Of a stretch of 64,000 nucleotides of DNA, positions 1 through 64,000 are shown one piece after another (position 1 is the stretch's first letter; each line of letters opens with the position of its first letter). This DNA comes from an uncultured Clostridia bacterium (lineage in GTDB: Bacteria; Bacillota; Clostridia; Lachnospirales; CAG-274), in assembly GCA_947630475.1 (NCBI GenBank), contig CANRHR010000001.1, forward strand, positions 62,001-126,000, in the 5' to 3' direction. The notes beneath the pieces were generated by a model. The model searched no databases. It was given only the letters and a program-made list of their open reading frames with translations, and was not told the DNA's origin. The translations under genes and the position numbers were made by a program.

Positions 1-203
1 ATGAAATTGAGAGAAATATTGACAGTATAAAATCAAAAATAGATTCAAATTGTGATGAAATTTTTGAAGATTATGGCAATTTATTGTTCTGTGCAGCAAA
101 TATTTCAAGATTTTTAAAAATAAATCCCGAATTTGCCTTGACAAATGCTACAGAAAAGTTTATAAATAGATTTGGACATATTGAAGATAATAGTCCAAAT
201 TAA
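1..203 (+). CDS. mazG: MazG nucleoside triphosphate pyrophosphohydrolase, C-terminal end (partial)
   Basis: Only the last 66 codons are in the window; the frame runs from base 3 to the TAA at 201-203. The visible part contains FEDYGNLLFCAANISRFL followed by NPEFALTNATEKFINRFGHIE, which match the C-terminal MazG helices (E-x-G-D/N-LLF... and N-P-E-x-AL...KF..RF.xIE). MazG hydrolyses (d)NTPs to the monophosphate and pyrophosphate. The position just ahead of hup and rqcP-yabP-yabQ-divIC is as in Bacillus (yabN) and clostridia. The usual catalytic Asp of the second MazG repeat appears here as Asn (EDYGN). Since the N-terminal half is outside the window, activity cannot be judged. Confidence 0.85.
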   Translation, partial: EIERNIDSIKSKIDSNCDEIFEDYGNLLFCAANISRFLKINPEFALTNATEKFINRFGHIEDNSPN

Positions 204-293
204 GGAGTTTCTTATATCGATAAAATGAACGAATTAAGAAATTAATAAAAGGGTAGTTTTAAAGCCCACATTTATTTAAGGAGGAAAATAATT

Positions 294-572
294 ATGAACA
301 AAACTGAATTTGTTGCAGCTATTGCGGAAAAGGCTGAGTTAAGCAAAAAAGATACAGAAAAAGTTTTAAAAGCATTTGAAGATGTTATAACCGAGGAGCT
401 TATTAAATCCGGAGAGGTTCGCTTAGTAGGCTTTGGAACTTTTGATGTTTTGGAAAGAGCAGCTCACGAAGGCAGAAATCCAAGAACCAAAGAAGTTATG
501 ATGATACCGGCATCTAAGGCGCCAAGATTTAGAGCAGGTAAGGCATTAAAGGATGCAGTAAACGGCAAATAA
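294..572 (+). CDS. hup: HU family DNA-binding protein
   Basis: The 92-residue product is full length for HU, the small dimeric nucleoid protein that bends and compacts DNA. It shows the HU pattern: an N-terminal helical part starting MNKTEFVAAIAEKAELSKKD, then VRLVGFGTFDVLERAAHEGR, then the DNA-binding beta arm around GRNPRTKEVMMIPASKAPRF and the terminal AGKALKDAVN helix. The start has a strong GGAGG ribosome binding site ten bases upstream. It lies between mazG and rqcP, a conserved order in Bacillota. Confidence 0.97.
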   Translation: MNKTEFVAAIAEKAELSKKDTEKVLKAFEDVITEELIKSGEVRLVGFGTFDVLERAAHEGRNPRTKEVMMIPASKAPRFRAGKALKDAVNGK

Positions 573-692
573 AATTTATGAAATATAACGGTTTATTTTG
601 ATATTTACAGACGTTTGAAGTTATCCTTTAAACGTCTTTTGTTTAAGCGGGAAATAAATAACTCGTATCTTAGCTATATAGATGAGGTGTAT

Positions 693-932
693 ATGAGATT
701 AGATAAATATTTGAAGGTTTCAAGAATCATTAAAAGAAGAACTGTCGCAAATGAAGCCTGTGATGCCGGCAGAGTTGAGGTTAACGGCAAAACGGCTAAG
801 GCAGGGCTTGAAATAAAAGAAGGAGATATTATCGAAATTAAGTTCGGCAATAACACAACAAGAGTTCAGGTTTTAAGTGTTAAAGAAAGTATTCGAAAAG
901 AAGACGCCAATTCAATGTATAAAAGTTTGTAA
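693..932 (+). CDS. rqcP: RqcP, S4-domain RNA-binding protein of ribosome quality control
   Basis: The start chosen is the ATG at 693. It follows GAGGTG and gives 79 residues, the normal family length; an upstream in-frame ATG at 615 would add 26 residues unlike the family. The protein is an almost pure S4 domain: [50 protein letters not shown]. RqcP (YabO) stabilises the P-site tRNA on obstructed 50S subunits and works with RqcH during C-terminal alanine tailing of stalled nascent chains. It lies between hup and yabP. A hairpin that looks like its terminator begins 1 base after the stop. Confidence 0.93.
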
Positions 933-933
933 T

Positions 934-985
934 AAAACCTCCTGTATTTTTATATAATTATAATGGACAAAATACAGGAGGTTTT
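934..985 (+). promoter_or_regulatory. 17-bp perfect hairpin: rqcP terminator that also sequesters the yabP ribosome binding site
   Basis: Bases 934-950 (AAAACCTCCTGTATTTT) and 969-985 (AAAATACAGGAGGTTTT) are perfect inverted repeats around an 18-base loop. The 3' arm contains AGGAGG, the yabP ribosome binding site, and is followed by a T run and the yabP ATG at 988. On read-through transcripts the hairpin would act as an intrinsic terminator and hide the yabP start. The loop holds two TATAAT-like hexamers (953-958, 959-964). A transcript starting within or after the loop would lack the 5' arm and leave the site free. The pairing is seen directly; the regulatory role is inferred. Confidence 0.7.
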
Positions 986-987
986 TT

Positions 988-1272
988 ATGAGCGAAGAAA
1001 AGGGCAGTGTTAAGCATAATTTTATTATGAACAACAGACGAGAAATAAGCATGACCGGCGTAATTGATATTATAAGTTTTGATGAAGAAATGATTGCAGC
1101 CGAAACGGAAATGGGAATTATTATAATAAAAGGTGAAAATTTTCGTATTAATAATTTGAATATTGAAAAAAAAGAGCTGGAAGCAGAAGGAGATATCAAC
1201 TCTATAAACTATGAAGACAGCGCTTCATATGGGAAGCTTGGCGGCTCATTTTTCGGAAAAATATTTAAATAG
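988..1272 (+). CDS. yabP: Sporulation protein YabP
   Basis: The 94-residue product matches the YabP/YqfC family in length and sequence, with the core HNFIMNNRREISMTGVIDII, FDEEMIAAETEMGIIIIKGE and the closing GGSFFGKIFK. In Bacillus yabP is expressed in the mother cell under sigma-E and is needed, with yabQ, for spore cortex formation. Here it is followed 11 bases later by yabQ and preceded by rqcP, the same order as in Bacillus. Its ribosome binding site lies inside the 3' arm of a 17-bp hairpin, so translation from read-through mRNA should be low. Confidence 0.92.
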   Translation: MSEEKGSVKHNFIMNNRREISMTGVIDIISFDEEMIAAETEMGIIIIKGENFRINNLNIEKKELEAEGDINSINYEDSASYGKLGGSFFGKIFK

Positions 1273-1283
1273 GCGGCGATTAT

Positions 1284-1802
1284 ATGATTTTATCAATGTC
1301 AGAGCAGGCAAGATTATTTTTGATAAGCGTTGTTTTAGGATTTATTTTTGGGTTTGGTTATGATTGGATAAGAGTATTTAGAAGAATAATAAAACACCTT
1401 GGTTTTTTGGTTCAGGCGGAAGATATTTTATATTGGCTTTTTGCCTGCGGAATTTTGTTTTTTGTTATGCTTAAGGAAAATTACGGCGAAATAAGAGCAT
1501 ATCTTATCATAGGAACTTTTATAGGCATGATTTTATATTTTAATACGTTAAGCGGGCTTTTTTTGAATATATCAATGGCTGTTGTAGGGTTTATAAAAAG
1601 GATTATTATTCTGTTTTTTAACATAATTACAGCCCCGTTTAAAATGATGTTTAAAATTTTGATTATACCTTGCAAATTTTTTACAAATGTATTAAAAAAT
1701 ACTCAAAAAAATTTAAAAAATCTATTGAAAAAAAATCCAATTTATGCAAAAATAATAAATTATAGGAATAGTATACATAAAAAAAATAAAAGTTCCGGCT
1801 GA
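1284..1802 (+). CDS. yabQ: Spore cortex biosynthesis protein YabQ
   Basis: A 172-residue membrane protein with about five hydrophobic segments: near residues 8-25 (LFLISVVLGFIFGFGY), 45-62, 70-87, 92-110 and 112-130. A long basic tail ends in HKKNKSSG. This topology, the length and the position between yabP and divIC identify YabQ, which is required for cortex peptidoglycan formation in Bacillus and sits in the mother-cell outer forespore membrane. The start has GGCGG upstream and lies 11 bases after yabP, so the two genes are probably co-transcribed. Confidence 0.9.
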   Translation: MILSMSEQARLFLISVVLGFIFGFGYDWIRVFRRIIKHLGFLVQAEDILYWLFACGILFFVMLKENYGEIRAYLIIGTFIGMILYFNTLSGLFLNISMAVVGFIKRIIILFFNIITAPFKMMFKILIIPCKFFTNVLKNTQKNLKNLLKKNPIYAKIINYRNSIHKKNKSSG

Positions 1803-1819
1803 TAAGGATGTGATTTTGA

Positions 1820-2104
1820 TTGAAAAAAAATAAGCTTAAAGGTATTTTATTATATATTTTAGCTATGTTCATTCTTTTTATGTTCTTTTTTATTATTATT
1901 TTAAATCAATATAAAATAATAATGAATAATGACGATCAAATCAAAATGCTTAATAAACAAATTGCTGATGCAACAAAATTCAGAGAAGAGCTTACAGCAC
2001 AAAGTGAATATAAAGAAAGCGATGAATATATAGAAAAGATTGCTCGTGAATATGGCATGGTTAAACCAAATGAAATTATTTTTATTGAGCAAAACAAAGA
2101 ATAA
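1820..2104 (+). CDS. divIC: Septum formation initiator, DivIC/FtsB family
   Basis: A 94-residue bitopic protein: a short basic cytoplasmic end, one membrane segment at about residues 8-30 (LYILAMFILFMFFFIIIL), then a coiled coil and the conserved YIEKIAREYGMVKPNEIIF end. The frame starts with TTG at 1820, after a weak AAGGATG site. FtsB/DivIC forms a complex with FtsL/DivIB and activates septal peptidoglycan synthesis. Its place after yabQ is as in Bacillus subtilis. Confidence 0.9.
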   Translation: MKKNKLKGILLYILAMFILFMFFFIIILNQYKIIMNNDDQIKMLNKQIADATKFREELTAQSEYKESDEYIEKIAREYGMVKPNEIIFIEQNKE

Positions 2105-2130
2105 TCAATAAAAATAAAATCAATTTAAAA

Positions 2131-2210
2131 TGCGGATAGGGGGATTTGAACCCCCACTCGTAAGAACCGGATTCTAAGTCCGGCGCGTCTGCCAATTCCG
2201 CCATATCCGC
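2131..2210 (-). tRNA. tRNA-Leu (anticodon TAG)
   Basis: Read on the - strand, the 80 bases fold as a tRNA. The acceptor GCGGATA (2204-2210) pairs with TATCCGC (2132-2138) and the discriminator is A at 2131. The D arm is GGCGGAATTGGCAGACGCG, and the anticodon stem GGACT-TAG-AATCC gives anticodon TAG. A variable arm is present, and the T arm is GGGGGTTCAAATCCCCC. CCA is not encoded. The gene lies downstream of tsf in the same orientation, separated by the hairpins at 2271-2316. Confidence 0.95.
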
Positions 2211-2270
2211 ATACATTTATCATTTGACATTATATTATAAATTAATTTTACAGTCAAGTATTTTATTGAC

Positions 2271-2316
2271 AAACAAAGCTTGTGGGGCAAAGCTTTGTTT
2301 AAATAGCTTGCCCCAC
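2271..2316 (-). terminator. Two mutually exclusive hairpins downstream of tsf
   Basis: Two perfect stems share bases. Stem 1 pairs AAACAAAGCTT (2271-2281) with AAGCTTTGTTT (2290-2300). Stem 2 pairs GTGGGGCAA (2282-2290) with TTGCCCCAC (2308-2316). The first arm of stem 2 is the loop of stem 1, so both cannot form together. On the - strand stem 2 is transcribed first, then stem 1 followed by GTCAATAAAA. The position just after the tsf stop fits a terminator. The overlap resembles attenuator architecture, but no regulator was seen. Confidence 0.6.
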
Positions 2317-2332
2317 ATTTTACGGTAAAAGA

Positions 2333-3274
2333 TTAGTTATTTCCCATAGCTTTAGCAACTTCAGCGGCAAAATCTTCTTCTTTTTTGGCAATTCCTTCGC
2401 CTGTTTCAAAACGAACAAATCTCTTTATTGAAACATTTCCGCCTATTTCCTTTGCAACCTTGGCAAGATATTGGCCAACATTTTCTTTATCCTCTGCTTT
2501 TACATATTCTTGATCAACAAGGCAGATTTCTTTAAATTCTTTGTTAAGTCTTCCCTGAATCATTTTTTCAATAACCTTATCCGGTTTTGAAGCATTGGCA
2601 GGATCATTTTTAGCCTGTTGAGTTAAAATATCTGTTTCTTTTGCTATAAATTCTTGTGAAATTTCATCTTTTGAAACAAATTGAGGATTCATAGCGGCAA
2701 TTTGCATACAAATATTTTTTCCGGCTTCGATTAAAGCATCATTTTTAACATCAGATATAAATTCAACCAAAACAGCAACCTTACCGCCTGCATGGAGATA
2801 AGATACAAATACTGAATTTTCTTCGCTTACAAATTTTTCAAAGCGCCTGATGGAAAGATTTTCACCTATAACAGCTATCTGTTGGCTTAATGCCTCTTTA
2901 ACGGTTACGGTTTCGTCATTGATCCACTTTTCCGCAAACAATTCATCTAAATTTTTTGCTTCGGATTTAGCAATATGCTTTGCTACATCATTAACGTAAT
3001 TTTTAAACACATCGTTTTTTGCAACGAAATCGGTTTCACTGTTTACCTCTACAACAACGCCAATGCTTTTTTCATCATTAATATAAGCATAGCTTAAGCC
3101 CTCGGAAGCTATACGTCCGGCTTTTTTTGCAGCGGCAGCAAGTCCCTTTTCTCTTAAAATCTCGATAGCCTTTTCAATATTGCCGTCAGCCTCAACCAAC
3201 GCCTCTTTACAGGTACTCATTCCAACACCTGTAATTTCTCTGAGTTCTTTAATCATAGCAGCAGTTACAGCCAT
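2333..3274 (-). CDS. tsf: Elongation factor Ts
   Basis: A 313-residue guanine nucleotide exchange factor for EF-Tu. The N-terminal UBA-like part contains MIKELREITGVGMSTCKEAL and ALVEADGNIEKAIEILREKG, and the core motif VVEVNSETDFVAKN (TDFV inserts at the EF-Tu magnesium site) is intact. A GGAGG site precedes the ATG. The gene follows rpsB by 115 bases, the standard pairing. A terminator-like hairpin between them may lower tsf expression relative to rpsB. Confidence 0.98.
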   Translation of the reverse strand: MAVTAAMIKELREITGVGMSTCKEALVEADGNIEKAIEILREKGLAAAAKKAGRIASEGLSYAYINDEKSIGVVVEVNSETDFVAKNDVFKNYVNDVAKHIAKSEAKNLDELFAEKWINDETVTVKEALSQQIAVIGENLSIRRFEKFVSEENSVFVSYLHAGGKVAVLVEFISDVKNDALIEAGKNICMQIAAMNPQFVSKDEISQEFIAKETDILTQQAKNDPANASKPDKVIEKMIQGRLNKEFKEICLVDQEYVKAEDKENVGQYLAKVAKEIGGNVSIKRFVRFETGEGIAKKEEDFAAEVAKAMGNN

Positions 3275-3319
3275 TTTTTTTACCTCCGTATAAAGTTTAA
3301 TATAATTTTTGCATATAAT

Positions 3320-3346
3320 AAAAACTCCGACCCCAAAGGATCGGAG
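3320..3346 (-). terminator. Terminator-like hairpin between rpsB and tsf
   Basis: On the - strand CTCCGA (3341-3346) pairs with TCGGAG (3325-3330), with extra C/G pairing towards the loop, and is followed directly by TTTTTATTAT. This is a short intrinsic-terminator shape inside the rpsB-tsf operon. Because tsf has no obvious promoter of its own, partial read-through (attenuation) is the simplest reading. Confidence 0.6.
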
Positions 3347-3389
3347 CCATAGGAAAATTCCCTATAATAAATATTTTTATAATATATAA

Positions 3390-4109
3390 TTATTCTTCCA
3401 CTTCGGCAGGAGCTTCATCGTGAGCTTCTCCTTGTCTTGCTTCGATAACAGCATCGGCAATTTTGCTTGCTATAAGCTTAACGGCACGAATTGCATCATC
3501 GTTGCCCGGAATAACATAATCAATTTCTTCGGGATCACAGTTTGTATCAACAATAGCAACAGTAGGTATATCCAAGCTGATTGCCTCTTGAACTGCAATT
3601 CTTTCTTTTCTTGGGTCGACAATAAACATAACATCAGGGATTCTTGTCATTTCTTTTATGCCGCCGATGTTTTTATCAAGCTTTTCTTTTTCATGCATAA
3701 GTTTTGCAACTTCTTTTTTAGGCAGTACATCCATAGTACCGTCTTCGATCATAGCTTCAAGATCCTTTAATCTTTTAATTCTTGTTTTGATGGTTTCGAA
3801 ATTTGTAAGCATTCCGCCAAGCCATCTTTCATTAACGTAATACATACCGCATCTTTCAGCCTCTTCCTTAATGGAATCCTGAGCCTGCTTTTTTGTGCCT
3901 ACAAAAAGGATTTCTCCTCCATCTTTAATAATGTTTACAACGGCTTCATAGGCTTCATCAACTTTTTTTACGGTTTTTTGAAGATCGATAATGTAGATAC
4001 CGTTTCTTTCGGCAAAAATATACTCTGCCATTTTAGGATCCCATCTTCTTGTCTGATGACCGAAATGGACACCGGCTTCCAATAATTGCTTCATTGAGAT
4101 AACACTCAT
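3390..4109 (-). CDS. rpsB: 30S ribosomal protein S2
   Basis: The 239 residues match bacterial S2 throughout: [98 protein letters not shown], and an acidic C-terminal tail (APAEVEE). An AAAGGAGG site precedes the ATG. It is the first gene of an rpsB-tsf unit driven by a consensus promoter about 140 bases upstream. The leader of about 130 nt is long enough for autoregulation, but no named leader motif was recognised. Confidence 0.98.
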
Positions 4110-4250
4110 ATAACTTCCTCCTTTGGTTTTTCCTCCACAGATCTATATGAGAACCTATCAAGGCTGTTTTAAACGTCTTGTATTAAAAGCGAACAGCGAA
4201 AAACAGGCACCACTCAACATAATAATCTGTGTGTGTTTTATACGGTGGAA

Positions 4251-4279
4251 ATTATATCACAATAAAACAATAATTGCAA
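4251..4279 (-). promoter_or_regulatory. Promoter of rpsB-tsf
   Basis: On the - strand TTGCAA (4274-4279), 17 bases, then TATAAT (4251-4256): a near-consensus housekeeping sigma-A promoter. The start of transcription would be near 4244, leaving a leader of about 130 nt before rpsB. Confidence 0.75.
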
Positions 4280-4362
4280 GCATTTTATTTTTTATTTAGG
4301 ACATTTTAGGTTCAGTTTGTTTCAAAAAAATTGAAAAAGAGAAATAAAAGCAATAAAATAAC

Positions 4363-4497
4363 AGCAGATTAAGTTAATCTGCTTTTTATATGTGGGCTTA
4401 TTTATGTCCGAATAATACACAAATATAAAAGAAAACAATTGATAAATACGATTATAAATTAATTGCATAGTGCATAAGAATAAAACTTATGCACTAT
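4363..4497 (+). other. Two orphan terminator-like hairpins in a gene-free stretch
   Basis: The 295 bases between the rpsB promoter and the XRE gene hold no gene. Two stems are present. AGCAGATT (4363-4370) pairs with AATCTGCT (4376-4383) and is followed by TTTTAT. ATAGTGCATAAG (4467-4478) pairs with CTTATGCACTAT (4486-4497), 12 of 12, and is followed by TTTTATCC. Both T runs are on the + strand, where no upstream gene exists. The first could also serve the XRE gene on the - strand. A small + strand transcript ending here is possible but no promoter was identified. Confidence 0.45.
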
Positions 4498-4574
4498 TTT
4501 TATCCCCAAACATCATAATATTTAGGCATATGGCTACAATTGAATATAAATACATATTGTATTAAAAAATTCTT

Positions 4575-4778
4575 TTATCTTGTTTTATCGTGATACAGTA
4601 TGTCAGATACTTCACAATCCAAAATAAAACATAATGTATCTAAAGTTTTTGTTGTGATTGGCATACCTTTTTTCATACGTTGAATTGTATTTGAAGAAAC
4701 GCCTGTTTTAAATATTAAATAATATTCGGTTATGTTCTTTTTTAAAAGTGTTTCGTAAAACGGTTTATATGAAATCAT
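4575..4778 (-). CDS. Small XRE-family (Cro/CI-type) helix-turn-helix regulator
   Basis: The 67-residue protein is a lone helix-turn-helix: LLKKNITEYYLIFKTGVSSN, TIQRMKKGMPITTKTLDTLC and FILDCEVSDILYH. This is the layout of the short YozG/HTH_26-like Cro/CI regulators (recognition helix around SSNTIQRMKKG). There is no sensor or oligomerisation domain. It lies in a small accessory stretch between rpsB and a SLOG-like gene, both flanked by repeats. A spaced ATATTGAGTATA-type symmetric sequence upstream (about 4828-4841) could be its operator, which is speculation. Confidence 0.75.
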   Translation of the reverse strand: MISYKPFYETLLKKNITEYYLIFKTGVSSNTIQRMKKGMPITTKTLDTLCFILDCEVSDILYHDKTR

Positions 4779-4890
4779 TTATATCACCTTAAAATAATAT
4801 AACATACTTAATCTCTTGACTATACTCAATATATTGAGTATAATTTAATTAAAATCTATATATTAGACTATCCAAATATTAAAATATTAT

Positions 4891-5095
4891 TTTAATCGAC
4901 TAAGTAAGTCCTTGTCTTTTAGGCGGCAGGTACTTACTGTTGTGTTAGGCAGGCGAAAATCGTATTTTCGCCGAGGAAAAAGGCAAGTTTCAAGGCTTTT
5001 AAAGCCGCCTGAATGAGCCTTTTGTTCATCAAGCTTTATCATAAGCCATTGGTTATGAGTACGCAGCATAAGCATAGTACGAATAATATTGACAT
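4891..5095 (+). repeat. Dispersed repeat family A, copy 1 (interrupted by a family B unit)
   Basis: The outer parts match two other intergenic sites (13082-13178 and 44870-44974, both inverted). Shared blocks are CGACTAAGTAAG near the left end, TTTTAGGCGGCAGGTACTT, then a gap, CATTGGTTATGAGTA, and GCAGCATAAGC followed by TACGAATA. In the simple copies the blocks are adjacent. Here about 85 bases of family B sit between them. The unit contains two small hairpins. A 62-codon open frame on the - strand covers it but has no independent support. Confidence 0.65.
4952..5036 (+). repeat. Dispersed repeat family B, copy 1
   Basis: It begins with a perfect stem GGCGAAAAT (4952-4960) / ATTTTCGCC (4964-4972), then GAGGAAAAAGGCAAGTTTC, AAGGCTTTTAAAGCC and AAGCTTTA. 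The copy at 12740-12830 shares GCCGAGGAAAA and AGTTTCAAGG at the same spacing. Its first stem is GGCGGAA/TTCCGCC, so both arms changed together. That covariation suggests a selected hairpin. Confidence 0.6.
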
Positions 5096-5115
5096 AATAT
5101 AAAATGAGGTGTTTT

Positions 5116-5577
5116 ATGAAAAGATGTTGTTTTGTGGGTCACAGTGAAATATATGGCAATAGAGATTTAATATATGATATGATAAGAAATAAATCTGAAG
5201 AATTGATAATAAAAAAAGGTGTAAAAGAATTTTGGACAGGAAATTACGGAGAATTTGATCATATTGCAGCCTCTGCTGTAAGAAATTTAAAAAAAACCTA
5301 CTTAGATATATCAATTATATTGATTATTCCTTATTTAACAGATGAAATAAATAAATATAAAGAACAGTACAACAAAGATTATGATATGATAATTATTTCG
5401 GATATACCTGAAAAAACACCGAAAAAATACCATATAATCAAAACAAATGAATATATGGTTGATAATTCCGATTATTTAATTTGTTTTATTAATCATAATT
5501 GGGGAGGTGCTGTCAAAACACTTGAATACGCTGAAAAGAAAAAACACATTACAATATTTAATATAGATAAATTATAA
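5116..5577 (+). CDS. SLOG-like (DUF1273/YpsA-type) putative nucleotide-binding protein
   Basis: A 153-residue protein with a Rossmann-like SLOG pattern. It starts KRCCFVGHSEIYG, has FWTGNYGEFDHIAASAVRNL (the G-x-G-x-D..A nucleotide-ligand loop), a second strand ISIILIIPYL, and ends DNSDYLICFINHNWGGAVKT with a G-G-A-K/T motif. SLOG domains bind nucleotide-derived or NAD-like ligands; the specific job is unknown. The start at 5116 follows GAGGTG; an in-frame ATG at 5104 overlaps that site and is less likely. It stands alone between repeats, next to a small XRE regulator on the other strand. Confidence 0.65.
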   Translation: MKRCCFVGHSEIYGNRDLIYDMIRNKSEELIIKKGVKEFWTGNYGEFDHIAASAVRNLKKTYLDISIILIIPYLTDEINKYKEQYNKDYDMIIISDIPEKTPKKYHIIKTNEYMVDNSDYLICFINHNWGGAVKTLEYAEKKKHITIFNIDKL

Positions 5578-5604
5578 ATCTGACGCTTTTTAGGCGATGG
5601 GCGC

Positions 5605-5642
5605 TTGCTTTAAGTGAGAGTGCAATACCTCACTTAAAGCAA
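5605..5642 (+). terminator. Terminator downstream of the SLOG-like gene
   Basis: TTGCTTTAAGTGAG (5605-5618) pairs perfectly with CTCACTTAAAGCAA (5629-5642) around a 10-base loop, followed by AGGTTTTTA. It lies 28 bases after the gene's stop. The bases just before it (TTTTTAGGCGATGGGCGCTT, 5588-5607) resemble the TTTTAGGCGGTGGGTACTT block of repeat family A, so this terminator may derive from a decayed copy. Confidence 0.65.
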
Positions 5643-5682
5643 AGGTTTTTAAAAATTGTTCATAAAAAGTTAAATTTTGCTT

Positions 5683-6036
5683 TTATTTTTCTTTTGGATT
5701 AAAAATAAGAGCTGACAAAAATCCAAAAACAATGGCAGCGTTGATGCCTGCCGCCGCAGCCTTTATTCCGCCTGTTAAAATTCCTGTTATTCCCGTTTCG
5801 TCAACCTCTCTTATTACTCCCTTTGCTAAGGTATTGCCAAAGCCGGGCAGGGGAACCGTAGCGCCTGCTCCGGCAAAATCAACAAGCTTTTCATACCAGC
5901 CCAAACCGCCCAATATGCATCCAATTACAACAAACATGACCAAAATTCTTGCAGAGGTAAGCTTTGTTTTGTCAATTAAAATTTGTCCTATAATACATAT
6001 TGCTCCTCCTACAATAAAAGCTTTTAAATAATCCAT
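5683..6036 (-). CDS. spoVAE: Stage V sporulation protein SpoVAE (AEb type)
   Basis: The start at 6036 has AAAGGGTG upstream and gives 117 residues, the family length; the longer frame adds 14 unsupported residues. Family features are AFIVGGAICIIGQILIDKTK, FVVIGCILGGLGWYEKLVDF, AGAGATVPLPGFGNTLAKG and INAAIVFGFLSALIFNPKEK, with about three or four membrane segments. SpoVA proteins form the channel that moves calcium dipicolinate across the inner spore membrane. spoVAC and spoVAD, normally adjacent, are not here, so this is a stand-alone copy. Confidence 0.93.
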   Translation of the reverse strand: MDYLKAFIVGGAICIIGQILIDKTKLTSARILVMFVVIGCILGGLGWYEKLVDFAGAGATVPLPGFGNTLAKGVIREVDETGITGILTGGIKAAAAGINAAIVFGFLSALIFNPKEK

Positions 6037-6148
6037 TTTTTCACCCTTTCTTATTAAATTTTTCAGAAAAAGCATCACAAATTGAATACTTATGATTTGT
6101 TTTTTCTGGTTATATTTTTGGTATTTTGCTTAAAATTATGCTAAATAC

Positions 6149-6177
6149 TTGAAAATATTTCTTTTTTTAAGTATAAT
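6149..6177 (+). promoter_or_regulatory. Promoter of prfC
   Basis: TTGAAA (6149-6154), 17 bases, TATAAT (6172-6177): a good sigma-A promoter ending 59 bases before the prfC start. Confidence 0.7.
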
Positions 6178-6236
6178 AAGCCCGTTCGTTGTTTATATAA
6201 AAATTTAAAATTTTATTTTTTGAAAGGATAAAGTTA

Positions 6237-7820
6237 ATGGCTGATATAAATAATTTGGAAGCAATTAATAAAAGAAGAATTTTTGGCATTATATCACATC
6301 CCGATGCCGGCAAAACAACATTAACCGAAAAGCTTCTTCTTCACGGAGGAGCAATCCACGAGGCAGGAACGGTTAAAGCACGAAAAGGGCGTTTTGCTCG
6401 TTCGGATTGGATGGAAATTGAAAAGCAAAGAGGTATTTCGGTAACGTCATCGGTTATGCAGTTCGAGTATAACGACAAAATAGTATCCATAATGGATACG
6501 CCCGGGCATAATGATTTTGGAGAGGATACTTACAGAATTTTAACGTCTGTTGACAGTGCGGTAATGGTAATTGATGCCGCAAAAGGTGTAGAGGCTCAAA
6601 CTAAAAAGCTTTTTAGGGTATGCAGTATGAGAGGGATACCTGTTTTTACATTTATCAATAAGCTTGACAGAGAATCAAATGATCCTCTTGAGCTTATGCA
6701 GGAGCTTGAAGAAGCATTGGCTCTTCCGTCTGTTTCTCTTACATGGCCTATAGGCAGCGGAACGATCTTTGAGGGAATTTATGACAGAGAGCTTAATACT
6801 GTGAGCCTGTTTAAGAGCGATAAACTTATTAAGCTTGGCGATAGGGGAGTTTTTGGGCACGAGCTTGAGGGAATAATATCAGAAGAAAATTTAGAAAAAC
6901 TTAGGGCTGATATAGAGCTTTTAGACGGAGCAGGCAACGAATTTGATCTTTCTCTGATATCCGCCGGAAAGCTTTCGCCTGTATTTTTTGGCTCAGCGCT
7001 TGCCGATTTTGGAGTAAAGGAATTTTTAGAGCATTTTCTTAAAATAAGCCCGCCGCCCGGCGCAAGAAAAACAACAACAGGATTTGTAAAACCTGATGAT
7101 GAATTTTTCAGCGGTTTTATTTTTAAAATACAGGCAAATATGAATCCTGCCCATCGTGACAGGCTTGCGTTTTTAAGGATATGTTCGGGAAGCTTTGAAA
7201 GGGGTATGAATGTTACTCTTTCAAGAACGGGCAAGCAAATAAAATTAAGTCAATCCACACATCTTATGGCAAATGAAAGACAAACTGTAGATTTTGCTTG
7301 CGCAGGTGATATTATAGGAATTTATGATTCGGGCAATTATCAAGTTGGCGATACCCTTACAAACTCTAAAGATAAGCTGTTTTTTGAACCTTTGCCTACA
7401 TTTCCTCCCGAATTGTTTATGAGGGTAAGACCTATTAACGCAATGAAAGCAAAGCATTTTCAAAAGGGAGTTGAACAGCTTGCTCAAGAGGGAGCTGTTC
7501 AAGTTTATCACAATGAGCTTAATGATATTATTTTGGGCGCTGTTGGGCAGCTTCAATTTGAGGTTTTTGAATACAGATTGAAAAACGAATATAATTCTGA
7601 AATAAGAATGGAACCTTTAAACTTTAGTGTTGCAAGATGGGTAAAAACAAATGATCCAAAAAAGCTTAGGGATTTTGAAAATTCAAGATGTACATTGGTT
7701 TACGATCATTTTGAAAGACCGATTCTTCTTTTCGCAAACCAATATACACTGGATAATTTTATTGAAAGAAACAAGGATTTGACACTTATAGAAGCATTTG
7801 ATATTGAAAACGAAGCATAA
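6237..7820 (+). CDS. prfC: Peptide chain release factor 3
   Basis: The 527-residue length and sequence match RF3, the GTPase that recycles RF1/RF2 from the ribosome after termination. The G domain has the P-loop SHPDAGKTTLTEKLL, the switch region RKGRFARSDWMEIEKQRGIS, DTPGHNDFGEDTYR and NKLD. Domain II begins near FIFKIQANMNPAHRDRLAF, and the C-terminal domain contains YRLKNEYN. An AAAGGAT site precedes the ATG. The stop abuts the stop of ynbB on the other strand (7820/7821), so the two genes converge with no spacer and no visible terminator. Confidence 0.97.
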   Translation: MADINNLEAINKRRIFGIISHPDAGKTTLTEKLLLHGGAIHEAGTVKARKGRFARSDWMEIEKQRGISVTSSVMQFEYNDKIVSIMDTPGHNDFGEDTYRILTSVDSAVMVIDAAKGVEAQTKKLFRVCSMRGIPVFTFINKLDRESNDPLELMQELEEALALPSVSLTWPIGSGTIFEGIYDRELNTVSLFKSDKLIKLGDRGVFGHELEGIISEENLEKLRADIELLDGAGNEFDLSLISAGKLSPVFFGSALADFGVKEFLEHFLKISPPPGARKTTTGFVKPDDEFFSGFIFKIQANMNPAHRDRLAFLRICSGSFERGMNVTLSRTGKQIKLSQSTHLMANERQTVDFACAGDIIGIYDSGNYQVGDTLTNSKDKLFFEPLPTFPPELFMRVRPINAMKAKHFQKGVEQLAQEGAVQVYHNELNDIILGAVGQLQFEVFEYRLKNEYNSEIRMEPLNFSVARWVKTNDPKKLRDFENSRCTLVYDHFERPILLFANQYTLDNFIERNKDLTLIEAFDIENEA

Positions 7821-9110
7821 TTAAATATTTATAAGCCCTTGTTTAAGCATATTGTCAACGGCTGTCATAATTCCTATCTTTGCATGATGCCATGTAAGCC
7901 CTCCCTGCATAAAAACAGTATAAGGGGGCTTCATTGGTGCATCAGCGCTAAGCTCTATGGATGAACCCTGAACAAAGGCTCCGGCAGCCATTATAACCTT
8001 GCAGTCATAGCCGGGCATATCCCAAGGCTCCGGCGTAACATGACTATCTACGGGTGCGCCTTTTTGTATTCCACGGCAAAAAGAAATAACATTTTCGGGG
8101 GTTTTCATTTGAATAGCCTGAACAATATCCGTTCTTTTATCATTGTTTGACGGCATAACCTCAAAGCCCAGCCTTGAATAAATTTCAGCCGCAAAGACAG
8201 CGCCTTTCAAGCTCCCTCCAACAACAGACGGAGATAGAAACAAGCCTTGAATAAAAGACGGAGTAATGCCAAGCGTAGGGCCTACTTCTTTGCCCATAGA
8301 CGGAGCAGTGAGCCTAAAAGCGGCATTTTCAACATATTCTTTTTTTCCTGCTATATATCCGCCGACAGGCGCCAATCCTCCGCCGGGATTTTTTATAAGC
8401 GAGCCAACAACCAAATCGGCGCCAACCTCTGTAGGCTCTAAGCGTTCAACAAATTCGCCATAGCAATTATCTACCATACATATTGCATCAGGTTTAATAT
8501 TTTTAACTGTTTTAATAATTTTGGCAATTTCATCTATGCTTAAGCTGGGACGATAATCATATCCCTTTGATCGCTGTATTGTTACAAGCTTTGTTTTTTG
8601 TGTTATTGCAGAAGGAATAGAAGCATAATCAACGCTTCCGTTTTTAAGCAGATCAACCTGTTTATATATTATGCCATGCTCGCATAATGAGCCTTTAACC
8701 TTTCTTTTATGCCCTATAACAGATTCAAGAGTATCATACGGCTTGCCGACAGGCGATAAAAGCTCATCGCCAAAACGCAAATTTCCGAATAATGCAACAC
8801 AGAGAGCATGAGTACCTGAAATTATCTGAGGTCTTACCAATGCAGATTCTGTTTTAAAAACATCGGCGTATATGCTTTCGAGTACATCTCTGCCTAAATC
8901 ATTATAACCATAGCCTGTTGTTGCCGCAAAATGAATATCGCTTAATTTGTTTTTCTGCATAGCGGAAAGAACCTTATATTGGTTATATTCAGCCGTTAAA
9001 TCAATTTGATTAAATTTTTCACTGAGAGAATATTCAATTTCTTCGCAAAAATTAATTACTCTTCTGTCAATATTAAAATTTTTTTCGATATAGTCCGCTA
9101 AAAAATTCAT
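7821..9110 (-). CDS. ynbB: Methionine gamma-lyase family protein (YnbB, 'aluminum resistance protein')
   Basis: A 429-residue PLP-dependent protein of the Cys/Met metabolism fold type I. Visible features are ATTGYGYNDLGRDVLESIYA, SALVRPQIISGTHAL, DAICMVDNCYGEFVE (Asp that contacts the pyridine ring), and VVGSLIKNPGGGLAP with the Schiff-base lysine. Members are annotated as methionine gamma-lyase-like or aluminum resistance protein; the substrate is not known. It overlaps the miaA stop by four bases (ATGA), so it is co-translated as the last gene of nrdD-miaA-ynbB. The miaA-ynbB pairing is common in clostridia. Confidence 0.9.
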   Translation of the reverse strand: MNFLADYIEKNFNIDRRVINFCEEIEYSLSEKFNQIDLTAEYNQYKVLSAMQKNKLSDIHFAATTGYGYNDLGRDVLESIYADVFKTESALVRPQIISGTHALCVALFGNLRFGDELLSPVGKPYDTLESVIGHKRKVKGSLCEHGIIYKQVDLLKNGSVDYASIPSAITQKTKLVTIQRSKGYDYRPSLSIDEIAKIIKTVKNIKPDAICMVDNCYGEFVERLEPTEVGADLVVGSLIKNPGGGLAPVGGYIAGKKEYVENAAFRLTAPSMGKEVGPTLGITPSFIQGLFLSPSVVGGSLKGAVFAAEIYSRLGFEVMPSNNDKRTDIVQAIQMKTPENVISFCRGIQKGAPVDSHVTPEPWDMPGYDCKVIMAAGAFVQGSSIELSADAPMKPPYTVFMQGGLTWHHAKIGIMTAVDNMLKQGLINI

Positions 9111-10057
9111 TTTATCTCTCCCATAAATTTATCTTTTATAAAATCGGAAATTTTATCACTGTCGTTTTCAAAATCATCAGTATCTATCCATATACCGTCA
9201 CATTGATGCTTAAACCATGTCAACTGTCTTTTTGCAAAATGTCTTGTATCTCTTTTTATCATAAAAACGGCTTCCTCTAAACTTATTTCTCCGTTTAAAT
9301 ATTTTGCCGTTTCCTTATAGCCTAAGCCCTGCATTGAAACAAGTTTAGGTGAAAAGCCCATTTTTATAAGAGATTTAACTTCATTTACAAGCCCGTTTTC
9401 GAGCATTTCATCAACTCTGTCATCTATTCTTTTATAAAGTTTATCTCTTTTCATATTAAGTATAAATAAATAACTGTCGTAAACAGAAGCCTTATTTTCT
9501 TTTTGTTTAGCGTTATGAATTGAAATAGGGGTTCCGGTCTGCTTAAAAAACTCCAAAGCACGAATAACTCTTTTGGTATTATTTTTATGAATTGCAGCGC
9601 ATGAATCAGGGTCAACTTTCATAAGCATATCATATAAAAAGTCGTTTCCGTTTTCTTTTGCCGCTCTTTCAAGCTCTTTTCTGTAGTTATAGTCAGGAGA
9701 AGCTGATTCAAAGCTGCTGCCATAGATTAAAGCGTTAATGTAAAATCCTGTTCCGCCGACTACAATAGGAATTTTATTTTTTTTGTATATTTCCTCTATA
9801 CAATTTTTAGCCATATCTTGAAATACAGCCGCAGAATATTGTTCATCGGGATAAAGCTCGTCGATAAGATAATGCTTTATCCCGTCTGCCTCTTCAGCAG
9901 TTATTTTTGCCGTTGCTATATCCATATATTTATATATTTGCATAGAATCAGCCGATATAATTTCGGCATTAAGCTTTTTTGCAAGCTTTACAGATACAGC
10001 CGTTTTGCCGCAGGCAGTGGGGCCTGCAATAATTATTATTGGCTTTTGATTTTTCAT
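9107..10057 (-). CDS. miaA: tRNA dimethylallyltransferase
   Basis: 316 residues, full length. The P-loop is PIIIIAGPTACGKTAVSVKL, followed by IISADSMQIYKYMDIATAKI, PIVVGGTGFYINAL, and KRVIRALEFFKQTG. Near the C-terminus are MQGLGYKE and RQLTWFKHQ. MiaA transfers a dimethylallyl group to N6 of A37 in tRNAs reading UNN codons. GAGGT lies nine bases before the ATG. The gene is 15 bases downstream of nrdD and overlaps ynbB. Confidence 0.97.
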   Translation of the reverse strand: MKNQKPIIIIAGPTACGKTAVSVKLAKKLNAEIISADSMQIYKYMDIATAKITAEEADGIKHYLIDELYPDEQYSAAVFQDMAKNCIEEIYKKNKIPIVVGGTGFYINALIYGSSFESASPDYNYRKELERAAKENGNDFLYDMLMKVDPDSCAAIHKNNTKRVIRALEFFKQTGTPISIHNAKQKENKASVYDSYLFILNMKRDKLYKRIDDRVDEMLENGLVNEVKSLIKMGFSPKLVSMQGLGYKETAKYLNGEISLEEAVFMIKRDTRHFAKRQLTWFKHQCDGIWIDTDDFENDSDKISDFIKDKFMGEIK

Positions 10058-10072
10058 AATAAATAAACCTCT

Positions 10073-12442
10073 TTAACAGCCATGCTTAACCCTGTCATTT
10101 ACCTCAGCTCTTTTAGCATCGTTAAATCTATTCAGAGTTCCTACCAAATATCCTGTTATTCGTCTTATCCTTTCAAATGGAGCGGATGAGGTTTCTTTTC
10201 TGTGGCATTGAGGGCAGGTATCGTTTATTATTCCGTTGTAGCCGCAAACAGGATCTCTGTCTACAGGATGATTTATAGAACCGTATCCTATACCGCATTT
10301 ATGCATATATCTTATTATTTTCTCAAATGAGCTGAGATTTTTAAGAGGATCTCCGTCAAGCTCAATATATGATATATGACCTGCGTTTGTAAGCTCATGA
10401 TAAGGAGCTTCAAGCCTAATCTTGTCCATTGCACTGATATTGTAATAAACAGGTATATGGAAAGAATTTGTATAATATTCTCTGTCTGTTATGCCGTCTA
10501 TTTCTCCGAAAAGCTTTTTATCAAGTTTTACAAATCTGCCGCTTAAGCCCTCTGCAGGGGTTGCCAACAGGGTAAAATTAAGTCCTCTTTTTTCGGATTC
10601 ATCGTCCATTCTTTTTCTCATATGAGATATTATCTTAAGCCCAAGTTTTTGGGATTCTTCGGATTCGCCGTGATGAAATCCCGTTAATGCCTTAAGACAT
10701 TCCGCAAGCCCTATAAAACCAACCGATAATGTTCCCTCTTTAAGAACCTCTTCTATACAGTCGTCAAAGCCGAGTTTTTCACTGTCTATCCATACGCCTT
10801 GTCCCATCAAAAAAGGAAAGTTTTTAACCTTTTTGCTGCATTGTATTTTAAATCTGTCTAAAAGCTGATCTATAACCAAATCTATTTTTTTATCGAGCTG
10901 AGAAAAAAACCAGTCTATATTTCCGTCTGAATTTAATGCTATTCTCGGAAGATTGATTGATGTAAAGCTTAAATTTCCTCTTCCGTAGGTAATCTCTTTG
11001 CTTTTGTCGTGAACATTGCCTATAACCCTTGTACGGCAGCCCATATAAGCAATTTCTGTTTCGGGATGTCCCGGTTTGTAGTATTTAAGATTAAACGGAG
11101 CATCTTGGAATGAAAAATTAGGGAATAATCTTTTGGCACTTACTCTAATGCTCAACTTAAACAAATCATAATTTTTATCGCCCTCGTTAAAGTTTACGCC
11201 TTCTTTAACTCTGAAAATATGAATAGGGAAAATAGGTGTTTCCCCATTGCCAAGGCCCGCTTCAAGGGCAAGCAGAACATTTTTTATAACCATTCTTCCT
11301 TCTTCGGAAGTATCCATGCCATAATTTATTGAAGAAAAAGGAGTTTGAGCGCCCGCTCTTGAATTCATTGTATTTAAATTATGAATTAAAGCCTCCATAG
11401 CCTGATAAGTAGCTCTGTCGGTTGTTTTTAAAGCGTTTTTATATGAAAGCTTTTGTATTTTTTCTATTTGATCATTATCTGTTATACCTTTATCAAACAA
11501 AAGCATTTTTTCTTCTTTAAAATAATTTTCATAATCGGAAATAGATATTTCTGTATTTTTGCTTTTTAAAATGCCGTTTATTTCTTTTAAAATCTCATCA
11601 GCATCACTTAAATCAAAAATAAGCTCAAGACCTCTTGCCATATTTGATATATAGCTTTTTGTAAATGTTTTTTTAACGCCAAGCGCAAGCCCATAATCAA
11701 AATTTGGAATACTCTGTCCGCCGTGTTGGTCATTTTGGTTAGACTGAATGGCGATACAGGTAAGGGCAGAGTAACTAGCAATATCGTTAGGCTCTCTTAA
11801 TATACCATGACCGGTGCTGAAGCCGTTTTTAAAAAGTTTGATAAGATCAATCTGACAGCATGTTGTTGTCATTGTAAGAAAATCGAGATCATGTATATGT
11901 ATATCGCCGCTTTGATGAGCTTCGCTGTGCTCCGGCTTTAAGATAAACATTTTATAAAATTGCTTTGCGCCTTCTGAGCCGTATTTAAGCATTGTACCCA
12001 TTGCGGTATCGCCATTTACATTTGCGTTTTCTCTTTTTATGTTGCTGTCCTTTGAATCATTGAAAGTAATATCTTCATATATCTTCATAAGGTTTGTTTT
12101 CATTTCTCTTATTTTGCTTCTTTGGGAACGATATATAATATAAGCCTTTGCAGCTTTATGGTGCTGCTTATTTATAAGAGCTTCCTCAACCAAATCCTGA
12201 ATTTGTTCTACGGTAGGCGTATCAGAAATATTTAATATTATATCCCTAACAACAGTATCGGCAATATCCATACAATAATCGATATTTCTGTATTCTCCCG
12301 AAGCATTAAACGCTTTTTGAACGGCATTGGAGATTTTGCTTTTATCAAAGGCAACTTTTCTGCCATCTCTTTTAATGATTTCTTTAAGTTCGATTTGTTT
12401 TTTTTCTTTAAGGCTTGAATTATTCATAACGAACATAGCCAT
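10073..12442 (-). CDS. nrdD: Anaerobic (class III) ribonucleoside-triphosphate reductase
   Basis: 789 residues. An N-terminal ATP-cone (about residues 20-110, IIKRDGRKVAFDKSKISNA) gives allosteric control. The catalytic barrel includes HIHDLDFL and TCCQIDLIKLFKNGFSTGHG. A zinc site near the end has VCGYNG...CPQC, and the glycyl-radical loop is RITGYLVGTLNRF. The enzyme makes dNTPs without oxygen and needs the radical-SAM activase NrdG, which is not in this window. A GGGGG stretch precedes the ATG. Upstream are two sites resembling NrdR boxes. It leads the nrdD-miaA-ynbB operon. Confidence 0.97.
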   Translation of the reverse strand: MAMFVMNNSSLKEKKQIELKEIIKRDGRKVAFDKSKISNAVQKAFNASGEYRNIDYCMDIADTVVRDIILNISDTPTVEQIQDLVEEALINKQHHKAAKAYIIYRSQRSKIREMKTNLMKIYEDITFNDSKDSNIKRENANVNGDTAMGTMLKYGSEGAKQFYKMFILKPEHSEAHQSGDIHIHDLDFLTMTTTCCQIDLIKLFKNGFSTGHGILREPNDIASYSALTCIAIQSNQNDQHGGQSIPNFDYGLALGVKKTFTKSYISNMARGLELIFDLSDADEILKEINGILKSKNTEISISDYENYFKEEKMLLFDKGITDNDQIEKIQKLSYKNALKTTDRATYQAMEALIHNLNTMNSRAGAQTPFSSINYGMDTSEEGRMVIKNVLLALEAGLGNGETPIFPIHIFRVKEGVNFNEGDKNYDLFKLSIRVSAKRLFPNFSFQDAPFNLKYYKPGHPETEIAYMGCRTRVIGNVHDKSKEITYGRGNLSFTSINLPRIALNSDGNIDWFFSQLDKKIDLVIDQLLDRFKIQCSKKVKNFPFLMGQGVWIDSEKLGFDDCIEEVLKEGTLSVGFIGLAECLKALTGFHHGESEESQKLGLKIISHMRKRMDDESEKRGLNFTLLATPAEGLSGRFVKLDKKLFGEIDGITDREYYTNSFHIPVYYNISAMDKIRLEAPYHELTNAGHISYIELDGDPLKNLSSFEKIIRYMHKCGIGYGSINHPVDRDPVCGYNGIINDTCPQCHRKETSSAPFERIRRITGYLVGTLNRFNDAKRAEVNDRVKHGC

Positions 12443-12457
12443 AATACCCCCTTATTT

Positions 12458-12503
12458 TCACTATATTTAGATTTTTATGATGGTATTTTACAACATATAG
12501 TTT
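12458..12503 (-). promoter_or_regulatory. Candidate NrdR box pair upstream of nrdD
   Basis: Two 16-base sites, at 12488-12503 (AAACTATATGTTGTAA on the - strand) and 12458-12473 (AATCTAAATATAGTGA), each match about 12 of 16 positions of the NrdR palindrome ACACTATATATAGTGT. Their centres are 30 bases apart, about three helical turns, as is usual for NrdR pairs. NrdR represses ribonucleotide reductase genes. The sites lie 16-61 bases before the nrdD start. AT-rich sequence makes chance matches possible. Confidence 0.5.
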
Positions 12504-12657
12504 AGATTGTAAATACAATTCTAAATTTTTTTATAAATGTAAATTTCGGGAAAAATTAAATCAAGAATAATGATTATATAAGACTAAGAGCCAATTTGAA
12601 ATGAACATACAATTTAAAGAAAATTAAATTTAAAATAAATTTTTTTCTTGACAAAAT

Positions 12658-12682
12658 AAAACTGCACCTTTGGTGCAGTTTT
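12658..12682 (-). terminator. Terminator downstream of pspC
   Basis: AAAACTGCACC (12658-12668) and GGTGCAGTTTT (12672-12682) form a perfect 11-bp stem with a TTT loop; on the - strand it is followed by ATTTTG. The 420-base space between nrdD and pspC holds this hairpin, the NrdR-like sites and repeat B copy 2, and no gene. Confidence 0.65.
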
Positions 12683-12739
12683 CAGACTGTCAAAAAACCC
12701 TACTTTGAACAAGTAACTTAAAGCGACTTATAATCCGTA

Positions 12740-12830
12740 GGCGGAATTCACTTCCGCCGAGGAAAACAGCGAGTTTCAAGGATTTTTTAGAGCTGTTTAT
12801 ATGCCGCTTGAAATTATTAAAGCTTAAATA
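12740..12830 (+). repeat. Dispersed repeat family B, copy 2
   Basis: The stem GGCGGAA (12740-12746) / TTCCGCC (12752-12758) is followed by GAGGAAAACAGCGAGTTTC, AAGGATTTTTTAGAGCTG and, further on, AAAGCTTAA. It aligns with 4952-5036. Both the first stem and the CAGC/GCTG pair differ from copy 1 with the pairing kept. A 61-codon frame on the - strand across it has no family resemblance and is not called. Confidence 0.6.
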
Positions 12831-12864
12831 AATAAAATTCAGCTCTGCCAAAAAAATTGCCTTT

Positions 12865-13053
12865 TTATTTTTCATTTGGTATAATAGCCCAACATAATAT
12901 ATAAATTATAATTGCATAGATATTAAAAATTAATATCATTAAGACAACAGCTATCCTTATAATAGTTGGATCTATACCGAAATATTCGCCAAAACCACCG
13001 CACACCCCTGTAAGTATTTTATTTTTTTTGGATAACGTCAGCTTGCCTTTCAT
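12865..13053 (-). CDS. PspC domain protein
   Basis: The 62 residues form a complete PspC domain: LTLSKKNKILTGVCGGFGEYF, then GIDPTIIRIAVVLMIL, then a membrane segment (IFNIYAIIIYILCWAIIP). In proteobacteria PspC belongs to the phage shock membrane-stress response; stand-alone PspC proteins in Bacillota are linked to envelope stress. No PspA or regulator is nearby. The start has an AAAGGTAG site. Confidence 0.92.
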   Translation of the reverse strand: MKGKLTLSKKNKILTGVCGGFGEYFGIDPTIIRIAVVLMILIFNIYAIIIYILCWAIIPNEK

Positions 13054-13081
13054 AACAATCTACCTTTCACAAGTTAATGAT

Positions 13082-13178
13082 GTAAGTATTCAGCTTACGC
13101 TGCATACTAATAACCGACGGCTTGTGCCGAATATAATAATAAGTACCCATTGCCTAAGAGGTTACTTAGTCGGTAAAA
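13082..13178 (-). repeat. Dispersed repeat family A, copy 2
   Basis: In inverted orientation relative to copy 1: on the - strand TTTTACCGACTAAGTAAC, TTAGGCAATGGGTACTTA, GCCGTCGGTTATTAGTA and TGCAGCGTAAGC follow one another without the family B insert. It lies just upstream of pspC, in a 345-base gene-free region that also holds the hairpin at 13335-13377. Confidence 0.6.
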
Positions 13179-13334
13179 TTCTTTTATTAATAATAAATAC
13201 GGTTGTGCAGTTTTTTTGTCTGAAAATAAATAAAAAAGTAAATGATATTCATATGAGGACGGCAATTACAGAATCAACCATAAAATTAAAGACCGATACA
13301 ATTTACACTTTATAAAATCACTGCATAAAGGTCT

Positions 13335-13377
13335 TTAGTCGGTTAAAAATATTGATTATCATTTTTTAACCGACTAA
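13335..13377. terminator. 15-bp perfect hairpin after the 5'-nucleotidase fusion gene
   Basis: TTAGTCGGTTAAAAA (13335-13349) pairs perfectly with TTTTTAACCGACTAA (13363-13377). It lies 21 bases downstream of the stop at 13399 and is the likely transcription end of that gene, although the T run is inside the stem rather than after it. The AACCGACTAAG end resembles the outer end of family A copies (TTTTACCGACTAAGTAAC), so it may be a remnant of that element. Confidence 0.5.
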
Positions 13378-13398
13378 GACTGAAAATATTATCCGCAA

Positions 13399-16300
13399 TC
13401 AGCGAGATGTTTTTGATACTTTATATACAGCGGTTTTTGTGCTGCTTTCCCATTCTACATTAACGCCAAGAGCATCGCCCAATGCCCTGAAAGGAACAAA
13501 CATTCTTCCGTTTTGTATTTCTGCAGAAACATTGTTTTCCATAATCTGTTGCTTTTTATTTATTACCACAAAAGGACTTCCTGCGCTAAATTCTATAACA
13601 GAGCCGTTTGCATATATAGAAGCTGTTTTTGTTTCTGCGTTCCATGATATAATGCTGCTTGAATCGGCATTTGAGATATCACCGCCGGATAGGGCAATGG
13701 CTACAAGCCTTAAAGGTACAAGGACAGAAGAAGATGATGACTGTATATAAGGCGCCGCATCTGTTTCAAAGTATTTATCGCCTATTGTTATGCCTTTATC
13801 GCCCATAACTATCTTTACATCAGATAAAATTGAAGCTTGTTCTGATTTATTTTCCGTTGGAAGTTTGTCGCTGTTTTTATCATCATTCTGTTTTGATGCT
13901 GCTTTACTTGAGCTTTTGCCTGATGATGTATGAGCTTTATTTGATGATTTGTTATTATCCTTTGATGAAGCCTGTTCTGAGCTTTGCTCTGAAGATTGCT
14001 TTGAGCTTTCTTCGGAAGTTCCCTCGGAGGTTTGCTCCGAAGATTCTTCTGAGCTTTGCTCTGTGGTTGTATCTGTTGAAGGTTTGTTTGCTCCTATTTT
14101 AAGGATTGGATATCCTCCGTTCCATGTGCCGAAAGATTCAATAACTCCGGCGCCGCTATAATTGTTTACATATACTTCGGCTTGCTCTTCATATAGCTTT
14201 ATACTGTGAGGACCATCAGAAACAGTAAATGAAAGTATACCGTTATCGTCTATGCTTCCGGTTGTTTTTACACCATCTACATAAAATTCTATACTTCCGC
14301 TGCTTGCTACCGTATCATCTTCATTCTGTATTCTTATGTTTGCCGTATAGTCTTTTGGAATATAGCTTCCGGTTGTTTTTATTCTGCCGGTGGAAACAGG
14401 TATATTAACAGCCTTGCCTCCATTATCTGTGATATAAGCTATATAATTCATAACAGCTTCCATAAGTCCGTTTCCTTCGCCCAAAACAGGAATATCCTTA
14501 AGTATTTCCGAGCCTATAACATAGTCATTTGAAGCAAATATTATATCTGTTGAGCTGTCATTTCTATCAAGAGGAGTGTCCTTGCCATCAAGATAGATTG
14601 CTTCAACTTTATTGCCTTCTTTGTTTGGATCATATTCAATGCGCATACCGCCTATCTGTAAAAAGCTTCCTGAATATTTTGCGTTCATAAAACCTGTTTC
14701 ACTATCCTGAGAAATTACAGAGGAAACAGAGCCTTCCATTATTTCATAAAGTATCTTAGGCGTAATTTTTTTATACATTACAGTGTTTGCAAAGGGGAGG
14801 GCATTTATAATGCTTCCTTTTGTTATTTTTCCGTTTGGAACGCTTGCACGGAATCCTCCGCCGTTTTCTGCAGAAACAATTGGTATATCTTTATAATTAT
14901 TTCCTATAAGGTCCTTTGTATTATATATAATGCTGTCTGCTATAAGGCTTCCAAAATTTGTTTCACCAACCCTCGCTTCAGCTATTTGGTTTATGGAACC
15001 TCCCCAAAGAGTTCCCTCAGTTTCACCTATAACCTCTGCAAGCATATTAGATTGTTTTTGGTTTATTTCATTAACCTTTTCACTTACTGAGCTGTCGGGT
15101 GCAACATCGGCAAGATCAGTAGCAGAAAGAAGAGTTTCGGTTATTTCAGCATCTCCGTCACTATCAACGGCTATATCCATTTTTCCCACAGCCGTTCCGC
15201 CTGTACCTGTTTGGGCAATTACTATATCGCCTACCTTTTCATTTACAACAGAATGACTGTGACCGTCTATTATTGCATCAAGACCGGTATCCGCCATAGC
15301 TTCGGCAAGCTCATAGCTTGTATAGCCTGTTTCTTCTTTTATTATGCCCATATGGGTAAGTGCTATTATTACATCCGCATTATCTTCTTCAAGCTCTTTT
15401 ACCTGCTGCTTTGCCGCTTCTATTTCGTCGCTAAATTCTACGCCGACTATGCCTTTGGGATTTGTAGAAGTTGCCGTATTTGCGGTAGTCAGAGCAAATA
15501 TGCCGACTTTTACGCCGTTTTTGTCTATAATTATATTTTTTCCATTTGAATCATCGGTTTCAAAATACGGCTTTTCGTTGTAATAAGTGTTTGCTGATAA
15601 TATTGGAAACTCAGCCATATTAACAAGCTTATTGAGCTGTTCGATGCCATTGTCAAATTCGTGATTTCCTGCTGCCATTGCGTCATAACCTGCGCTGTTC
15701 ATAAGATCTATAACGTCTTCACCCTTTGAGAGGGTAGCAAGTGCAATACCTTGTGTTGCATCTCCTCCATCAAGAAGTATTGTATTGTCAGACTGCTTTT
15801 TAAGAGCCGCTATTTTATCTATTCCTATTACCGAATCAGATCCTATAAGACTGCCATGCATATCGTTTGTATGATATATTGTTACGGTATTAGGGGCAGA
15901 ATTATTTGAAGTGCTGCCGCCCGATGAATTTTCAGGTATTAATGTAAGAGATCTGCTTAAGTTTTCAAGCCATGTGCTTCCATCTTTTCTGAGGGTGGAA
16001 AGATCATTTACAACAACGCTTCTTGGATTTATTACGCCGCTTTCGGGATTTAAAGGAGATACCAAAGAGCTTACATCATTTATTGTGTAATAATGATCGT
16101 TATCTTTACCGATATATATCATTTCATGGCCGGGGAACTGAAGCACTGAACCTATTGTAAGATTATCAAGAATTTCCTTTTTTTCATCATCTGACATTCC
16201 CGTCATATCATTTTTTTCTACCGGCATAACTGCCTGCCATGTAGTATTCCTTGGGACAGAAAAGCCAAAGCATTTGTATACTTCACGAACAAATGAAGAA

Positions 16301-17292
16301 CAATCCTGAGAATTGAGCATACCTCCCCAACCGTAGCGATTGCCCAATGATTTAAAAGCTTGGTTTAAAACGTTTTCGGTTGTATAAGGAAGAAATCCTA
16401 TGCTTACATCTCGGTTTGAGGGTATAAGCGCTTTTTTCTGATAAAAATTACCGTTTTCATCCCTTGCAGGCATTTTTACAACATAATTATTCCATGGTAG
16501 CCTGTAGGATATTACTTCATTTGGATCACTTTCGGCAAGCTCGAGAACTGTACCCATTGTAAGCATTTTTTCTGATAAATCCTTATCAACGCTTGCTTCA
16601 AGATATACTTTTTCTCCTGTTACAACAAGAAAGTTTTTATGTTCTGCCGCCTGTTCCCATTCAGATTTATCAGAGCAGATTGCTATATCTTTTGTAGGAA
16701 CCCAGCCTGAGCAGCAATCACTTTTAACAAGACTGAATTTACCGTCTTCTGTGGTAAAATATATAACAAGAGGGTCATTTAAAAAGACTGCTGTTGATGT
16801 AGGTTCATCCCATTCCGGATCTGAAGAAGAATCAGAAAGAAAATCTTCATAAGGATAGGCTTTCATAATGCTTCTGTTTACGGCAAAGCCGTATTTAATC
16901 TGCATATTTTCACTTACAGATGCATTTTTTATGTTATCCCTTATTGCCTGATAGTAAGATTCATCAACAGCTTTTCCGTTTAGATAAAGCCCGGCAGGCG
17001 ATTCAAATTCAGCAAGACTGTCCGCCATAGAACGACCGTTAAAATTTTCATCAAGAGCTGCAAGATCGTACATATTTGTTCCGGGTGTGTTAAGCGTTTC
17101 ATTGTTTAAGGAATTAATTTCAGATTCTGTCATAATAACTTTGTCTGCATTATCTGAATTTTTAATCCAGTACTGCGCCGAACACATCTCATCGGTTACA
17201 TTCGGTGCCTTATACGTATTTTCGTCTGCATATGCATAAAACGGAAGCAGCATGGATACAGCAAGTATTAAGGCTGTTATTTTTCTTTTCAT
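13399..17292 (-). CDS. Exported multidomain protein: NlpC/P60 peptidase + 5'-nucleotidase + copper-amine-oxidase-like stalk domain
   Basis: 1297 residues. A signal peptide (MKRKITALILAVSMLLPFYA) is followed by SH3-like sequence. An NlpC/P60 domain has catalytic Cys near residue 329 (NSQDCSSFVREVY) and His near 388 (FPGHEMIYIG). A metallophosphoesterase starts near 470 (TIYHTNDMHGS, DGGDATQG, AGNHEFDNG, DGHSHSV), and the 5'-nucleotidase C-terminal domain holds NGGGFRASVPNG and LPFANTVMYK. A Ser/Glu/Lys-rich linker lies around 1070-1150. The end is a Cu-amine-oxidase N1-type stalk (VPLRLVAIAL, FVPFRALGDALGVNVEW). It probably cleaves cell-wall peptides and dephosphorylates nucleotides or UDP-sugars outside the cell. 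All motifs look intact. Confidence 0.92.
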   Translation of the reverse strand: MKRKITALILAVSMLLPFYAYADENTYKAPNVTDEMCSAQYWIKNSDNADKVIMTESEINSLNNETLNTPGTNMYDLAALDENFNGRSMADSLAEFESPAGLYLNGKAVDESYYQAIRDNIKNASVSENMQIKYGFAVNRSIMKAYPYEDFLSDSSSDPEWDEPTSTAVFLNDPLVIYFTTEDGKFSLVKSDCCSGWVPTKDIAICSDKSEWEQAAEHKNFLVVTGEKVYLEASVDKDLSEKMLTMGTVLELAESDPNEVISYRLPWNNYVVKMPARDENGNFYQKKALIPSNRDVSIGFLPYTTENVLNQAFKSLGNRYGWGGMLNSQDCSSFVREVYKCFGFSVPRNTTWQAVMPVEKNDMTGMSDDEKKEILDNLTIGSVLQFPGHEMIYIGKDNDHYYTINDVSSLVSPLNPESGVINPRSVVVNDLSTLRKDGSTWLENLSRSLTLIPENSSGGSTSNNSAPNTVTIYHTNDMHGSLIGSDSVIGIDKIAALKKQSDNTILLDGGDATQGIALATLSKGEDVIDLMNSAGYDAMAAGNHEFDNGIEQLNKLVNMAEFPILSANTYYNEKPYFETDDSNGKNIIIDKNGVKVGIFALTTANTATSTNPKGIVGVEFSDEIEAAKQQVKELEEDNADVIIALTHMGIIKEETGYTSYELAEAMADTGLDAIIDGHSHSVVNEKVGDIVIAQTGTGGTAVGKMDIAVDSDGDAEITETLLSATDLADVAPDSSVSEKVNEINQKQSNMLAEVIGETEGTLWGGSINQIAEARVGETNFGSLIADSIIYNTKDLIGNNYKDIPIVSAENGGGFRASVPNGKITKGSIINALPFANTVMYKKITPKILYEIMEGSVSSVISQDSETGFMNAKYSGSFLQIGGMRIEYDPNKEGNKVEAIYLDGKDTPLDRNDSSTDIIFASNDYVIGSEILKDIPVLGEGNGLMEAVMNYIAYITDNGGKAVNIPVSTGRIKTTGSYIPKDYTANIRIQNEDDTVASSGSIEFYVDGVKTTGSIDDNGILSFTVSDGPHSIKLYEEQAEVYVNNYSGAGVIESFGTWNGGYPILKIGANKPSTDTTTEQSSEESSEQTSEGTSEESSKQSSEQSSEQASSKDNNKSSNKAHTSSGKSSSKAASKQNDDKNSDKLPTENKSEQASILSDVKIVMGDKGITIGDKYFETDAAPYIQSSSSSVLVPLRLVAIALSGGDISNADSSSIISWNAETKTASIYANGSVIEFSAGSPFVVINKKQQIMENNVSAEIQNGRMFVPFRALGDALGVNVEWESSTKTAVYKVSKTSR

Positions 17293-17340
17293 TTTTATAA
17301 GCTCCTCCTTTAAAATTTTTATATTTTGCAGCTTTTATTT

Positions 17341-18321
17341 TTATATGGCACTTTTTGCAAAAAGCGGTGAAAACAGTTTTGAAATGGCAGGCGCTCCCGC
17401 TGTAAAATAAAGCATACATATAAATTCTGTAAAAGCTTTTGCAAAGCCTGAGGAAAGTCCTATGTTTACAATTACATCCGCCAAAGCTCCGGAAAGGTTA
17501 TCAAGCAGCATATATGTAAGCATACAGAATACAAGCCTTACAATTTTTTCTTTTATGCTTACATCTGTAGAAAAGTTTACAAATCTGCGCTCTATAAGCC
17601 ATCCTATAAAGAATCCCATACCTATGCCCGCATTTTTATATGAGTCAACAGCCATCTTAGCGCCTTCAACAACAACAGATCCATCTGCATTATAGTCGAT
17701 AGGATATGATTTAAGAGAAGCATAAATTATTAAAATGACGCAAAGGGCAATTCCTCCGATTGTAATAAAAATATCGATATTTGTATGAGAATCTGTAATT
17801 TTTATAAGCTCTGCCGTTAAAAATAAAACAGCGCAGCCTATTATAAGAGCAACTATAACATCCTGCGGTGTATGAACACCCAAATAATTTCTTGAAAAGC
17901 CTATAAGAAATACAAATATTATAAACAGTATTCTAAGAGCTTTCGCCAGCTTAGAACTTCTATTTGCATCAACCGATAAGCCGCCCCAAAAACAAACGGC
18001 ATTTCCGGTATGTCCGCTTGGAAAAGAATATCCGGTTGCATCAGCTTGCGCAGCAGCTACCGGAATAATTCTTGGATCTTTTATCCATGGGCGATACACG
18101 CAGGCGGTAATTTTAACAAATCCATTGATAATTCTGTTGGCGCTGAAAGCAAACATTAAAAAAATGCCTCTTCTTTTATCCAGACACCAATAAACCAAAC
18201 CAATAATAAGCATCAAAACTGATGTTTCGCCGAATTTTGTAATAAGCTCGAAAAAGGAATTGAAAATACCGCCGGTTGCTTCACGGAAATTTTGCAGGGC
18301 AATCAAATAGTTGATGTCCAT
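17341..18321 (-). CDS. PAP2-family membrane phosphatase
   Basis: The start at 18321 follows GGATGGTGA and gives 326 residues; a longer frame would add 20. The three PAP2 motifs are present: KITACVYRPW, YSFPSGHTGNAVCFWGG and SRNYLGVHTPQDV (catalytic His). About seven or eight hydrophobic segments are visible. PAP2 enzymes remove phosphate from lipid phosphates such as phosphatidic acid or undecaprenyl diphosphate; the substrate here cannot be told. It lies directly upstream of the exported fusion protein in the same direction, 48 bases apart, so the two may share a transcript. Confidence 0.9.
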   Translation of the reverse strand: MDINYLIALQNFREATGGIFNSFFELITKFGETSVLMLIIGLVYWCLDKRRGIFLMFAFSANRIINGFVKITACVYRPWIKDPRIIPVAAAQADATGYSFPSGHTGNAVCFWGGLSVDANRSSKLAKALRILFIIFVFLIGFSRNYLGVHTPQDVIVALIIGCAVLFLTAELIKITDSHTNIDIFITIGGIALCVILIIYASLKSYPIDYNADGSVVVEGAKMAVDSYKNAGIGMGFFIGWLIERRFVNFSTDVSIKEKIVRLVFCMLTYMLLDNLSGALADVIVNIGLSSGFAKAFTEFICMLYFTAGAPAISKLFSPLFAKSAI

Positions 18322-18632
18322 AAAATCACCATCCTTCTTTTTTGTTGGTATTTGCATGATCTTCAATTTATGTTGATTCATACGTTATTATATTATAAAG
18401 CTACTTAAATTTCAATTAAAAATATACAAAAAATATTTTGGCTGATTTACTTATTTTTTGGCTTAAACACAAGTAAATTAACAATTTTAAAATGTTCTAA
18501 AGCTTTAAAAATTTTTCGTAATGTACACTCAATATACAAAAATTAGTACTATTATGGAATAAGATTAATAGCTTTTTAAATCCTGAGTAGCATGACCTAG
18601 TATTTTTTATTCTTTTGCTCATAAACAGCACA

Positions 18633-18681
18633 AAAAAATAACAACCCCTGTATTTAGTTATACGAAGGATTGTTATTTTTT
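18633..18681 (-). terminator. Terminator of the acylation operon
   Basis: AAAAAATAACAA and TTGTTATTTTTT pair across a loop that also has CC/GG pairing, with T runs on either strand. It lies about 90 bases beyond the last gene of the 18.7-25.8 kb operon. The rest of the 446-base space up to the PAP2 gene holds no recognisable gene. Confidence 0.65.
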
Positions 18682-18767
18682 AACAAAATTGGTAAAAGCT
18701 ATTCTATTTTTTATTTGGTTATAATATATATGACGTAATCTTGCAATGGTTGATATAATAATCTCAA

Positions 18768-20807
18768 TTATCTATCTATAAAGCGAATAACATCTTTCTT
18801 TTTTGCAAGAACAGAACCCTCCGCCACAGGATAGCCGAACGCAGCGCAGCACCATACAATATGCCCTTCGGGTATTCCAAATTCATCAAGAAGTGACTTA
18901 GCAGGCTCTTCATTCCTAAGCTTCATAAGGGAGTTAAGCCACACAGAGCCTATACCATAGGACTGAGCAGCTAAAAACATATTCTCTGCAGCACAGGAGG
19001 CATCTTGGCAGCCATTATCATTCCTGCTATCATTGGATATTATGACGATCACTTTAGGATTTTCAAATCCATAAAAATAGACATTGTTAGCCTTTGCAGT
19101 AGTTTCCATAGCATTTCTTAATCTGGATATATTCTTCTCGCTTTCTACTACCGTAAATCTCCAGCTTTGCATATTATGACCGCTTGGAGCATAATAACCT
19201 GCCTTTAATATCATATCGAGTACAGTATTCGGTATAGGTTGGTCTGTGAACCTTCGTATGCTCCTTCTTGCAAAAATAGCCTGCATAACAGGGTTCATCA
19301 AGCCGATGCTGTCTTGATTATCCCACATTTCGTGGAGCTTTCTTCGGTCTATTTTCTGCATTCTGTTCCTCGGCAGTTCGTTTATAACAATATATTTCTG
19401 AGGAAGTTTATATCTTTCCATTTTTACAGATAAAAACTTATGAAGTTCATCTTCGGAAAATTGGCTGCCCTTAACTGTAACAAAAAGAACAGGGACTTGG
19501 CCGAGTATTCCCTCTGTGTCGGGCACACCTATGCAGGCACATTCCCTTACAGAATCATATTGCCCCGCTATATTTTCTACCTCTATAGGGGATACTTTCT
19601 CTCCGCCTACATTTATTATATCATCCGCCCTGCCAAGCATATATACATATCCATCCTGAATGTATACCATATCTCCTGTCAGGAGCCAGCCATTACGAAG
19701 AGTTTGCTTCGTAAGCTCTTCTTCTCCCCAATAACCAGCCATCTGCATATCGCCTTTGAGAGCCATACGCCCCGGGTGAGCTTTATCGCTTACTATAGGC
19801 TTGCCGTCAGGGTCAAGAACTTTTATCTCTACACCATCTATAGGTTTTCCAAGTGCGCCGATTTTTTCCGGATCTGAGGCATTTTCACTTACATTCATAA
19901 AAACAGCGCCGCCTGTTTCTGAACTGCCCCATGTATTATATATGGTGGTATTTGGCAGCAAAGCTGTAAGCTCCTTGCGCTGAGCTATGCTCAACGCTCC
20001 CGATCCAACCTCTATATAACGCATTTTACCAAGTATAGGTACAAATTTATCTTGCATCTGCCTCTTTATTGTTTCTATAGAGGCAGGCACAGCCGCAAGT
20101 GCAGTGCAGTCATAGGCTGTTATATTATTTTCTATCTCCTTTGCAAATGTAAAACCGTTTTGCAAAACAACCATAGCCGATTTATAGAGCGCAGCTCTAA
20201 ATACTCTCAAAGCAAATGAATGATTTAAGGGTAGGGGAATAAGTATTTTATCATTATCCTTTATACCTATACCTTTTATAGTATTACTGAGTATATTATA
20301 TACAGCTTTATAGGTAAGGATAACTCCTTTTGCCTTTCCTGTGCTGCCGGTTGTGAAAATAAGCTCGGCTGCATCGTTTTCATCGGGAATGGTGTATTCA
20401 GGAATGTTTGATGTGTCCATATCCGAAGCATATATTTCTCTCATAGAAAATATATTTATACCATCGGCATATTCTTTCATGGGCTTATCAGTAAGAAGAA
20501 GAGATGCGTCACATTGCTTGTATACTGCCGCAATATTCTGTGCAGTGCCATTTTTATCCGCAAACACGGCAATACCGCCGATATACTGTATACCAAGGTA
20601 TACCGCTGCCATTTCGGGCTTTGACAGGGCTGTAAATATCACCCTGTCGCCCTTTTTTATGCCCATAGTGTAAAGCTTTGATGCCACAGATTGTATTTTA
20701 TTGTACAACTCACTGTAGGTGAGTTTTTCACTTTTAAAGCCCAAGGCAAGCTTATCACCTATATTTGTATAATGTTCTTTTAATTTATTTATCAGTGTAT
20801 CGTACAT
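18768..20807 (-). CDS. Acyl-AMP ligase fused to a C-terminal nitroreductase domain
   Basis: The start at 20807 follows GAGGTGG and gives 679 residues. Residues 1 to about 500 are an adenylating (ANL) enzyme: FTTGSTGKAKG near 152, YNTWGSSETG, LTGDMVYIQDGYVYMLGRAD near 380, and the catalytic lysine in NRMQKIDRRKL near 482. Residues from about 505 on are a flavin nitroreductase: ARRSIRRFTDQPIP, YYAPSGHNMQSWRF, AAENMFLAAQSYGIGSVWLN and CAAFGYP. The A4 region reads LPLNHSFALR, without the Asp that amino-acid-activating enzymes such as DltA use, so a plain carboxylic acid is the likelier substrate. It should load the carrier protein encoded 17 bases upstream. What the flavin domain oxidises or reduces is unknown. 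Confidence 0.88.
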   Translation of the reverse strand: MYDTLINKLKEHYTNIGDKLALGFKSEKLTYSELYNKIQSVASKLYTMGIKKGDRVIFTALSKPEMAAVYLGIQYIGGIAVFADKNGTAQNIAAVYKQCDASLLLTDKPMKEYADGINIFSMREIYASDMDTSNIPEYTIPDENDAAELIFTTGSTGKAKGVILTYKAVYNILSNTIKGIGIKDNDKILIPLPLNHSFALRVFRAALYKSAMVVLQNGFTFAKEIENNITAYDCTALAAVPASIETIKRQMQDKFVPILGKMRYIEVGSGALSIAQRKELTALLPNTTIYNTWGSSETGGAVFMNVSENASDPEKIGALGKPIDGVEIKVLDPDGKPIVSDKAHPGRMALKGDMQMAGYWGEEELTKQTLRNGWLLTGDMVYIQDGYVYMLGRADDIINVGGEKVSPIEVENIAGQYDSVRECACIGVPDTEGILGQVPVLFVTVKGSQFSEDELHKFLSVKMERYKLPQKYIVINELPRNRMQKIDRRKLHEMWDNQDSIGLMNPVMQAIFARRSIRRFTDQPIPNTVLDMILKAGYYAPSGHNMQSWRFTVVESEKNISRLRNAMETTAKANNVYFYGFENPKVIVIISNDSRNDNGCQDASCAAENMFLAAQSYGIGSVWLNSLMKLRNEEPAKSLLDEFGIPEGHIVWCCAAFGYPVAEGSVLAKKKDVIRFIDR

Positions 20808-20824
20808 AATCCACCTCATTGTTT

Positions 20825-21049
20825 TTACATAAGCTTTTTAACCATTTTTGCCATACCATCTACAGAGTTGAAATTTTCTTCTATTATTTCTTCATATGGT
20901 ATTGTTATTCCAAATTCCATTGTAAGTGCAGCTATAATACCTGTAAGGGTAAGGGAGTCTAATATACCGTCATCTACAAGTGAATTAGATGCGGTAAAAT
21001 CGATTTCAGGGTATTCACTTTGAAGTAATGCTAAAACTTTTTCTTTCAT
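20825..21049 (-). CDS. Acyl carrier protein
   Basis: The 74-residue four-helix carrier has the phosphopantetheine site at Ser in DDGILDSLTLTGII, in the DltC/ACP style. The rest (EFGITIPYEEIIEENFNSVD) is typical of helix II-III of carrier proteins. It lies between the MBOAT gene (29 bases upstream) and the ligase-nitroreductase gene (17 bases downstream). This fits a carrier that receives an acyl group from the ligase and presents it to the membrane acyltransferase. A holo-ACP synthase is not in the window. Confidence 0.92.
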   Translation of the reverse strand: MKEKVLALLQSEYPEIDFTASNSLVDDGILDSLTLTGIIAALTMEFGITIPYEEIIEENFNSVDGMAKMVKKLM

Positions 21050-21078
21050 AATGTTATCTCCTTTTGTTTTTTATTTTA

Positions 21079-22620
21079 TCAAAATTGCATATATACAAAT
21101 GAGCTTGAATGATGTCCGGCACCATATATACCAAATATTATCACGGAAAACACAGCGCCATAGTAAATTATCCATCTTAAAACTAATGGAAGAGATGCTA
21201 TTCTTTCTCTTATTTTAACTCCTTTCTCCTGTTGTATACTTATAAACCAGAGAAGAGCAATAGCTGCCATACCTACCCAAAAGTCTTTTCTGTCAAGCCC
21301 AAGCTTATAAATTGATTCGTCAAAGAATATCCAGATATTAAACTCAGAAAATATTCTTTTTATTATTTCGCCTGTTACTTTAATATCTCCCGGGGCAGTC
21401 AAAAGCCTTCCGCCGCAGAAGATAAGGAATGTACGGATCATTTTCCATATTTGCCACCACCATGAGGATATATCAATATGCATCTTGGAGGCGAGCTTTT
21501 TATACTCAGGCTCAAATATTGTTGAAGTTATTATAATAATGCCCCAATAGCAGCCCCACAGTATATAGTCAATGCCTGTACCATGCCACAGCCCGGTAAG
21601 GATCCACACAACAGCCAAAGGAATAACAGTCATTATATTTTTGGCAAATCTTGTGCCGAATTTCTTCCTAAACTTAGAGCAGAACTGTATAAGCTTTGGA
21701 TTTACTACTATTGGCATATAAATATAATCTTTAAACCATGCACCCAGTGTAATGTGCCATCTTCTCCAGAACTCTGCTGCGCTTTTTGAAAAAAATGGCC
21801 TTTTGAAGTTTTCTTCAAGCTCGATAGACATACACTCAGAAATACCCAAAGCAATATCTATACAGCCGGAAAAATCTGTATAAAGCTGTATAGCTGATGC
21901 GAGTATTGCTACTATAAACTGAAAGCCGACATATCCTTCATAGTTATTAAAAACTTGATTTACAATAATAGCAAATCTATCTGCAATAACCATTTTTTTA
22001 AAATATCCCCAAACAGCACGCTGAAGACCAAAGCAAAGTTTTTCGTAGTTAAAGGGATGACCTTGCGCAAGCTGAGGAGAAAGCTTATTATGCCTAGGGA
22101 TAGGACCTTGTAAAATCTGGGGGAAGTAGATCATATAAAGCAAGAGCTTAAGAAGGTTTCTTTCTTCCTTTGTTCTTTTCCAGTAAACATCAGCCATATA
22201 GCCAACTATGCCAAAGGTATAATAAGATATACCCAGAGGAACTATGACATCTATGTCTATATGCTCCCCACTTAGTATGCTGTTGAGCGATGAAACAACT
22301 CTTTCTCCTACCTTTGCGTATATAAGCGCAGCAATAACCAAAAATAAGCCAACAAAAAGAGTTGATTTCGCTTTTAACTTGCGTGTTTTTTGATCCAGCC
22401 TTTTGTTTGGGTTAGTATATATTCTGCTTATGCGCTGCGCAAAGAAGTAGGCAATAAGCGCAGTTATCAGCACAAAGAGCAAATTTTCAAACCCTGACCA
22501 CGCATAAAATACTATGCTTGAAGCAAGCAGTATAAACCACCTAAATTTAAGGGGTGTAACAAAATACAACAATATCGTTATAAATAAAAAAGCAAAAAAT
22601 GTTAATGATATAAATGTCAT
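21079..22620 (-). CDS. MBOAT-family membrane O-acyltransferase (DltB/AlgI-like)
   Basis: 513 residues with about ten hydrophobic segments. MBOAT marks are PLGISYYTFGIVGYMADVYW, FPQILQGPIPRHNKL, FSKSAAEFWRRWHITLGAWF with PIVVNP, and the catalytic histidine in LTGLWHGTGIDYILWGCYWG (near residue 344). Such proteins pass an acyl group from a cytoplasmic carrier to an acceptor at the outer face, as DltB does for D-alanine and AlgI for acetyl groups. A weak AAAGGAA site precedes the ATG. Neighbours on both sides (ACP, SGNH proteins) complete a DltABCD-like set. Confidence 0.93.
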   Translation of the reverse strand: MTFISLTFFAFLFITILLYFVTPLKFRWFILLASSIVFYAWSGFENLLFVLITALIAYFFAQRISRIYTNPNKRLDQKTRKLKAKSTLFVGLFLVIAALIYAKVGERVVSSLNSILSGEHIDIDVIVPLGISYYTFGIVGYMADVYWKRTKEERNLLKLLLYMIYFPQILQGPIPRHNKLSPQLAQGHPFNYEKLCFGLQRAVWGYFKKMVIADRFAIIVNQVFNNYEGYVGFQFIVAILASAIQLYTDFSGCIDIALGISECMSIELEENFKRPFFSKSAAEFWRRWHITLGAWFKDYIYMPIVVNPKLIQFCSKFRKKFGTRFAKNIMTVIPLAVVWILTGLWHGTGIDYILWGCYWGIIIITSTIFEPEYKKLASKMHIDISSWWWQIWKMIRTFLIFCGGRLLTAPGDIKVTGEIIKRIFSEFNIWIFFDESIYKLGLDRKDFWVGMAAIALLWFISIQQEKGVKIRERIASLPLVLRWIIYYGAVFSVIIFGIYGAGHHSSSFVYMQF

Positions 22621-22663
22621 AATTATTATTCCTTTACATAATCATAAAATACTTTGTCTGATT

Positions 22664-24193
22664 TTAAGAACAATCAGGGTTAGAATTTTTGCCTGTGTTA
22701 AAGCTTACAGAGCTTACCTGATCTTCTATTTTAGTGTTAAACACAACGATGTTGATACCATTTTTTCCTTCGATCTGATCGTTGTCATTTATCATAATAC
22801 TGTTTTTATCATTTATTGCATCTTCTTTGCTTTTGCTCGTACATACAAACAAGGAATTGTCAATTATCTTTTTAACTTCTGTTCCGCCGGTAGTGCAGTT
22901 ATCATATTCTACGCCATCTTTACTTATTATGGCTGCGTATCCATCGCTGCCTTTAACATCTCTTACATTCAGACCAATGTCTTCAAGCAGTTTGTATCCT
23001 TCTTCGTCCAGTCCGCTGACAGAATCGGAAACAAAGCTAATGCATATAACATTATTACCTTTATCCAGTTTTTTCAATTCGTTTATATAATCTTTGAATT
23101 TAGTTGCTTTTTTTAATTTTACCTTGTCGCTTAAATTCTCCTTTTGCCAAGCATATTCTTCCCTTTGATCTTCATAAAATTTATATCGACTGTCACCTCT
23201 TCTGTCCGGAAGTTGGTAATTATCTTTGATATATTCTCCAAAATTATTTGATAATTTTATAGCACCGTTCAGATTAAAATGTAAACCGTCAGTATAATCT
23301 TCTGTTTGTATCAGAATCTCATCATTACGATGTTCATTCACATCATAAAAAGGAATTCCATTTTTATTAAGGTAATCCCTCAATAGTTCGCCTTGTATTT
23401 TATATTCGGTTACAGAGAAATTTGCAGCCAAAAATTTTACCCCCCCCCCGCGTTTCTCACATAAATCACGCATTTTAAGGATCCACTGAAGTTCATCAAA
23501 GCTTTTAAATTTCTCGGTGTGTTCTTTTATCTTTTCTTCGGTATATTCTGATTCATCAAAGTAAAGATCATACTTTACCTGTTCTTCATCAACAAGACCG
23601 TTAGCACTATTACAGCCGTTTAAAGAAATTCCTTTATCTGGGCCTGCAAATCTGAATTTATTAAGTCGTTTCCAGTTTTCATGAAAAGCATATATTTGTG
23701 ATCTGTATGTCCATTCATCAATATTATAATCATTCTCAAGCAAATAATCCGTTGCTTCCTGCCTAACAGAAAAAGACCTTATATCATCAAATGTGTGATC
23801 TAATGTAAATGAATCGTTTCCTAAAGCTATTCTTTTTACTTTATCACTATCGACCAATGACTGATGTGTATCACATACAACCAGCAAAGGTTTCTGTACT
23901 TCGAGAGCATTTTTGAGGGTAAAATATGTAAAAGGTATATGCTGCATAGGAACGCCAAGACTCAATGCTGCGATACCGTACTTTTCATAAAGCTCCTGAC
24001 AATTTATATTGTATATATAGGTACTCGCTCCAACAAAAAGGACATCATACTTATTTCTATTTTTATAAGCAAGATCCATACTGTTTGTACTAAGTGCATC
24101 GTCGGAATAGAAACCTCTCATCAATACAGATACACGGTCAAAGATAAATACACCAATCATAAAAAAAACTACAGTTTTTATAAATTTTTTCAT
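22664..24193 (-). CDS. SGNH/DltD-like membrane-anchored protein, paralog 1 (contains in-frame poly-G tract)
   Basis: 509 residues with an N-terminal membrane anchor at about 5-22. The SGNH block I serine is in VLFVGASTYIYN (near residue 57) and block V is DGLHFNLNGAIKLS (Asp/His near 302-305). This is the layout of DltD, AlgX and AlgJ, which act with an MBOAT partner in O-acylation of extracellular polymers. AAGGAG precedes the start. Codons 249-251 and the next base form a run of ten G (23440-23449 on the + strand) encoding GGG. This length keeps the frame open; a change of one base would truncate the protein and remove the DxxH catalytic block. It is 62 bases downstream of the related gene at 24256-25750. 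Confidence 0.85.
   Translation of the reverse strand: MKKFIKTVVFFMIGVFIFDRVSVLMRGFYSDDALSTNSMDLAYKNRNKYDVLFVGASTYIYNINCQELYEKYGIAALSLGVPMQHIPFTYFTLKNALEVQKPLLVVCDTHQSLVDSDKVKRIALGNDSFTLDHTFDDIRSFSVRQEATDYLLENDYNIDEWTYRSQIYAFHENWKRLNKFRFAGPDKGISLNGCNSANGLVDEEQVKYDLYFDESEYTEEKIKEHTEKFKSFDELQWILKMRDLCEKRGGGVKFLAANFSVTEYKIQGELLRDYLNKNGIPFYDVNEHRNDEILIQTEDYTDGLHFNLNGAIKLSNNFGEYIKDNYQLPDRRGDSRYKFYEDQREEYAWQKENLSDKVKLKKATKFKDYINELKKLDKGNNVICISFVSDSVSGLDEEGYKLLEDIGLNVRDVKGSDGYAAIISKDGVEYDNCTTGGTEVKKIIDNSLFVCTSKSKEDAINDKNSIMINDNDQIEGKNGINIVVFNTKIEDQVSSVSFNTGKNSNPDCS
23440..23449 (-). repeat. Ten-base poly-G tract inside SGNH paralog 1
   Basis: Ten consecutive C on the + strand (G in the coding sense) in strongly AT-rich DNA. 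The frame is open at 10 and would also be open at 7 or 13. Tracts this long are classic slipped-strand hypermutable sites. Confidence 0.9.
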
Positions 24194-24255
24194 TGTACAC
24201 TACTCCTTAGCTTGTTATAAGCAGAAAATACGTCTAAAGGCAGAAAAAAACTTTT

Positions 24256-25750
24256 TTAATTTTTCTGCTTCTTCGGGTTAGAATCGGTATTTGTACTAAA
24301 TGTTGATGAATCTAATTCCATATTCTGTCCCAGATTCCATATAACTATATTTATTCCAATTTTTGCTTGTTTTTTTTGGTTATCTACCATAATGTATGAG
24401 TCATTTATGTTAATATTACCTCCGCTGTTACAATTACAGGATATACCATTGATATACTTTTCTATACTTACCGTTTTGCTGTGACTATGTTTCCATTCTG
24501 TTTTACCATCATATATTATAGCTGCATAGCTGTCGCCATCTTTCATATCTTTCATATTCAAACCCAAGTCCATAAGTAAACTTTTTCCCTCATCATCAAG
24601 ACGAGATACAGAGTTACCCCTGAAAGTAAACATAACAATATTTTTACTGGTATCTAAATCTTTTAGTTTTTTGATAAAGTCCTTAAAATTGACAAGCGAA
24701 GTATAACAAATTTTGTCATACATATATTCCTTTTGTTTCGCAAAAATCTCTCTCTGTTGTTCGTATAATTTGTACTTATTATCTTTTCTTCTGTCAGGAA
24801 GTTCATAATTATCTTTAATAAATTTTCCAAGATAATCACTCCATTTAATTGCTCCACTTAAATTAAAGTGAAAAATATCATTAATATCCTTTGAGAAATC
24901 TAATTTAATTTCATCGATGTGTTCATTAACATCTAAGTACAAAACATCATTTTGCTCACACAATTCTCTCATATTTTCAGTCATACTTTTTTTAAAACAT
25001 GTATTAGATGTTGTAACAAAAAACTCTGCATTATTTTCTTTACAAAGCTCATACATTTTATAAAAATATTGCAAATTTTCGCTTTCAAAAAAATTCTTCT
25101 TGCTTTGGTAATCTGCGCCTGCACTATTATCATAAGTATTAGCAACATTCTTTGCTATATTAGTCCAGAACACATTTCCGTTTATAGGTCTCTCCCCCCC
25201 CCGAAAAGCTGCTTTCTTTCACATTTTTCCAATAGTTGTGATAAAAATATAAACTAGACTTATAGTTGAGTGGATTAATATCAGGATTTATTTTTTTTAA
25301 TTCATCTATTAACTCCCATTTCACAAATAAATTTCTTAAATTATCAACAGATTCATGTATATTATATTCATTGTTTTCATGTGAATATAATTCTATCAAT
25401 TTGGGTGTATAAAAAATGGCTGTTGAATCATATATAACTATCTTGGGCTTCTGAACTGTGAATGCCTCTTTTAATGTATAATAGGAAGATATAGGAAATT
25501 GCTTTGGTGAGGCAAGACTTAATGCAGCAATACCATACTTTTCATATAACTCCTGATTGCTTGTATTAGCAAATGCTTGACTAGCCCCGAGTACAAGCAC
25601 ATCATAGTAATTCCTGTTTTTGTATGCCAATGAAATCCTATCATCTGCGGATATATCGCTACCAGCTTTCTGAAGGATTTTTGAAATATAGCTTATAATA
25701 AAAATACCTATTATTAAAAATACAATCGAACGCAATACTTTTGAGGTCAT
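24256..25750 (-). CDS. SGNH/DltD-like protein, paralog 2, frameshifted at a poly-G tract (phase-OFF)
   Basis: Two frames together make one protein of about 497 residues resembling paralog 1. The first part (start 25750 with GGGAG nine bases upstream, open to 25160) has the membrane anchor, VLVLGASQAFANTSNQELYE and LASPKQFPISSYYTLKEAF. The second part (to 24256) has NDIFHFNLSGAIKWSDYLGK and the same NYELPDRR-type region as paralog 1. They join at nine G (25194-25202 on the + strand). With nine, translation stops about 11 codons later, giving 196 residues. With 8 or 11 the frames join as SFSGGERPINGNVFW. It is the first gene of the acylation operon. Confidence 0.8.
25194..25202 (-). repeat. Nine-base poly-G tract that breaks SGNH paralog 2
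   Basis: Nine C on the + strand exactly where the two halves of the gene change frame. Eight or eleven G would restore one continuous reading frame. The tract is at a different place in the protein from that of paralog 1 (near residue 186 rather than 249), so the two tracts are not simply a duplicated feature. Confidence 0.88.
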
Positions 25751-25825
25751 TATATTCATCTCCCAAATTGATTTTTTAAATTTCTACAAAAATCTGAATA
25801 CTAAATTGATAGTAAAAACATATTT

Positions 25826-25854
25826 ATTTTATCATCATTATGCATAAATTTCAA
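25826..25854 (-). promoter_or_regulatory. Promoter of the acylation operon
   Basis: On the - strand TTGAAA (25849-25854), 17 bases, TAAAAT (25826-25831). It ends 75 bases before the start of SGNH paralog 2. No other promoter of this quality was noticed between the five genes, whose gaps are 17-62 bases, so they are probably transcribed together. Confidence 0.65.
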
Positions 25855-25991
25855 TAGGAAAATATGAAATTTTCACGGAAACAGCATTTATTTTTGAGGA
25901 AACAACAGACGTTGTAGCAAAAAGAATATCAAGAAAAAGTATAAGTTCGATATCAGCCCTGGATATTATTAGAGAATATAAATCAACCTAA
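25848..25991 (+). pseudogene. Possible gene remnant, unidentified
   Basis: A short open frame ends at TAA 25989-25991 and reads FIFEETTDVVAKRISRKS then ISSISALDIIREYKST. The composition looks protein-like rather than random, but there is no start codon and no ribosome binding site, and the family was not recognised. It overlaps the acylation-operon promoter on the other strand. It may be the tail of a lost gene. Confidence 0.25.
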
Positions 25992-26038
25992 ATCCAAAAA
26001 GGCAATTTTTAAATTAAGTTTAATTGTTTACTTGATGA

Positions 26039-26085
26039 ACATCTTTAATAAAGGTTATATATAAAAATGGATTTCCGTGATTTAT
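26039..26085 (+). repeat. Direct repeat C, copy 1 (upstream of the rplM promoter)
   Basis: ACATCTTTAATAAAGGTTAT followed by ATATAAAAATGGATTTCCGTG matches 27197-27237 at 37 of 41 positions. It begins 59 bases before the -35 of the rplM promoter; the second copy has exactly the same distance to its own -35. Confidence 0.7.
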
Positions 26086-26097
26086 AATAAAAAATTA

Positions 26098-26126
26098 TTG
26101 ACATAATTAGCTAATAAGTTTATAAT
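26098..26126 (+). promoter_or_regulatory. Promoter of rplM-rpsI
   Basis: TTGACA (26098-26103), 17 bases, TATAAT (26121-26126): a perfect sigma-A consensus. The leader to rplM is about 95 nt and may hold an L13-type autoregulatory leader, with the GC-rich GCCCCGGG near 26163; this was not resolved. Confidence 0.85.
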
Positions 26127-26228
26127 ATATATGTTTTTTAATTATTAAATTAAAATCTGTTAGCCCCGGGTTTTAAATTCTAATATTTTTGTAAAAATGA
26201 AGTTAAGTTTAAGGAGGTTGTTTTTCAT

Positions 26229-26660
26229 ATGAGAACAACATATATTGCAAAAGCATCAGATATTAAAAGAAAATGGTATATTGTAGATGCAACCGATAAA
26301 ACCTTGGGTCGTGTTGCTTCTGAAATTGCATCAGTTTTAAAAGGAAAACATAAACCAATATATACACCGTTTATTGACACCGGAGATTATGTTATAGTTA
26401 TCAATGCTGATAAAGTTAAGTTTACAGGCAAAAAATTGGATAAAAAATTATACTATAAACACTCTGAATATGTAGGTGGCTTTAAAAAAACCACTTTAAG
26501 GACTATGATGGAAAAGAAGCCTGAAGAAGTTATGAGACTTGCAGTTAAGGGTATGCTTCCTAAAAATGCTCTTGGCAGACAAATGCTTAAGAAGCTTTAT
26601 GTTTATGCAGGCAGTGAACATAAGCACCAAGCACAGGCTCCCGAAGTTTTGAATTTTTAA
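26229..26660 (+). CDS. rplM: 50S ribosomal protein L13
   Basis: 143 residues with the family sequence from [20 protein letters not shown] through [57 protein letters not shown] and the end [21 protein letters not shown] precedes the ATG. It is the first gene of the rplM-rpsI operon. Confidence 0.98.
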
Positions 26661-26686
26661 TTGTATATCAATGGAGGTTTATTTAA

Positions 26687-27079
26687 ATGGCAGCTACTAA
26701 ATATTATGGTACAGGAAGAAGAAAAAGTTCTGTTGCAAGGGTTTATCTTGTACCCGGAAACGGTAAAATTACTATAAATAAAAAAGATATGGATGAGTAT
26801 TTTGGTCTTGATACTCTTAAGCTTATTGTAAAACAGCCCCTTGAGTTAACAGGAACTGCAGATAAATTTGATGTTCTTGTAAATGTAAAAGGAGGAGGCG
26901 CAACAGGTCAGGCAGGCGCTATAAGACATGGTATTTCAAAAGCATTGCTTGAAGCTGACAGCGAATTAAGAGCTGCTTTGAAAAAGGCAGGATTTTTAAC
27001 TCGTGATCCTAGAATGAAAGAAAGAAAGAAGTATGGTCTTAAGGCAGCTCGTAGAGCACCTCAGTTCTCTAAGAGATAA
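26687..27079 (+). CDS. rpsI: 30S ribosomal protein S9
   Basis: 130 residues with [40 protein letters not shown] and the C-terminal tail [17 protein letters not shown], whose last residues reach the P-site tRNA. TGGAGG lies ahead of the ATG, 26 bases after rplM. Confidence 0.98.
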
Positions 27080-27110
27080 TCAAACCAATTTCACAATCGA
27101 AAAGTGCGAA

Positions 27111-27144
27111 AAAAGCCCGGAAATACGCCATTTTCCGGGCTTTT
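27111..27144 (+). terminator. Terminator of rplM-rpsI
   Basis: AAAAGCCCGGAAA (27111-27123) pairs with TTTCCGGGCTTTT (27132-27144), followed by CTTATGG. A strong GC-centred stem 31 bases after the rpsI stop. Confidence 0.85.
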
Positions 27145-27196
27145 CTTATGGTCAAAATTCTGAAACGGCTGTATCAATTCAATTTTGCGTGATTAT

Positions 27197-27243
27197 ACAT
27201 CTTTACTAAAGGTTATATATGAAAATTGATTTCTGTGCCTCAT
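27197..27243 (+). repeat. Direct repeat C, copy 2 (upstream of the pentitol-operon promoter)
   Basis: ACATCTTTACTAAAGGTTAT followed by ATATGAAAATTGATTTCTGTG matches the copy at 26039 with four substitutions and no gaps. Both the -35 (27256) and the -10 (27279) lie exactly 1158 bases after their counterparts in the rplM region. Confidence 0.7.
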
Positions 27244-27255
27244 AAATGAAATTTG

Positions 27256-27284
27256 TTGCAATATCTGACTGTCCATGATATAAT
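27256..27284 (+). promoter_or_regulatory. Promoter upstream of the CDP-pentitol operon
   Basis: TTGCAA (27256-27261), 17 bases, TATAAT (27279-27284). Transcription would start near 27291, leaving more than 500 nt before the first recognised gene. Confidence 0.65.
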
Positions 27285-27297
27285 TATTTCGTAATAG

Positions 27298-27334
27298 TTT
27301 GGCAAAATTCGAGCGATTGAATAATTTTGCCAAA
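27298..27334. promoter_or_regulatory. Inverted repeat at the start of the long leader (operator or RNA hairpin)
   Basis: TTTGGCAAAATT (27298-27309) and AATTTTGCCAAA (27323-27334) are perfect 12-base inverted repeats separated by 13 bases, about 7 nt after the predicted transcription start. There is no T run, so an operator or 5' mRNA hairpin is more likely than a terminator. The following stretch to 27813 also has TTGTTGCC (27478) paired with GGCAACAA (27515) and AGGAGG/GGAGGG sites (27375, 27403) without convincing coding sequence after them. It may be a regulatory leader or decayed DNA. Confidence 0.5.
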
Positions 27335-27813
27335 GGTACTTTAGGCTTTGTTCAAAAGTATTGCTATATGGACAGGAGGACCATAATAAATAACAGAAAT
27401 TCGGAGGGAGCCAAAATAAAGAAATATGTCTTATAGACTTAATATAATATTCAAAATTATTTCAAAAAATGTATAAATTGTTGCCTGTGACAATTACAAA
27501 AGAATTAAATTTATGGCAACAAATTTCAAATCATCAAAATCCTTTCCGAATAATAATCAATAATATTTGCATTTACGCTGTGTACTTATAACATATGGCT
27601 TTTGAAATACCCACATTGAGATTTACTTGGTTGGTTAAACTATATTAAAGCGATATCAATATGACAAATTGCAAAAATTGAATTTTGTTGTTTTATGGTG
27701 CCAAAAATCAAAACCACAAATTGATGACTGATGATTGCAGGCAGCTTTGCAATACTGCAAATATTATACCAATTGCCGCCAAGTATCATCAAAGAAAGGT
27801 AGTGTTAAAGCAT

Positions 27814-28476
27814 ATGGATTTTGAGTTGACAGCATCTATGATGTGTGCCAATTACGGAAATTTGGAAAAGGAAGTTAAGTCATTGGAAGAGGGCGGTATT
27901 GACTCATTTCACATTGATATTATGGATGGTCGGTTTGTGCCAAATTATGCCATGTCACTCAATGATATGAACTATATAGCTAAAACTGCAAATAAGCCAT
28001 TAGATGTCCATCTCATGATAGAACACCCAAACAATACGATTTCAATTTTTTTGAACAAACTTCGCAAAGGTGACACTATCTACATACACCCTGAAGCGGA
28101 GTATCATCCGTCTACAACATTACAAAAAATCATAGATGCAGATATGATACCAGGCATTGCAATTAATCCTGGCACAAGCGTAGAAATGGTTTCCGAAATG
28201 CTTAGGATTGTCAAAAAGGTTCTTGTTATGTCTGTAAATCCCGGAAATGCAGGGCAGATGTATTTGCCCTATGTTGGAAAAAAAATTACAAAGTTGCTTT
28301 CTATCAAGGAAGATATGGACTTTGAAATATATTGGGATGGGGCATGCAGTTCTCAACATATTATTGAATATGCTCCGAAAGGGGTAAAAGGTTTTGTACT
28401 GGGAACAACATTGCTTTTTAACAAAGATAAATTTTATAACGAAATCATTAAAAACATCAGACAATTAAATTTTTAG
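27814..28476 (+). CDS. Divergent ribulose-phosphate 3-epimerase-like protein
   Basis: From the ATG at 27814 the product is 220 residues, the family length; upstream in-frame sequence to 27685 does not resemble the family. The TIM-barrel signatures of Rpe are present: ASMMCANYGNL, SFHIDIMDGRFVPN (His and Asp metal ligands), LDVHLMIEHP, VMSVNPGNAGQMYLPY, and the second catalytic Asp in EIYWDGACSS (usually VDGG). Rpe interconverts ribulose- and xylulose-5-phosphate. The divergent loops and the place directly ahead of TarI/TarJ-like genes suggest it supplies or changes the sugar phosphate for that pathway rather than serving central metabolism. The ribosome binding site is poor (AAAGG 14 bases away), so the start is tentative. 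Confidence 0.78.
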   Translation: MDFELTASMMCANYGNLEKEVKSLEEGGIDSFHIDIMDGRFVPNYAMSLNDMNYIAKTANKPLDVHLMIEHPNNTISIFLNKLRKGDTIYIHPEAEYHPSTTLQKIIDADMIPGIAINPGTSVEMVSEMLRIVKKVLVMSVNPGNAGQMYLPYVGKKITKLLSIKEDMDFEIYWDGACSSQHIIEYAPKGVKGFVLGTTLLFNKDKFYNEIIKNIRQLNF

Positions 28477-28487
28477 AGGGCAGTAAA

Positions 28488-29249
28488 ATGAATACAGCTA
28501 TTTTGCTTTCAGGCGGTATAGGCAGTCGCTTAAATTCAGATATACCAAAGCAGTATATATATATAGAATCTAAGATGCTGATCACATATGCTTTGGAGAG
28601 TCTTGTCAAGGCTGAGGATATACACAGTATTGTGATAGTTGCCCATGAATGTTGGCATGATCAAATATTGAATGATGCCAAATTTAACAAAATTTCTGTT
28701 GAGAAAATATTAGGATTTGCTGCACCCGGAGTAAACAGACAATCATCTATATTAAACGGTATGGAAAAAATATTGCAGTTAAGCTTGTTGCATTGGAGAA
28801 ATGAAAAAGAAGATCAAGCAAAATCAAGATATATAGATGCTTGTGACACAGTTATGATACATGATGCGGCTCGACCTTTGCTGACCCAAAGATTGATACA
28901 AAATTGTTATAAGGCGCTTTTGGGGCATGATGGTGTGATGCCAGTGCTGCCTATGAAAGATACAATATATTTGAGTTGTGATGGAAAGAAAGTGACAAAG
29001 CTACTTGATAGGAAAAAATTGTTTGCAGGGCAGGCGCCGGAGTTATTCCTGTTTAATAAATATTATAATGCCAACAAAGCTCTTAAGGACAAAATACAAT
29101 TTATCAATGGTTCAACAGAGCCTGCGGTGTTGGCAGGTATGGACATAGTCATGATTTCGGGTGATGAAAAAAACTTCAAAATAACAACTGATGAAGATAT
29201 GAAACGCTTTCGAAATATGAAAGAGCAAGTGGAGGAAGATACGTTGTGA
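28488..29249 (+). CDS. tarI: TarI/IspD-like cytidylyltransferase (probable ribitol- or pentitol-5-phosphate cytidylyltransferase)
   Basis: 253 residues of the IspD/TarI family: nucleotide loop ILLSGGIGSRLNSDIPKQYI, IVIVAHECW, HDAARPLLTQRLIQ, and TTDEDMKRFRNM near the end. Proteins of this family couple CTP to methylerythritol phosphate (IspD) or ribitol-5-phosphate (TarI/Bcs1). The next gene encodes a TarJ-like dehydrogenase and overlaps the stop, the arrangement of tarI-tarJ, so CDP-ribitol or a related CDP-pentitol is the likely product, used for wall teichoic acid or a similar polymer. It lies 11 bases after the epimerase gene. Confidence 0.8.
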   Translation: MNTAILLSGGIGSRLNSDIPKQYIYIESKMLITYALESLVKAEDIHSIVIVAHECWHDQILNDAKFNKISVEKILGFAAPGVNRQSSILNGMEKILQLSLLHWRNEKEDQAKSRYIDACDTVMIHDAARPLLTQRLIQNCYKALLGHDGVMPVLPMKDTIYLSCDGKKVTKLLDRKKLFAGQAPELFLFNKYYNANKALKDKIQFINGSTEPAVLAGMDIVMISGDEKNFKITTDEDMKRFRNMKEQVEEDTL

Positions 29250-30316
29250 AAGCATGGATGCTACAAGAGATAGGTAAAATATCATATGAAGAAGTTGCCA
29301 AGCCTAAACCCGCCAAAAACGAAGTTGTTGTGAAAGTGAAAGCTGCAGGAGTTTGCGGCTCGGATATTCCACGCATTTTCCGTGATGGAGCTCATAGTAT
29401 GCCGCTGATACCTGGGCATGAATTTTCCGGTGAAGTGGTTGAACTGGGAAGTGAATGTGACAAAAATATGCTGCATAAATGTGTGGGAGTATATCCTCTT
29501 ATACCATGCCGAAAATGTTTGCCATGCATTTATGGTAAATATGAAATGTGCAGACATTATGATTATATTGGCTCAAGGAGAAATGGAGGGTTTGCAGAAT
29601 ATGTGTGTATTCCGTGCAGTAATATTATTGAACTGCCTGATAATGTCACATATGAGCAGGCGGCTATGCTTGAGCCTGCATCGGTGGCAGTGCATGCCAT
29701 GCGCAGAATATCTATTGCCCCAAAAGACATAGTGATGATAAGTGGAATGGGTACCATAGGAATGCTTTTGTTAATGTTTTTACTGGCAGCGGGTTTTGAG
29801 AATATATTTGTTATAGGCAATAAAGAATGTATTAGAGAAAAAATATCCGAGATTGGACTGCAGGAAGATCACTTTATAAATGTATGTAAACAAGATGTGA
29901 AACAATATATACAAGAATATACAAACAGCATTGGAGCAAATGTGTACTTTGAATGTGTGGGAAATAATAAGTCCATATCTCAAGCGTTTGAACTGGCTGC
30001 TCCCGGAGGATATGTTTGTATGGTGGGAAATCCTCATGCAGATATAATGTTGAGCAAAAATACCTACTGGAAGCTTTTGCGTGAACAGTTGCATATAGTG
30101 GGTACATGGAATTCATCATTTTTTGCTAAAAAAGATATAGCTGGAGAAGAAAGAACTGATTGGCAGTACGCTTTGGATTGTATATCATGCGGATGCGTTG
30201 AACCACAGAAAATAATAACTCATCGTTTTTTGCCAAAAAACTTATTAAATGGTTTTTATATGATGAAAGAAAAAACAGATAATTATATAAAAGTAATGGC
30301 AGTGTTTGATAAATAA
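29246..30316 (+). CDS. tarJ: TarJ-like zinc-dependent alcohol dehydrogenase (probable ribulose-5-phosphate reductase)
   Basis: 356 residues of the medium-chain dehydrogenase family. The catalytic zinc site is AAGVCGSDIPR and PGHEFSGEV, the structural zinc has four cysteines in CRKCLPCIYGKYEMC, and the coenzyme fold shows SGMGTIGMLLLMFLLAAG. The GTG start overlaps the tarI stop (GTGA) and has GGAGG nine bases upstream. TarJ reduces ribulose-5-phosphate to ribitol-5-phosphate with NADPH, which TarI then activates. Alternative: another polyol-phosphate dehydrogenase; the operon decides in favour of TarJ. Confidence 0.8.
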   Translation: MKAWMLQEIGKISYEEVAKPKPAKNEVVVKVKAAGVCGSDIPRIFRDGAHSMPLIPGHEFSGEVVELGSECDKNMLHKCVGVYPLIPCRKCLPCIYGKYEMCRHYDYIGSRRNGGFAEYVCIPCSNIIELPDNVTYEQAAMLEPASVAVHAMRRISIAPKDIVMISGMGTIGMLLLMFLLAAGFENIFVIGNKECIREKISEIGLQEDHFINVCKQDVKQYIQEYTNSIGANVYFECVGNNKSISQAFELAAPGGYVCMVGNPHADIMLSKNTYWKLLREQLHIVGTWNSSFFAKKDIAGEERTDWQYALDCISCGCVEPQKIITHRFLPKNLLNGFYMMKEKTDNYIKVMAVFDK

Positions 30317-30347
30317 GGAGATTATTTTTTTCTTTGCTAAAGCTTTC

Positions 30348-30392
30348 AAAAAACAAATCCTATCCAATAATTTTGGGCAGGATTTGTTTTTT
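30348..30392 (+). terminator. Terminator of the CDP-pentitol operon
   Basis: AAAAAACAAATCCT (30348-30361) pairs with AGGATTTGTTTTTT (30379-30392). A strong A/T-flanked stem 32 bases after tarJ. Confidence 0.8.
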
Positions 30393-30508
30393 GTTTAAGT
30401 AAGTTTTTGCGTTGTTTGCTTCTTTAGTGTTAAATAAACTTTAAAAATTTGGCTTAAATTGATGATTTTTAGCGAAAAGTTTTAATTGAAAATTAACAAT
30501 ATCAGTAA

Positions 30509-31156
30509 TTAATTTTTTGTTTTATTTTTGCTGTATTTGTCAAGTATGTATTGTTTTTGATATTCCAAAACTTTTGGAACATAATTTTGAGTTTCTGAAA
30601 AAGGAGGAATACCATTATATTTTTTTACATTATTGGGTCCTGCATTATATGCCGCAAGAGCTAAAGAAGTATTGCCATTAAATTGATTAAGCATTTGGCT
30701 TAAATATTTTGTGCCGCCATCTATATTTTGGTTTATATTGTATGGATCTGAAACGCCAAGAGAAGAAGCTGTTTTGGGCATAAGCTGCATAAGACCTTGA
30801 GCTCCGGATTTTGATACGGCGTTAGGGTTAAAATTACTTTCCTTTCTTATAACTGCTTTTATAAGAGAAGGATCTACGTTGTATTTTTTTGATGCAGCCG
30901 TTATTGCGGCTTCAATTGCAGAGCTGATATATTGGCTGTCTATATTTGAGCTTGATAATGACTTTGAAGGCTCTTCAGCTTGAGGCTCGTCTGTATCCTG
31001 AGCAAGATAATTTGCAAGTATATTTTCAAAATTTTCGGGTAAATTGTCATCTTTTACAGTGTTTTGGCTGTATGATTTTATTATAGAAATAGGGACACGG
31101 CTTTGTATGTCCTCAAGTATTTCGTTATATATGGAGTTTACATTCATATTTATCAT
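30509..31156 (-). CDS. Lytic transglycosylase, SLT domain, without signal peptide
   Basis: 215 residues. The C-terminal two thirds is an SLT domain: [20 protein letters not shown] (catalytic Glu in KESNF), [36 protein letters not shown] and [12 protein letters not shown]. The enzyme cuts peptidoglycan to 1,6-anhydro-muropeptides. There is no signal peptide or membrane segment in the N-terminal 80 residues, as in Bacillus YjbJ/CwlQ-type enzymes, so export may be by another route. AGAGGT is seven bases before the ATG. It lies between tarJ and mutS2 in opposite orientation to both. Confidence 0.9.
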
Positions 31157-31371
31157 AAATAATACCTCTTTTAGTTTTAGAGTAATTGAATATTAAAAAT
31201 TGATTTATCAACTCTTATTTAAAGCTATTGAATTATTAATTAATATAATGTTATACTATAGTTTATAAAGACTATATAATAATATTAAAACAAATTAAAA
31301 ATTATTTCAAGTATTTTATAAAAATATAGACTTGATTTTTTAACCAAATTGAATTTTAAGGTAGGATTAAA

Positions 31372-33765
31372 ATGAATAAAAAAGCTTTACATACATTGGA
31401 ATTTGATAAAATAACCGAAAAACTGGCAGGCTATGCCGCTTCGGATATGGCAAAAAAGAAAGCTCTTGATTTAATGCCTTCTACAGATATTGAAGAGATA
31501 ACTCTTTGGCAGAAAGAAACATCACAGGCTGTTTCGATGATAATGAAGAAAGGATCATTGGGTTTTGGCGGATTAAGAGATATAACTGCATATTTAAAGA
31601 TTACCTCCGTAGGCGGAACTCTTTCGCCGGGAGATCTTATATGTATCGGCGATTTTTTAAATGTTACACAAAGAGTAAAAAGCTATTCTCAAGATGAGGA
31701 AAGTGATAATGGGTTTGATGTTTTGCATTCTCAGTTTGATATGCTTGAAATAGCGGAAAACCTTAAAAGAGAGATCGGAAGATGTATTATATCAGATACG
31801 GAAATCGCCGATGATGCTTCTGTCGGCTTAAGAAAGATAAGAAGAAGCATAAGTTCGGCAAATGACAAAATAAAAGAGCAGCTTAATTCTATAATACATT
31901 CTCAAAATTATAAAAATATGCTTCAAGAACCTGTTATTACAATAAGAAATGACAGGTATTGTGTTCCCGTGAAATCTGAATACAAAAATTCATTTACAGG
32001 AATGATACACGATCAATCTTCAACAGGAGCTACGTTTTTTATTGAACCCATGAGTGTTGTTCAATTAAACAATAAAATTAAGGATCTCCATGGTGAAGAA
32101 AAAATTGAGATTGAAAAAATACTTAAAAATCTTTCAGGTCTTGTTTTTGAAAACGCCGATATATTAAAAACAGATCTCGAAATTCTTTCTTATCTTGATT
32201 TTGTTTTTGCAAAAGCAGAGTTATCCGTAAGTATGAATGCATCCGAGCCTGTTTTTAATACCAATGGATATATTAATATTAAAAAAGCAAGACATCCTCT
32301 TTTAAATAAGGAAGAAGTTGTTGCAACAGATATTTATTTGGGGGATAAATTTACAACACTTTTGATAACAGGACCCAATACCGGAGGAAAAACCGTATCG
32401 TTAAAAACTCTTGGTCTTTTTACATTAATGGGGCAGGCAGGGCTGCATATTTCAGCGTTTGATAATTCTCAGCTTAATATTTTTGATGATGTTTTTTCGG
32501 ATATAGGGGATGAACAGAGTATTGAACAAAGCTTATCCACATTTTCATCTCATATGAGCAACATTGTTAAAATACTTAACAATGTTACGGATAATTCTCT
32601 TGTTTTGCTTGATGAACTTGGCGCAGGAACAGATCCTACAGAAGGGGCAGCGCTTGCCGTTTCTATAATTGAATACCTGCATAAAAGAAAAATAAGGACT
32701 GCAATTACCACTCATTACAGTGAACTTAAAGTATATGCAATAACAACAGAGGGCGTTGAAAATGCTTCATGTGAATTTGATGTTGAAACATTAAGACCAA
32801 CATACAGGCTTTTGATAGGCATACCGGGAAAGAGCAATGCTTTTGCAATATCTAAAAGGCTTGGCTTGCCGGATTTTATTATAGAAAATGCAAGAGAAGT
32901 TTTAAGCCGTGAAGATAAAAGATTTGAAGATGTTATAACAGATCTTGAGATAAGCCAAAAAGCGCTTATTATCGAGCAGGAAAGGGCGCAGGAATATAGG
33001 CTGGAGGCTGAAAGGCTTAAAAGCGATGTTGAAAATCAAAAAAGAAAAACAAAGCAGCAAAGGGATAAAATACTTGAAAATGCTGCCGAACAGGCAAGAA
33101 GAATACTTTCCGATGCAAAAGATGAAGCAGATGAAATTATAAAAGGCATGAATAAAATGATGAGAGAAAATTCCTCTCTCAAAGAACTTGATGAAAAAAG
33201 ACAGCAGCTCAGTAAAAAGCTTAATAAAGCTGATGAAAGGCTTTCTAAGCTAAAGAGCAAAAAAACGGAAAAAAGATTAAAAGCTTCATCAAAAAAACTT
33301 TCAAAAGGGGATAGAGTTTTTGTCGAATCTCTTAATCAAAGCGGTGAGCTGGTATCTGAGCCAAACTCAAAGGGCGAGGTTATGATTAAAATAGGAATAA
33401 TGAATGTAAAGGCGGATATAAAAGATCTGTATGTTGATACCTCAGCGCAAAAACCCGAAGAAAACAAAAAAATTGTTCCAAAAAGATATTCTCTTGGAGT
33501 TAAATCGGGAAAAGCTCAAAATATAAAAGCAGAACTTGATTTAAGAGGCTGTATGGTTTTGGAAGCGCTTGAAAAAGTAGATAAATATATTGATGATGCT
33601 TATTTGGCGGGTCTTTCTCCGATTACCATTATACACGGAAAGGGGACAGGCGCTTTAAGAAGCGCAATTCATGATTATTTAAGAAACAATTCCGGTGTAA
33701 AAAGTTTTAGATTAGGCGAGTATGGCGAAGGAGAAGCGGGGGTTACTATTGTTGAGCTTAAATAA
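31372..33765 (+). CDS. mutS2: MutS2, Smr-domain ATPase
   Basis: 797 residues. The MutS-like ATPase has Walker A LLITGPNTGGKTVSLKTLG, the LLDELGAGTDPTEGAALAV Walker B and TTHYSELKVYA. A long coiled coil follows at about 520-640. The C-terminal Smr nuclease domain reads LDLRGCMVLEALEKVDKYID and IIHGKGTGALRSAIHDYLRN (HGKGTG). The mismatch-recognition domain of MutS1 is absent, as expected. In Bacillus MutS2 acts on collided ribosomes and in recombination control. It stands alone, followed by deoD 147 bases later. Confidence 0.96.
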   Translation: MNKKALHTLEFDKITEKLAGYAASDMAKKKALDLMPSTDIEEITLWQKETSQAVSMIMKKGSLGFGGLRDITAYLKITSVGGTLSPGDLICIGDFLNVTQRVKSYSQDEESDNGFDVLHSQFDMLEIAENLKREIGRCIISDTEIADDASVGLRKIRRSISSANDKIKEQLNSIIHSQNYKNMLQEPVITIRNDRYCVPVKSEYKNSFTGMIHDQSSTGATFFIEPMSVVQLNNKIKDLHGEEKIEIEKILKNLSGLVFENADILKTDLEILSYLDFVFAKAELSVSMNASEPVFNTNGYINIKKARHPLLNKEEVVATDIYLGDKFTTLLITGPNTGGKTVSLKTLGLFTLMGQAGLHISAFDNSQLNIFDDVFSDIGDEQSIEQSLSTFSSHMSNIVKILNNVTDNSLVLLDELGAGTDPTEGAALAVSIIEYLHKRKIRTAITTHYSELKVYAITTEGVENASCEFDVETLRPTYRLLIGIPGKSNAFAISKRLGLPDFIIENAREVLSREDKRFEDVITDLEISQKALIIEQERAQEYRLEAERLKSDVENQKRKTKQQRDKILENAAEQARRILSDAKDEADEIIKGMNKMMRENSSLKELDEKRQQLSKKLNKADERLSKLKSKKTEKRLKASSKKLSKGDRVFVESLNQSGELVSEPNSKGEVMIKIGIMNVKADIKDLYVDTSAQKPEENKKIVPKRYSLGVKSGKAQNIKAELDLRGCMVLEALEKVDKYIDDAYLAGLSPITIIHGKGTGALRSAIHDYLRNNSGVKSFRLGEYGEGEAGVTIVELK

Positions 33766-33912
33766 TTTATAAATTGCTTTGCGGTTCCTGCTTTATTTTT
33801 ATTTCTCTCCGACATTTGGCTAAGTATTATTGTTGATTTTTTTATAAATGACTGATATTATTATATTAAGAAAAATGCTGTTATAATTAAATTTTAAAGA
33901 GGTGAATTAGAT

Positions 33913-34614
33913 ATGATAAATACAACTCATATAAACCAAACCGCTGAAATTACAGAAACTGTCCTTATGCCGGGAGATCCTTTAAGAGCAAAATATATTG
34001 CCGAAAATTTTTTAAGCAATACAAAACAGTTTAATTCCGTAAGAGGGGCGTTAGGCTTTACAGGAACTTATAAAGGAAATGATATTTCTGTTATGGGCAC
34101 AGGCATGGGAATGCCTTCTGTCGGCATTTATTCATATGAGCTGATTAATGTTTTTAATGTTAAAAATCTTATAAGAATTGGTTCCTGTGCTTCTTTGCAG
34201 CCCGAGGTAAATATTCATGATATTATATTTGCTATTGCGGCTTCAACTGATTCAAATTTTGCGTTTCAATTTAATCTTCCGGGTACATATAGTGCTTGCT
34301 GTTCATATGAGCTTTTATCAAAAGCAAAAAATAAAGCTGATGAATTTGGCTTTAAAAGCCATGTAGGAAATGTACTGTCAAGCGACGTATTTTACAGTGC
34401 AGATGATACTATTAATTCACGATGGCAAAAAATGGGAATAATGGCAATAGAAATGGAAGCTGCCGCTCTTTACATGCAGGCCGCTCGTTATGGCGCAAAT
34501 GCTTTGTGTATGCTTACCGTAAGCGATAACATTTTAACCGGAGAAGCTCTAAGCGCCGAAGAAAGACAAACAGCTTTTAATGATATGGTGGAAACAGCTT
34601 TGGAGCTTGCATAA
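33913..34614 (+). CDS. deoD: Purine nucleoside phosphorylase, DeoD type
   Basis: 233 residues of the hexameric PNP family: VLMPGDPLRAKYIAENFL, MGTGMGMPSVGIYSYELINV, IRIGSCASL, and MAIEMEAAALYMQAAR with the ribose-binding MEME-type glutamates. The general-acid Asp is in VSDNI. It splits purine (deoxy)nucleosides with phosphate. AGAGGTG precedes the start. It is 18 bases upstream of the pyrimidine nucleoside phosphorylase gene, forming a nucleoside salvage pair. Confidence 0.96.
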   Translation: MINTTHINQTAEITETVLMPGDPLRAKYIAENFLSNTKQFNSVRGALGFTGTYKGNDISVMGTGMGMPSVGIYSYELINVFNVKNLIRIGSCASLQPEVNIHDIIFAIAASTDSNFAFQFNLPGTYSACCSYELLSKAKNKADEFGFKSHVGNVLSSDVFYSADDTINSRWQKMGIMAIEMEAAALYMQAARYGANALCMLTVSDNILTGEALSAEERQTAFNDMVETALELA

Positions 34615-34632
34615 TAAATTGGAGCTGATGTT

Positions 34633-35946
34633 ATGATTATAACTGATATAATTGCAAAAAAAAGAAATAAGCTTGAATTAAGTACAGATGAGATTAACTT
34701 TTTTATAAAAGGTGTCACGGATCATTCAATAAAAGATTATCAGATTTCAGCAATGCTAATGGCAATATGCATTAACTCCTTAAACAAAAGAGAAACATAT
34801 GATTTAACAATGGCTATGGCAAAATCAGGCTCAATGCTTGATTTATCGGAAATTCCCTCAATTAAGGTTGATAAACACAGCACTGGAGGTGTTGCCGACG
34901 CTGTAACGTTAGCGCTTGCGCCTCTTACGGCAAGTCTTGGTCTTCCGATTGTTAAAATGTCAGGAAAAGGGCTTGGTCATACGGGAGGAACAATAGATAA
35001 GCTTAATTCTATACCAAATTTTAATACTGAAATTAAAATTGAAAAAGCTATAGAGCAAGTAAAAAATATTAATATCGTTCTTATGGAACAAACACAAGAC
35101 CTTGTTCCGGCTGATAAAATATTATATAATCTAAGAGATGTAACAGCCACAGTTGAAAGTATTCCTCTTATTGCTTCAAGCATTATGAGTAAAAAGCTTG
35201 CATCGGGCGCAGATGCTATAGTGTTGGATGTTAAATGCGGCAGCGGAGCATTTATAAAAGATTTTGATAATGCCGTAAAGCTATCCGAAATAATGATTGA
35301 TATTGGCAAAAAAGCAGGAAAAAGAACGGTTGCAATAATCACTGATATGAATCAACCCCTTGGAAACAGCATAGGAAACAGTATCGAGGTTGTTGAAGCA
35401 ATTGAAATTTTAAAAGGAAACATAACAGGAAAATTAAAAGATATTATTCTTGTTTTGGGGTCATATATGCTTTTGCTTGGAAATAAAACCGATAATCTTG
35501 ACAAGGCAAAGCTTATGCTTGAAGAAAATATAATTAATAAAAAAGGTCTTGAAAAATTCAGAGAGCTTATCGATGCTCAAGGAGGAAATTCAAATATAAT
35601 AGATGATTATTCGCTTTTGCCTTGCTGTAAATACAAAGCAGAGTTTATATCTGAATATGATGGATATATTACAAGTATCGACACATCAAAAATTGGCGCT
35701 GCTTGTGTTGAAACCGGCGCAGGACGTCATAAAAAAGATGATAAAATAGATTATGGCTCAGGCATAATCTTAAAAAAACGAATTGGTGATAAAATTCAAA
35801 AAAATGAAATTATAGCCGAAGTCTTTGCATCCAGTAAAGAAAAAATTGAAAATGCTTTATCTGTTCTTAGTACGGCATTTTCAATCGGCAATGAAAAAAT
35901 TATTCCTTCAAATATAATTTTAGGTATATTGGACAATAAAATATAA
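34633..35946 (+). CDS. pdp: Pyrimidine-nucleoside phosphorylase
   Basis: 437 residues, the family length. Signatures are DYQISAMLMAICINSL, KVDKHSTGGVADAVTLALAP (phosphate site), KMSGKGLGHTGGTIDKLNSI (the thymidine/pyrimidine phosphorylase signature), and the C-terminal VETGAGRHKKDDKIDYGSGI. It converts thymidine, deoxyuridine or uridine plus phosphate into base and sugar-1-phosphate. GGAGC precedes the ATG, and the gene is translated right after deoD. No deoB or deoC is present nearby. Confidence 0.95.
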   Translation: MIITDIIAKKRNKLELSTDEINFFIKGVTDHSIKDYQISAMLMAICINSLNKRETYDLTMAMAKSGSMLDLSEIPSIKVDKHSTGGVADAVTLALAPLTASLGLPIVKMSGKGLGHTGGTIDKLNSIPNFNTEIKIEKAIEQVKNINIVLMEQTQDLVPADKILYNLRDVTATVESIPLIASSIMSKKLASGADAIVLDVKCGSGAFIKDFDNAVKLSEIMIDIGKKAGKRTVAIITDMNQPLGNSIGNSIEVVEAIEILKGNITGKLKDIILVLGSYMLLLGNKTDNLDKAKLMLEENIINKKGLEKFRELIDAQGGNSNIIDDYSLLPCCKYKAEFISEYDGYITSIDTSKIGAACVETGAGRHKKDDKIDYGSGIILKKRIGDKIQKNEIIAEVFASSKEKIENALSVLSTAFSIGNEKIIPSNIILGILDNKI

Positions 35947-35952
35947 AATTTA

Positions 35953-35992
35953 AAAATTCTCTGTAAGACATTTATTTGCAGAGAATTTTTTT
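35953..35992 (+). terminator. Terminator of deoD-pdp
   Basis: AAAATTCTCTG (35953-35963) pairs with CAGAGAATTTT (35979-35989), followed by more T. It starts 7 bases after the pdp stop. Confidence 0.8.
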
Positions 35993-36026
35993 ATAAGTTA
36001 AATATATGATTATTTCATTTATATTT

Positions 36027-36070
36027 TACCCAACTATTCGCAAAATCTGCATTTTGCGAATAGTTGGGTA
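36027..36070. repeat. 20-bp perfect palindrome with a 4-base loop
   Basis: TACCCAACTATTCGCAAAAT (36027-36046) and its exact complement (36051-36070) surround CTGC. Neither flank has a T run, so it is not a normal terminator, and it comes after the pdp terminator. It is the longest perfect stem noticed in the window. No second copy was seen here. It could be a REP/MITE-like insertion, a protein-binding site or a recombination target. Confidence 0.75.
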
Positions 36071-36152
36071 TGCCTTAATTTGTGTTTTTTACTTCCCCTA
36101 TTCTAAAATTATAATTTATAATTAATGTTAATCACCAAAAAAGTTGTTTCAT

Positions 36153-36181
36153 CATAGTATGTACTATAATCTTAGAAAGGA
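36153..36181 (+). promoter_or_regulatory. Weak sigma-K-like promoter candidate
   Basis: AC (36154-36155), 17 bases, CATAGTATG (36173-36181) resembles the mother-cell sigma-K pattern AC-N16/17-CATANNNTA with the last base different. It lies just upstream of the Cys/Asn-rich small protein gene, whose composition would suit a spore coat protein. The motif is short and chance matches are common in AT-rich DNA. Confidence 0.25.
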
Positions 36182-36191
36182 GGATTTTAAA

Positions 36192-36536
36192 ATGAATGAT
36201 AACTGTTTAAATGAAAGCTTATGCAGATATATAGGTCAGACTGTAACAATTTTTACAACAAGCGGAGGCGCCAGCGGCTGTGGATTTACAGGACTTTTGG
36301 CATCTGTTTCTGATAATTGTGTTAAATTAATAACCGATATAGGTGCAGCTCCATCTTGTCCTTTGGGAAGCAACTGTGGATGCGGCTGTTCAAATTTTTC
36401 AAATAATAACGGAAATTGGAATTGGAACAATAATTCAGGTTGGAATAGCTGTGGCTGCAACAGCAATAACTGGCTTGGTTCTGTAACGGAAATTCCTGTT
36501 TGTAAAATTGCCAGCTTTACTCATAACGCAATTTAA
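36192..36536 (+). CDS. Small Cys/Asn/Trp-rich protein, possible spore-coat or surface protein
   Basis: The start at 36192 has a perfect AGAAAGGAGG site nine bases upstream and gives 114 residues; an earlier ATG at 36144 lacks one. The N-terminal half (LCRYIGQTVTIFTTSGGASG, GCGFTGLLASVSDNCVKLIT) looks like a small beta-barrel (SH3/Sm-like) fold. The middle is low-complexity with CGCGCSNFSNNNGNWNWNNN, and the end (TEIPVCKIASFTHNAI) again looks folded. There is no signal peptide. Eleven cysteines suggest disulfide cross-linking or metal binding. A spore coat role is a guess from composition and a weak sigma-K-like promoter. Confidence 0.6.
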   Translation: MNDNCLNESLCRYIGQTVTIFTTSGGASGCGFTGLLASVSDNCVKLITDIGAAPSCPLGSNCGCGCSNFSNNNGNWNWNNNSGWNSCGCNSNNWLGSVTEIPVCKIASFTHNAI

Positions 36537-36575
36537 ATTTATTTTTATAAAGCCATTTCTCTCCTGCTTTATAAT

Positions 36576-36611
36576 AAAAAAGGATCCATCTATCACTGAT
36601 GGACCCTTTTT
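36576..36611. terminator. Bidirectional terminator between the Cys-rich gene and azlD
   Basis: AAAAAAGGATCCATC (36576-36590) pairs with GATGGACCCTTTTT (36598-36611) with one mismatch. T runs on both strands suit the two convergent transcription units. Confidence 0.75.
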
Positions 36612-36624
36612 AACAATTTTTATT

Positions 36625-36924
36625 TTATAAAATTAAATCGAAAATAAATGCTATTATTGAAGCTGAAATTGCTACAACTATAAGTGGAAAATTAAAGTAT
36701 GCCAAAATGAGGGCTGTAATTGTACCTGCTGTTGCAGTAATCATATTTCCTGTGCTGAAGAAAATAGCGGGAATTGTCATAGCGCTTAAAACTGCATAAG
36801 GCATATAATATAAGAAACTTTTAATAAATGCAGATTTTATTTTCTTCCTAAAAAAAGCAAAAGGCAACATTCTCAACATATATGTAACACCTGCCATAAC
36901 AACAATATAAATGCAAATACTCAT
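36625..36924 (-). CDS. azlD: AzlD, small subunit of branched-chain amino acid exporter
   Basis: A 99-residue protein with three or four membrane segments: ICIYIVVMAGVTYMLRMLPF, FLYYMPYAVLSAMTIPAIFF, TAGTITALILAYFNFPLIVV and the terminal AISASIIAFIFDLIL. The length and the T/Y-x-L-R-M-x-P-F motif are those of AzlD. It overlaps the end of azlC by four bases, and the pair forms the AzlCD permease. Confidence 0.93.
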   Translation of the reverse strand: MSICIYIVVMAGVTYMLRMLPFAFFRKKIKSAFIKSFLYYMPYAVLSAMTIPAIFFSTGNMITATAGTITALILAYFNFPLIVVAISASIIAFIFDLIL

Positions 36925-37625
36925 TTTTCAATCTCCTCTTTTTTAGGAAAGATTATAGCACCAAATATTGAAGAAATTAATGCACATAATATTATAGAAA
37001 ATCCACTTGACAACGATGGCAATAAAAATTTACAAACTACACTTAAAGCAGCCGAAAAAATCACAACAATTAATATATTAAAATGTTTAGCTGACGGAGG
37101 CAAAATTATTGCAATAAACATAGCATAAAGAACAATTCCCAATGCAGATGTAATTGACCGAGGAAGCATTTCACCTGCGGCAGCGCCAATAAATGTGCCT
37201 CCGATCCAACCAAGCGCCGAAATAAATATCAAACCATACATATAAGATGGTTTGATAGGCTCTTTATTTGTTGAGCATACAGCAAAAATTTCATCTGTTA
37301 TGCCATATGCTGCAATCAGCCTGTGCGGAAATGTAAAGCTTTTATCAAGATTTTGCGAAAGAGATAACGCCATAAGCGAATAACGCAAATTTATTATTAG
37401 CTGCACCAATGCCATTTCAATCAATGTTCCACCGGCAGCTATTATATCCACTCCCGCTGCTTGTCCTGCCGATGTTAAATTTGTAATGGATATTATGACC
37501 GCTTGAATACACGATAACCCTAAGCGAACCGACAATATTCCAAAAGCAAATGAAACTGACAAATAACCTAAGCATATCGGCATACCATTAATTATGCCCC
37601 TAAAAAAATTTGATTTTATTCTCAT
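36921..37625 (-). CDS. azlC: AzlC, large subunit of branched-chain amino acid exporter
   Basis: 234 residues with MPICLGYLSVSFAFGILSVR, NLTSAGQAAGVDIIAAGG, QLIINLRYSLMALSLSQNLD and YGITDEIFAVCS, the conserved AzlC/LIV-E pattern, and about seven membrane segments. AzlCD exports branched-chain amino acids or analogues. The ATG overlaps the stop of the SNF transporter gene upstream by four bases, so three transporter genes are translationally coupled. Confidence 0.94.
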   Translation of the reverse strand: MRIKSNFFRGIINGMPICLGYLSVSFAFGILSVRLGLSCIQAVIISITNLTSAGQAAGVDIIAAGGTLIEMALVQLIINLRYSLMALSLSQNLDKSFTFPHRLIAAYGITDEIFAVCSTNKEPIKPSYMYGLIFISALGWIGGTFIGAAAGEMLPRSITSALGIVLYAMFIAIILPPSAKHFNILIVVIFSAALSVVCKFLLPSLSSGFSIILCALISSIFGAIIFPKKEEIEK

Positions 37626-39001
37626 CTCAATATACCTAAAGAACCTAAAAGCAATATAAATAATAAAACAGGAGCAATATATTTTACCATAACTATAAAC
37701 AATCTTTTTCTTCCAAATTTTTCGCCGTTTTTTGTTGCTTCATCTATAATTGTTTTTGGTTTTACAATCCAACCTACGAGTAAGCAGGTTCCTATAGCAA
37801 CTATCGGCATAAGAATATTGTTGCTTAAATAATCCATAATATCAAGAATCTGAGCAGTAACGCCATTTGGCAGCTTAGCCTCAAAATAAAACAAATTATA
37901 ACCAAGGCATATAAATATTCCAATTATAAGCGCAATTGTACTTTCTATAACTGTAGCTTTGCCTCTGGACCATCCGAAAGAATCTATTAAACTTGCCACA
38001 ACAGCTTCAAGAATTGATATTGCGCTTGTAAGAGCAGCCAACAATACCATAAAAAAGAAAACGCAGCCAATAATATTTCCGATAGTTCCCATTGAAGCAA
38101 ATACTTTGGGCAAAGCAATAAACATCAATCCGGGGCCTGAAGAACTCATACCATCTCTGCCTATAAAAACATATACTGCCGGAATAATCATAACGCCGGC
38201 AAGAAAAGCAACAACAGTATCAAATAATTCAATTCTGTTAACCGATTTCATAAGATTGCTGTCGTCCTTAAAATAAGAGCCATATGTTACCATTATTCCC
38301 ATTGCTACGCTTATACTGTAAAAAAGCTGTCCCATAGCATCTAAAATAACAATGAATATATCTTTTGCTGTTTTTCCTTCGATATTTGGTATAACATATA
38401 TTTTTAATCCATCAAAGCCTGTACGTCCATCATAGTTAAGGGTAAGTGAAAATATAGCTATTGCAATTACAAACACTAAAAGTATAGGCATAAGTATTTT
38501 TGAAATTGCTTCTATACCTTTATTAACTCCCCTATAAATAACAACCGCAACCGCAAAAAGAAAAATAATATTAAATAATATTGGCTGCGCATAGCCTGTT
38601 ATAAATCCTGTAAAATATCCGTCTTGAGCAGTAGCATAACCCTCGCCGACAATAAATGCAATAAAATATTTAAAAACCCAGCCGCCTATAATACAATAAT
38701 AAGGTAAAATCACAAACGGAACTAAGCTTGCAAATATACCTATCCATCCGGATTTTTTATGAAGCTTTCCATAAGCGGTAAGAGCGCTTTGTTTTGTTTT
38801 TCTGCCAATAGCCACTTCAGAAACAATTAAAGTAAAACCAAATGTAAGCGCAAGTATAATATAGACAAACAAAAAAATTCCTCCGCCGTCTTTAGCCGCA
38901 AGATAAGGAAATCTCCATATATTTCCCAACCCTACAGCGCTCCCCGCAGCCGCAAGAACAAATCCCAGCGAGCTGGAAAACGAATTTCTTTTTTCTTTCA
39001 T
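37622..39001 (-). CDS. Sodium-dependent transporter, SNF/NSS family
   Basis: 459 residues with about eleven or twelve membrane segments. The N-terminal signature is SSLGFVLAAAGSAVGLGNIW then RFPYLAAKDGGGIFLFVY, which is the LeuT-type sodium and substrate site. Later motifs include YGSYFKDDSNLMKSV and ISILEAVVASLIDSFG. Bacterial members import amino acids or related amines with sodium. Coupling to azlCD suggests a matched import/export unit for a hydrophobic amino acid, which is an inference. GAGGAG lies ahead of the start. Confidence 0.93.
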   Translation of the reverse strand: MKEKRNSFSSSLGFVLAAAGSAVGLGNIWRFPYLAAKDGGGIFLFVYIILALTFGFTLIVSEVAIGRKTKQSALTAYGKLHKKSGWIGIFASLVPFVILPYYCIIGGWVFKYFIAFIVGEGYATAQDGYFTGFITGYAQPILFNIIFLFAVAVVIYRGVNKGIEAISKILMPILLVFVIAIAIFSLTLNYDGRTGFDGLKIYVIPNIEGKTAKDIFIVILDAMGQLFYSISVAMGIMVTYGSYFKDDSNLMKSVNRIELFDTVVAFLAGVMIIPAVYVFIGRDGMSSSGPGLMFIALPKVFASMGTIGNIIGCVFFFMVLLAALTSAISILEAVVASLIDSFGWSRGKATVIESTIALIIGIFICLGYNLFYFEAKLPNGVTAQILDIMDYLSNNILMPIVAIGTCLLVGWIVKPKTIIDEATKNGEKFGRKRLFIVMVKYIAPVLLFILLLGSLGILR

Positions 39002-39113
39002 AATAAAACTTTTGCTCCTCTCTGAACACTATAAAAATTACAACATTTACATTATAGCATAAAGATTTTTGAAATTCAAATATTTATATTGAGATGATAT
39101 CATGTGGATAATT

Positions 39114-40967
39114 TTATTTTGTATTTGATTTTTTTAAAAGTCCATTTAAAAATCTGGTAGGTTTTACATCTTTGTCATACCTTGTTTTAAGCAGAGAAAT
39201 ATAAAGAGAATTTTTAGCTCTTGTCATACCTACATAAAATAAACGTCGTTCTTCTTCTATTTCTTCCTCGCTTGTGCTTTTTTCATGAGGAATAATTCCA
39301 TCAACGGCGCCTGCTATAAACACCGTATCAAATTCAAGACCTTTTGCGCTGTGCATAGTTGTAAGCATAACTCCATATTGTTTTCCGCTTTTATGCTTAT
39401 TTTCCTTAGCTTCGGCGGCAACGGTTTCCATGTGTTCTAAAAAAGCCTCTATTGTTTCGTAGCCCTTTGATGCTTCTTCAAGCTCATTTATAATTTCAAA
39501 AAAGCTGCTTGGGTTTATATTTCTGTATTCAGCATAGTTTATTATGGCTTCATCATAATTTACATTCTTTCTTATGTATTTTACAGCTTCATAAGGTGAT
39601 TTTTTTACTATCTGATTAAGATGAAAAATAAGCTCTTCTATTTTTAAAAGCTGATATTTTTTAAGCTCGGGGCTTGAATAAAGCCCTGCCAAAACAGATT
39701 CACCGTCAGCACAGTTAATTTTTATATTTTGAACAGCTATTTTATTAATATAGCGTGATGGCTTATTTATTATTCTTTCCAAGGCTAAATTATCGCTTTT
39801 ATCCAAAGACAAATATAAATATGCCGCCAAATCCTTGGCTATCCAGTGGGAATAAATACTTGGCGATGCATCTTTAATCTGAAAACTTATATTATAATCC
39901 ATGAAAGCATCTATAATTGCTCTTGATTGTATATTTGTTCTGTAAATAACGGCAATTTCCTCCTGTTTAATTGTTTTTATAAGCTCCTTTACTTTTTTTG
40001 CTATCAGATCTGCTTCGGAGCTTATGTCATTTGATCTGATAACCGAAGGTTTTTTGCCATTTAAACCTGTTCCCGAAATATTTTTTTCAAACCTGCGTTT
40101 GTTTTGCCTTATAACGGCATTTGATAATTTTATTATTTCCTCAGTTGATCGGTAATTGATATCTGTTGAAATAATTTTTGCATCTTTAAAATCTTTTTTA
40201 AAATCCAAAAGAAATTCCGGTCTTGCTCCCCTAAAACCATATATGCTTTGATCATCATCTCCAACGGCAAAAATATTATTGTTTTCACCTTTTAGAAGTT
40301 TTATGCATTCATGCTGAGCTTTATTTATATCCTGAAACTCATCTATTAATATAAATTTATATCTGTTTTGGCAATTTCTTAATAATTCTGCATTAGTATT
40401 TAAAGCTTCATAGCATTTAACTATCATATCATCAAAATCAATTTTATTTTCTTCTTTTTTATATTTTTCATAATCATAATATACATTGCAAAAAGCATCA
40501 CTTCTTAAAGACATAGGTATTATATTTTCGGGATTTAACAATTCATTTTTTGTACGGGATATATCGTTTATAAGATTAGAAAAAAATTCTTCTTCATCAC
40601 TGAATGAAATTTGTTTATTGGCAACAATTTTTTTCAAAACTTTATTTTTTTCATCATCATTTAAAACATTATCAAGATTGTATCCCCAAAAAGACCTTAT
40701 TATTCTAAAAAATAAAGCGTGAAATGTTCCAAAACTTACGTTATAATGCTCAAGCGAAAGTTTTTCAAATCTTTCTTTCATTTCCTCAGCCGCAGCTTTT
40801 GTAAAAGTTATTACTAAGATATTATGAGGTGAAATATTATAATTTTCAATTAAATATTTTACTCTGTTAATTATTATTGTTGTTTTTCCGCTTCCAGGGC
40901 CTGCGAGCACAAGACAAGGTCCTTTAAAATGTTTGACAGCTTCATTCTGCAAGGCATTAAGCTGCAT
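39114..40967 (-). CDS. UvrD/PcrA-like superfamily 1 helicase
   Basis: The start at 40967 follows GGGGTG and gives 617 residues, shorter than PcrA (about 740). Motifs: Q motif LNALQNEAVKHFKGPCLVLA, Walker A LAGPGSGKTTIIINRVKYL, FTKAAAEEMKERF, Walker B ILIDEFQDINKAQ, VGDDDQSIYGFRGARPEF, NYRSTEEI, TMHSAKGLEFDTVFIAG, and RRLFYVGMTRAKNSLYISL. It is a 3'-5' DNA helicase for repair or replication-fork clearance. The C-terminal RNA-polymerase-binding part of PcrA is missing, so it is a short UvrD/Rep-type paralog. Confidence 0.92.
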   Translation of the reverse strand: MQLNALQNEAVKHFKGPCLVLAGPGSGKTTIIINRVKYLIENYNISPHNILVITFTKAAAEEMKERFEKLSLEHYNVSFGTFHALFFRIIRSFWGYNLDNVLNDDEKNKVLKKIVANKQISFSDEEEFFSNLINDISRTKNELLNPENIIPMSLRSDAFCNVYYDYEKYKKEENKIDFDDMIVKCYEALNTNAELLRNCQNRYKFILIDEFQDINKAQHECIKLLKGENNNIFAVGDDDQSIYGFRGARPEFLLDFKKDFKDAKIISTDINYRSTEEIIKLSNAVIRQNKRRFEKNISGTGLNGKKPSVIRSNDISSEADLIAKKVKELIKTIKQEEIAVIYRTNIQSRAIIDAFMDYNISFQIKDASPSIYSHWIAKDLAAYLYLSLDKSDNLALERIINKPSRYINKIAVQNIKINCADGESVLAGLYSSPELKKYQLLKIEELIFHLNQIVKKSPYEAVKYIRKNVNYDEAIINYAEYRNINPSSFFEIINELEEASKGYETIEAFLEHMETVAAEAKENKHKSGKQYGVMLTTMHSAKGLEFDTVFIAGAVDGIIPHEKSTSEEEIEEERRLFYVGMTRAKNSLYISLLKTRYDKDVKPTRFLNGLLKKSNTK

Positions 40968-41021
40968 AAAATCACACCCCATATTTAATTTTGTTGTTTT
41001 CGTAAATTAATTTAAGTTGGC

Positions 41022-41089
41022 AAAAAAAGAAAAGACTGCCGCTTCAGTAATCATAAAAATTATTGGAGCAGCAATCTCTTTCTTTTTTA
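41022..41089 (-). terminator. Terminator of pyruvate:ferredoxin oxidoreductase gene
   Basis: A long stem with G-U and single mismatches: AAAAAGAAAAGACTGCCGCT and TCAGTAAT pair with ATTATTGGAGCAGCAATCTC and TTTCTTTTTT around a CATAAAA loop. On the - strand it ends TCTTTTCTTTTTTT, 57 bases after the stop at 41146. Confidence 0.7.
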
Positions 41090-41145
41090 TAAGTGTAATT
41101 TCTGTTTTGTTTAACCAGATCTTACAGCTTTATCGGATATTATGA

Positions 41146-44100
41146 TTATTTAGATTCTTCAGCCAATTTCTTGTATCCGTCATATCTTCTCTTAGCGTCC
41201 TCAGCACATTTTGCAAATAATGTGTCGGCAAGCTCAGGGAATGCTCTCTTCAATGAAGTATAACGAACCTCACCCTTGATAAATTCTAAGAAATCGCCCT
41301 TTGGTTCTTTAGAATCAAGAGTAAATGTTTCTCCATCAGGATTGTATCTGTATAACTGCCAGTAACCACAGTCAACAGCCTTTTGAGCTTCTGTCTGGAA
41401 ACTTCCTCTAAATCCATGGTTAATACAAGGAGCATAAGCAATAATCAATGAAGGACCATGATAAGCTTCAGCCTCTTTTAATGCCTTTAATAATTGATTC
41501 TTGTCTGCGCCTAAGCAAACCTGAGCTACATATACATAACCATAGCTCTTAGCGATCATACCAAGATCTTTTTTGCGTACTCTCTTACCTGAAGCGGCAA
41601 ATTTTGCTATGGCAGCTGTAGGAGTTGCTTTTGAAGCCTGTCCACCGGTATTTGAGTAAACTTCTGTATCAAATACAAATACGTTAACATCTTCACCAGA
41701 AGCAAGAACATGATCAACACCGCCGAAGCCGATATCATATGCCCAACCGTCACCACCGAAGATCCACTGTGATTTTTTAACAAGCATATCTTTATGATCA
41801 ACAATATATTTAGCGTTTTCATCGCTGCTTGAAGAAACGGCTGCCAATAAGTCAGCAGAAGTTTTCTTTGAAGCTTCTCCTTCAAACATAGTATCAACCC
41901 AAGCCTTAACAGCTGATTTGATATTCTCATCGCTTGTTGATGCAGCAAGAGCTTCAGCCTTATCCTTGAGTAATTCTCTTTGCTGCTTAACTCCTACAAA
42001 CATACCGTAACCAAACTCAGCGTTATCCTCAAACAATGAGTTACACCAAGCAGGACCATGACCCTCGTGGTTAGTTGTATAAGGAGTTGCAGGAGCAGAA
42101 GCACCCCAGATTGAAGAACAACCTGTAGCATTTGCTATATACATCCTGTCACCGAAAAGCTGAGTTACAAGTCTTGCATAAGCAGTTTCGGCACAGCCTG
42201 CACATGAACCTGAGAATTCAAGCAAAGGCTTTTCAAACTGACTGCCTTTAATGCTGAATTTATCAGCAGGATTATCTTTATGAGAAAGATTTATGCAGTA
42301 ATCCCAATTAGCCGCTTCGCCTTCCTGAGTTCCCATAGGCTGCATAGAAAGAGCTTTCTCTTTAGCAGGACAGGAAACAACACAGTTTCCGCAGCCTGTA
42401 CAGTCCATAACGCTAACCTGCATAACAAACTTATACTGCTCATATCCTTTCATGCCATCTTTCATCTGCAAGCCCTGAGGAGCATTTGCAGCTTCATCAG
42501 CTGACAAAAGGAAAGGTCTGATAGCAGCATGAGGACAAACGAAAGAACACTGATTACACTGAATACATTTAGAAGCATCCCATACAGGAACTTCAACAGC
42601 GATACCACGTTTTTCGTAAGCAGCAGTACCATGCTCAAATGTACCGTCTTCAATTCCCTTAAATGCGGAAACAGGAAGAGTGTTGCCTTTTTGAGCGTTC
42701 ATAACGTCTACAATATTTTTAACAAAATCAGGCTTTTCAACTGTAGCGGCAGCTTCAGCAGAATCTTCGGCATTTGCCCAAGAAGCAGGAACATTTACTT
42801 TATGGAATGCACTTATGCCGGCGTCAACAGCCTTATAGTTCATATTTACAATTTCTTCGCCCTTTTTGCCGTAAGACTTAACGATGAACTGCTTCATATA
42901 TTTAACAGCATCTTCTTCCGGAATTATATTGGCGATTTTGAAGAAAGCAGCCTGAAGAACAGCATTATATTTATTTCCAAGGCCAATTTCTTTTCCGATT
43001 TTAACAGCATTGATTATATAGAAGTTAATGTTATGCTCTGCTATATATTTTTTAACCTTTGCAGGAAGATGAGTTTCAAGCTCGGATTCAGACCAAGTTG
43101 TATTTAATAAGAAGCTTCCGCCGTCTTTAAGGTCAGAAACGATATCATACTTGTAAAGGTAAGCCTGCTGATGGCAAGCAACAAAATCAGCTGTGCTGCA
43201 AAGATATGGTGAACGTATCGGGCTTTTTCCGAAACGTAAGTGAGAACAGGTAAGACCGCCTGATTTCTTTGAATCATAATCAAAATAAGCCTGAGCATAC
43301 ATATCTGTATGGTCACCGATAATTTTTATTGAGTTTTTATTTGCACCAACTGTACCGTCTGAGCCAAGACCCCAGAATTTACAGCTTGTAGTACCCTCAG
43401 CACTTACATCAATATTAGGACCTGAAGGCAATGAATGATTTGTAACATCATCAACGATACCAATAGTAAATCCGTTAACAGGATTTTCGGATTTAAGGTT
43501 TTCATAAACAGAGATGATATGGGCAGGAGTAGTGTCTTTTGAACCAAGACCGTAACGACCGCCTACGATTGTACGAACGTCACCCTTGTTAAAGAATGAA
43601 GTACATACATCCTGATATAAAGGCTCGCCTAAACTTCCTGGTTCTTTTGTTCTGTCAAGAACAGCAATCTTTTTAGCTGTAGCCGGAACAGCTGCAAGGA
43701 ATTTATCCTGTACAAACGGTCTGTACAAATGAACATTAACAAGACCAACCTTTTCGCCTTTTGCATTAAGATAGTCTATAGTTTCACAAATAGCATCACA
43801 AACAGAACCCATAGCTATAATTACTCTTTCAGCATCGGGAGCACCATAGTAATTAAATAACTTATAATCTCTTCCTGTAAGCTTGCTGATTTCAGCCATA
43901 TAATTTTCAACAATAGCCGGAGCAGCATCGTAGAAAGGATTGCAAGCTTCACGAGCCTGGAAGAATATATCCGGATTCTGAGCTGTACCTCTTGTGCATG
44001 GATGCTCAGGATTAAGAGCGTGCTCTTTAAAAGCTTTAACAGCATCCATATCAACCAATTTAGCTAAATCATCATAATCAAGAAGCTCAATTTTTTGAAT

Positions 44101-44637
44101 CTCGTGAGAAGTACGGAAACCATCAAAGAAATGAAGGAAAGGAACTCTGCTCTTAATTGTTGAAAGGTGAGCAACTGCACCTAAATCCATAACTTCCTGC
44201 ACTGAAGATGAAGCCAATAAAGCAAAGCCTGTCTGACGGCATGCCATAACATCGGAATGATCGCCAAAGATATTAAGCGCATGGCTTGCTACACATCGAG
44301 CGCTGACATGAAGTACGCATGGAAGAAGCTCACCTGCTATTTTATACATATTTGGAATCATAAGAAGCAGACCCTGAGAAGCTGTATAAGTTGTAGTTAA
44401 AGCGCCTGTTGACAAAGAACCGTGAACGGTACCTGCCGCACCTGCCTCAGACTGCATTTCAACTACTTTAACTGTTTGACCGAATATGTTTTTCTTGCCC
44501 TTGGCAGCCCAGTCATCAACGTGTTCAGCCATTGGAGAAGATGGAGTGATTGGATAAATTCCGGCAACCTCGGTAAAAGCATAAGAAATTTCTGCTGCCG
44601 CCTGGTTACCATCCATGGTTTGCATAACCTTAGACAT
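41146..44637 (-). CDS. nifJ: Pyruvate:ferredoxin (flavodoxin) oxidoreductase
   Basis: 1163 residues, the single-chain homodimeric form. Domain I starts TMDGNQAAAEISYAFTEVAG and IYPITPSSPMAEH. The ferredoxin-like domain has two 4Fe-4S motifs, CIQCNQCSFVCPHAA and CTGCGNCVVSCPA. The TPP-binding domain has GSCAGCAETAYARLVTQLFG, GDGWAYDIGFGGVDHVLASG and VEVYSNTGGQASKATPTAA-like sequence. It splits pyruvate to acetyl-CoA and CO2 and reduces ferredoxin, the central step of clostridial fermentation. The transcript has a leader of about 120 nt with a strong hairpin (GCAAAAGCTT/AAGCTTTGC, near 44705-44727). Confidence 0.98.
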   Translation of the reverse strand: MSKVMQTMDGNQAAAEISYAFTEVAGIYPITPSSPMAEHVDDWAAKGKKNIFGQTVKVVEMQSEAGAAGTVHGSLSTGALTTTYTASQGLLLMIPNMYKIAGELLPCVLHVSARCVASHALNIFGDHSDVMACRQTGFALLASSSVQEVMDLGAVAHLSTIKSRVPFLHFFDGFRTSHEIQKIELLDYDDLAKLVDMDAVKAFKEHALNPEHPCTRGTAQNPDIFFQAREACNPFYDAAPAIVENYMAEISKLTGRDYKLFNYYGAPDAERVIIAMGSVCDAICETIDYLNAKGEKVGLVNVHLYRPFVQDKFLAAVPATAKKIAVLDRTKEPGSLGEPLYQDVCTSFFNKGDVRTIVGGRYGLGSKDTTPAHIISVYENLKSENPVNGFTIGIVDDVTNHSLPSGPNIDVSAEGTTSCKFWGLGSDGTVGANKNSIKIIGDHTDMYAQAYFDYDSKKSGGLTCSHLRFGKSPIRSPYLCSTADFVACHQQAYLYKYDIVSDLKDGGSFLLNTTWSESELETHLPAKVKKYIAEHNINFYIINAVKIGKEIGLGNKYNAVLQAAFFKIANIIPEEDAVKYMKQFIVKSYGKKGEEIVNMNYKAVDAGISAFHKVNVPASWANAEDSAEAAATVEKPDFVKNIVDVMNAQKGNTLPVSAFKGIEDGTFEHGTAAYEKRGIAVEVPVWDASKCIQCNQCSFVCPHAAIRPFLLSADEAANAPQGLQMKDGMKGYEQYKFVMQVSVMDCTGCGNCVVSCPAKEKALSMQPMGTQEGEAANWDYCINLSHKDNPADKFSIKGSQFEKPLLEFSGSCAGCAETAYARLVTQLFGDRMYIANATGCSSIWGASAPATPYTTNHEGHGPAWCNSLFEDNAEFGYGMFVGVKQQRELLKDKAEALAASTSDENIKSAVKAWVDTMFEGEASKKTSADLLAAVSSSSDENAKYIVDHKDMLVKKSQWIFGGDGWAYDIGFGGVDHVLASGEDVNVFVFDTEVYSNTGGQASKATPTAAIAKFAASGKRVRKKDLGMIAKSYGYVYVAQVCLGADKNQLLKALKEAEAYHGPSLIIAYAPCINHGFRGSFQTEAQKAVDCGYWQLYRYNPDGETFTLDSKEPKGDFLEFIKGEVRYTSLKRAFPELADTLFAKCAEDAKRRYDGYKKLAEESK

Positions 44638-44760
44638 TTTTATTAGTCCCCCTTAATAATAAATTTTCGTGTTTGCACACAAAATAAATATTATGCCGGA
44701 TCTTTCGCAAAGCTTAAAGCTTTTGCGGCGAATCCTGTACGCAAAATATTTTATATAAAT

Positions 44761-44789
44761 ATTATAACAATTTTATCCGAAATAGTAAA
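44761..44789 (-). promoter_or_regulatory. Promoter of pyruvate:ferredoxin oxidoreductase
   Basis: On the - strand TTTACT (44784-44789), 17 bases, TATAAT (44761-44766). The -10 is perfect and the -35 is partial (4 of 6). Confidence 0.55.
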
Positions 44790-44869
44790 TACAAAATTTA
44801 TTTACAAACAAAAAAAATTATGTAAATATAATTACAAAATGTCAAAAAAGTTTATTTTAGCTTTTTTGA

Positions 44870-44974
44870 GTCAAGGATATTCGTATTTCGCTTATGCTAA
44901 ATACCCATAACGACGGCTTCTGACAAAGAAGTACCCACCGCCTAAAAGGCAGTGGGCTTACTCAGTCGATAAAA
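44870..44974 (-). repeat. Dispersed repeat family A, copy 3
   Basis: On the - strand: TATCGACTGAGTAAGCCCAC, TGCCTTTTAGGCGGTGGGTA, CTTCTTTGTCAGAAGCCGTC, GTTATGGGTATTTAGCATAA and GCGAAATACGAATATCC. Inside it CCCACTGCCT pairs with AGGCGGTGGG around TTT, and GTATTT pairs with AAATAC around a GC-closed loop. It sits between the PFOR promoter and clpA. With the promoter region it accounts for the 396-base space. Confidence 0.65.
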
Positions 44975-45033
44975 ACAAATAAATAAAATGCTTATTAAAG
45001 CAGCTAAATTTACAGTAAAAATAAGTTTTAATT

Positions 45034-47274
45034 TTATTGCAGTATATCGGATTTAATCTTTTGCGGTTTTTTTCTGTATGAAAAATAAAGCTTATCGTTT
45101 TTAAGCTTTATTGAAACACATCCTCCGTTAGAAATTTTCCCAAATAAAATTTCATCAGCAAGAGGCTTTTTAATTTTATTTTCAACCGTTCTGTTGATTT
45201 CTCTTGCGCCGAATTTATCGGATACACCAAGCTTTGCTATATATAAAATAATATCATCACTTACATTTAGTTTTACGGATTTTTTAAGAAGTCTTTCACT
45301 AAGCTCATTTATAGCCTTTTTAGCTACATCAAATGCTATTTTAGGATTAATTGGGTTAAACATAACTATTTCGTCAAGTCTGTTTCTGAATTCGGGAGAA
45401 AAAGTTTTTTCAAGCTCGTTTTTAATTGCATCGTTTTGCATTGTCTTTTCTTCAAAACCAATAATTTTTCTGTTCATATTTGAAGCCCCAACATTTGATG
45501 TCATTATAAGAATAATGTTTCTGCAGTCTGCACGTTTTCCGGTATTATCTGTTAAAAAGCCATAATCCATAACTTGAAGAAGTATATTATAAATATCAAA
45601 ATGCGCTTTTTCTATTTCATCAAGCAGAATAACGGAATAAGGATTTTTATTTATGGCATCGGTTAAAAGTCCCCCTTCTTCGTAGCCTACATATCCCGGA
45701 GGAGCGCCGATAAGCCTTGCAACAGAATGTTTTTCCTGATATTCGCTCATATCAAAGCGCTGAAGGCAAATGCCAAGCTTTTTGGAAAGCTGTTTTACAA
45801 GCTCTGTTTTTCCTACTCCCGTAGGCCCTACAAAAAGCAAATTTGCTATAGGTCTTTCGTTGTTGTTTAAGCCTGAACGAGATGTCTTTATTGCGCTTAC
45901 AACCGTTTCGATTGCCTTATCCTGACCAAAAATTTCACTTTTTAATTCAGCCGAAAGGTTTTTAAGCTTTTCAGCTTCATTAAAAGAAACTGTTTCAATT
46001 TTAATTCCTGTTATTTTGGAAATGACGGTTTCTATAACTTTTTTATCTATAACAACTAAGGATTTATCTTCCTTTTTTATATTTCTTATATATGCTCCGG
46101 CTTCATCTATAACATCTATTGCTTTATCGGGCAGATGCTTGTCGCTTATATATTTGTCAGACAGTTCACAGGCAGCACAAACAGCTTCTTTTGTATAACT
46201 TACATTATGATATGATTCATATTTATGCTTAACGCCTGTTATTATTTTAATACAATCTGATATTGACGGTTCATTAATATCAATCTTTTGAAAACGTCTT
46301 GCAAGCGCCCTATCTTTTTCAAAATATTTTTTATATTCGTTATAGGTAGTTGAGCCGATAATTCTTATATTTCCTTTTAATAAATATGGCTTTAAAATAC
46401 TTGAAGCATCAACCGTCCCGCCGGAAATAGCTCCCGCCCCTATAATAGAATGAATTTCATCTATATATATTATGGGATTTTTTTCAAGGGATATCAAATC
46501 GAGAATTTTAATAAAACGCTCTTCAAAATCTCCCCTGTATTTTGTTCCTGCAATGACGCTTCCTATATCAAGATAGAATATTTTTGAATCGGCTATTACG
46601 GAGGGAGCATTGCCATCGGCAATCATCTGAGCTATTCCCTCAACAACAGAGGTTTTTCCAACACCGGGATCTCCAACATGTATAGGATTGTTTTTTATTC
46701 TTCTTGAAAGCACCTGCATTGTTCTTTCTATAATATCTTCACGCCCGATAAGAGGATCCAGCTCACCATTTTCAGCTTTTTTTGTAAGATCAGATGTAAA
46801 TTTTGCCAAATATTGGGCATCTTCATCTGATATATCGCTGCTTTGAGGCTTTGAAACGATTCCATGAGCTATATATTTAAGCAAAGCTGATTTTTTGAGT
46901 CCATTTTTTACAAGGATATAAGTTGCATAACATTCATTAAGATTGAAATAAGCGGCATATAAATCTCCTATGCTTACAGTATCCTTTTCAGCCATAGATG
47001 CCTGAAGAGATGCCGTTTCAAAAAGAGTTGCAAGCTCAAATGATTCAACAGGATCTGCATTGTTTACACAGCTCATATTATTATCAAAAAAAGCCGAAAG
47101 ATCATTTATTATATTGTTTATATTTGCTCCGCTGTTTTCTAAAATTTCTTTTCCCCTATCAAAAAGAACAGAGGCATATAAGTAATGCTCAGGTATTATA
47201 TATTCATGCCTTCTAAGTTTTGCCTCATTAAAAGCTATTATATAAATTTGATTGGCTGTATTATCAAGTTTCAT
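45034..47274 (-). CDS. clpA: ClpA, ATP-dependent Clp protease ATPase subunit
   Basis: 746 residues. The N-domain has TANQIYIIAFNEAKLRRHEY. The first AAA module has Walker A GDPGVGKTSVVEGIAQMIAD and IIYIDEIHSIIGAGA; the second has FVGPTGVGKTELVKQLSKKL, ARLIGAPPGYVGYEEGGLLT and VILLDEIEKAHFDIYN. The ClpP-docking loop is RKIIGFEEK, and the ClpB-type middle coiled coil is absent. ClpA unfolds substrates for ClpP. The start overlaps the clpS stop by four bases, the standard clpS-clpA pair. clpP is not in the window. Confidence 0.96.
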   Translation of the reverse strand: MKLDNTANQIYIIAFNEAKLRRHEYIIPEHYLYASVLFDRGKEILENSGANINNIINDLSAFFDNNMSCVNNADPVESFELATLFETASLQASMAEKDTVSIGDLYAAYFNLNECYATYILVKNGLKKSALLKYIAHGIVSKPQSSDISDEDAQYLAKFTSDLTKKAENGELDPLIGREDIIERTMQVLSRRIKNNPIHVGDPGVGKTSVVEGIAQMIADGNAPSVIADSKIFYLDIGSVIAGTKYRGDFEERFIKILDLISLEKNPIIYIDEIHSIIGAGAISGGTVDASSILKPYLLKGNIRIIGSTTYNEYKKYFEKDRALARRFQKIDINEPSISDCIKIITGVKHKYESYHNVSYTKEAVCAACELSDKYISDKHLPDKAIDVIDEAGAYIRNIKKEDKSLVVIDKKVIETVISKITGIKIETVSFNEAEKLKNLSAELKSEIFGQDKAIETVVSAIKTSRSGLNNNERPIANLLFVGPTGVGKTELVKQLSKKLGICLQRFDMSEYQEKHSVARLIGAPPGYVGYEEGGLLTDAINKNPYSVILLDEIEKAHFDIYNILLQVMDYGFLTDNTGKRADCRNIILIMTSNVGASNMNRKIIGFEEKTMQNDAIKNELEKTFSPEFRNRLDEIVMFNPINPKIAFDVAKKAINELSERLLKKSVKLNVSDDIILYIAKLGVSDKFGAREINRTVENKIKKPLADEILFGKISNGGCVSIKLKNDKLYFSYRKKPQKIKSDILQ

Positions 47275-47576
47275 TCCATCGCCTCGTCAATTGTTAATTT
47301 TAAAGGAAAATCCTCATTTCTTGCAAGCTTTTCAACCTCTAATTTTTTTGTCATAGCAATATCGTAAGTGTATACTCCTGCGCATGCTTTTCCATTTTTA
47401 TGTACATTCATCATAAGGTTAAAAGCATCACTTTCTGATTTATGAAATATATTTATAAGTATATTTACCACAAACTCCATGCTTGTATAATCATCGTTAT
47501 GCAAAATTACACAATAAAGCTTAGGTTTTTTATACAATACATCTGTTTCGGCATATACCTTTTCATTTGCAGACAT
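47271..47576 (-). CDS. clpS: ClpS adaptor protein
   Basis: The start at 47576 follows AGAAGGAG and gives 101 residues, the family length; the open frame extends 30 codons further upstream without support. Key motifs are PKLYCVILHNDDYTSMEFVV (NDDYTxMxFV, the N-degron pocket), the conserved His in NLMMNVHKNGKACAGVYTYD and DIAMTK. ClpS delivers N-end-rule substrates to ClpA. It is translationally coupled to clpA. Confidence 0.96.
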   Translation of the reverse strand: MSANEKVYAETDVLYKKPKLYCVILHNDDYTSMEFVVNILINIFHKSESDAFNLMMNVHKNGKACAGVYTYDIAMTKKLEVEKLARNEDFPLKLTIDEAME

Positions 47577-47715
47577 AATTTCACTCCTTCTATTTTGCTT
47601 ATTTTCATAATAATCAATATAACATACCAAAAAAAATAAAACAAGACAAAAGAAAAAGCTTATCAATGATATTCTTACTTAATCATTTAAAAAATTAAAA
47701 ATTTACAACAAAATA

Positions 47716-47745
47716 AGCCGCTGTGATTGTTTAGATCCGGCGGCT
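47716..47745 (-). terminator. Terminator of the hemerythrin gene
   Basis: AGCCGC (47716-47721) and GCGGCT (47740-47745) form a GC-rich stem; on the - strand it is followed by TATTTTGTTG. It lies 34 bases after the hemerythrin stop. Confidence 0.55.
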
Positions 47746-47778
47746 GTTTTAAATATTTTATGTAGTCCAATTTGTCGG

Positions 47779-48189
47779 TTAAATCATTCCCCTTTTTTTT
47801 CGTCTATAGTAATCGGCAAACTCCATATCAACCTTTTTTATGTGAGTAATAAGCCAGTCATAAACTGTTTTGTTGGTCTGCATAATAGTTAAAAGATTTA
47901 CTCCGTCATCGTGACATTTATCAAAAAGTTCGTCAATTTTTTCCATAAAAATACGATGAGCCTCTTTATGCTCTTTGTATTTTGGATAAGCAAATTCAAG
48001 CTGAAGCTCTTCTTCATCTCTAAAATGCTCCGATACATAGCGTTTAAAAAAGATAAGGGTATTTAAAAGCTCCTGTGCAGAGGTTCCGTTTCTTCCGGCT
48101 TCTTGTATTTGTTCGATACGTTTAAAAAGTGATTTATGCTGTAAATCTATTTTTTCCACTCCTGTTTCCAATGCAGGATCCCAATCCAT
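47779..48189 (-). CDS. Bacteriohemerythrin
   Basis: 136 residues with the di-iron ligand pattern of hemerythrins: His in KIDLQHKSLFKRI, H-x3-E in VSEHFRDEEELQLEF, H-x3-H in YKEHKEAHRIFMEKI, and H-x4-D in LITHIKKVDMEFADYY. It begins WDPALETGVEKID as typical. Such proteins bind oxygen or nitric oxide reversibly, a plausible oxygen scavenger in an anaerobe. It stands alone with its own terminator. Confidence 0.95.
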   Translation of the reverse strand: MDWDPALETGVEKIDLQHKSLFKRIEQIQEAGRNGTSAQELLNTLIFFKRYVSEHFRDEEELQLEFAYPKYKEHKEAHRIFMEKIDELFDKCHDDGVNLLTIMQTNKTVYDWLITHIKKVDMEFADYYRRKKRGMI

Positions 48190-48451
48190 AATATCAATCT
48201 CCCTATAATTATTTGCTATATTTTATATTTTAAAATTTTTAATTATTATTGTCAATAAAAAACAGCAAATTAACACGAAATCAATAATAAAATTTAAAGT
48301 AATATTTCTGACAAGAGGCATATTTTTTGATGTAAAATGCTTTTTAACTGATTATTTATATAAAATATTATAATTCAAACTGTTAATAAATCCAATTACT
48401 TACCCTTAAAAAATTCCTAATAAATTTTTTAGGCAGTCTGTACTATAATTT

Positions 48452-49315
48452 TTATTCACTTACAAAATCACTTATCTGTTCCAGAGATATTTTGCCAAGC
48501 TTTGCTCCTCTAAATTCATCAATTAAGATTTCGGCTGTTCTTTTTTTATCTATTTCTGCGCCTTTAGCTTTAAATCCTCTTTTTTCGCCTATCATATCAA
48601 GAATTGTATCAGATGTACTATCAGTATTAAATTCTATAGAATATCTTTCTTTAAGCCTTTGCGGATATTTAATTTTTAAACATTCTGTCAATTTAAGCGC
48701 CAATGTATATTCATCTAAAATATTGTCATTTATTGCGCCTGTAAAAGCCAGCTTCATACCTATACTCTGATCATCAAATTTCGGCCATAAAATTCCCGGG
48801 GTATCCAAAAGTTCAAAGTCTTTTTTAATTCTGATCCACTGTTTTGCCTTTGTTATTCCGGGTTTATCGCCTGTTTTTGCCGCCGATTTTCCCACAAGGC
48901 GATTTATTAATGTCGATTTTCCTACATTTGGGATACCTACTATCATAGCCCTTGTAGGAACAAAAATTCTCCCCCTTTTTTTTAATCTTTCTATTTTTTC
49001 TCTCATAAGCTCTTTAGAAAGCTCTGTTATTGAATTAATGCCTTTTCCTGTTGATGAATCAACCTTTACAGCGCAAAAACCTTCTTTTTTAAAATAATCT
49101 GTCCACTGCTGAGTTATTTCATCATCGGCAAGATCCGCCTTATTTAAAACGATAATTCTTTTTTTGTTTGCGGCAAGCTTGTCTATATCGGGATTTTTAC
49201 TGCTCATAGGAATTCTTGCATCTAAAAGCTCGATAACTACATCTACAAGGCTGATATTTTCAGCCATCATTCTGCGGGTTTTTGTCATATGCCCCGGGTA
49301 CCATTGTATATTCAT
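48452..49315 (-). CDS. rbgA: Ribosome biogenesis GTPase YlqF/RbgA
   Basis: The start at 49315 follows AAAGGTG and gives 287 residues starting MNIQWYPGHMTKTRRMM. It is a circularly permuted GTPase: G4 LNKADL comes before the P-loop GIPNVGKSTLINRLVGKSAA and G3 DTPGILWPKF. RbgA drives a late step of 50S assembly. It follows rplS by 62 bases, the conserved rplS-ylqF order, with a terminator-like hairpin between. Confidence 0.95.
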   Translation of the reverse strand: MNIQWYPGHMTKTRRMMAENISLVDVVIELLDARIPMSSKNPDIDKLAANKKRIIVLNKADLADDEITQQWTDYFKKEGFCAVKVDSSTGKGINSITELSKELMREKIERLKKRGRIFVPTRAMIVGIPNVGKSTLINRLVGKSAAKTGDKPGITKAKQWIRIKKDFELLDTPGILWPKFDDQSIGMKLAFTGAINDNILDEYTLALKLTECLKIKYPQRLKERYSIEFNTDSTSDTILDMIGEKRGFKAKGAEIDKKRTAEILIDEFRGAKLGKISLEQISDFVSE

Positions 49316-49342
49316 AATCACCTTTCCAATCTAATAAGCAAA

Positions 49343-49368
49343 AAGCGTGACGAAAAATCATCACGCTT
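49343..49368 (-). terminator. Terminator between rplS and rbgA
   Basis: AAGCGTGA (49343-49350) pairs with TCACGCTT (49361-49368); on the - strand the stem is followed by TTTGCTTATT. It ends 28 bases before the rbgA start, so rbgA is probably expressed by partial read-through. Confidence 0.7.
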
Positions 49369-49377
49369 AATAAAAAA

Positions 49378-49740
49378 TTATTTATGTCTTTTGTTGATAT
49401 CTTCCTTAACCTTTGCTGCTTTGCCGACTCTGTCACGAAGATAATTAAGCTTAGCTCTTCTGACAATACCATATCTTACAACTTCAATACGGTCAATTCT
49501 CGGTGAATGTAAAGGCCATGTTCTTTCAACACCAACGCCATAGGAAATTCTTCTTACAGTAAATGTTTCGCGTATACCGCCATTTTGTCTTTTAAGGACA
49601 GTTCCTTCAAACATCTGAAGTCTTTCTCTTGTGCCCTCAACAACTTTGGCATAAACACGAACAGTATCACCAACATTAAAATCAGCTATATCGCTTTTAA
49701 GCTGTTCTTTTTCAATTTCACTAATAATATTTGCGTTCAT
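49378..49740 (-). CDS. rplS: 50S ribosomal protein L19
   Basis: The start at 49740 gives 120 residues, the usual length; the open frame runs 29 codons further up through the leader. Family sequence: [60 protein letters not shown] and [26 protein letters not shown] lies 11 bases before the ATG. A folded leader and a consensus promoter precede it. Confidence 0.97.
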
Positions 49741-49765
49741 AAAAATTAAATCTCCCTTCGCCATA

Positions 49766-49828
49766 AATGCTCTTGTCGGCTTAATTAAAGCCATAAATAA
49801 AAACTCAAATATTTGACAGCGGAGCATT
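49766..49828 (-). ncRNA. L19-type leader of rplS
   Basis: On the - strand AATGCTC (49822-49828) pairs with GAGCATT (49766-49772), closing a loop that contains the hairpin GGCTT/AAGCC (49778-49792) and ends just before the ribosome binding site. The position, size and closing helix fit an autoregulatory L19 leader as known in Bacillota, where L19 would bind its own mRNA. It was not matched base by base to the published consensus. Confidence 0.55.
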
Positions 49829-49866
49829 CGTATTAATAAATGTAAACTTAAGTTTCATACCAAGCT

Positions 49867-49895
49867 ATTATACTATACAATTATTTATAATGCAA
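49867..49895 (-). promoter_or_regulatory. Promoter of rplS
   Basis: On the - strand TTGCAT (49890-49895), 17 bases, TATAAT (49867-49872). It gives a leader of about 120 nt. Confidence 0.75.
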
Positions 49896-49904
49896 GCATT
49901 TTTT

Positions 49905-50897
49905 TCAAATATTGTTATATCCGTTAGGGTTATTTTTATGCCAAAGCCAAGCTGTTTCTATTATCTTTTCTAAGCTGTCGAATTTAGGTTTCCAAACAAG
50001 TTCTTTCTCGGCTTTTTTTGATGAGGCAATAAGCGCAGACGGATCCCCTGCTCTTCTTGGCTGTATTTCCACTTTAAAATCTTTGCCTGTAACTTTTTTG
50101 GCGGTTTCTATTATCTGTTTAACAGAAAATCCCTTTCCGTTGCCAAGGTTATATATGCCGCTTTGCTCAGTTTCGATAAGTTTTTTAAGAGCTTTTATGT
50201 GTGCATCAGCTAAATCTGTAACGTGTATATAATCCCTTATGCAGGTACCGTCCTCGGTAGGATAATCATCACCAAATATAAACATTTTTTCACGCTTTCC
50301 CATAGCAGTTTGAAGTACAATGGGTATAAGGTGTGTTTCAGGGCTGTGAGCCTCGCCTATCTTGCCGCTTATGTGCGCTCCTGCCGCATTAAAATACCTA
50401 AGCGCAACGTATTTTATGCCATATGCATTATCCGCCCATTTAAGCATTTTTTCAATTGCAAGCTTTGTTTCACCATAAGGATTAGTTGGCTCTGTTTTAT
50501 CTGTTTCGGATATTATTCCTTTTTTGGGCTCGCCGTAAACAGCGGCAGTGGATGAAAATACTATTTTTTTAACTCCCGCCTTGTTCATAGATTCAAGCAA
50601 TTTCAGCATACTATATATATTATTATCATAATACTTAAGAGGATCTGCCATACTTCCTTCTACAATAGAAAAAGCTGCAAAATCCATAACAGCATCAATA
50701 TCATTTTCATTAAACACTCTGTCTGTAAATTCACTGTCCCTCAAATCGCCCAAATACAGCTTAGCATTTTTGTGTACAGCTTCTTTATGACCATTTGCAA
50801 GATTATCAACTACTACAACGTTATATCCTCTTTCTATAAGCTCATATACAGTGTGACTGCCTATATAACCTGCGCCGCCGCATACCAAAACATTCAT
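49905..50897 (-). CDS. galE: UDP-glucose 4-epimerase
   Basis: 330 residues of the extended SDR family: NAD loop VLVCGGAGYIGSHTVYELIE, VVDNLANGHKEAV, catalytic SSTAAVYGEP and NPYGETKLAIEKML (Tyr-x3-Lys), and RYFNAAGAHISGKIGEAH with TEDGTCIRDYIHVTDLADAH, diagnostic of GalE. It interconverts UDP-glucose and UDP-galactose for galactose use and surface glycans. AAAGGAGG precedes the start. Confidence 0.95.
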   Translation of the reverse strand: MNVLVCGGAGYIGSHTVYELIERGYNVVVVDNLANGHKEAVHKNAKLYLGDLRDSEFTDRVFNENDIDAVMDFAAFSIVEGSMADPLKYYDNNIYSMLKLLESMNKAGVKKIVFSSTAAVYGEPKKGIISETDKTEPTNPYGETKLAIEKMLKWADNAYGIKYVALRYFNAAGAHISGKIGEAHSPETHLIPIVLQTAMGKREKMFIFGDDYPTEDGTCIRDYIHVTDLADAHIKALKKLIETEQSGIYNLGNGKGFSVKQIIETAKKVTGKDFKVEIQPRRAGDPSALIASSKKAEKELVWKPKFDSLEKIIETAWLWHKNNPNGYNNI

Positions 50898-51008
50898 AAT
50901 TCAAGCCTCCTTAAAAGTTTTCTTTTTGTCATCGCCGTAAATATAGAAAGCTCGATAAAATATTTTTCATACGATTTGTACACTGCAATCACAACGGATA
51001 CCAATAGA

Positions 51009-52028
51009 TTATCTGTTAGCATACATTTTTTCATAATAGTTTTGATATTCTCCGCTTATAATGTTCTCCCACCATTTTTTATTTTCAAGATACCATTTTA
51101 TTGTCTTTTTGATGCCTTCGTCAAAAAGTGTTTTTGGTTCCCAACCAAGTTCGTTGTGTATCTTAGTGGGATCTATGGCATAGCGCATATCGTGACCGGG
51201 TCTGTCAGTGACATATTTTATAAGACTTTCGCTCTTGCCAAGCTCTTTTAATATAGTCTTTACTACCTCAAGGTTAGTCCTTTCGTTGTGTCCTCCGATA
51301 TTGTAGACTTCACCCACCCTGCCCTTGTGTATAATCAGGTCTATAGCAATGCAGTGATCCTCAACATACAGCCAATCACGAACATTTTCGCCTTTTCCGT
51401 AAACAGGGAGCTCCTTGTCATTAAGGGCATTTGCTATCATAAGCGGTATAAGTTTTTCAGGAAAATGATAAGGTCCGTAGTTGTTTGAACATCTAGATAT
51501 TGTCACAGGCACTTTAAATGTTCTGTAATATGCCTGTACAAGCAGATCGGCAGATGCCTTTGATGCTGAATAAGGGCTTGATGTGTGTATAGGCGTTTCC
51601 TCTGTAAAAAACAGATCGGTACGATCAAGCGGAAGATCTCCATAAACCTCATCGGTAGATACTTGGTGATATCTCTTTATGCCATACTTACGGCAGGCAT
51701 CAAGAAGAACGCTTGTGCCTATTATATTTGTTCTCAAAAATATATCCGGATTTGTTATTGAGCGATCAACATGACTTTCTGCCGCAAAATTAACGATTAC
51801 ATCAGGCTTTTCTTCTTCAAAAAGCTTATATATCAATTCTCTGTCGGCAATATCGCCCTTTATAAATTTAAAACTCGGCTTATTAATAACAGGTTCCAGC
51901 GTTTCCATATTTCCTGCATAGGTAAGCGCATCAAGACATATTATTTTATAATCGGGATATTTGTTTGTCATGTAATGCACAAAATTTCCGCCTATAAATC
52001 CTGCTCCGCCTGTAACTATAATTTTCAT
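51009..52028 (-). CDS. rfbB: dTDP-glucose 4,6-dehydratase
   Basis: 339 residues: NAD loop IIVTGGAGFIGGNFVHYMTN, FAAESHVDRSI, catalytic STDEVYGDL (Asp-Glu) and HTSSPYSASKASADLLVQAY (Tyr-x3-Lys), and RCSNNYGPYHFPEKLIPLMI. It makes dTDP-4-keto-6-deoxyglucose, the first committed dTDP-rhamnose step. Its ATG overlaps the rfbC stop by four bases. rfbA and rfbD are not in the window and must lie elsewhere if rhamnose is made. Confidence 0.96.
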   Translation of the reverse strand: MKIIVTGGAGFIGGNFVHYMTNKYPDYKIICLDALTYAGNMETLEPVINKPSFKFIKGDIADRELIYKLFEEEKPDVIVNFAAESHVDRSITNPDIFLRTNIIGTSVLLDACRKYGIKRYHQVSTDEVYGDLPLDRTDLFFTEETPIHTSSPYSASKASADLLVQAYYRTFKVPVTISRCSNNYGPYHFPEKLIPLMIANALNDKELPVYGKGENVRDWLYVEDHCIAIDLIIHKGRVGEVYNIGGHNERTNLEVVKTILKELGKSESLIKYVTDRPGHDMRYAIDPTKIHNELGWEPKTLFDEGIKKTIKWYLENKKWWENIISGEYQNYYEKMYANR

Positions 52029-52591
52029 TGTTTCACCTCATATACAAAATATTCGTTTTTTTCATCGTCAAACATAGGAGCATTTGCATCTTTATCGGAT
52101 ATAATAGGAGAATCTATGCCCCAGTCAACGCCGATTGTTGGGTCGTTCCATCTAATACTGCCCTCACTTTCGAAGCAATAGTAGTTATCGGCTTTATATA
52201 AAAACTCGACTTCATCCGTAAGAGTGACAAAACCATGACCAAATCCTCTGGGTATCATAAGCTGACGCTTATTATCAGCCGAAAGCTCCACAGATACCCA
52301 CTTTTTATAAGTAGGAGAACCCTTTCTTAAATCCACAGCCACATCAAGCACACTGCCTTTTGTACATCTTACAAGCTTAGCTTGGCAATGCTCTCCTTTT
52401 TGGAAGTGTATGCCTCTTATTGTTCCTTTAACAGAGGAAAAAGATTGATTATCCTGAACAAAGCTGTAAAACAATCCGGCTTCTTCCATTTTCCTTTGTG
52501 ACCAGCTTTCCATAAACCAGCCGCGCTTATCGCCAAAAACCTGCGGCTCTATAATATATACATCCAAAACATCTGTTTTAATAACGTTCAT
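52025..52591 (-). CDS. rfbC: dTDP-4-dehydrorhamnose 3,5-epimerase
   Basis: 188 residues of the cupin epimerase family: YIIEPQVFGDKRGWFMESW, QDNQSFSSVKGTIRGIHFQK (catalytic His in GIHFQ), VDLRKGSPTYKKWVSVEL, IPRGFGHGFVTL and the second catalytic Tyr in FLYKADNYYC. It converts the RfbB product to dTDP-4-keto-rhamnose. GAGGG precedes the ATG; translation is coupled to rfbB. Confidence 0.95.
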   Translation of the reverse strand: MNVIKTDVLDVYIIEPQVFGDKRGWFMESWSQRKMEEAGLFYSFVQDNQSFSSVKGTIRGIHFQKGEHCQAKLVRCTKGSVLDVAVDLRKGSPTYKKWVSVELSADNKRQLMIPRGFGHGFVTLTDEVEFLYKADNYYCFESEGSIRWNDPTIGVDWGIDSPIISDKDANAPMFDDEKNEYFVYEVKQ

Positions 52592-53175
52592 ATAAATCCC
52601 TCATATTCTTAATCTTTATATTTTTGGTATGTTATATTGATTTCTATCAATTAAATTTTTTATGCAATTCTTATATAAATAAAATTTTATTATTTTTGTG
52701 TATTGCTTTCTGTGAAATAAGCATACAATAAACTTTTTTAAGTATATTCTATATATGCCAAAAAATCAAGTATTAATTAATATTTTCCCTTTTTTTCAAA
52801 CATTACGCTTATCAAAAATTATGAAAATAAATGTTGAAAAAAGTTTTATTTTGTAAGCAATATAATTAATTAGTGACTTTAAATTTTTATTGTGATATAA
52901 TTTATTTAAATGAATCATATTGGTTAAATTGTACAAATAATATATATAAAACTCTTGAAATATCACTTAATTTAACGTATTATATGTATATGGGATTTTA
53001 AATTAACAGCTTAAGTCAATACCGCATAATTATAATTTTATGGTTTTGGCTAAATTTTCCATACCTTTGTCAAAACTTCTGTTATAAGTTTTTCCCCTGT
53101 TATGATAAATTTTATCCAATATCCATTTCATTGATTATGCGCTGTTGTCTTAACATTTACAAAGGAAGTAATAAA
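52592..53175. other. Divergent intergenic region, no gene seen
   Basis: 584 very AT-rich bases between rfbC (leftward) and the CobD-like gene (rightward). A TATAAT hexamer (near 52895) preceded at 17 bases by a poor -35 may serve the rightward genes. No RNA gene, repeat of families A-C or convincing open frame was found. Confidence 0.5.
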
Positions 53176-54264
53176 ATGACAATAATAAATCAACACGGCG
53201 GCGATTTAGATTCTATCGAAAGATTATATAAAATTCCAAGAGAAAAAATTATAGATTTCAGTGGCAATATAAATCCTTTAGGTGTTCCGGAAAGTGTAAA
53301 AAACGAAATTAAAAAAAACACAGATTTAATCTGCACCTATCCTGATTCGGATTATAAAATTCTCAGGCAGTCTATAGAGGAATATACCGGTGTTAATTAT
53401 GAAAATATTATAGTCGGAAACGGTGCGACGGAGCTTATTTCACTCTTTATTAAAGCCCTGTCACCCAAAAAAAGCATAATAATCTCACCTGCATATTCGG
53501 AATACGAAAGAGAATTAAAATTGACAGGAAGCAGTGTTGAGCTTTTCCCTCTTACGGAGGATGAAAATTTTAAGCTCAATATGCAAAAGCTCATACAAAA
53601 GCTTGATTCCGACATAGATCTTGTTGTTTTATGCAATCCCAATAATCCTACCGGCAGCTATCTGACTCTTCATGAGATAGAGTTTCTTTTAAACTTTTGT
53701 CTTGATAAAAATATCTTTCTTATGATAGATGAAACATATGTTGAGTTTTCAGATGCCGATAAGCAGGTTGATGCGATGCCTCTTATTAAAAATTATAATA
53801 ATCTGTTTATAATAAGAGGTACGTCAAAATTTTTTGCTTCACCCGGCCTTAGATTGGGTTACTGCGCCTGCTCAAACAAAAAGCTGCTTGATTTGGCGGT
53901 ATCAAAAAAAGATCCATGGTCAGTAAATATGCTTGCTAATCTTGCGGGCATAGTTATGTTTAAGGATACTGAATTTATAAAAAATTCAAAAAATATTATT
54001 GCTGCAGAAAGAAAAAAATTTATAAGAGAATTATCAAAATTGAAAAAAATTAAGCTTTATGATTCTCAATCAAATTTTATTCTTTTAAAAATATTAGACA
54101 ATAATATATCGGCAGCAAATGTTTTTGATATCCTCATAAAAGATAATATAGTAATCAGAGATGCATCTGATTTTCCTTATTTGGGCAGTAATTTTTTAAG
54201 ATTTTGCATACTGTCGCCGGAGCATAATGATTTATTGCTTTTAAAATTAAAAAATATATTTTAG
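53176..54264 (+). CDS. CobD-like threonine-phosphate decarboxylase / class I-II aminotransferase
   Basis: The start at 53176 follows AAAGGAAG and gives 362 residues. It begins INQHGGDLDSIERLYKIP and IIDFSGNINPLGVPESV, the pattern of L-threonine-O-3-phosphate decarboxylase (CobD), which makes the aminopropanol linker of cobalamin. The PLP features are VGNGATELISLFIKALSPKK, VLCNPNNPTGSYLTL, MIDETYVEFSD and the Schiff-base lysine in IRGTSKFFASPGLRLGY. Histidinol-phosphate aminotransferase is the main alternative; the HGGD start favours CobD. No other cobalamin gene is nearby. It lies 13 bases upstream of the GltD-like gene. Confidence 0.8.
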   Translation: MTIINQHGGDLDSIERLYKIPREKIIDFSGNINPLGVPESVKNEIKKNTDLICTYPDSDYKILRQSIEEYTGVNYENIIVGNGATELISLFIKALSPKKSIIISPAYSEYERELKLTGSSVELFPLTEDENFKLNMQKLIQKLDSDIDLVVLCNPNNPTGSYLTLHEIEFLLNFCLDKNIFLMIDETYVEFSDADKQVDAMPLIKNYNNLFIIRGTSKFFASPGLRLGYCACSNKKLLDLAVSKKDPWSVNMLANLAGIVMFKDTEFIKNSKNIIAAERKKFIRELSKLKKIKLYDSQSNFILLKILDNNISAANVFDILIKDNIVIRDASDFPYLGSNFLRFCILSPEHNDLLLLKLKNIF

Positions 54265-54277
54265 AGAGGTCTTTATT

Positions 54278-55603
54278 ATGAACAATCATTCAGAAGAAAA
54301 GTATGAAAACGAAAACATACCGTTTACAATGTTGGAGGCCATTAATGAGGCAAAGCGTTGTCTGCGCTGCAAGGTTCCTATGTGCAAAAAAGGCTGCCCG
54401 ATTGAAAACGATATACCTGATTTTATTCACGCTCTTTCAAAGGGCAATTTTGGAGAGGCTCGTTCAATCCTTGCGGCAAAAACAAATCTTCCCGCTGTAT
54501 GCGGCAGGGTATGCCCTCACGAAAAACAATGTGAAGGAAATTGTGTTTTAGGCAAAAAATCAAAAAAAGCAGAGGGTATCAAAATCGGCAAGCTGGAACA
54601 ATTTGTTGCTGATTTTGATTATGATATGAACCTTATAAGAGAACATATTCCGCCAAAAACAAGAGGAAACGTTGCCGTTATAGGTTCAGGCCCCGCAGGT
54701 TTGACTGTTGCCGGCGATTTGGCTCATATGGGCTTTAATGTAACGGTTTACGAGGCGGAAAATGAACCCGGCGGCATTCTCCTTTATGGTATTCCGGAGT
54801 TTCGTCTTCCCAAAGATGTAGTCAGAAGAGAAACAAAAAGAATTGCAGAACTTGGTGTAAGTTATATTACAAATACTATAGTAGGTCAGGATATAACTAT
54901 ATATCAAATGTTTGAGAAAGGTTTTGATGCTATTTTTATCGGCACCGGAACCGCCCTTTCAAAAGAGCTTAATATTCCCAATAAAGATTTAAGAGGTGTT
55001 ATACAATCTCATTATTTCCTTAGAATGGTAGCTCTTTACAACGACCAAAAGCTGAACAAAAAAGAAATTCCTGTTTCTGAAGGTGAAAGCGTTCTTGTTA
55101 TAGGCGCCGGAAATGTTGCAATGGATGCTTCAAGAACAGCCTTAAGAGTCGGTGCAAAAAATGTAACCGTCATATCCCGAAGCGGTCAGGAAGATATGCC
55201 TGCGTCAAAATTTGAATATGACGGCGCTGTAACCGACGGCGTTAAATTTATGTGGAATACTACCCCCATTGAATACATAGGCAATGAAAAAGGCAGACTT
55301 GCAGGATTAAAGGTTGAAGTAAACGGAAACGAATTAATTATCCCATGTCAAAAAGTGCTTATAGCCATAGGTTCAAAGCCTGCTAAAAGAATTATATCAA
55401 CAACTCCAGAGATAGAGGTAAATGATGCAGGTTATGTTATTACAAAAGAAAGGCCTTACGGTATGACAACTCTTAAAGGTGTATTCGCAGGCGGAGATGT
55501 TGTACATCATCCGGCAACGGTTGTTTTGGCAATGAAAGCCGCCAAAAAAGTTGTAGAGGGTATTTCTTCTTACGTAGATGCAAAAAAACTTTTAGGAGAA
55601 TAA
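54278..55603 (+). CDS. GltD/NfnB-like NAD(P)H-dependent FAD and iron-sulfur oxidoreductase
   Basis: 441 residues. The N-terminal Fe-S region has CLRCKVPMCKKGCPIENDIP and CGRVCPHEKQCEGNC. The FAD loop is VAVIGSGPAGLTVAGDLAHM with YEAENEPGGILLYGIPEFRL, the NAD(P) loop is VLVIGAGNVAMDASRTALRV, and the C-terminal FAD motif is GVFAGGDVVHHPATVVLAM. This is the small-subunit glutamate synthase fold, also used in NfnB and SudA. No large glutamate synthase subunit or NfnA is adjacent, so it may be a stand-alone NADPH-dependent form; the electron partner is unknown. AGAGG precedes the start. Confidence 0.9.
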   Translation: MNNHSEEKYENENIPFTMLEAINEAKRCLRCKVPMCKKGCPIENDIPDFIHALSKGNFGEARSILAAKTNLPAVCGRVCPHEKQCEGNCVLGKKSKKAEGIKIGKLEQFVADFDYDMNLIREHIPPKTRGNVAVIGSGPAGLTVAGDLAHMGFNVTVYEAENEPGGILLYGIPEFRLPKDVVRRETKRIAELGVSYITNTIVGQDITIYQMFEKGFDAIFIGTGTALSKELNIPNKDLRGVIQSHYFLRMVALYNDQKLNKKEIPVSEGESVLVIGAGNVAMDASRTALRVGAKNVTVISRSGQEDMPASKFEYDGAVTDGVKFMWNTTPIEYIGNEKGRLAGLKVEVNGNELIIPCQKVLIAIGSKPAKRIISTTPEIEVNDAGYVITKERPYGMTTLKGVFAGGDVVHHPATVVLAMKAAKKVVEGISSYVDAKKLLGE

Positions 55604-55622
55604 ATCTAAAAAAACCATATAT

Positions 55623-55654
55623 AAAAAAGGCAAGTTTTAAAACTTGCCTTTTTT
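55623..55654. terminator. Bidirectional terminator between the GltD-like and dctP genes
   Basis: A near-perfect palindrome, AAAAAAGGCAAGTTTT followed by AAAACTTGCCTTTTTT. It lies between two convergent genes and has T runs on both strands. Confidence 0.85.
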
Positions 55655-55665
55655 ACTTTTAAATA

Positions 55666-56796
55666 TTATTGAACATTCTGAATTTCTTCAACTAAATCCA
55701 TATCATTTGCAGCATATTTTTCATAAAGAGGCTGCATTGCCTTTTGAAATGCCGCAACATCTGTAACTGGCGTTATTGTACAGCCTTCAGCTTTAACAGT
55801 TTCTTCAGCCGCTTTTTCTGTTTTTGCCCATTCTTCTCTTTCAAGCTCTGAAGAGAGAAGAGCTGCTTCCTTAACCATAACCTTATCATCGGCTGATAAT
55901 GAATTGTAAACATCCGCATTCATTATCATCATTTCAGGTATTCTTGTATGTTCATCAATAGTATAATATTTAGCAACTTTGTAATGACCTGTACTTTCAT
56001 AACTTGGCCAATTATTTTCAGCTCCGTCTATTGTTTTATTTTCGAGAGCCGGCAAAACATCACTGTAACCCATGGCAACCGCCTGAGCGCCAAGCATATT
56101 AACCATATCAATTGCCATCTCGTTGTCTTGTACTCTTATTTTAAGCCCTGCTAAATCTTCCGGAGTTTTTATTTCCTTAACTGAGGTATAGAAGTTTCGT
56201 GCCCCTGAATCATACCATGCCAAGCCCATAACATTGGCTGTATCAACCAAATTTTTAAGAAATTGCTCACCAACATCGCCATTGAGCACTTTCCACATAT
56301 GTGATGAATCTCTATACAAATAAGGAAGCTGGAGTATATTAAGCTCCGGTGAAAAATTGGCTAAAGGCGCAAGACTTACACGCATAAGAGTAACATCACC
56401 GTTTCTTACCATAGGCACAACATCACCTTCGTCACCGTATTCACCGTTAGGGTGAACTTCGACATTAATCCTGTTATCTGAATTTTCCTTAATCAGCCTT
56501 GCAAATTCATATGCGCCAAGAGTAGTGGGATAGTCTTCTTTTTGATTTTCGGAGTATGTCCAAATAATAACATCGCCGCTTTCGGTTTTATCATCGCCTT
56601 CGGCTTTGTTATTTTCAGATTTATCTGATGAATTATTCATGCTTTTTCTTATTTCTTCAGCGCTCTTTCGTGGTCTTCTTACGGTTGTCGTTGATGATGC
56701 TTCGGAAGAATTTGAATTTTCATCTGCTTTATCTGCGCAGCCCGCAAAAATACTTACCGTTAAAAATAACGATAAAATCAATGCAAATTTCTTCAT
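55666..56796 (-). CDS. TRAP transporter solute-binding lipoprotein, DctP family
   Basis: 376 residues. A lipoprotein signal (LFLTVSIFAGC, lipobox Cys near residue 19) is followed by a linker of about 55 residues rich in Ser, Lys, Glu and Arg. The DctP fold follows: ARLIKENSDNRINVEVHPNG, GDVTLMRVSLAPLANFSPEL, LPYLYRDSSHMWKVLNG, GARNFYTSVKEIKTPEDLAG then LKIRVQ (Arg that binds the carboxylate), and GAENNWPSYESTGHYKVAKY. It captures a carboxylate or similar anion for a DctQM permease. No DctQ or DctM gene adjoins it. Confidence 0.92.
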   Translation of the reverse strand: MKKFALILSLFLTVSIFAGCADKADENSNSSEASSTTTVRRPRKSAEEIRKSMNNSSDKSENNKAEGDDKTESGDVIIWTYSENQKEDYPTTLGAYEFARLIKENSDNRINVEVHPNGEYGDEGDVVPMVRNGDVTLMRVSLAPLANFSPELNILQLPYLYRDSSHMWKVLNGDVGEQFLKNLVDTANVMGLAWYDSGARNFYTSVKEIKTPEDLAGLKIRVQDNEMAIDMVNMLGAQAVAMGYSDVLPALENKTIDGAENNWPSYESTGHYKVAKYYTIDEHTRIPEMMIMNADVYNSLSADDKVMVKEAALLSSELEREEWAKTEKAAEETVKAEGCTITPVTDVAAFQKAMQPLYEKYAANDMDLVEEIQNVQ

Positions 56797-56874
56797 TTAA
56801 TATTCCCTCTTTCTTAAAAAATATATTTAATTTATGTAATTATGCAAGCATTAACTAAAAATACAAAGCAGTCT

Positions 56875-58041
56875 TTAAAGCTTGCACATTATAATACTTA
56901 CATCGTCCGATTCATATTTTTTGCTTTCGTCGTAATTATAAAATTGATCCAAAACTATATCGATAATATCATCCAGCGATTCATCTCCATATTTTGTATA
57001 AGTAAGCAAAATAGATTTTAAGCGCTTTGTAAACTCATTGTTATCATCTTTGTAATAAAAATCCGACAAGCCGTCTGTATTAAAAAAAAGATAATCGCCA
57101 TTTTCATAACTTATTTTATTGTTTGAATAAACCACATCCTGCAACATTCCAACAGGAACACCTCCAAGCTGCAGCTCCGATGCACTTTTTTTATTTGGCT
57201 CAATAAAAATAGGAAAGCTTTGACCTGCATTTGAATACAACACAGTTTTTTCTTCTATATCTACAATGGCATAAAAAACACAAGCATACATCTGGTTGTC
57301 AGATCCTTCAAAAATGCTGCAAAACTGACGATTCATTGCGTTTAAAAGCCTGTTTGGTTCATCATATTGATAAACAAGAGTATTAAACATCATGCCAAGC
57401 ATAGATGTTAAAAGAGCGGCTGATATTCCATGCCCCGAAACATCGCCTAAAACAATGCCTATTCTGTTTGCATCAAGCATTTTTGCATCAAAAAAATCAC
57501 CGCCGATTTCAAGAGCCGGAAGATACCGGCTCTTAATTTCAAGCTCGCCTATTTTTGAATTAATGTCTTTTATTATAGAGCGCTGAACTTTTCTTGCCGT
57601 TTTAAGCTGAAAATCCAAAAGCTGTGTTTTTTCTTTAAGCTCGTTATACTGCATACTTATTCTGTCGCTTAAGTGCTTAACTCTTAAAAGAGATTTAACC
57701 TTTGAAATAAGAACAGTGCTGTCAAAATTTTTGGGAATATAGTCATCGGCACCGGAATGCAGCGAACGAAGCACATAATCCTTTGTTTCAGCCTCAAGCA
57801 TAATAAGAATTAAACAATACTTTGTTGCTGCATCCGATTTTGTGATTTTACATACATCAAAACCGCTCATGTCATTAAAATCCGAATTGAGCAGTATCAA
57901 ATCCGGATTGAGCATTTTTATTTTTGCCAATGCAGTTTTACCGCCCATAGCCGTATAAATTTTTGAATCATCCGCATCAAGAAATTTACATATAAGGTCA
58001 AGATTTTTTTCATCCTTGTCAACAATAAGAATTTTATCCAT
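56875..58041 (-). CDS. Receiver-PP2C serine phosphatase (RsbU/SpoIIE type) with degenerate receiver
   Basis: 388 residues. Residues 1-120 are a receiver domain (KILIVDKDEKNLDLICKFLD, lysine in YIPKNFDS). The expected phosphoacceptor Asp is Asn: PDLILLNSDFNDMSGFDVC. A coiled coil (NELKEKTQLLDFQLKTARKV) leads to the PP2C domain with EIGGDFFDAK, GIVLGDVSGHGISAALL, FFNTDGLSDFYY and ESDDVSIIMCKL, all metal-binding Asp present. It should dephosphorylate the STAS protein of the same operon and set free the anti-sigma-like kinase. Its start overlaps the upstream HATPase gene by eight bases. Confidence 0.92.
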   Translation of the reverse strand: MDKILIVDKDEKNLDLICKFLDADDSKIYTAMGGKTALAKIKMLNPDLILLNSDFNDMSGFDVCKITKSDAATKYCLILIMLEAETKDYVLRSLHSGADDYIPKNFDSTVLISKVKSLLRVKHLSDRISMQYNELKEKTQLLDFQLKTARKVQRSIIKDINSKIGELEIKSRYLPALEIGGDFFDAKMLDANRIGIVLGDVSGHGISAALLTSMLGMMFNTLVYQYDEPNRLLNAMNRQFCSIFEGSDNQMYACVFYAIVDIEEKTVLYSNAGQSFPIFIEPNKKSASELQLGGVPVGMLQDVVYSNNKISYENGDYLFFNTDGLSDFYYKDDNNEFTKRLKSILLTYTKYGDESLDDIIDIVLDQFYNYDESKKYESDDVSIIMCKL

Positions 58042-58465
58042 TTGACCCCACCTTTTTGCTGAATTTTATAATATTACCCTCTTTATTAAAGCTGAGCTTA
58101 TCAACCAAAGCCATAACAAGCTTAATTCCTCTTCCGCTTTCCATAAAAAGGTCTTCAGCTTTTGTATTTTTTTTCGGAGAAATAATATGATTATAATCAA
58201 ATCCGGCGCCTTCGTCACAGATTCTTACAAACAGAATATTTTTAACAATTTTTACAGATATGCTGACACGCTTGGTTTCATCCTGATGATTTCCGTGTAT
58301 AACCGCATTATACAGAAGCTCGCTTAAAACAAGCTTTATATCCTGTATATCATCGGGAGAAGGATCGCTAATATTTTTATTTATAAAAACCATACAATCG
58401 TTGGTAAGCGTCTTTGCATTTATAATTTTACTCGAAATGGCAGCTTCATATTTACTCTCCATCAT
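58034..58465 (-). CDS. RsbW/SpoIIAB-like HATPase (intact kinase motifs)
   Basis: 143 residues of the GHKL anti-sigma/serine kinase family. The N box is KLVLSELLYNAVIHGNHQ with Glu and Asn, the G1 box is FVRICDEGAGFD, and the G2 box is FMESGRGIKLVMALVDKLSF. All ATP and magnesium contacts look present. It probably phosphorylates the STAS protein and binds a partner that is not encoded nearby. The ribosome binding site is a run of seven G. It is the third gene of a four-gene partner-switching operon. Confidence 0.9.
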   Translation of the reverse strand: MMESKYEAAISSKIINAKTLTNDCMVFINKNISDPSPDDIQDIKLVLSELLYNAVIHGNHQDETKRVSISVKIVKNILFVRICDEGAGFDYNHIISPKKNTKAEDLFMESGRGIKLVMALVDKLSFNKEGNIIKFSKKVGSNG

Positions 58466-58473
58466 AACAATTA

Positions 58474-58480
58474 CCCCCCC
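58474..58480 (-). repeat. Seven-base poly-G tract serving as ribosome binding site
   Basis: Seven C on the + strand (G on the mRNA), eight bases before the ATG at 58465. No other Shine-Dalgarno sequence is present, so tract length may change translation. Confidence 0.6.
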
Positions 58481-58486
58481 TAAATA

Positions 58487-58882
58487 TTAAGGCTCAAGAG
58501 GAATATTGCTGTGCTTTTTTACCATTGTAAGCATAGTTCTGTTTTCTTTATCCAGATATTCATAATCAAACTCATCAATAAGAGCCTTAATCATCAACAA
58601 TCCCATATCATCGTCTTCTATTGCGATTTGGGAAGACTGCTCAACTAAAATTATAATTTTTATTTTATTTTCAAATATCTCAAAGCTTATCTGTAAATCC
58701 GAATTTTCTTTGGGCAGACAATGCTTTATGATATAAGTGCTTGCCTCGGAAACAGCCGCCTTAATATCTTCTATTTCGTCAATGTCAAACTTCATACGAT
58801 TTGCAACAGAAGAAGCCGTAAGACGGGCAGCCGAAACATATGCCGCATCAATCGGCAAAGTTAAACTGATTTTATTGCTCAT
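58487..58882 (-). CDS. RsbW/SpoIIAB-like protein lacking key ATPase residues
   Basis: The start at 58882 follows GAAGGTG and gives 131 residues. The overall plan is that of RsbW/SpoIIAB (LTLPIDAAYVSAARLTASSV, DIKAAVSEASTYIIKHCLPK, DDDMGLLMIKALIDEFDY). In the N box the Mg-binding Asn is replaced by Tyr (SEASTYIIKH for SEAxTNAIxH), and the G1 box D-x-G-x-G is absent (ILVEQSSQIAIED). It may therefore bind a partner without being a kinase. It overlaps the STAS gene upstream by 11 bases and lies 21 bases before the intact HATPase gene. Confidence 0.82.
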   Translation of the reverse strand: MSNKISLTLPIDAAYVSAARLTASSVANRMKFDIDEIEDIKAAVSEASTYIIKHCLPKENSDLQISFEIFENKIKIIILVEQSSQIAIEDDDMGLLMIKALIDEFDYEYLDKENRTMLTMVKKHSNIPLEP

Positions 58883-59204
58883 CTTTTTCACCTTCTATCG
58901 AAAATACTTTATCCAAATTAGTTATTTTAAAAAGCTTATATAAAGTGGATTTAATGTTTAAAAGAGAAATTTCACCTCCAAACTCCTTTGTTTTTTTAAG
59001 AACTGCAATAAGTGACCCTAAGCCCGTACTGTCAATATAAACAAGCTTGTCACAGTCAATTTCAATATTTATTTTTTTTTCTTCAAGCAGCTCAAGCAGT
59101 TCAGATTTAAATTCCTGTGAATTAAAGATATCAATTTCACCCTGAACGCTTACCTCCCATATATTTTTGCTTTCGTTATAATTTTTTTCAATTAAGTGAT
59201 CCAT
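58872..59204 (-). CDS. STAS-domain anti-sigma factor antagonist (RsbV/SpoIIAA type)
   Basis: 110 residues: WEVSVQGEIDIFNSQEFKSE, then DKLVYIDSTGLGSLIAVLKK with the phosphorylatable Ser in DSTGLG, and LLNIKSTLYKLFKITNLDKV. Unphosphorylated, such proteins bind the HATPase kinase and release its target. GGAGG precedes the ATG. First gene of the operon STAS - degenerate HATPase - HATPase - receiver/PP2C; no sigma factor follows. Confidence 0.94.
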   Translation of the reverse strand: MDHLIEKNYNESKNIWEVSVQGEIDIFNSQEFKSELLELLEEKKINIEIDCDKLVYIDSTGLGSLIAVLKKTKEFGGEISLLNIKSTLYKLFKITNLDKVFSIEGEKDEQ

Positions 59205-59679
59205 GTTTAACTCCTCCTAACGTTGTATTGTAATTTTGTGACTAAGGATCGCATATTCAGAAAACTTATAAATATATAAATTATATAAATATTTTGATAA
59301 ATATAAACATAAAATAAAGCTTTAGATAAGATACAAAAACTGTTTAACCAACGGGTCTTTTATAAAAGCAGCTTGCAAGAAAGCGAAGAATTTTAAATTT
59401 CTTTTCTTTATAAGAATAATATAACATAAATTAAAAAATTTTTAAACAAATTTTGAAAAAATATACAAAAAAATTTGTTGATGTGGTAAAATATAACCTG
59501 AATATTTTATAGTAATGCTTATTAATTGCCAAAATAAGGAAAACAACCGCAATTTTCGCCAATATTTTATATAAGAATTGCGTAAGCAGTTCGATTGACT
59601 GCGGCTGTATTTCGGTTCTTTTAATTTTAGTATTTCCTATTAAAATCTTTTTCAACATACAAAACAAAGGAGATTAAGT
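59205..59679. other. Divergent intergenic region, no gene seen
   Basis: 475 AT-rich bases between the STAS operon (leftward) and pheA (rightward). TGGTAAAATATAAC near 59482 could be a -10 region for pheA, but no good -35 was found. A 78-codon open frame on the - strand has no family resemblance and no ribosome binding site. Confidence 0.45.
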
Positions 59680-60510
59680 ATGAAATTAGGATATTTGGGA
59701 CCAAAAGGCTCTTTCTCCGAGCAGGCTGCTCTTAAGGCTGAGGAATGTTCTGTCCTCAGCGAGTATCACACTATAAAAGACGTCATCGAAGCCGTTGAAT
59801 ACGGTGAAATAGACGAAGGTATAGTGCCGATTGAAAATTCAACCGATGGTACTATTAATGTTACTGTAGACAGCTTAATATTTGATTCAAGCCTTTTTAT
59901 AAAAAAACAACTTGAAATATCAATTGAACAAAATTTTCTTGTTAAAAAAAATGCCGATGTTTCAAAAATCACAAAAATTTTATCCCATCCTCAAGGCTTT
60001 GCTCAATGCCGAAAATTTTTATCAGAGAATTTTCCTTATGCCGAAACAATACCTACGGCTTCAACCTCCGATGCTGCAAGGCTTGTCAGTGAAAGCAGCG
60101 AAAATATTGCCGCTATAGGGCTTAAAAATTCAGCGGATATTTACAATCTGCATCTTTATAAAGAAAATATTCAAGACAGAAATGATAATTTTACAACTTT
60201 TGTCGTTTTGTCAAAAAAAGAAATGCAGCCCTCGGTTAATGGCAAAAAAACCTCCGTTGCATTTTCAACCGAAAATAAACCCGGTCAGCTTTATAAAATT
60301 TTGGATATATTTTTTTTGTGGGATTTAAACCTTACAAAAATCGTTTCTCGCCCAATGAAAAATAAAACAAGAGAATATGTTTTTTTTGTTGACTTACAGG
60401 GAGATAATAACGATAAAGATCTACTCGATGCATTAAATATGATAAAAAGAAAAACCTATTTTTTTAAATTTTTAGGTTCTTATCATGTTTATGATTTCAG
60501 AAAAAAATAA
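59680..60510 (+). CDS. pheA: Prephenate dehydratase with ACT domain
   Basis: 276 residues, the monofunctional form. It starts KLGYLGPKGSFSEQAALKAE, then EYGEIDEGIVPIENSTDGTI, ILSHPQGFAQCRKFLSENFP and AAIGLKNSADIYNLHL. The catalytic TRF motif reads FTTF here (DRNDNFTTFVVLS), so the usual Arg is Thr. The ACT domain begins VAFSTENKPGQLYKIL (GALV is GQLY) and has IVSRPMKNKTREYVFFVD (ESRP is VSRP). The enzyme makes phenylpyruvate and the ACT domain binds phenylalanine as inhibitor. The motif changes leave some doubt about activity. AAAGGAG precedes the ATG. Confidence 0.92.
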   Translation: MKLGYLGPKGSFSEQAALKAEECSVLSEYHTIKDVIEAVEYGEIDEGIVPIENSTDGTINVTVDSLIFDSSLFIKKQLEISIEQNFLVKKNADVSKITKILSHPQGFAQCRKFLSENFPYAETIPTASTSDAARLVSESSENIAAIGLKNSADIYNLHLYKENIQDRNDNFTTFVVLSKKEMQPSVNGKKTSVAFSTENKPGQLYKILDIFFLWDLNLTKIVSRPMKNKTREYVFFVDLQGDNNDKDLLDALNMIKRKTYFFKFLGSYHVYDFRKK

Positions 60511-60605
60511 TATTGTCGGTTAAAGCAGTATATTCTCAGCTTTACAGGCTTTTTGTTTAGCCCTTGCGTTTGATTATTTATTTAAAGAATGATAAAATTA
60601 AAGCA

Positions 60606-60633
60606 TTGACTAAATAATTATATTATGTATTAT
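60606..60633 (+). promoter_or_regulatory. Promoter of the MazG-like - gdpP - rplI - dnaB operon
   Basis: TTGACT (60606-60611), 16 bases, TATTAT (60628-60633), ending 25 bases before the MazG-like start. Confidence 0.55.
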
Positions 60634-60658
60634 ATGCTTGTTTAAGGGAGATATTCTT

Positions 60659-60973
60659 ATGATAGAAACAGACAGTAAGCTTTTTGTAACACAAAACATA
60701 AAAATAATAGAAATGCTGAAAAGCCAGCTTCTGGGACATATTGCCGATTTATATGCAAATATGAACGATGAGGGCGAAAGCTTTGAAAAAAGAATTGAAA
60801 TTTTTGTAAATTTGATTATAATTAATTATGCCCTTGCCGCAAAATTAGGCATAAGTCCTTCGGTTCTGGATATAAATGTCATAAAAAAGCTTAAAATAGG
60901 AGCCTTGGATAATAACAACGTAATTTACGGCGAGGTTATAGAGCTTTTGCGGCATTTAAAGAACCGCTGCTGA
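60659..60973 (+). CDS. MazG-like small protein
   Basis: The start at 60659 follows AAGGGAG and gives 104 residues. It is all-helical by composition: VTQNIKIIEMLKSQLLGHIA, FEKRIEIFVNLIIINYALAA, KLGISPSVLDINVIKKLKI and YGEVIELLRHLKNR. This resembles the short MazG-like family found beside gdpP (yybT) and rplI in clostridia. The E-E-x-x-E metal motif of true MazG enzymes is not clear, so activity is unknown. It lies 17 bases upstream of gdpP. Confidence 0.6.
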   Translation: MIETDSKLFVTQNIKIIEMLKSQLLGHIADLYANMNDEGESFEKRIEIFVNLIIINYALAAKLGISPSVLDINVIKKLKIGALDNNNVIYGEVIELLRHLKNRC

Positions 60974-60990
60974 TTTAAGGAGTAAATTAT

Positions 60991-62733
60991 ATGGATAAAA
61001 TTAATATTAATGCTTTGGAAATGCTCTTTCCCTATGCCCTTGCAAACGAAAACAGGGAAATTATAATTTCCAATGATGCTTTCGATTCTGCGTTTTCGGT
61101 TAAAGAAAATACAGAAAGCAGGCTTAAAATAACCGATTTAATTCCGGAATTTAACTTTAATATTAAAAAACAAACAGCCGTTATAAGAGCCAAATGCTAT
61201 AGGGTTTTTTGTATGCCCGACAATGAGCTTGAAAAACATTATCATATTTTTTTAATTGAAAATGGATGCAGTCAAGATAAAAACTGCGTTGTCAACAAAA
61301 TTCTTGTAAGCCTTATATTTATAGATAATTACAATGAAGTTCTTGATACAATAGAAGATGTAAGACATCCTCTTCTTCTTGCCCTTGTAGACAGAAAGCT
61401 TAACAAAATGGCAAGAGATTTGGGCGGAATAGTAAAAAATTTTGAAAAGGATAAATATATTTTTCTGTTTTCGGAAGATAAGCTTGAATATTTAAAAGAA
61501 ACAAAATTTTCCATTCTAAATTCTGTAAGAGAAATCGACATGGGCAACAAGCTTCCCTTAACCTTATCGATAGGCATAGGTATGGGAGGCTCCAGCCTTT
61601 ATCAATCTATGGAATTTGCCAGAGCTGCCATAGATCTTGCCTTGAGCCGAGGCGGCGATCAGGTTTTAATAAAAGATCCGGAAAGATATTATTTTTATGG
61701 GGGTCACTCCAAGGAAATAGGCGCAAACAGCCGAGTAAGGGCAAGAGTTAAGGCGTTTGCTCTTACAGAACTTATAGAGGAAGCATCTGATGTAATAATA
61801 ATGGGTCATAAAAACTGTGATCTTGACTGTCTTGGTTCGGCTGTTGGAGTTTTTTCGATAGTTGATGCAATGCAGAAAAAATGCAGCATTGTTTTAAATA
61901 AGGTTACAAGCGCAATAAGCATACTTTATGATCGCCTTTTAGAAAAGCCTGACTTTATGAATGTTTTTATAAATACACAACAGGCTCTTAATAAAATAAA
62001 CGATAAAACTCTGCTGATTGTGGTGGATACTCATATACCGACTATTTGCGATGCTCCGGAGCTTCTTGAAAATGCAAAAAAAATTGTTGTATTTGACCAT
62101 CACAGAAAAAGCGCCGAGTTTATAAATAATGCCGTACTTTCATATCACGAGCCATATGCATCCTCTGCAAGCGAACTTATAACGGAAATGCTGTTATATA
62201 CAAACAAGCATATAAACCTTACAAGCATAGCCGCTGATGCCCTGCTTGCCGGAATAACAGTAGATACAAAAAACTTTGCGCTTAAAACCGGTACAAAAAC
62301 ATTTGAAGCAGCCGCTTATCTCAGAAGAAACGGAGCCGACCCGGTAAGAGTAAGAACACTGTTTAAAAGCAGTTTTGATCTTTACAAAGCAAAAACAGAA
62401 GTTGTTTCAAATGCGGAGTTTTATCTTAAAAATATGGCAATATCCGTATGCGGAAAATATGATGACAATCCTACACTTCTTGCAGCCAAGGCGGCAGATG
62501 AGCTATTGTATATAAATAATGTGGAAGCAAGCTTTGTTTTGTTTGATAACGGATCGGGAACATCTATCAGCGCAAGAAGCTTAGAAAATATAAACGTTCA
62601 GGTTATTATGGAAAAATTGGGCGGCGGCGGGCATCAATCAGTTTCAGCCGTTCAGCTTAAGGGCATAGGAATAGATGAAGCAATAAAAATGCTTAAAAAC
62701 GCCATTGATGAATACTTAAAGGAGGAAAAATAA
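60991..62733 (+). CDS. gdpP: GdpP-type cyclic-di-AMP phosphodiesterase without the N-terminal membrane segments
   Basis: 580 residues. The order is PAS-like (about 1-85), degenerate GGDEF (about 100-230) and DHH/DHHA1 (about 265-575). The DHH motifs are IIMGHKNCDLDCLGSAVGVF, LLIVVDTHIPTIC, IVVFDHHRKSAEF and LGGGGHQSVSAVQL. GdpP hydrolyses the second messenger c-di-AMP. Bacillus GdpP is about 659 residues with two transmembrane helices first; here the protein starts MDKININALEMLFPYALANE with no hydrophobic segment, so it should be soluble. AAGGAG precedes the ATG. rplI follows immediately, as in Bacillus. Confidence 0.93.
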   Translation: MDKININALEMLFPYALANENREIIISNDAFDSAFSVKENTESRLKITDLIPEFNFNIKKQTAVIRAKCYRVFCMPDNELEKHYHIFLIENGCSQDKNCVVNKILVSLIFIDNYNEVLDTIEDVRHPLLLALVDRKLNKMARDLGGIVKNFEKDKYIFLFSEDKLEYLKETKFSILNSVREIDMGNKLPLTLSIGIGMGGSSLYQSMEFARAAIDLALSRGGDQVLIKDPERYYFYGGHSKEIGANSRVRARVKAFALTELIEEASDVIIMGHKNCDLDCLGSAVGVFSIVDAMQKKCSIVLNKVTSAISILYDRLLEKPDFMNVFINTQQALNKINDKTLLIVVDTHIPTICDAPELLENAKKIVVFDHHRKSAEFINNAVLSYHEPYASSASELITEMLLYTNKHINLTSIAADALLAGITVDTKNFALKTGTKTFEAAAYLRRNGADPVRVRTLFKSSFDLYKAKTEVVSNAEFYLKNMAISVCGKYDDNPTLLAAKAADELLYINNVEASFVLFDNGSGTSISARSLENINVQVIMEKLGGGGHQSVSAVQLKGIGIDEAIKMLKNAIDEYLKEEK

Positions 62734-63183
62734 ATGAAAGTTATTTTGCTTGAAGATATTAAAGGTGTGGGAAAAAAGGATCAAATAATAAATGCCAGCG
62801 ACGGATATGCCAAAAATTTTCTTTTCCCAAAAAATTTAGCGGTTGAAGCCAATAAATCAAACATTACGCATCTTGACAACAAAAAGAAAAATGAAGAAGC
62901 TAAAAAACAGACAGAGCTTGAAAATGCTCAAAGCCTTTGTAAAGAAATTGAATCAAAAATTATAACAATATCGGTTAAAATCGGTGATAACGGCAAGCTT
63001 TTCGGTGCTGTTACCAGCAAAGAAATAAGCTCCGCCCTTAAAAGCCAAGCTATGCTTGATATTGACAAAAAGAAAATTGTGCTTTCAGAGCCTATCAAAA
63101 CAATAGGCGAAAGATTTGTTGAAATCAAACTTCATCCAAAAGTTACGGCAAAGCTTAAGGTTAATGTAATTGAACTAAAATAG
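62734..63183 (+). CDS. rplI: 50S ribosomal protein L9
   Basis: 149 residues: MKVILLEDIKGVGKKDQIIN, ASDGYAKNFLFPKNLAVEAN, the long connecting helix (NKKKNEEAKKQTELENAQSL), and GDNGKLFGAVTSKEISSAL. The ATG comes directly after the gdpP stop, with its AAAGGAGG site inside the end of gdpP, so the two are translationally coupled. Confidence 0.97.
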   Translation: MKVILLEDIKGVGKKDQIINASDGYAKNFLFPKNLAVEANKSNITHLDNKKKNEEAKKQTELENAQSLCKEIESKIITISVKIGDNGKLFGAVTSKEISSALKSQAMLDIDKKKIVLSEPIKTIGERFVEIKLHPKVTAKLKVNVIELK

Positions 63184-63208
63184 ATTTATAAATTAAGGAA
63201 GATCTGTT

Positions 63209-64000
63209 ATGGATGAAAATAATAATACTCCCTCCCCTCATATACCCCCTAATGATGCGGAAGCAGAACAGGCGGTTTTAAGCTGTATGCTTTTTGATTC
63301 TCAGGAAGCATTAAGCATAGCCTGCGATGCTCTTGACGCCGAAGATTTTTACAGGCCGCAGCATAAAATTATTTTTTCCGCAATAAATTATCTGTATTCT
63401 TATAACGAAGCGGTAAATCTTATAACGCTTAAAAACAGGCTTGAAAAAATGAGCGCATTTGAACAGGTTGGCGGCTTTGAATATTTAACGGAAATAGCCG
63501 GCTTTGTTTCAACATGGGCAGCTATAAGGTCATATGTAAAAATAGTAAAAGAAAAATCCGTTTTAAGAAAATTGATATCCGCCGGCAACAATATGAGTTT
63601 AATGGGATTTTCCGATGATCCCAATGCTGATGAAATTATAGGAAAAACCGAAGCGGTATTTGAAGAAATATCTAAAACAGATAATGATAATGGATTTTCT
63701 CATATAAAAGAGGTCCTTGAGGTTGCAATTGATGAAATTGAAGAAAATTATAAAAGCGGAAACAAAATAATAGGAATTGAAACAGGCTTTGTTGATCTTG
63801 ATGCAAAGATTTCCGGGCTTCAAAAATCCGATTTGATTTTGATTGCGGCAAGACCTGCCATGGGCAAAAGTGCTTTTGCTTTAAATATAGTACTTAACGT
63901 ATCTATACGAAAAAATATAACAACCGCTATTTTTAGTATGGAAATGTCCGAAGAGCAGATTGCAAACAGGCTTATGTGTTCTCATGCTTACATAGATTCT
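63209..64000 (+). CDS. dnaB: Replicative DNA helicase DnaB, N-terminal part (cut by window end)
   Basis: 264 codons are visible from the ATG at 63209 (AAGGAAG upstream). The N-terminal domain reads NDAEAEQAVLSCMLFDSQEA, then FYRPQHKIIFSAINYLY, GGFEYLTEIAGFVSTW, and TGFVDLDAKISGLQKSDLIL. The RecA-like part begins IAARPAMGKSAFALNI (Walker A) and FSMEMSEEQIANRLMC. DnaB (Bacillus DnaC) is the hexameric fork helicase. The order gdpP-rplI-dnaB is conserved in Bacillota. The rest lies beyond base 64000. Confidence 0.96.
   Translation, partial: MDENNNTPSPHIPPNDAEAEQAVLSCMLFDSQEALSIACDALDAEDFYRPQHKIIFSAINYLYSYNEAVNLITLKNRLEKMSAFEQVGGFEYLTEIAGFVSTWAAIRSYVKIVKEKSVLRKLISAGNNMSLMGFSDDPNADEIIGKTEAVFEEISKTDNDNGFSHIKEVLEVAIDEIEENYKSGNKIIGIETGFVDLDAKISGLQKSDLILIAARPAMGKSAFALNIVLNVSIRKNITTAIFSMEMSEEQIANRLMCSHAYIDS

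Follow-up and report, generated by a model that had tools for sequence, protein, structure and literature searches.

Canonical RsbW proteins join client binding and kinase activity, as in the RsbV-RsbW-SigB switch of B. subtilis, where RsbW is kinase and anti-sigma factor in one. Experimentally, the operon described here has its closest parallel in M. smegmatis. In the SigF switch of that species, RsbW1 acts as an anti-SigF factor without kinase activity, and the kinase is RsbW2, a separate HATPase with N/G1/G2 motifs that is unable to bind SigF; the STAS antagonist is RsfB, and a receiver-PP2C protein, RsfR, dephosphorylates the STAS protein (PMC7693655, PMC10950880). A receiver-PP2C phosphatase acting on a STAS antagonist is also part of the RsbK-RsbY-RsbV-RsbW-SigB system of B. 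cereus (PMC10950880), and the STAS/HATPase/PP2C logic serves outputs beyond a dedicated stress sigma factor in SypA/SypE, BtrU/V/W and Chlamydia Rsb (PMC8256260, PMC4552016). A literature search for kinase-dead RsbW returned no description of the four-gene operon reported below.

Gene content of the operon

The operon occupies positions 56875-59204 on the minus strand of the window (the whole 64,000-nt stretch of DNA that was analysed), where ORF reading reveals four tightly packed genes in the order STAS-HK1-HK2-REC-PP2C. ORFs and Pfam matches together confirm the makeup proposed in an earlier note on this DNA, namely STAS, a degenerate HATPase, an intact HATPase and a receiver-PP2C protein. 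The region contains the following features:

58872-59204, minus strand: STAS, anti-anti-sigma-type, 110 aa (Pfam STAS, 5.9e-19), with Ser59 in a DST motif
58487-58891, minus strand: HK1, RsbW-type HATPase predicted to be kinase-dead, 134 aa (Pfam HATPase_c_2, 3e-11)
58034-58465, minus strand: HK2, HATPase Ser/Thr kinase with intact motifs, 143 aa (Pfam HATPase_c_2, 9.9e-20)
56875-58041, minus strand: REC-PP2C phosphatase, 388 aa (Response_reg, 1.3e-15; SpoIIE/PP2C, 2e-35)
59205-59679, no strand: intergenic region between the operon and divergent pheA, holding the operon's Shine-Dalgarno sequence and any promoter
59680-62733, plus strand: pheA, MazG-like and gdpP, conserved divergent neighbours outside the switch

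HK1 overlaps STAS by 20 nt and is followed after 21 nt by HK2, which REC-PP2C overlaps by 8 nt. The phosphatase is composed of a pseudo-receiver (residues ~1-120), a helical linker of 49 residues (108-156) and a PP2C domain (~161-388). A Shine-Dalgarno sequence, reading TCCTCC on the plus strand, lies directly upstream of the STAS start; a consensus promoter scan of 59205-59679 gave a score not above that of shuffles. The downstream TRAP solute-binding gene (55666-56796) was rejected as the output, as orthologous loci share no conserved downstream gene.

By content and motifs, the four genes map one to one onto the M. smegmatis SigF switch. However, that switch has SigF as its known client and its rsbW1 gene stands away from rsbW2/rsfR, whereas the window carries all four genes as one operon, with no SigB-like sigma factor found; the phosphorylation site of RsfR is Asp74, while the window receiver has Asn. 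The B. subtilis switch shares with the window the STAS and RsbW folds, the docking residues and the phosphorylatable Ser, but HK1 is without an ATP site and SigB is absent. In B. cereus RsbY is activated through phosphorylation by RsbK, whereas the window receiver has no phosphoacceptor and, again, there is no SigB. SypA/SypE, BtrU/V/W and Chlamydia Rsb have other domain layouts, and their operons are not known to include an obligate kinase-dead RsbW paralogue. In the window, client binding and kinase activity appear to be separated within a single compact operon, and the usual client is missing.

Conservation and distribution of the module

Of 392 genomes from the order, 54 yielded an HK1 in a search with a profile built from 13 HK1s. 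STAS adjoins HK1 in 50 of the 53 loci examined, and the order STAS-HK1-HK2-REC-PP2C is maintained as far as contigs reach. A separate search with a phosphatase profile found the module phosphatase in 49 genomes, all of them among the 54 with HK1; the remaining five comprise three that carry HK1 only and two in which the contig ends. Because all 49 phosphatase genomes also carry HK1, it appears to be an obligate, non-catalytic part of the module, kept across many families, and no stray degenerate copy.

When the flanks of these loci were clustered by similarity, the recurrent neighbours on the divergent side were pheA, MazG-like, gdpP, rplI and dnaB. These conserved neighbours often accompany the operon, which points to a history of vertical inheritance and loss. 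No sigma family recurs in the clustered flanks of orthologous loci, and a sigma gene hidden beside the operon in orthologues was rejected on these grounds.

The catalytic parts that had been read as intact, namely the STAS serine, the second HATPase and the PP2C metal ligands, hold up well. Among STAS orthologues Ser59 and D25 are found in 50/50 and Y56 in 45/50. HK2 carries N53, D84, G86, G88 and GRG, with N-box, G1 and G2 present in 49/49 orthologues, and the acidic metal ligands of the PP2C domain (D200, D379 and D380) are kept in 46-47 of 47. By every sequence criterion, the module appears conserved and functional.

ATP site and docking face of HK1

The best solved relative of HK1 by sequence is RsbW in its complex with RsbV (5.8e-21). 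The NCBIfam RsbW equivalog scores 82.8 bits against HK1, below its cut-off of 145, in a match spanning residues 1-82 only. The predicted HK1 fold (pLDDT 88) is closest to RsbW (Foldseek 1.4e-10), and the solved-chain matches of HK1 are RsbW and SpoIIAB, not RsbT. Aligned to solved RsbW (6m36), HK1 has Tyr53 at the site of the N-box Asn and is missing DxGxG, which bears out the claim that the first HATPase is without the Mg-binding Asn and the G1 box. Further to that, in the predicted structure strand 76-85 is followed by helix 96-104 with no intervening helix, in the expected place of G1 and the ATP lid. Orthologues do not restore the catalytic residues: the N-box position is Tyr in 29, Phe in 19, Leu in 3 and Ile in 2, and Asn in 0/53, compared to 49/49 for HK2, and a G1-like motif is present in 2/53 HK1s vs 49/49 HK2s. 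In the tree, where the degenerate relatives judged by eye are the f115 rows, L154 and L169, and where L152 carries TEAVTNA, HK1s form one clade within the RsbW-type group, on a long branch apart from HK2 and SpoIIAB. The HK1 defect is thus best read as one ancestral loss.

A lost ATP site and a poorly conserved C-terminal half are what a decaying, functionless remnant might show. However, HK1 is missing from 0/49 module genomes, its N-terminal half is nearly invariant over many families, and its ORF is intact in the loci read; this conservation nearly refutes the remnant reading.

In the RsbV-RsbW crystal structure, RsbW residues Arg23, Asp42, Lys44/Ser48, Glu49 and Tyr118 hydrogen-bond RsbV (PMC7340262, whose RsbW numbering is followed here). 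The numbering of HK1 is identical to that of RsbW through the first five contacts, and these are conserved among the 53 HK1s at 98% (Arg23), 94% (Asp42), 96% (Lys44), 98% (Ser48) and 96% (Glu49), vs a mean of 56% per HK1 column; the count covers these five contacts, as the Tyr118 equivalent falls in the divergent C-terminal half. On the STAS side, the partner residues are conserved as well (D25 100%, S59 100%, Y56 90%, K90 94%). HK1 therefore appears to have kept the RsbV-docking face, with the ATP site gone, and is very probably a non-catalytic binding protein. HK2 shows the reverse, with a complete ATP site and, in a weak profile alignment, no residue aligned to Arg23. For the SpoIIAB equivalents of Arg23 and Lys44, which are Arg20 and Lys41, a role in mediating sigma binding has also been described (PMC10345196).

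We suggest that the operon is, with fair probability, a split partner switch, in which client binding resides in HK1 and kinase activity in HK2. We infer that HK2 would phosphorylate STAS on Ser59, and that REC-PP2C would remove this phosphate once a signal engages the receiver or the linker. Unphosphorylated STAS would then dock on HK1 via the face that RsbV uses on RsbW, displacing the HK1 client. This client would not be of SigB type; it could be a protein outside the sigma factors or another sigma factor, among which only SigA is expected in every genome.

HK1 in genomes without STAS

HK1 is found alone in G031 and G052, which belong to one family, and in G042 from another; the adjoining STAS, HK2 and PP2C genes are missing in all three, and a search of these genomes found no module STAS elsewhere. 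The lone copies, from three genomes in two lineages, are located at:

L061 3324-3731, minus strand: lone HK1, between pheA and rpsR
L146 5235-5651, plus strand: lone HK1, between pheA and rpsR
L151 5201-5641, plus strand: lone HK1

Of all 53 HK1s, only those of the three STAS-less genomes deviate at Arg23 (to K) and at Glu49 (to A or T), and over all five docking residues 6/15 cells depart without STAS vs 3/250 with STAS. A permutation over conserved columns gave p ~0.045, for a set in which the STAS-less HK1s are more divergent overall and STAS was lost twice independently. Erosion of the docking residues after STAS loss supports STAS docking, without proving it, and the STAS-less lineages amount to a natural mutagenesis that could help to tell docking residues from catalytic ones. 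At the same time, dN/dS between the HK1 genes of sister genomes G031 and G052 is ~0.2 (0.27/1.31), which indicates that a role not involving STAS probably accounts for the retention of HK1. In the three genomes it may function independently of STAS or persist as a remnant.

These lone copies bear on the possibility that HK1 is a decoy with no client of its own, titrating unphosphorylated STAS away from HK2 or SpoIIAB, or forming mixed HATPase dimers. HK1 could indeed bind STAS while binding no client, and its conserved docking residues fit such a role, as does the antagonism of RsbW1 by M. smegmatis RsbW3 through heterodimer formation (PMC10950880); RsbW dimerises through beta1/alpha1 (PMC7340262), which corresponds to the best-conserved region of HK1. 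However, a decoy would have no reason to outlive STAS, yet HK1 persists alone in three genomes, with the low dN/dS seen in two of them, and the HK1 clade is separate from HK2, on a long branch. We regard the decoy as unlikely. The scaffold or decoy role proposed in the earlier note for the degenerate HATPase is supported as far as a conserved non-catalytic binding protein is concerned, while a decoy seems less likely than a STAS-gated target-binding arm because of the conserved docking face and the precedent of RsbW1/RsbW2 in M. smegmatis.

Sigma factors and the candidate client of HK1

It had been noted that no sigma gene follows the operon, and this absence extends well beyond the locus. A census of the source genome gave 11 sigma factors (SigA, SigF, SigG, SigE, SigK, SigH, FliA and four ECF-type), with no SigB and with the SigB/F/G family represented by SigF, which adjoins its own SpoIIAA/AB, and SigG only. 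In 36 module-bearing genomes, drafts of fair to good quality, a third sigma factor of this family was found in 0/36, the count never rising above two (SigF, SigG). As modules of this kind can sit far from their sigma gene, the genome-wide absence weighs more than the local one. Since none of the 36 genomes exceeds two SigB/F/G sigmas, a dedicated SigB-like client appears excluded as far as draft genomes allow, leaving SigA or a non-sigma client. The earlier suggestion of a non-sigma target or a distant sigma factor can be narrowed to this extent, as neither the source genome nor the 36 module genomes yielded a cognate sigma factor of SigB-like type.

HK1 could still be an anti-sigma factor whose client is a shared resident sigma (SigA, SigF/SigG or FliA), a sub-case of the split switch. 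The tree places HK1 in RsbW ancestry, and Chlamydia provides an example of an RsbW that binds the primary sigma factor (PMC4552016). Moreover, in other parts of the phylum, degenerate RsbW relatives directly precede the gene of a SigB-family sigma factor:

L183 5962-6339, minus strand: degenerate RsbW relative, family f115
L184 5855-6232, plus strand: degenerate RsbW relative, family f115
L181 2239-2649, minus strand: degenerate RsbW relative
L182 5837-6238, minus strand: degenerate RsbW relative

These four, from three other families of the phylum, have lost the N-box Asn, and a STAS gene precedes them in f115 and f28; in L188, also of f115, a degenerate relative is again immediately before a SigB-family gene. 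These positions suggest that an RsbW protein without kinase activity can serve as an anti-sigma factor, and that the sigma factor was lost or replaced in this order. Against a shared sigma, FliA is absent from 11/36 module genomes and was rejected as the client, and SigF/SigG as the sole client was rejected since module-bearing G001 and G220, drafts 91-92% complete, gave no SigB/F/G-family match at the threshold used. Only SigA-like clients fit all genomes, and we consider a shared sigma possible but rather doubtful. With the module present and no SigF/SigG-family match, G001 and G220 are possibly non-sporulating.

Within the split switch, the client may alternatively lie outside the sigma factors. 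HK1 would then descend from an RsbW, with both kinase activity and sigma factor lost along the way; it would now bind a non-sigma client released by unphosphorylated STAS, and would have become independent of the switch in two lineages. We hold this version tentatively, as a serious candidate that falls somewhat short of an even chance. If true, it would represent a partner switch with a new output class in endospore-forming bacteria. The operon poses a testable question: what does an RsbW-type protein bind where no SigB exists?

Another switch with no sigma gene next to it lies in the source genome at C2:108484-112275 (L062 8485-12276). It consists of STAS, a 943-aa 5TMR/HAMP-PP2C-HATPase fusion and the 203-aa P0001, which has no Pfam match and in which the stretch LRLLAEELVGML resembles a degenerate HATPase N-box.

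The phosphatase and its receiver

The RssB-RssC system of P. aeruginosa is an adaptor for sigma-S degradation and is not known to have an HATPase pair like HK1/HK2. Its RssB (3f7a), encoded beside an rsbV homologue (PMC12143880), is the closest full-length fold match of REC-PP2C. A linker-dimerisation mechanism has been proposed for phosphatases of this type (PMC12143880), and the 49-residue helical linker and the RssB match would agree with it.

Given this linker, either HK1 or HK2 might instead bind it as an RsbT-like activator and switch the phosphatase on; RsbT, likewise an HATPase protein, activates RsbU through an ordering of the RsbU linker (PMC12143880). The helical linker of the window phosphatase and its match to RssB are compatible with this. 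However, an RsbT chain is absent from the structure matches of HK1, on which ground HK1 was rejected as RsbT-like, and HK1 keeps the RsbV-docking residues; we consider such an activator very unlikely.

As the earlier note had read, the window receiver has Asn (Asn52) for the phosphoacceptor Asp; it also has Leu82/Glu83 where relatives carry T/S, with D8 and K104 retained. The second receiver of PleD, another match of the window receiver, likewise has Asn at the phosphoacceptor position. The usual Asp phosphorylation would be unable to control this domain, and control is presumably by binding, or by another route. The substitution is not stable across orthologues, unlike the losses in HK1: among 47 receivers, residue 52 is Asp in 21, Asn in 12, Ser in 6, Ala in 3, Glu in 3, Gly in 1 and Arg in 1. 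Well-supported tree branches force at least 7 changes of the Asp52 state. From this distribution, the pseudo-receiver appears to be a recurrent, lineage-specific state. Orthologues with the catalytic residue restored, named in the earlier note as grounds for refutation, therefore exist for the receiver and not for HK1. Control by binding instead of phosphorylation is likely in the source genome, but cannot be extended to the module as a whole, as 21/47 keep Asp.

The orthologous phosphatases provide a tree-resolved series from canonical receiver to pseudo-receiver. The full canonical set (phosphoacceptor Asp, acidic pair, T/S and Lys) is present in 6/47, all of one other family, f24:

L121-L124, L127 and L135: loci with fully canonical receivers

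In L124, a gene for a GAF-PAS protein lies convergent to the operon.
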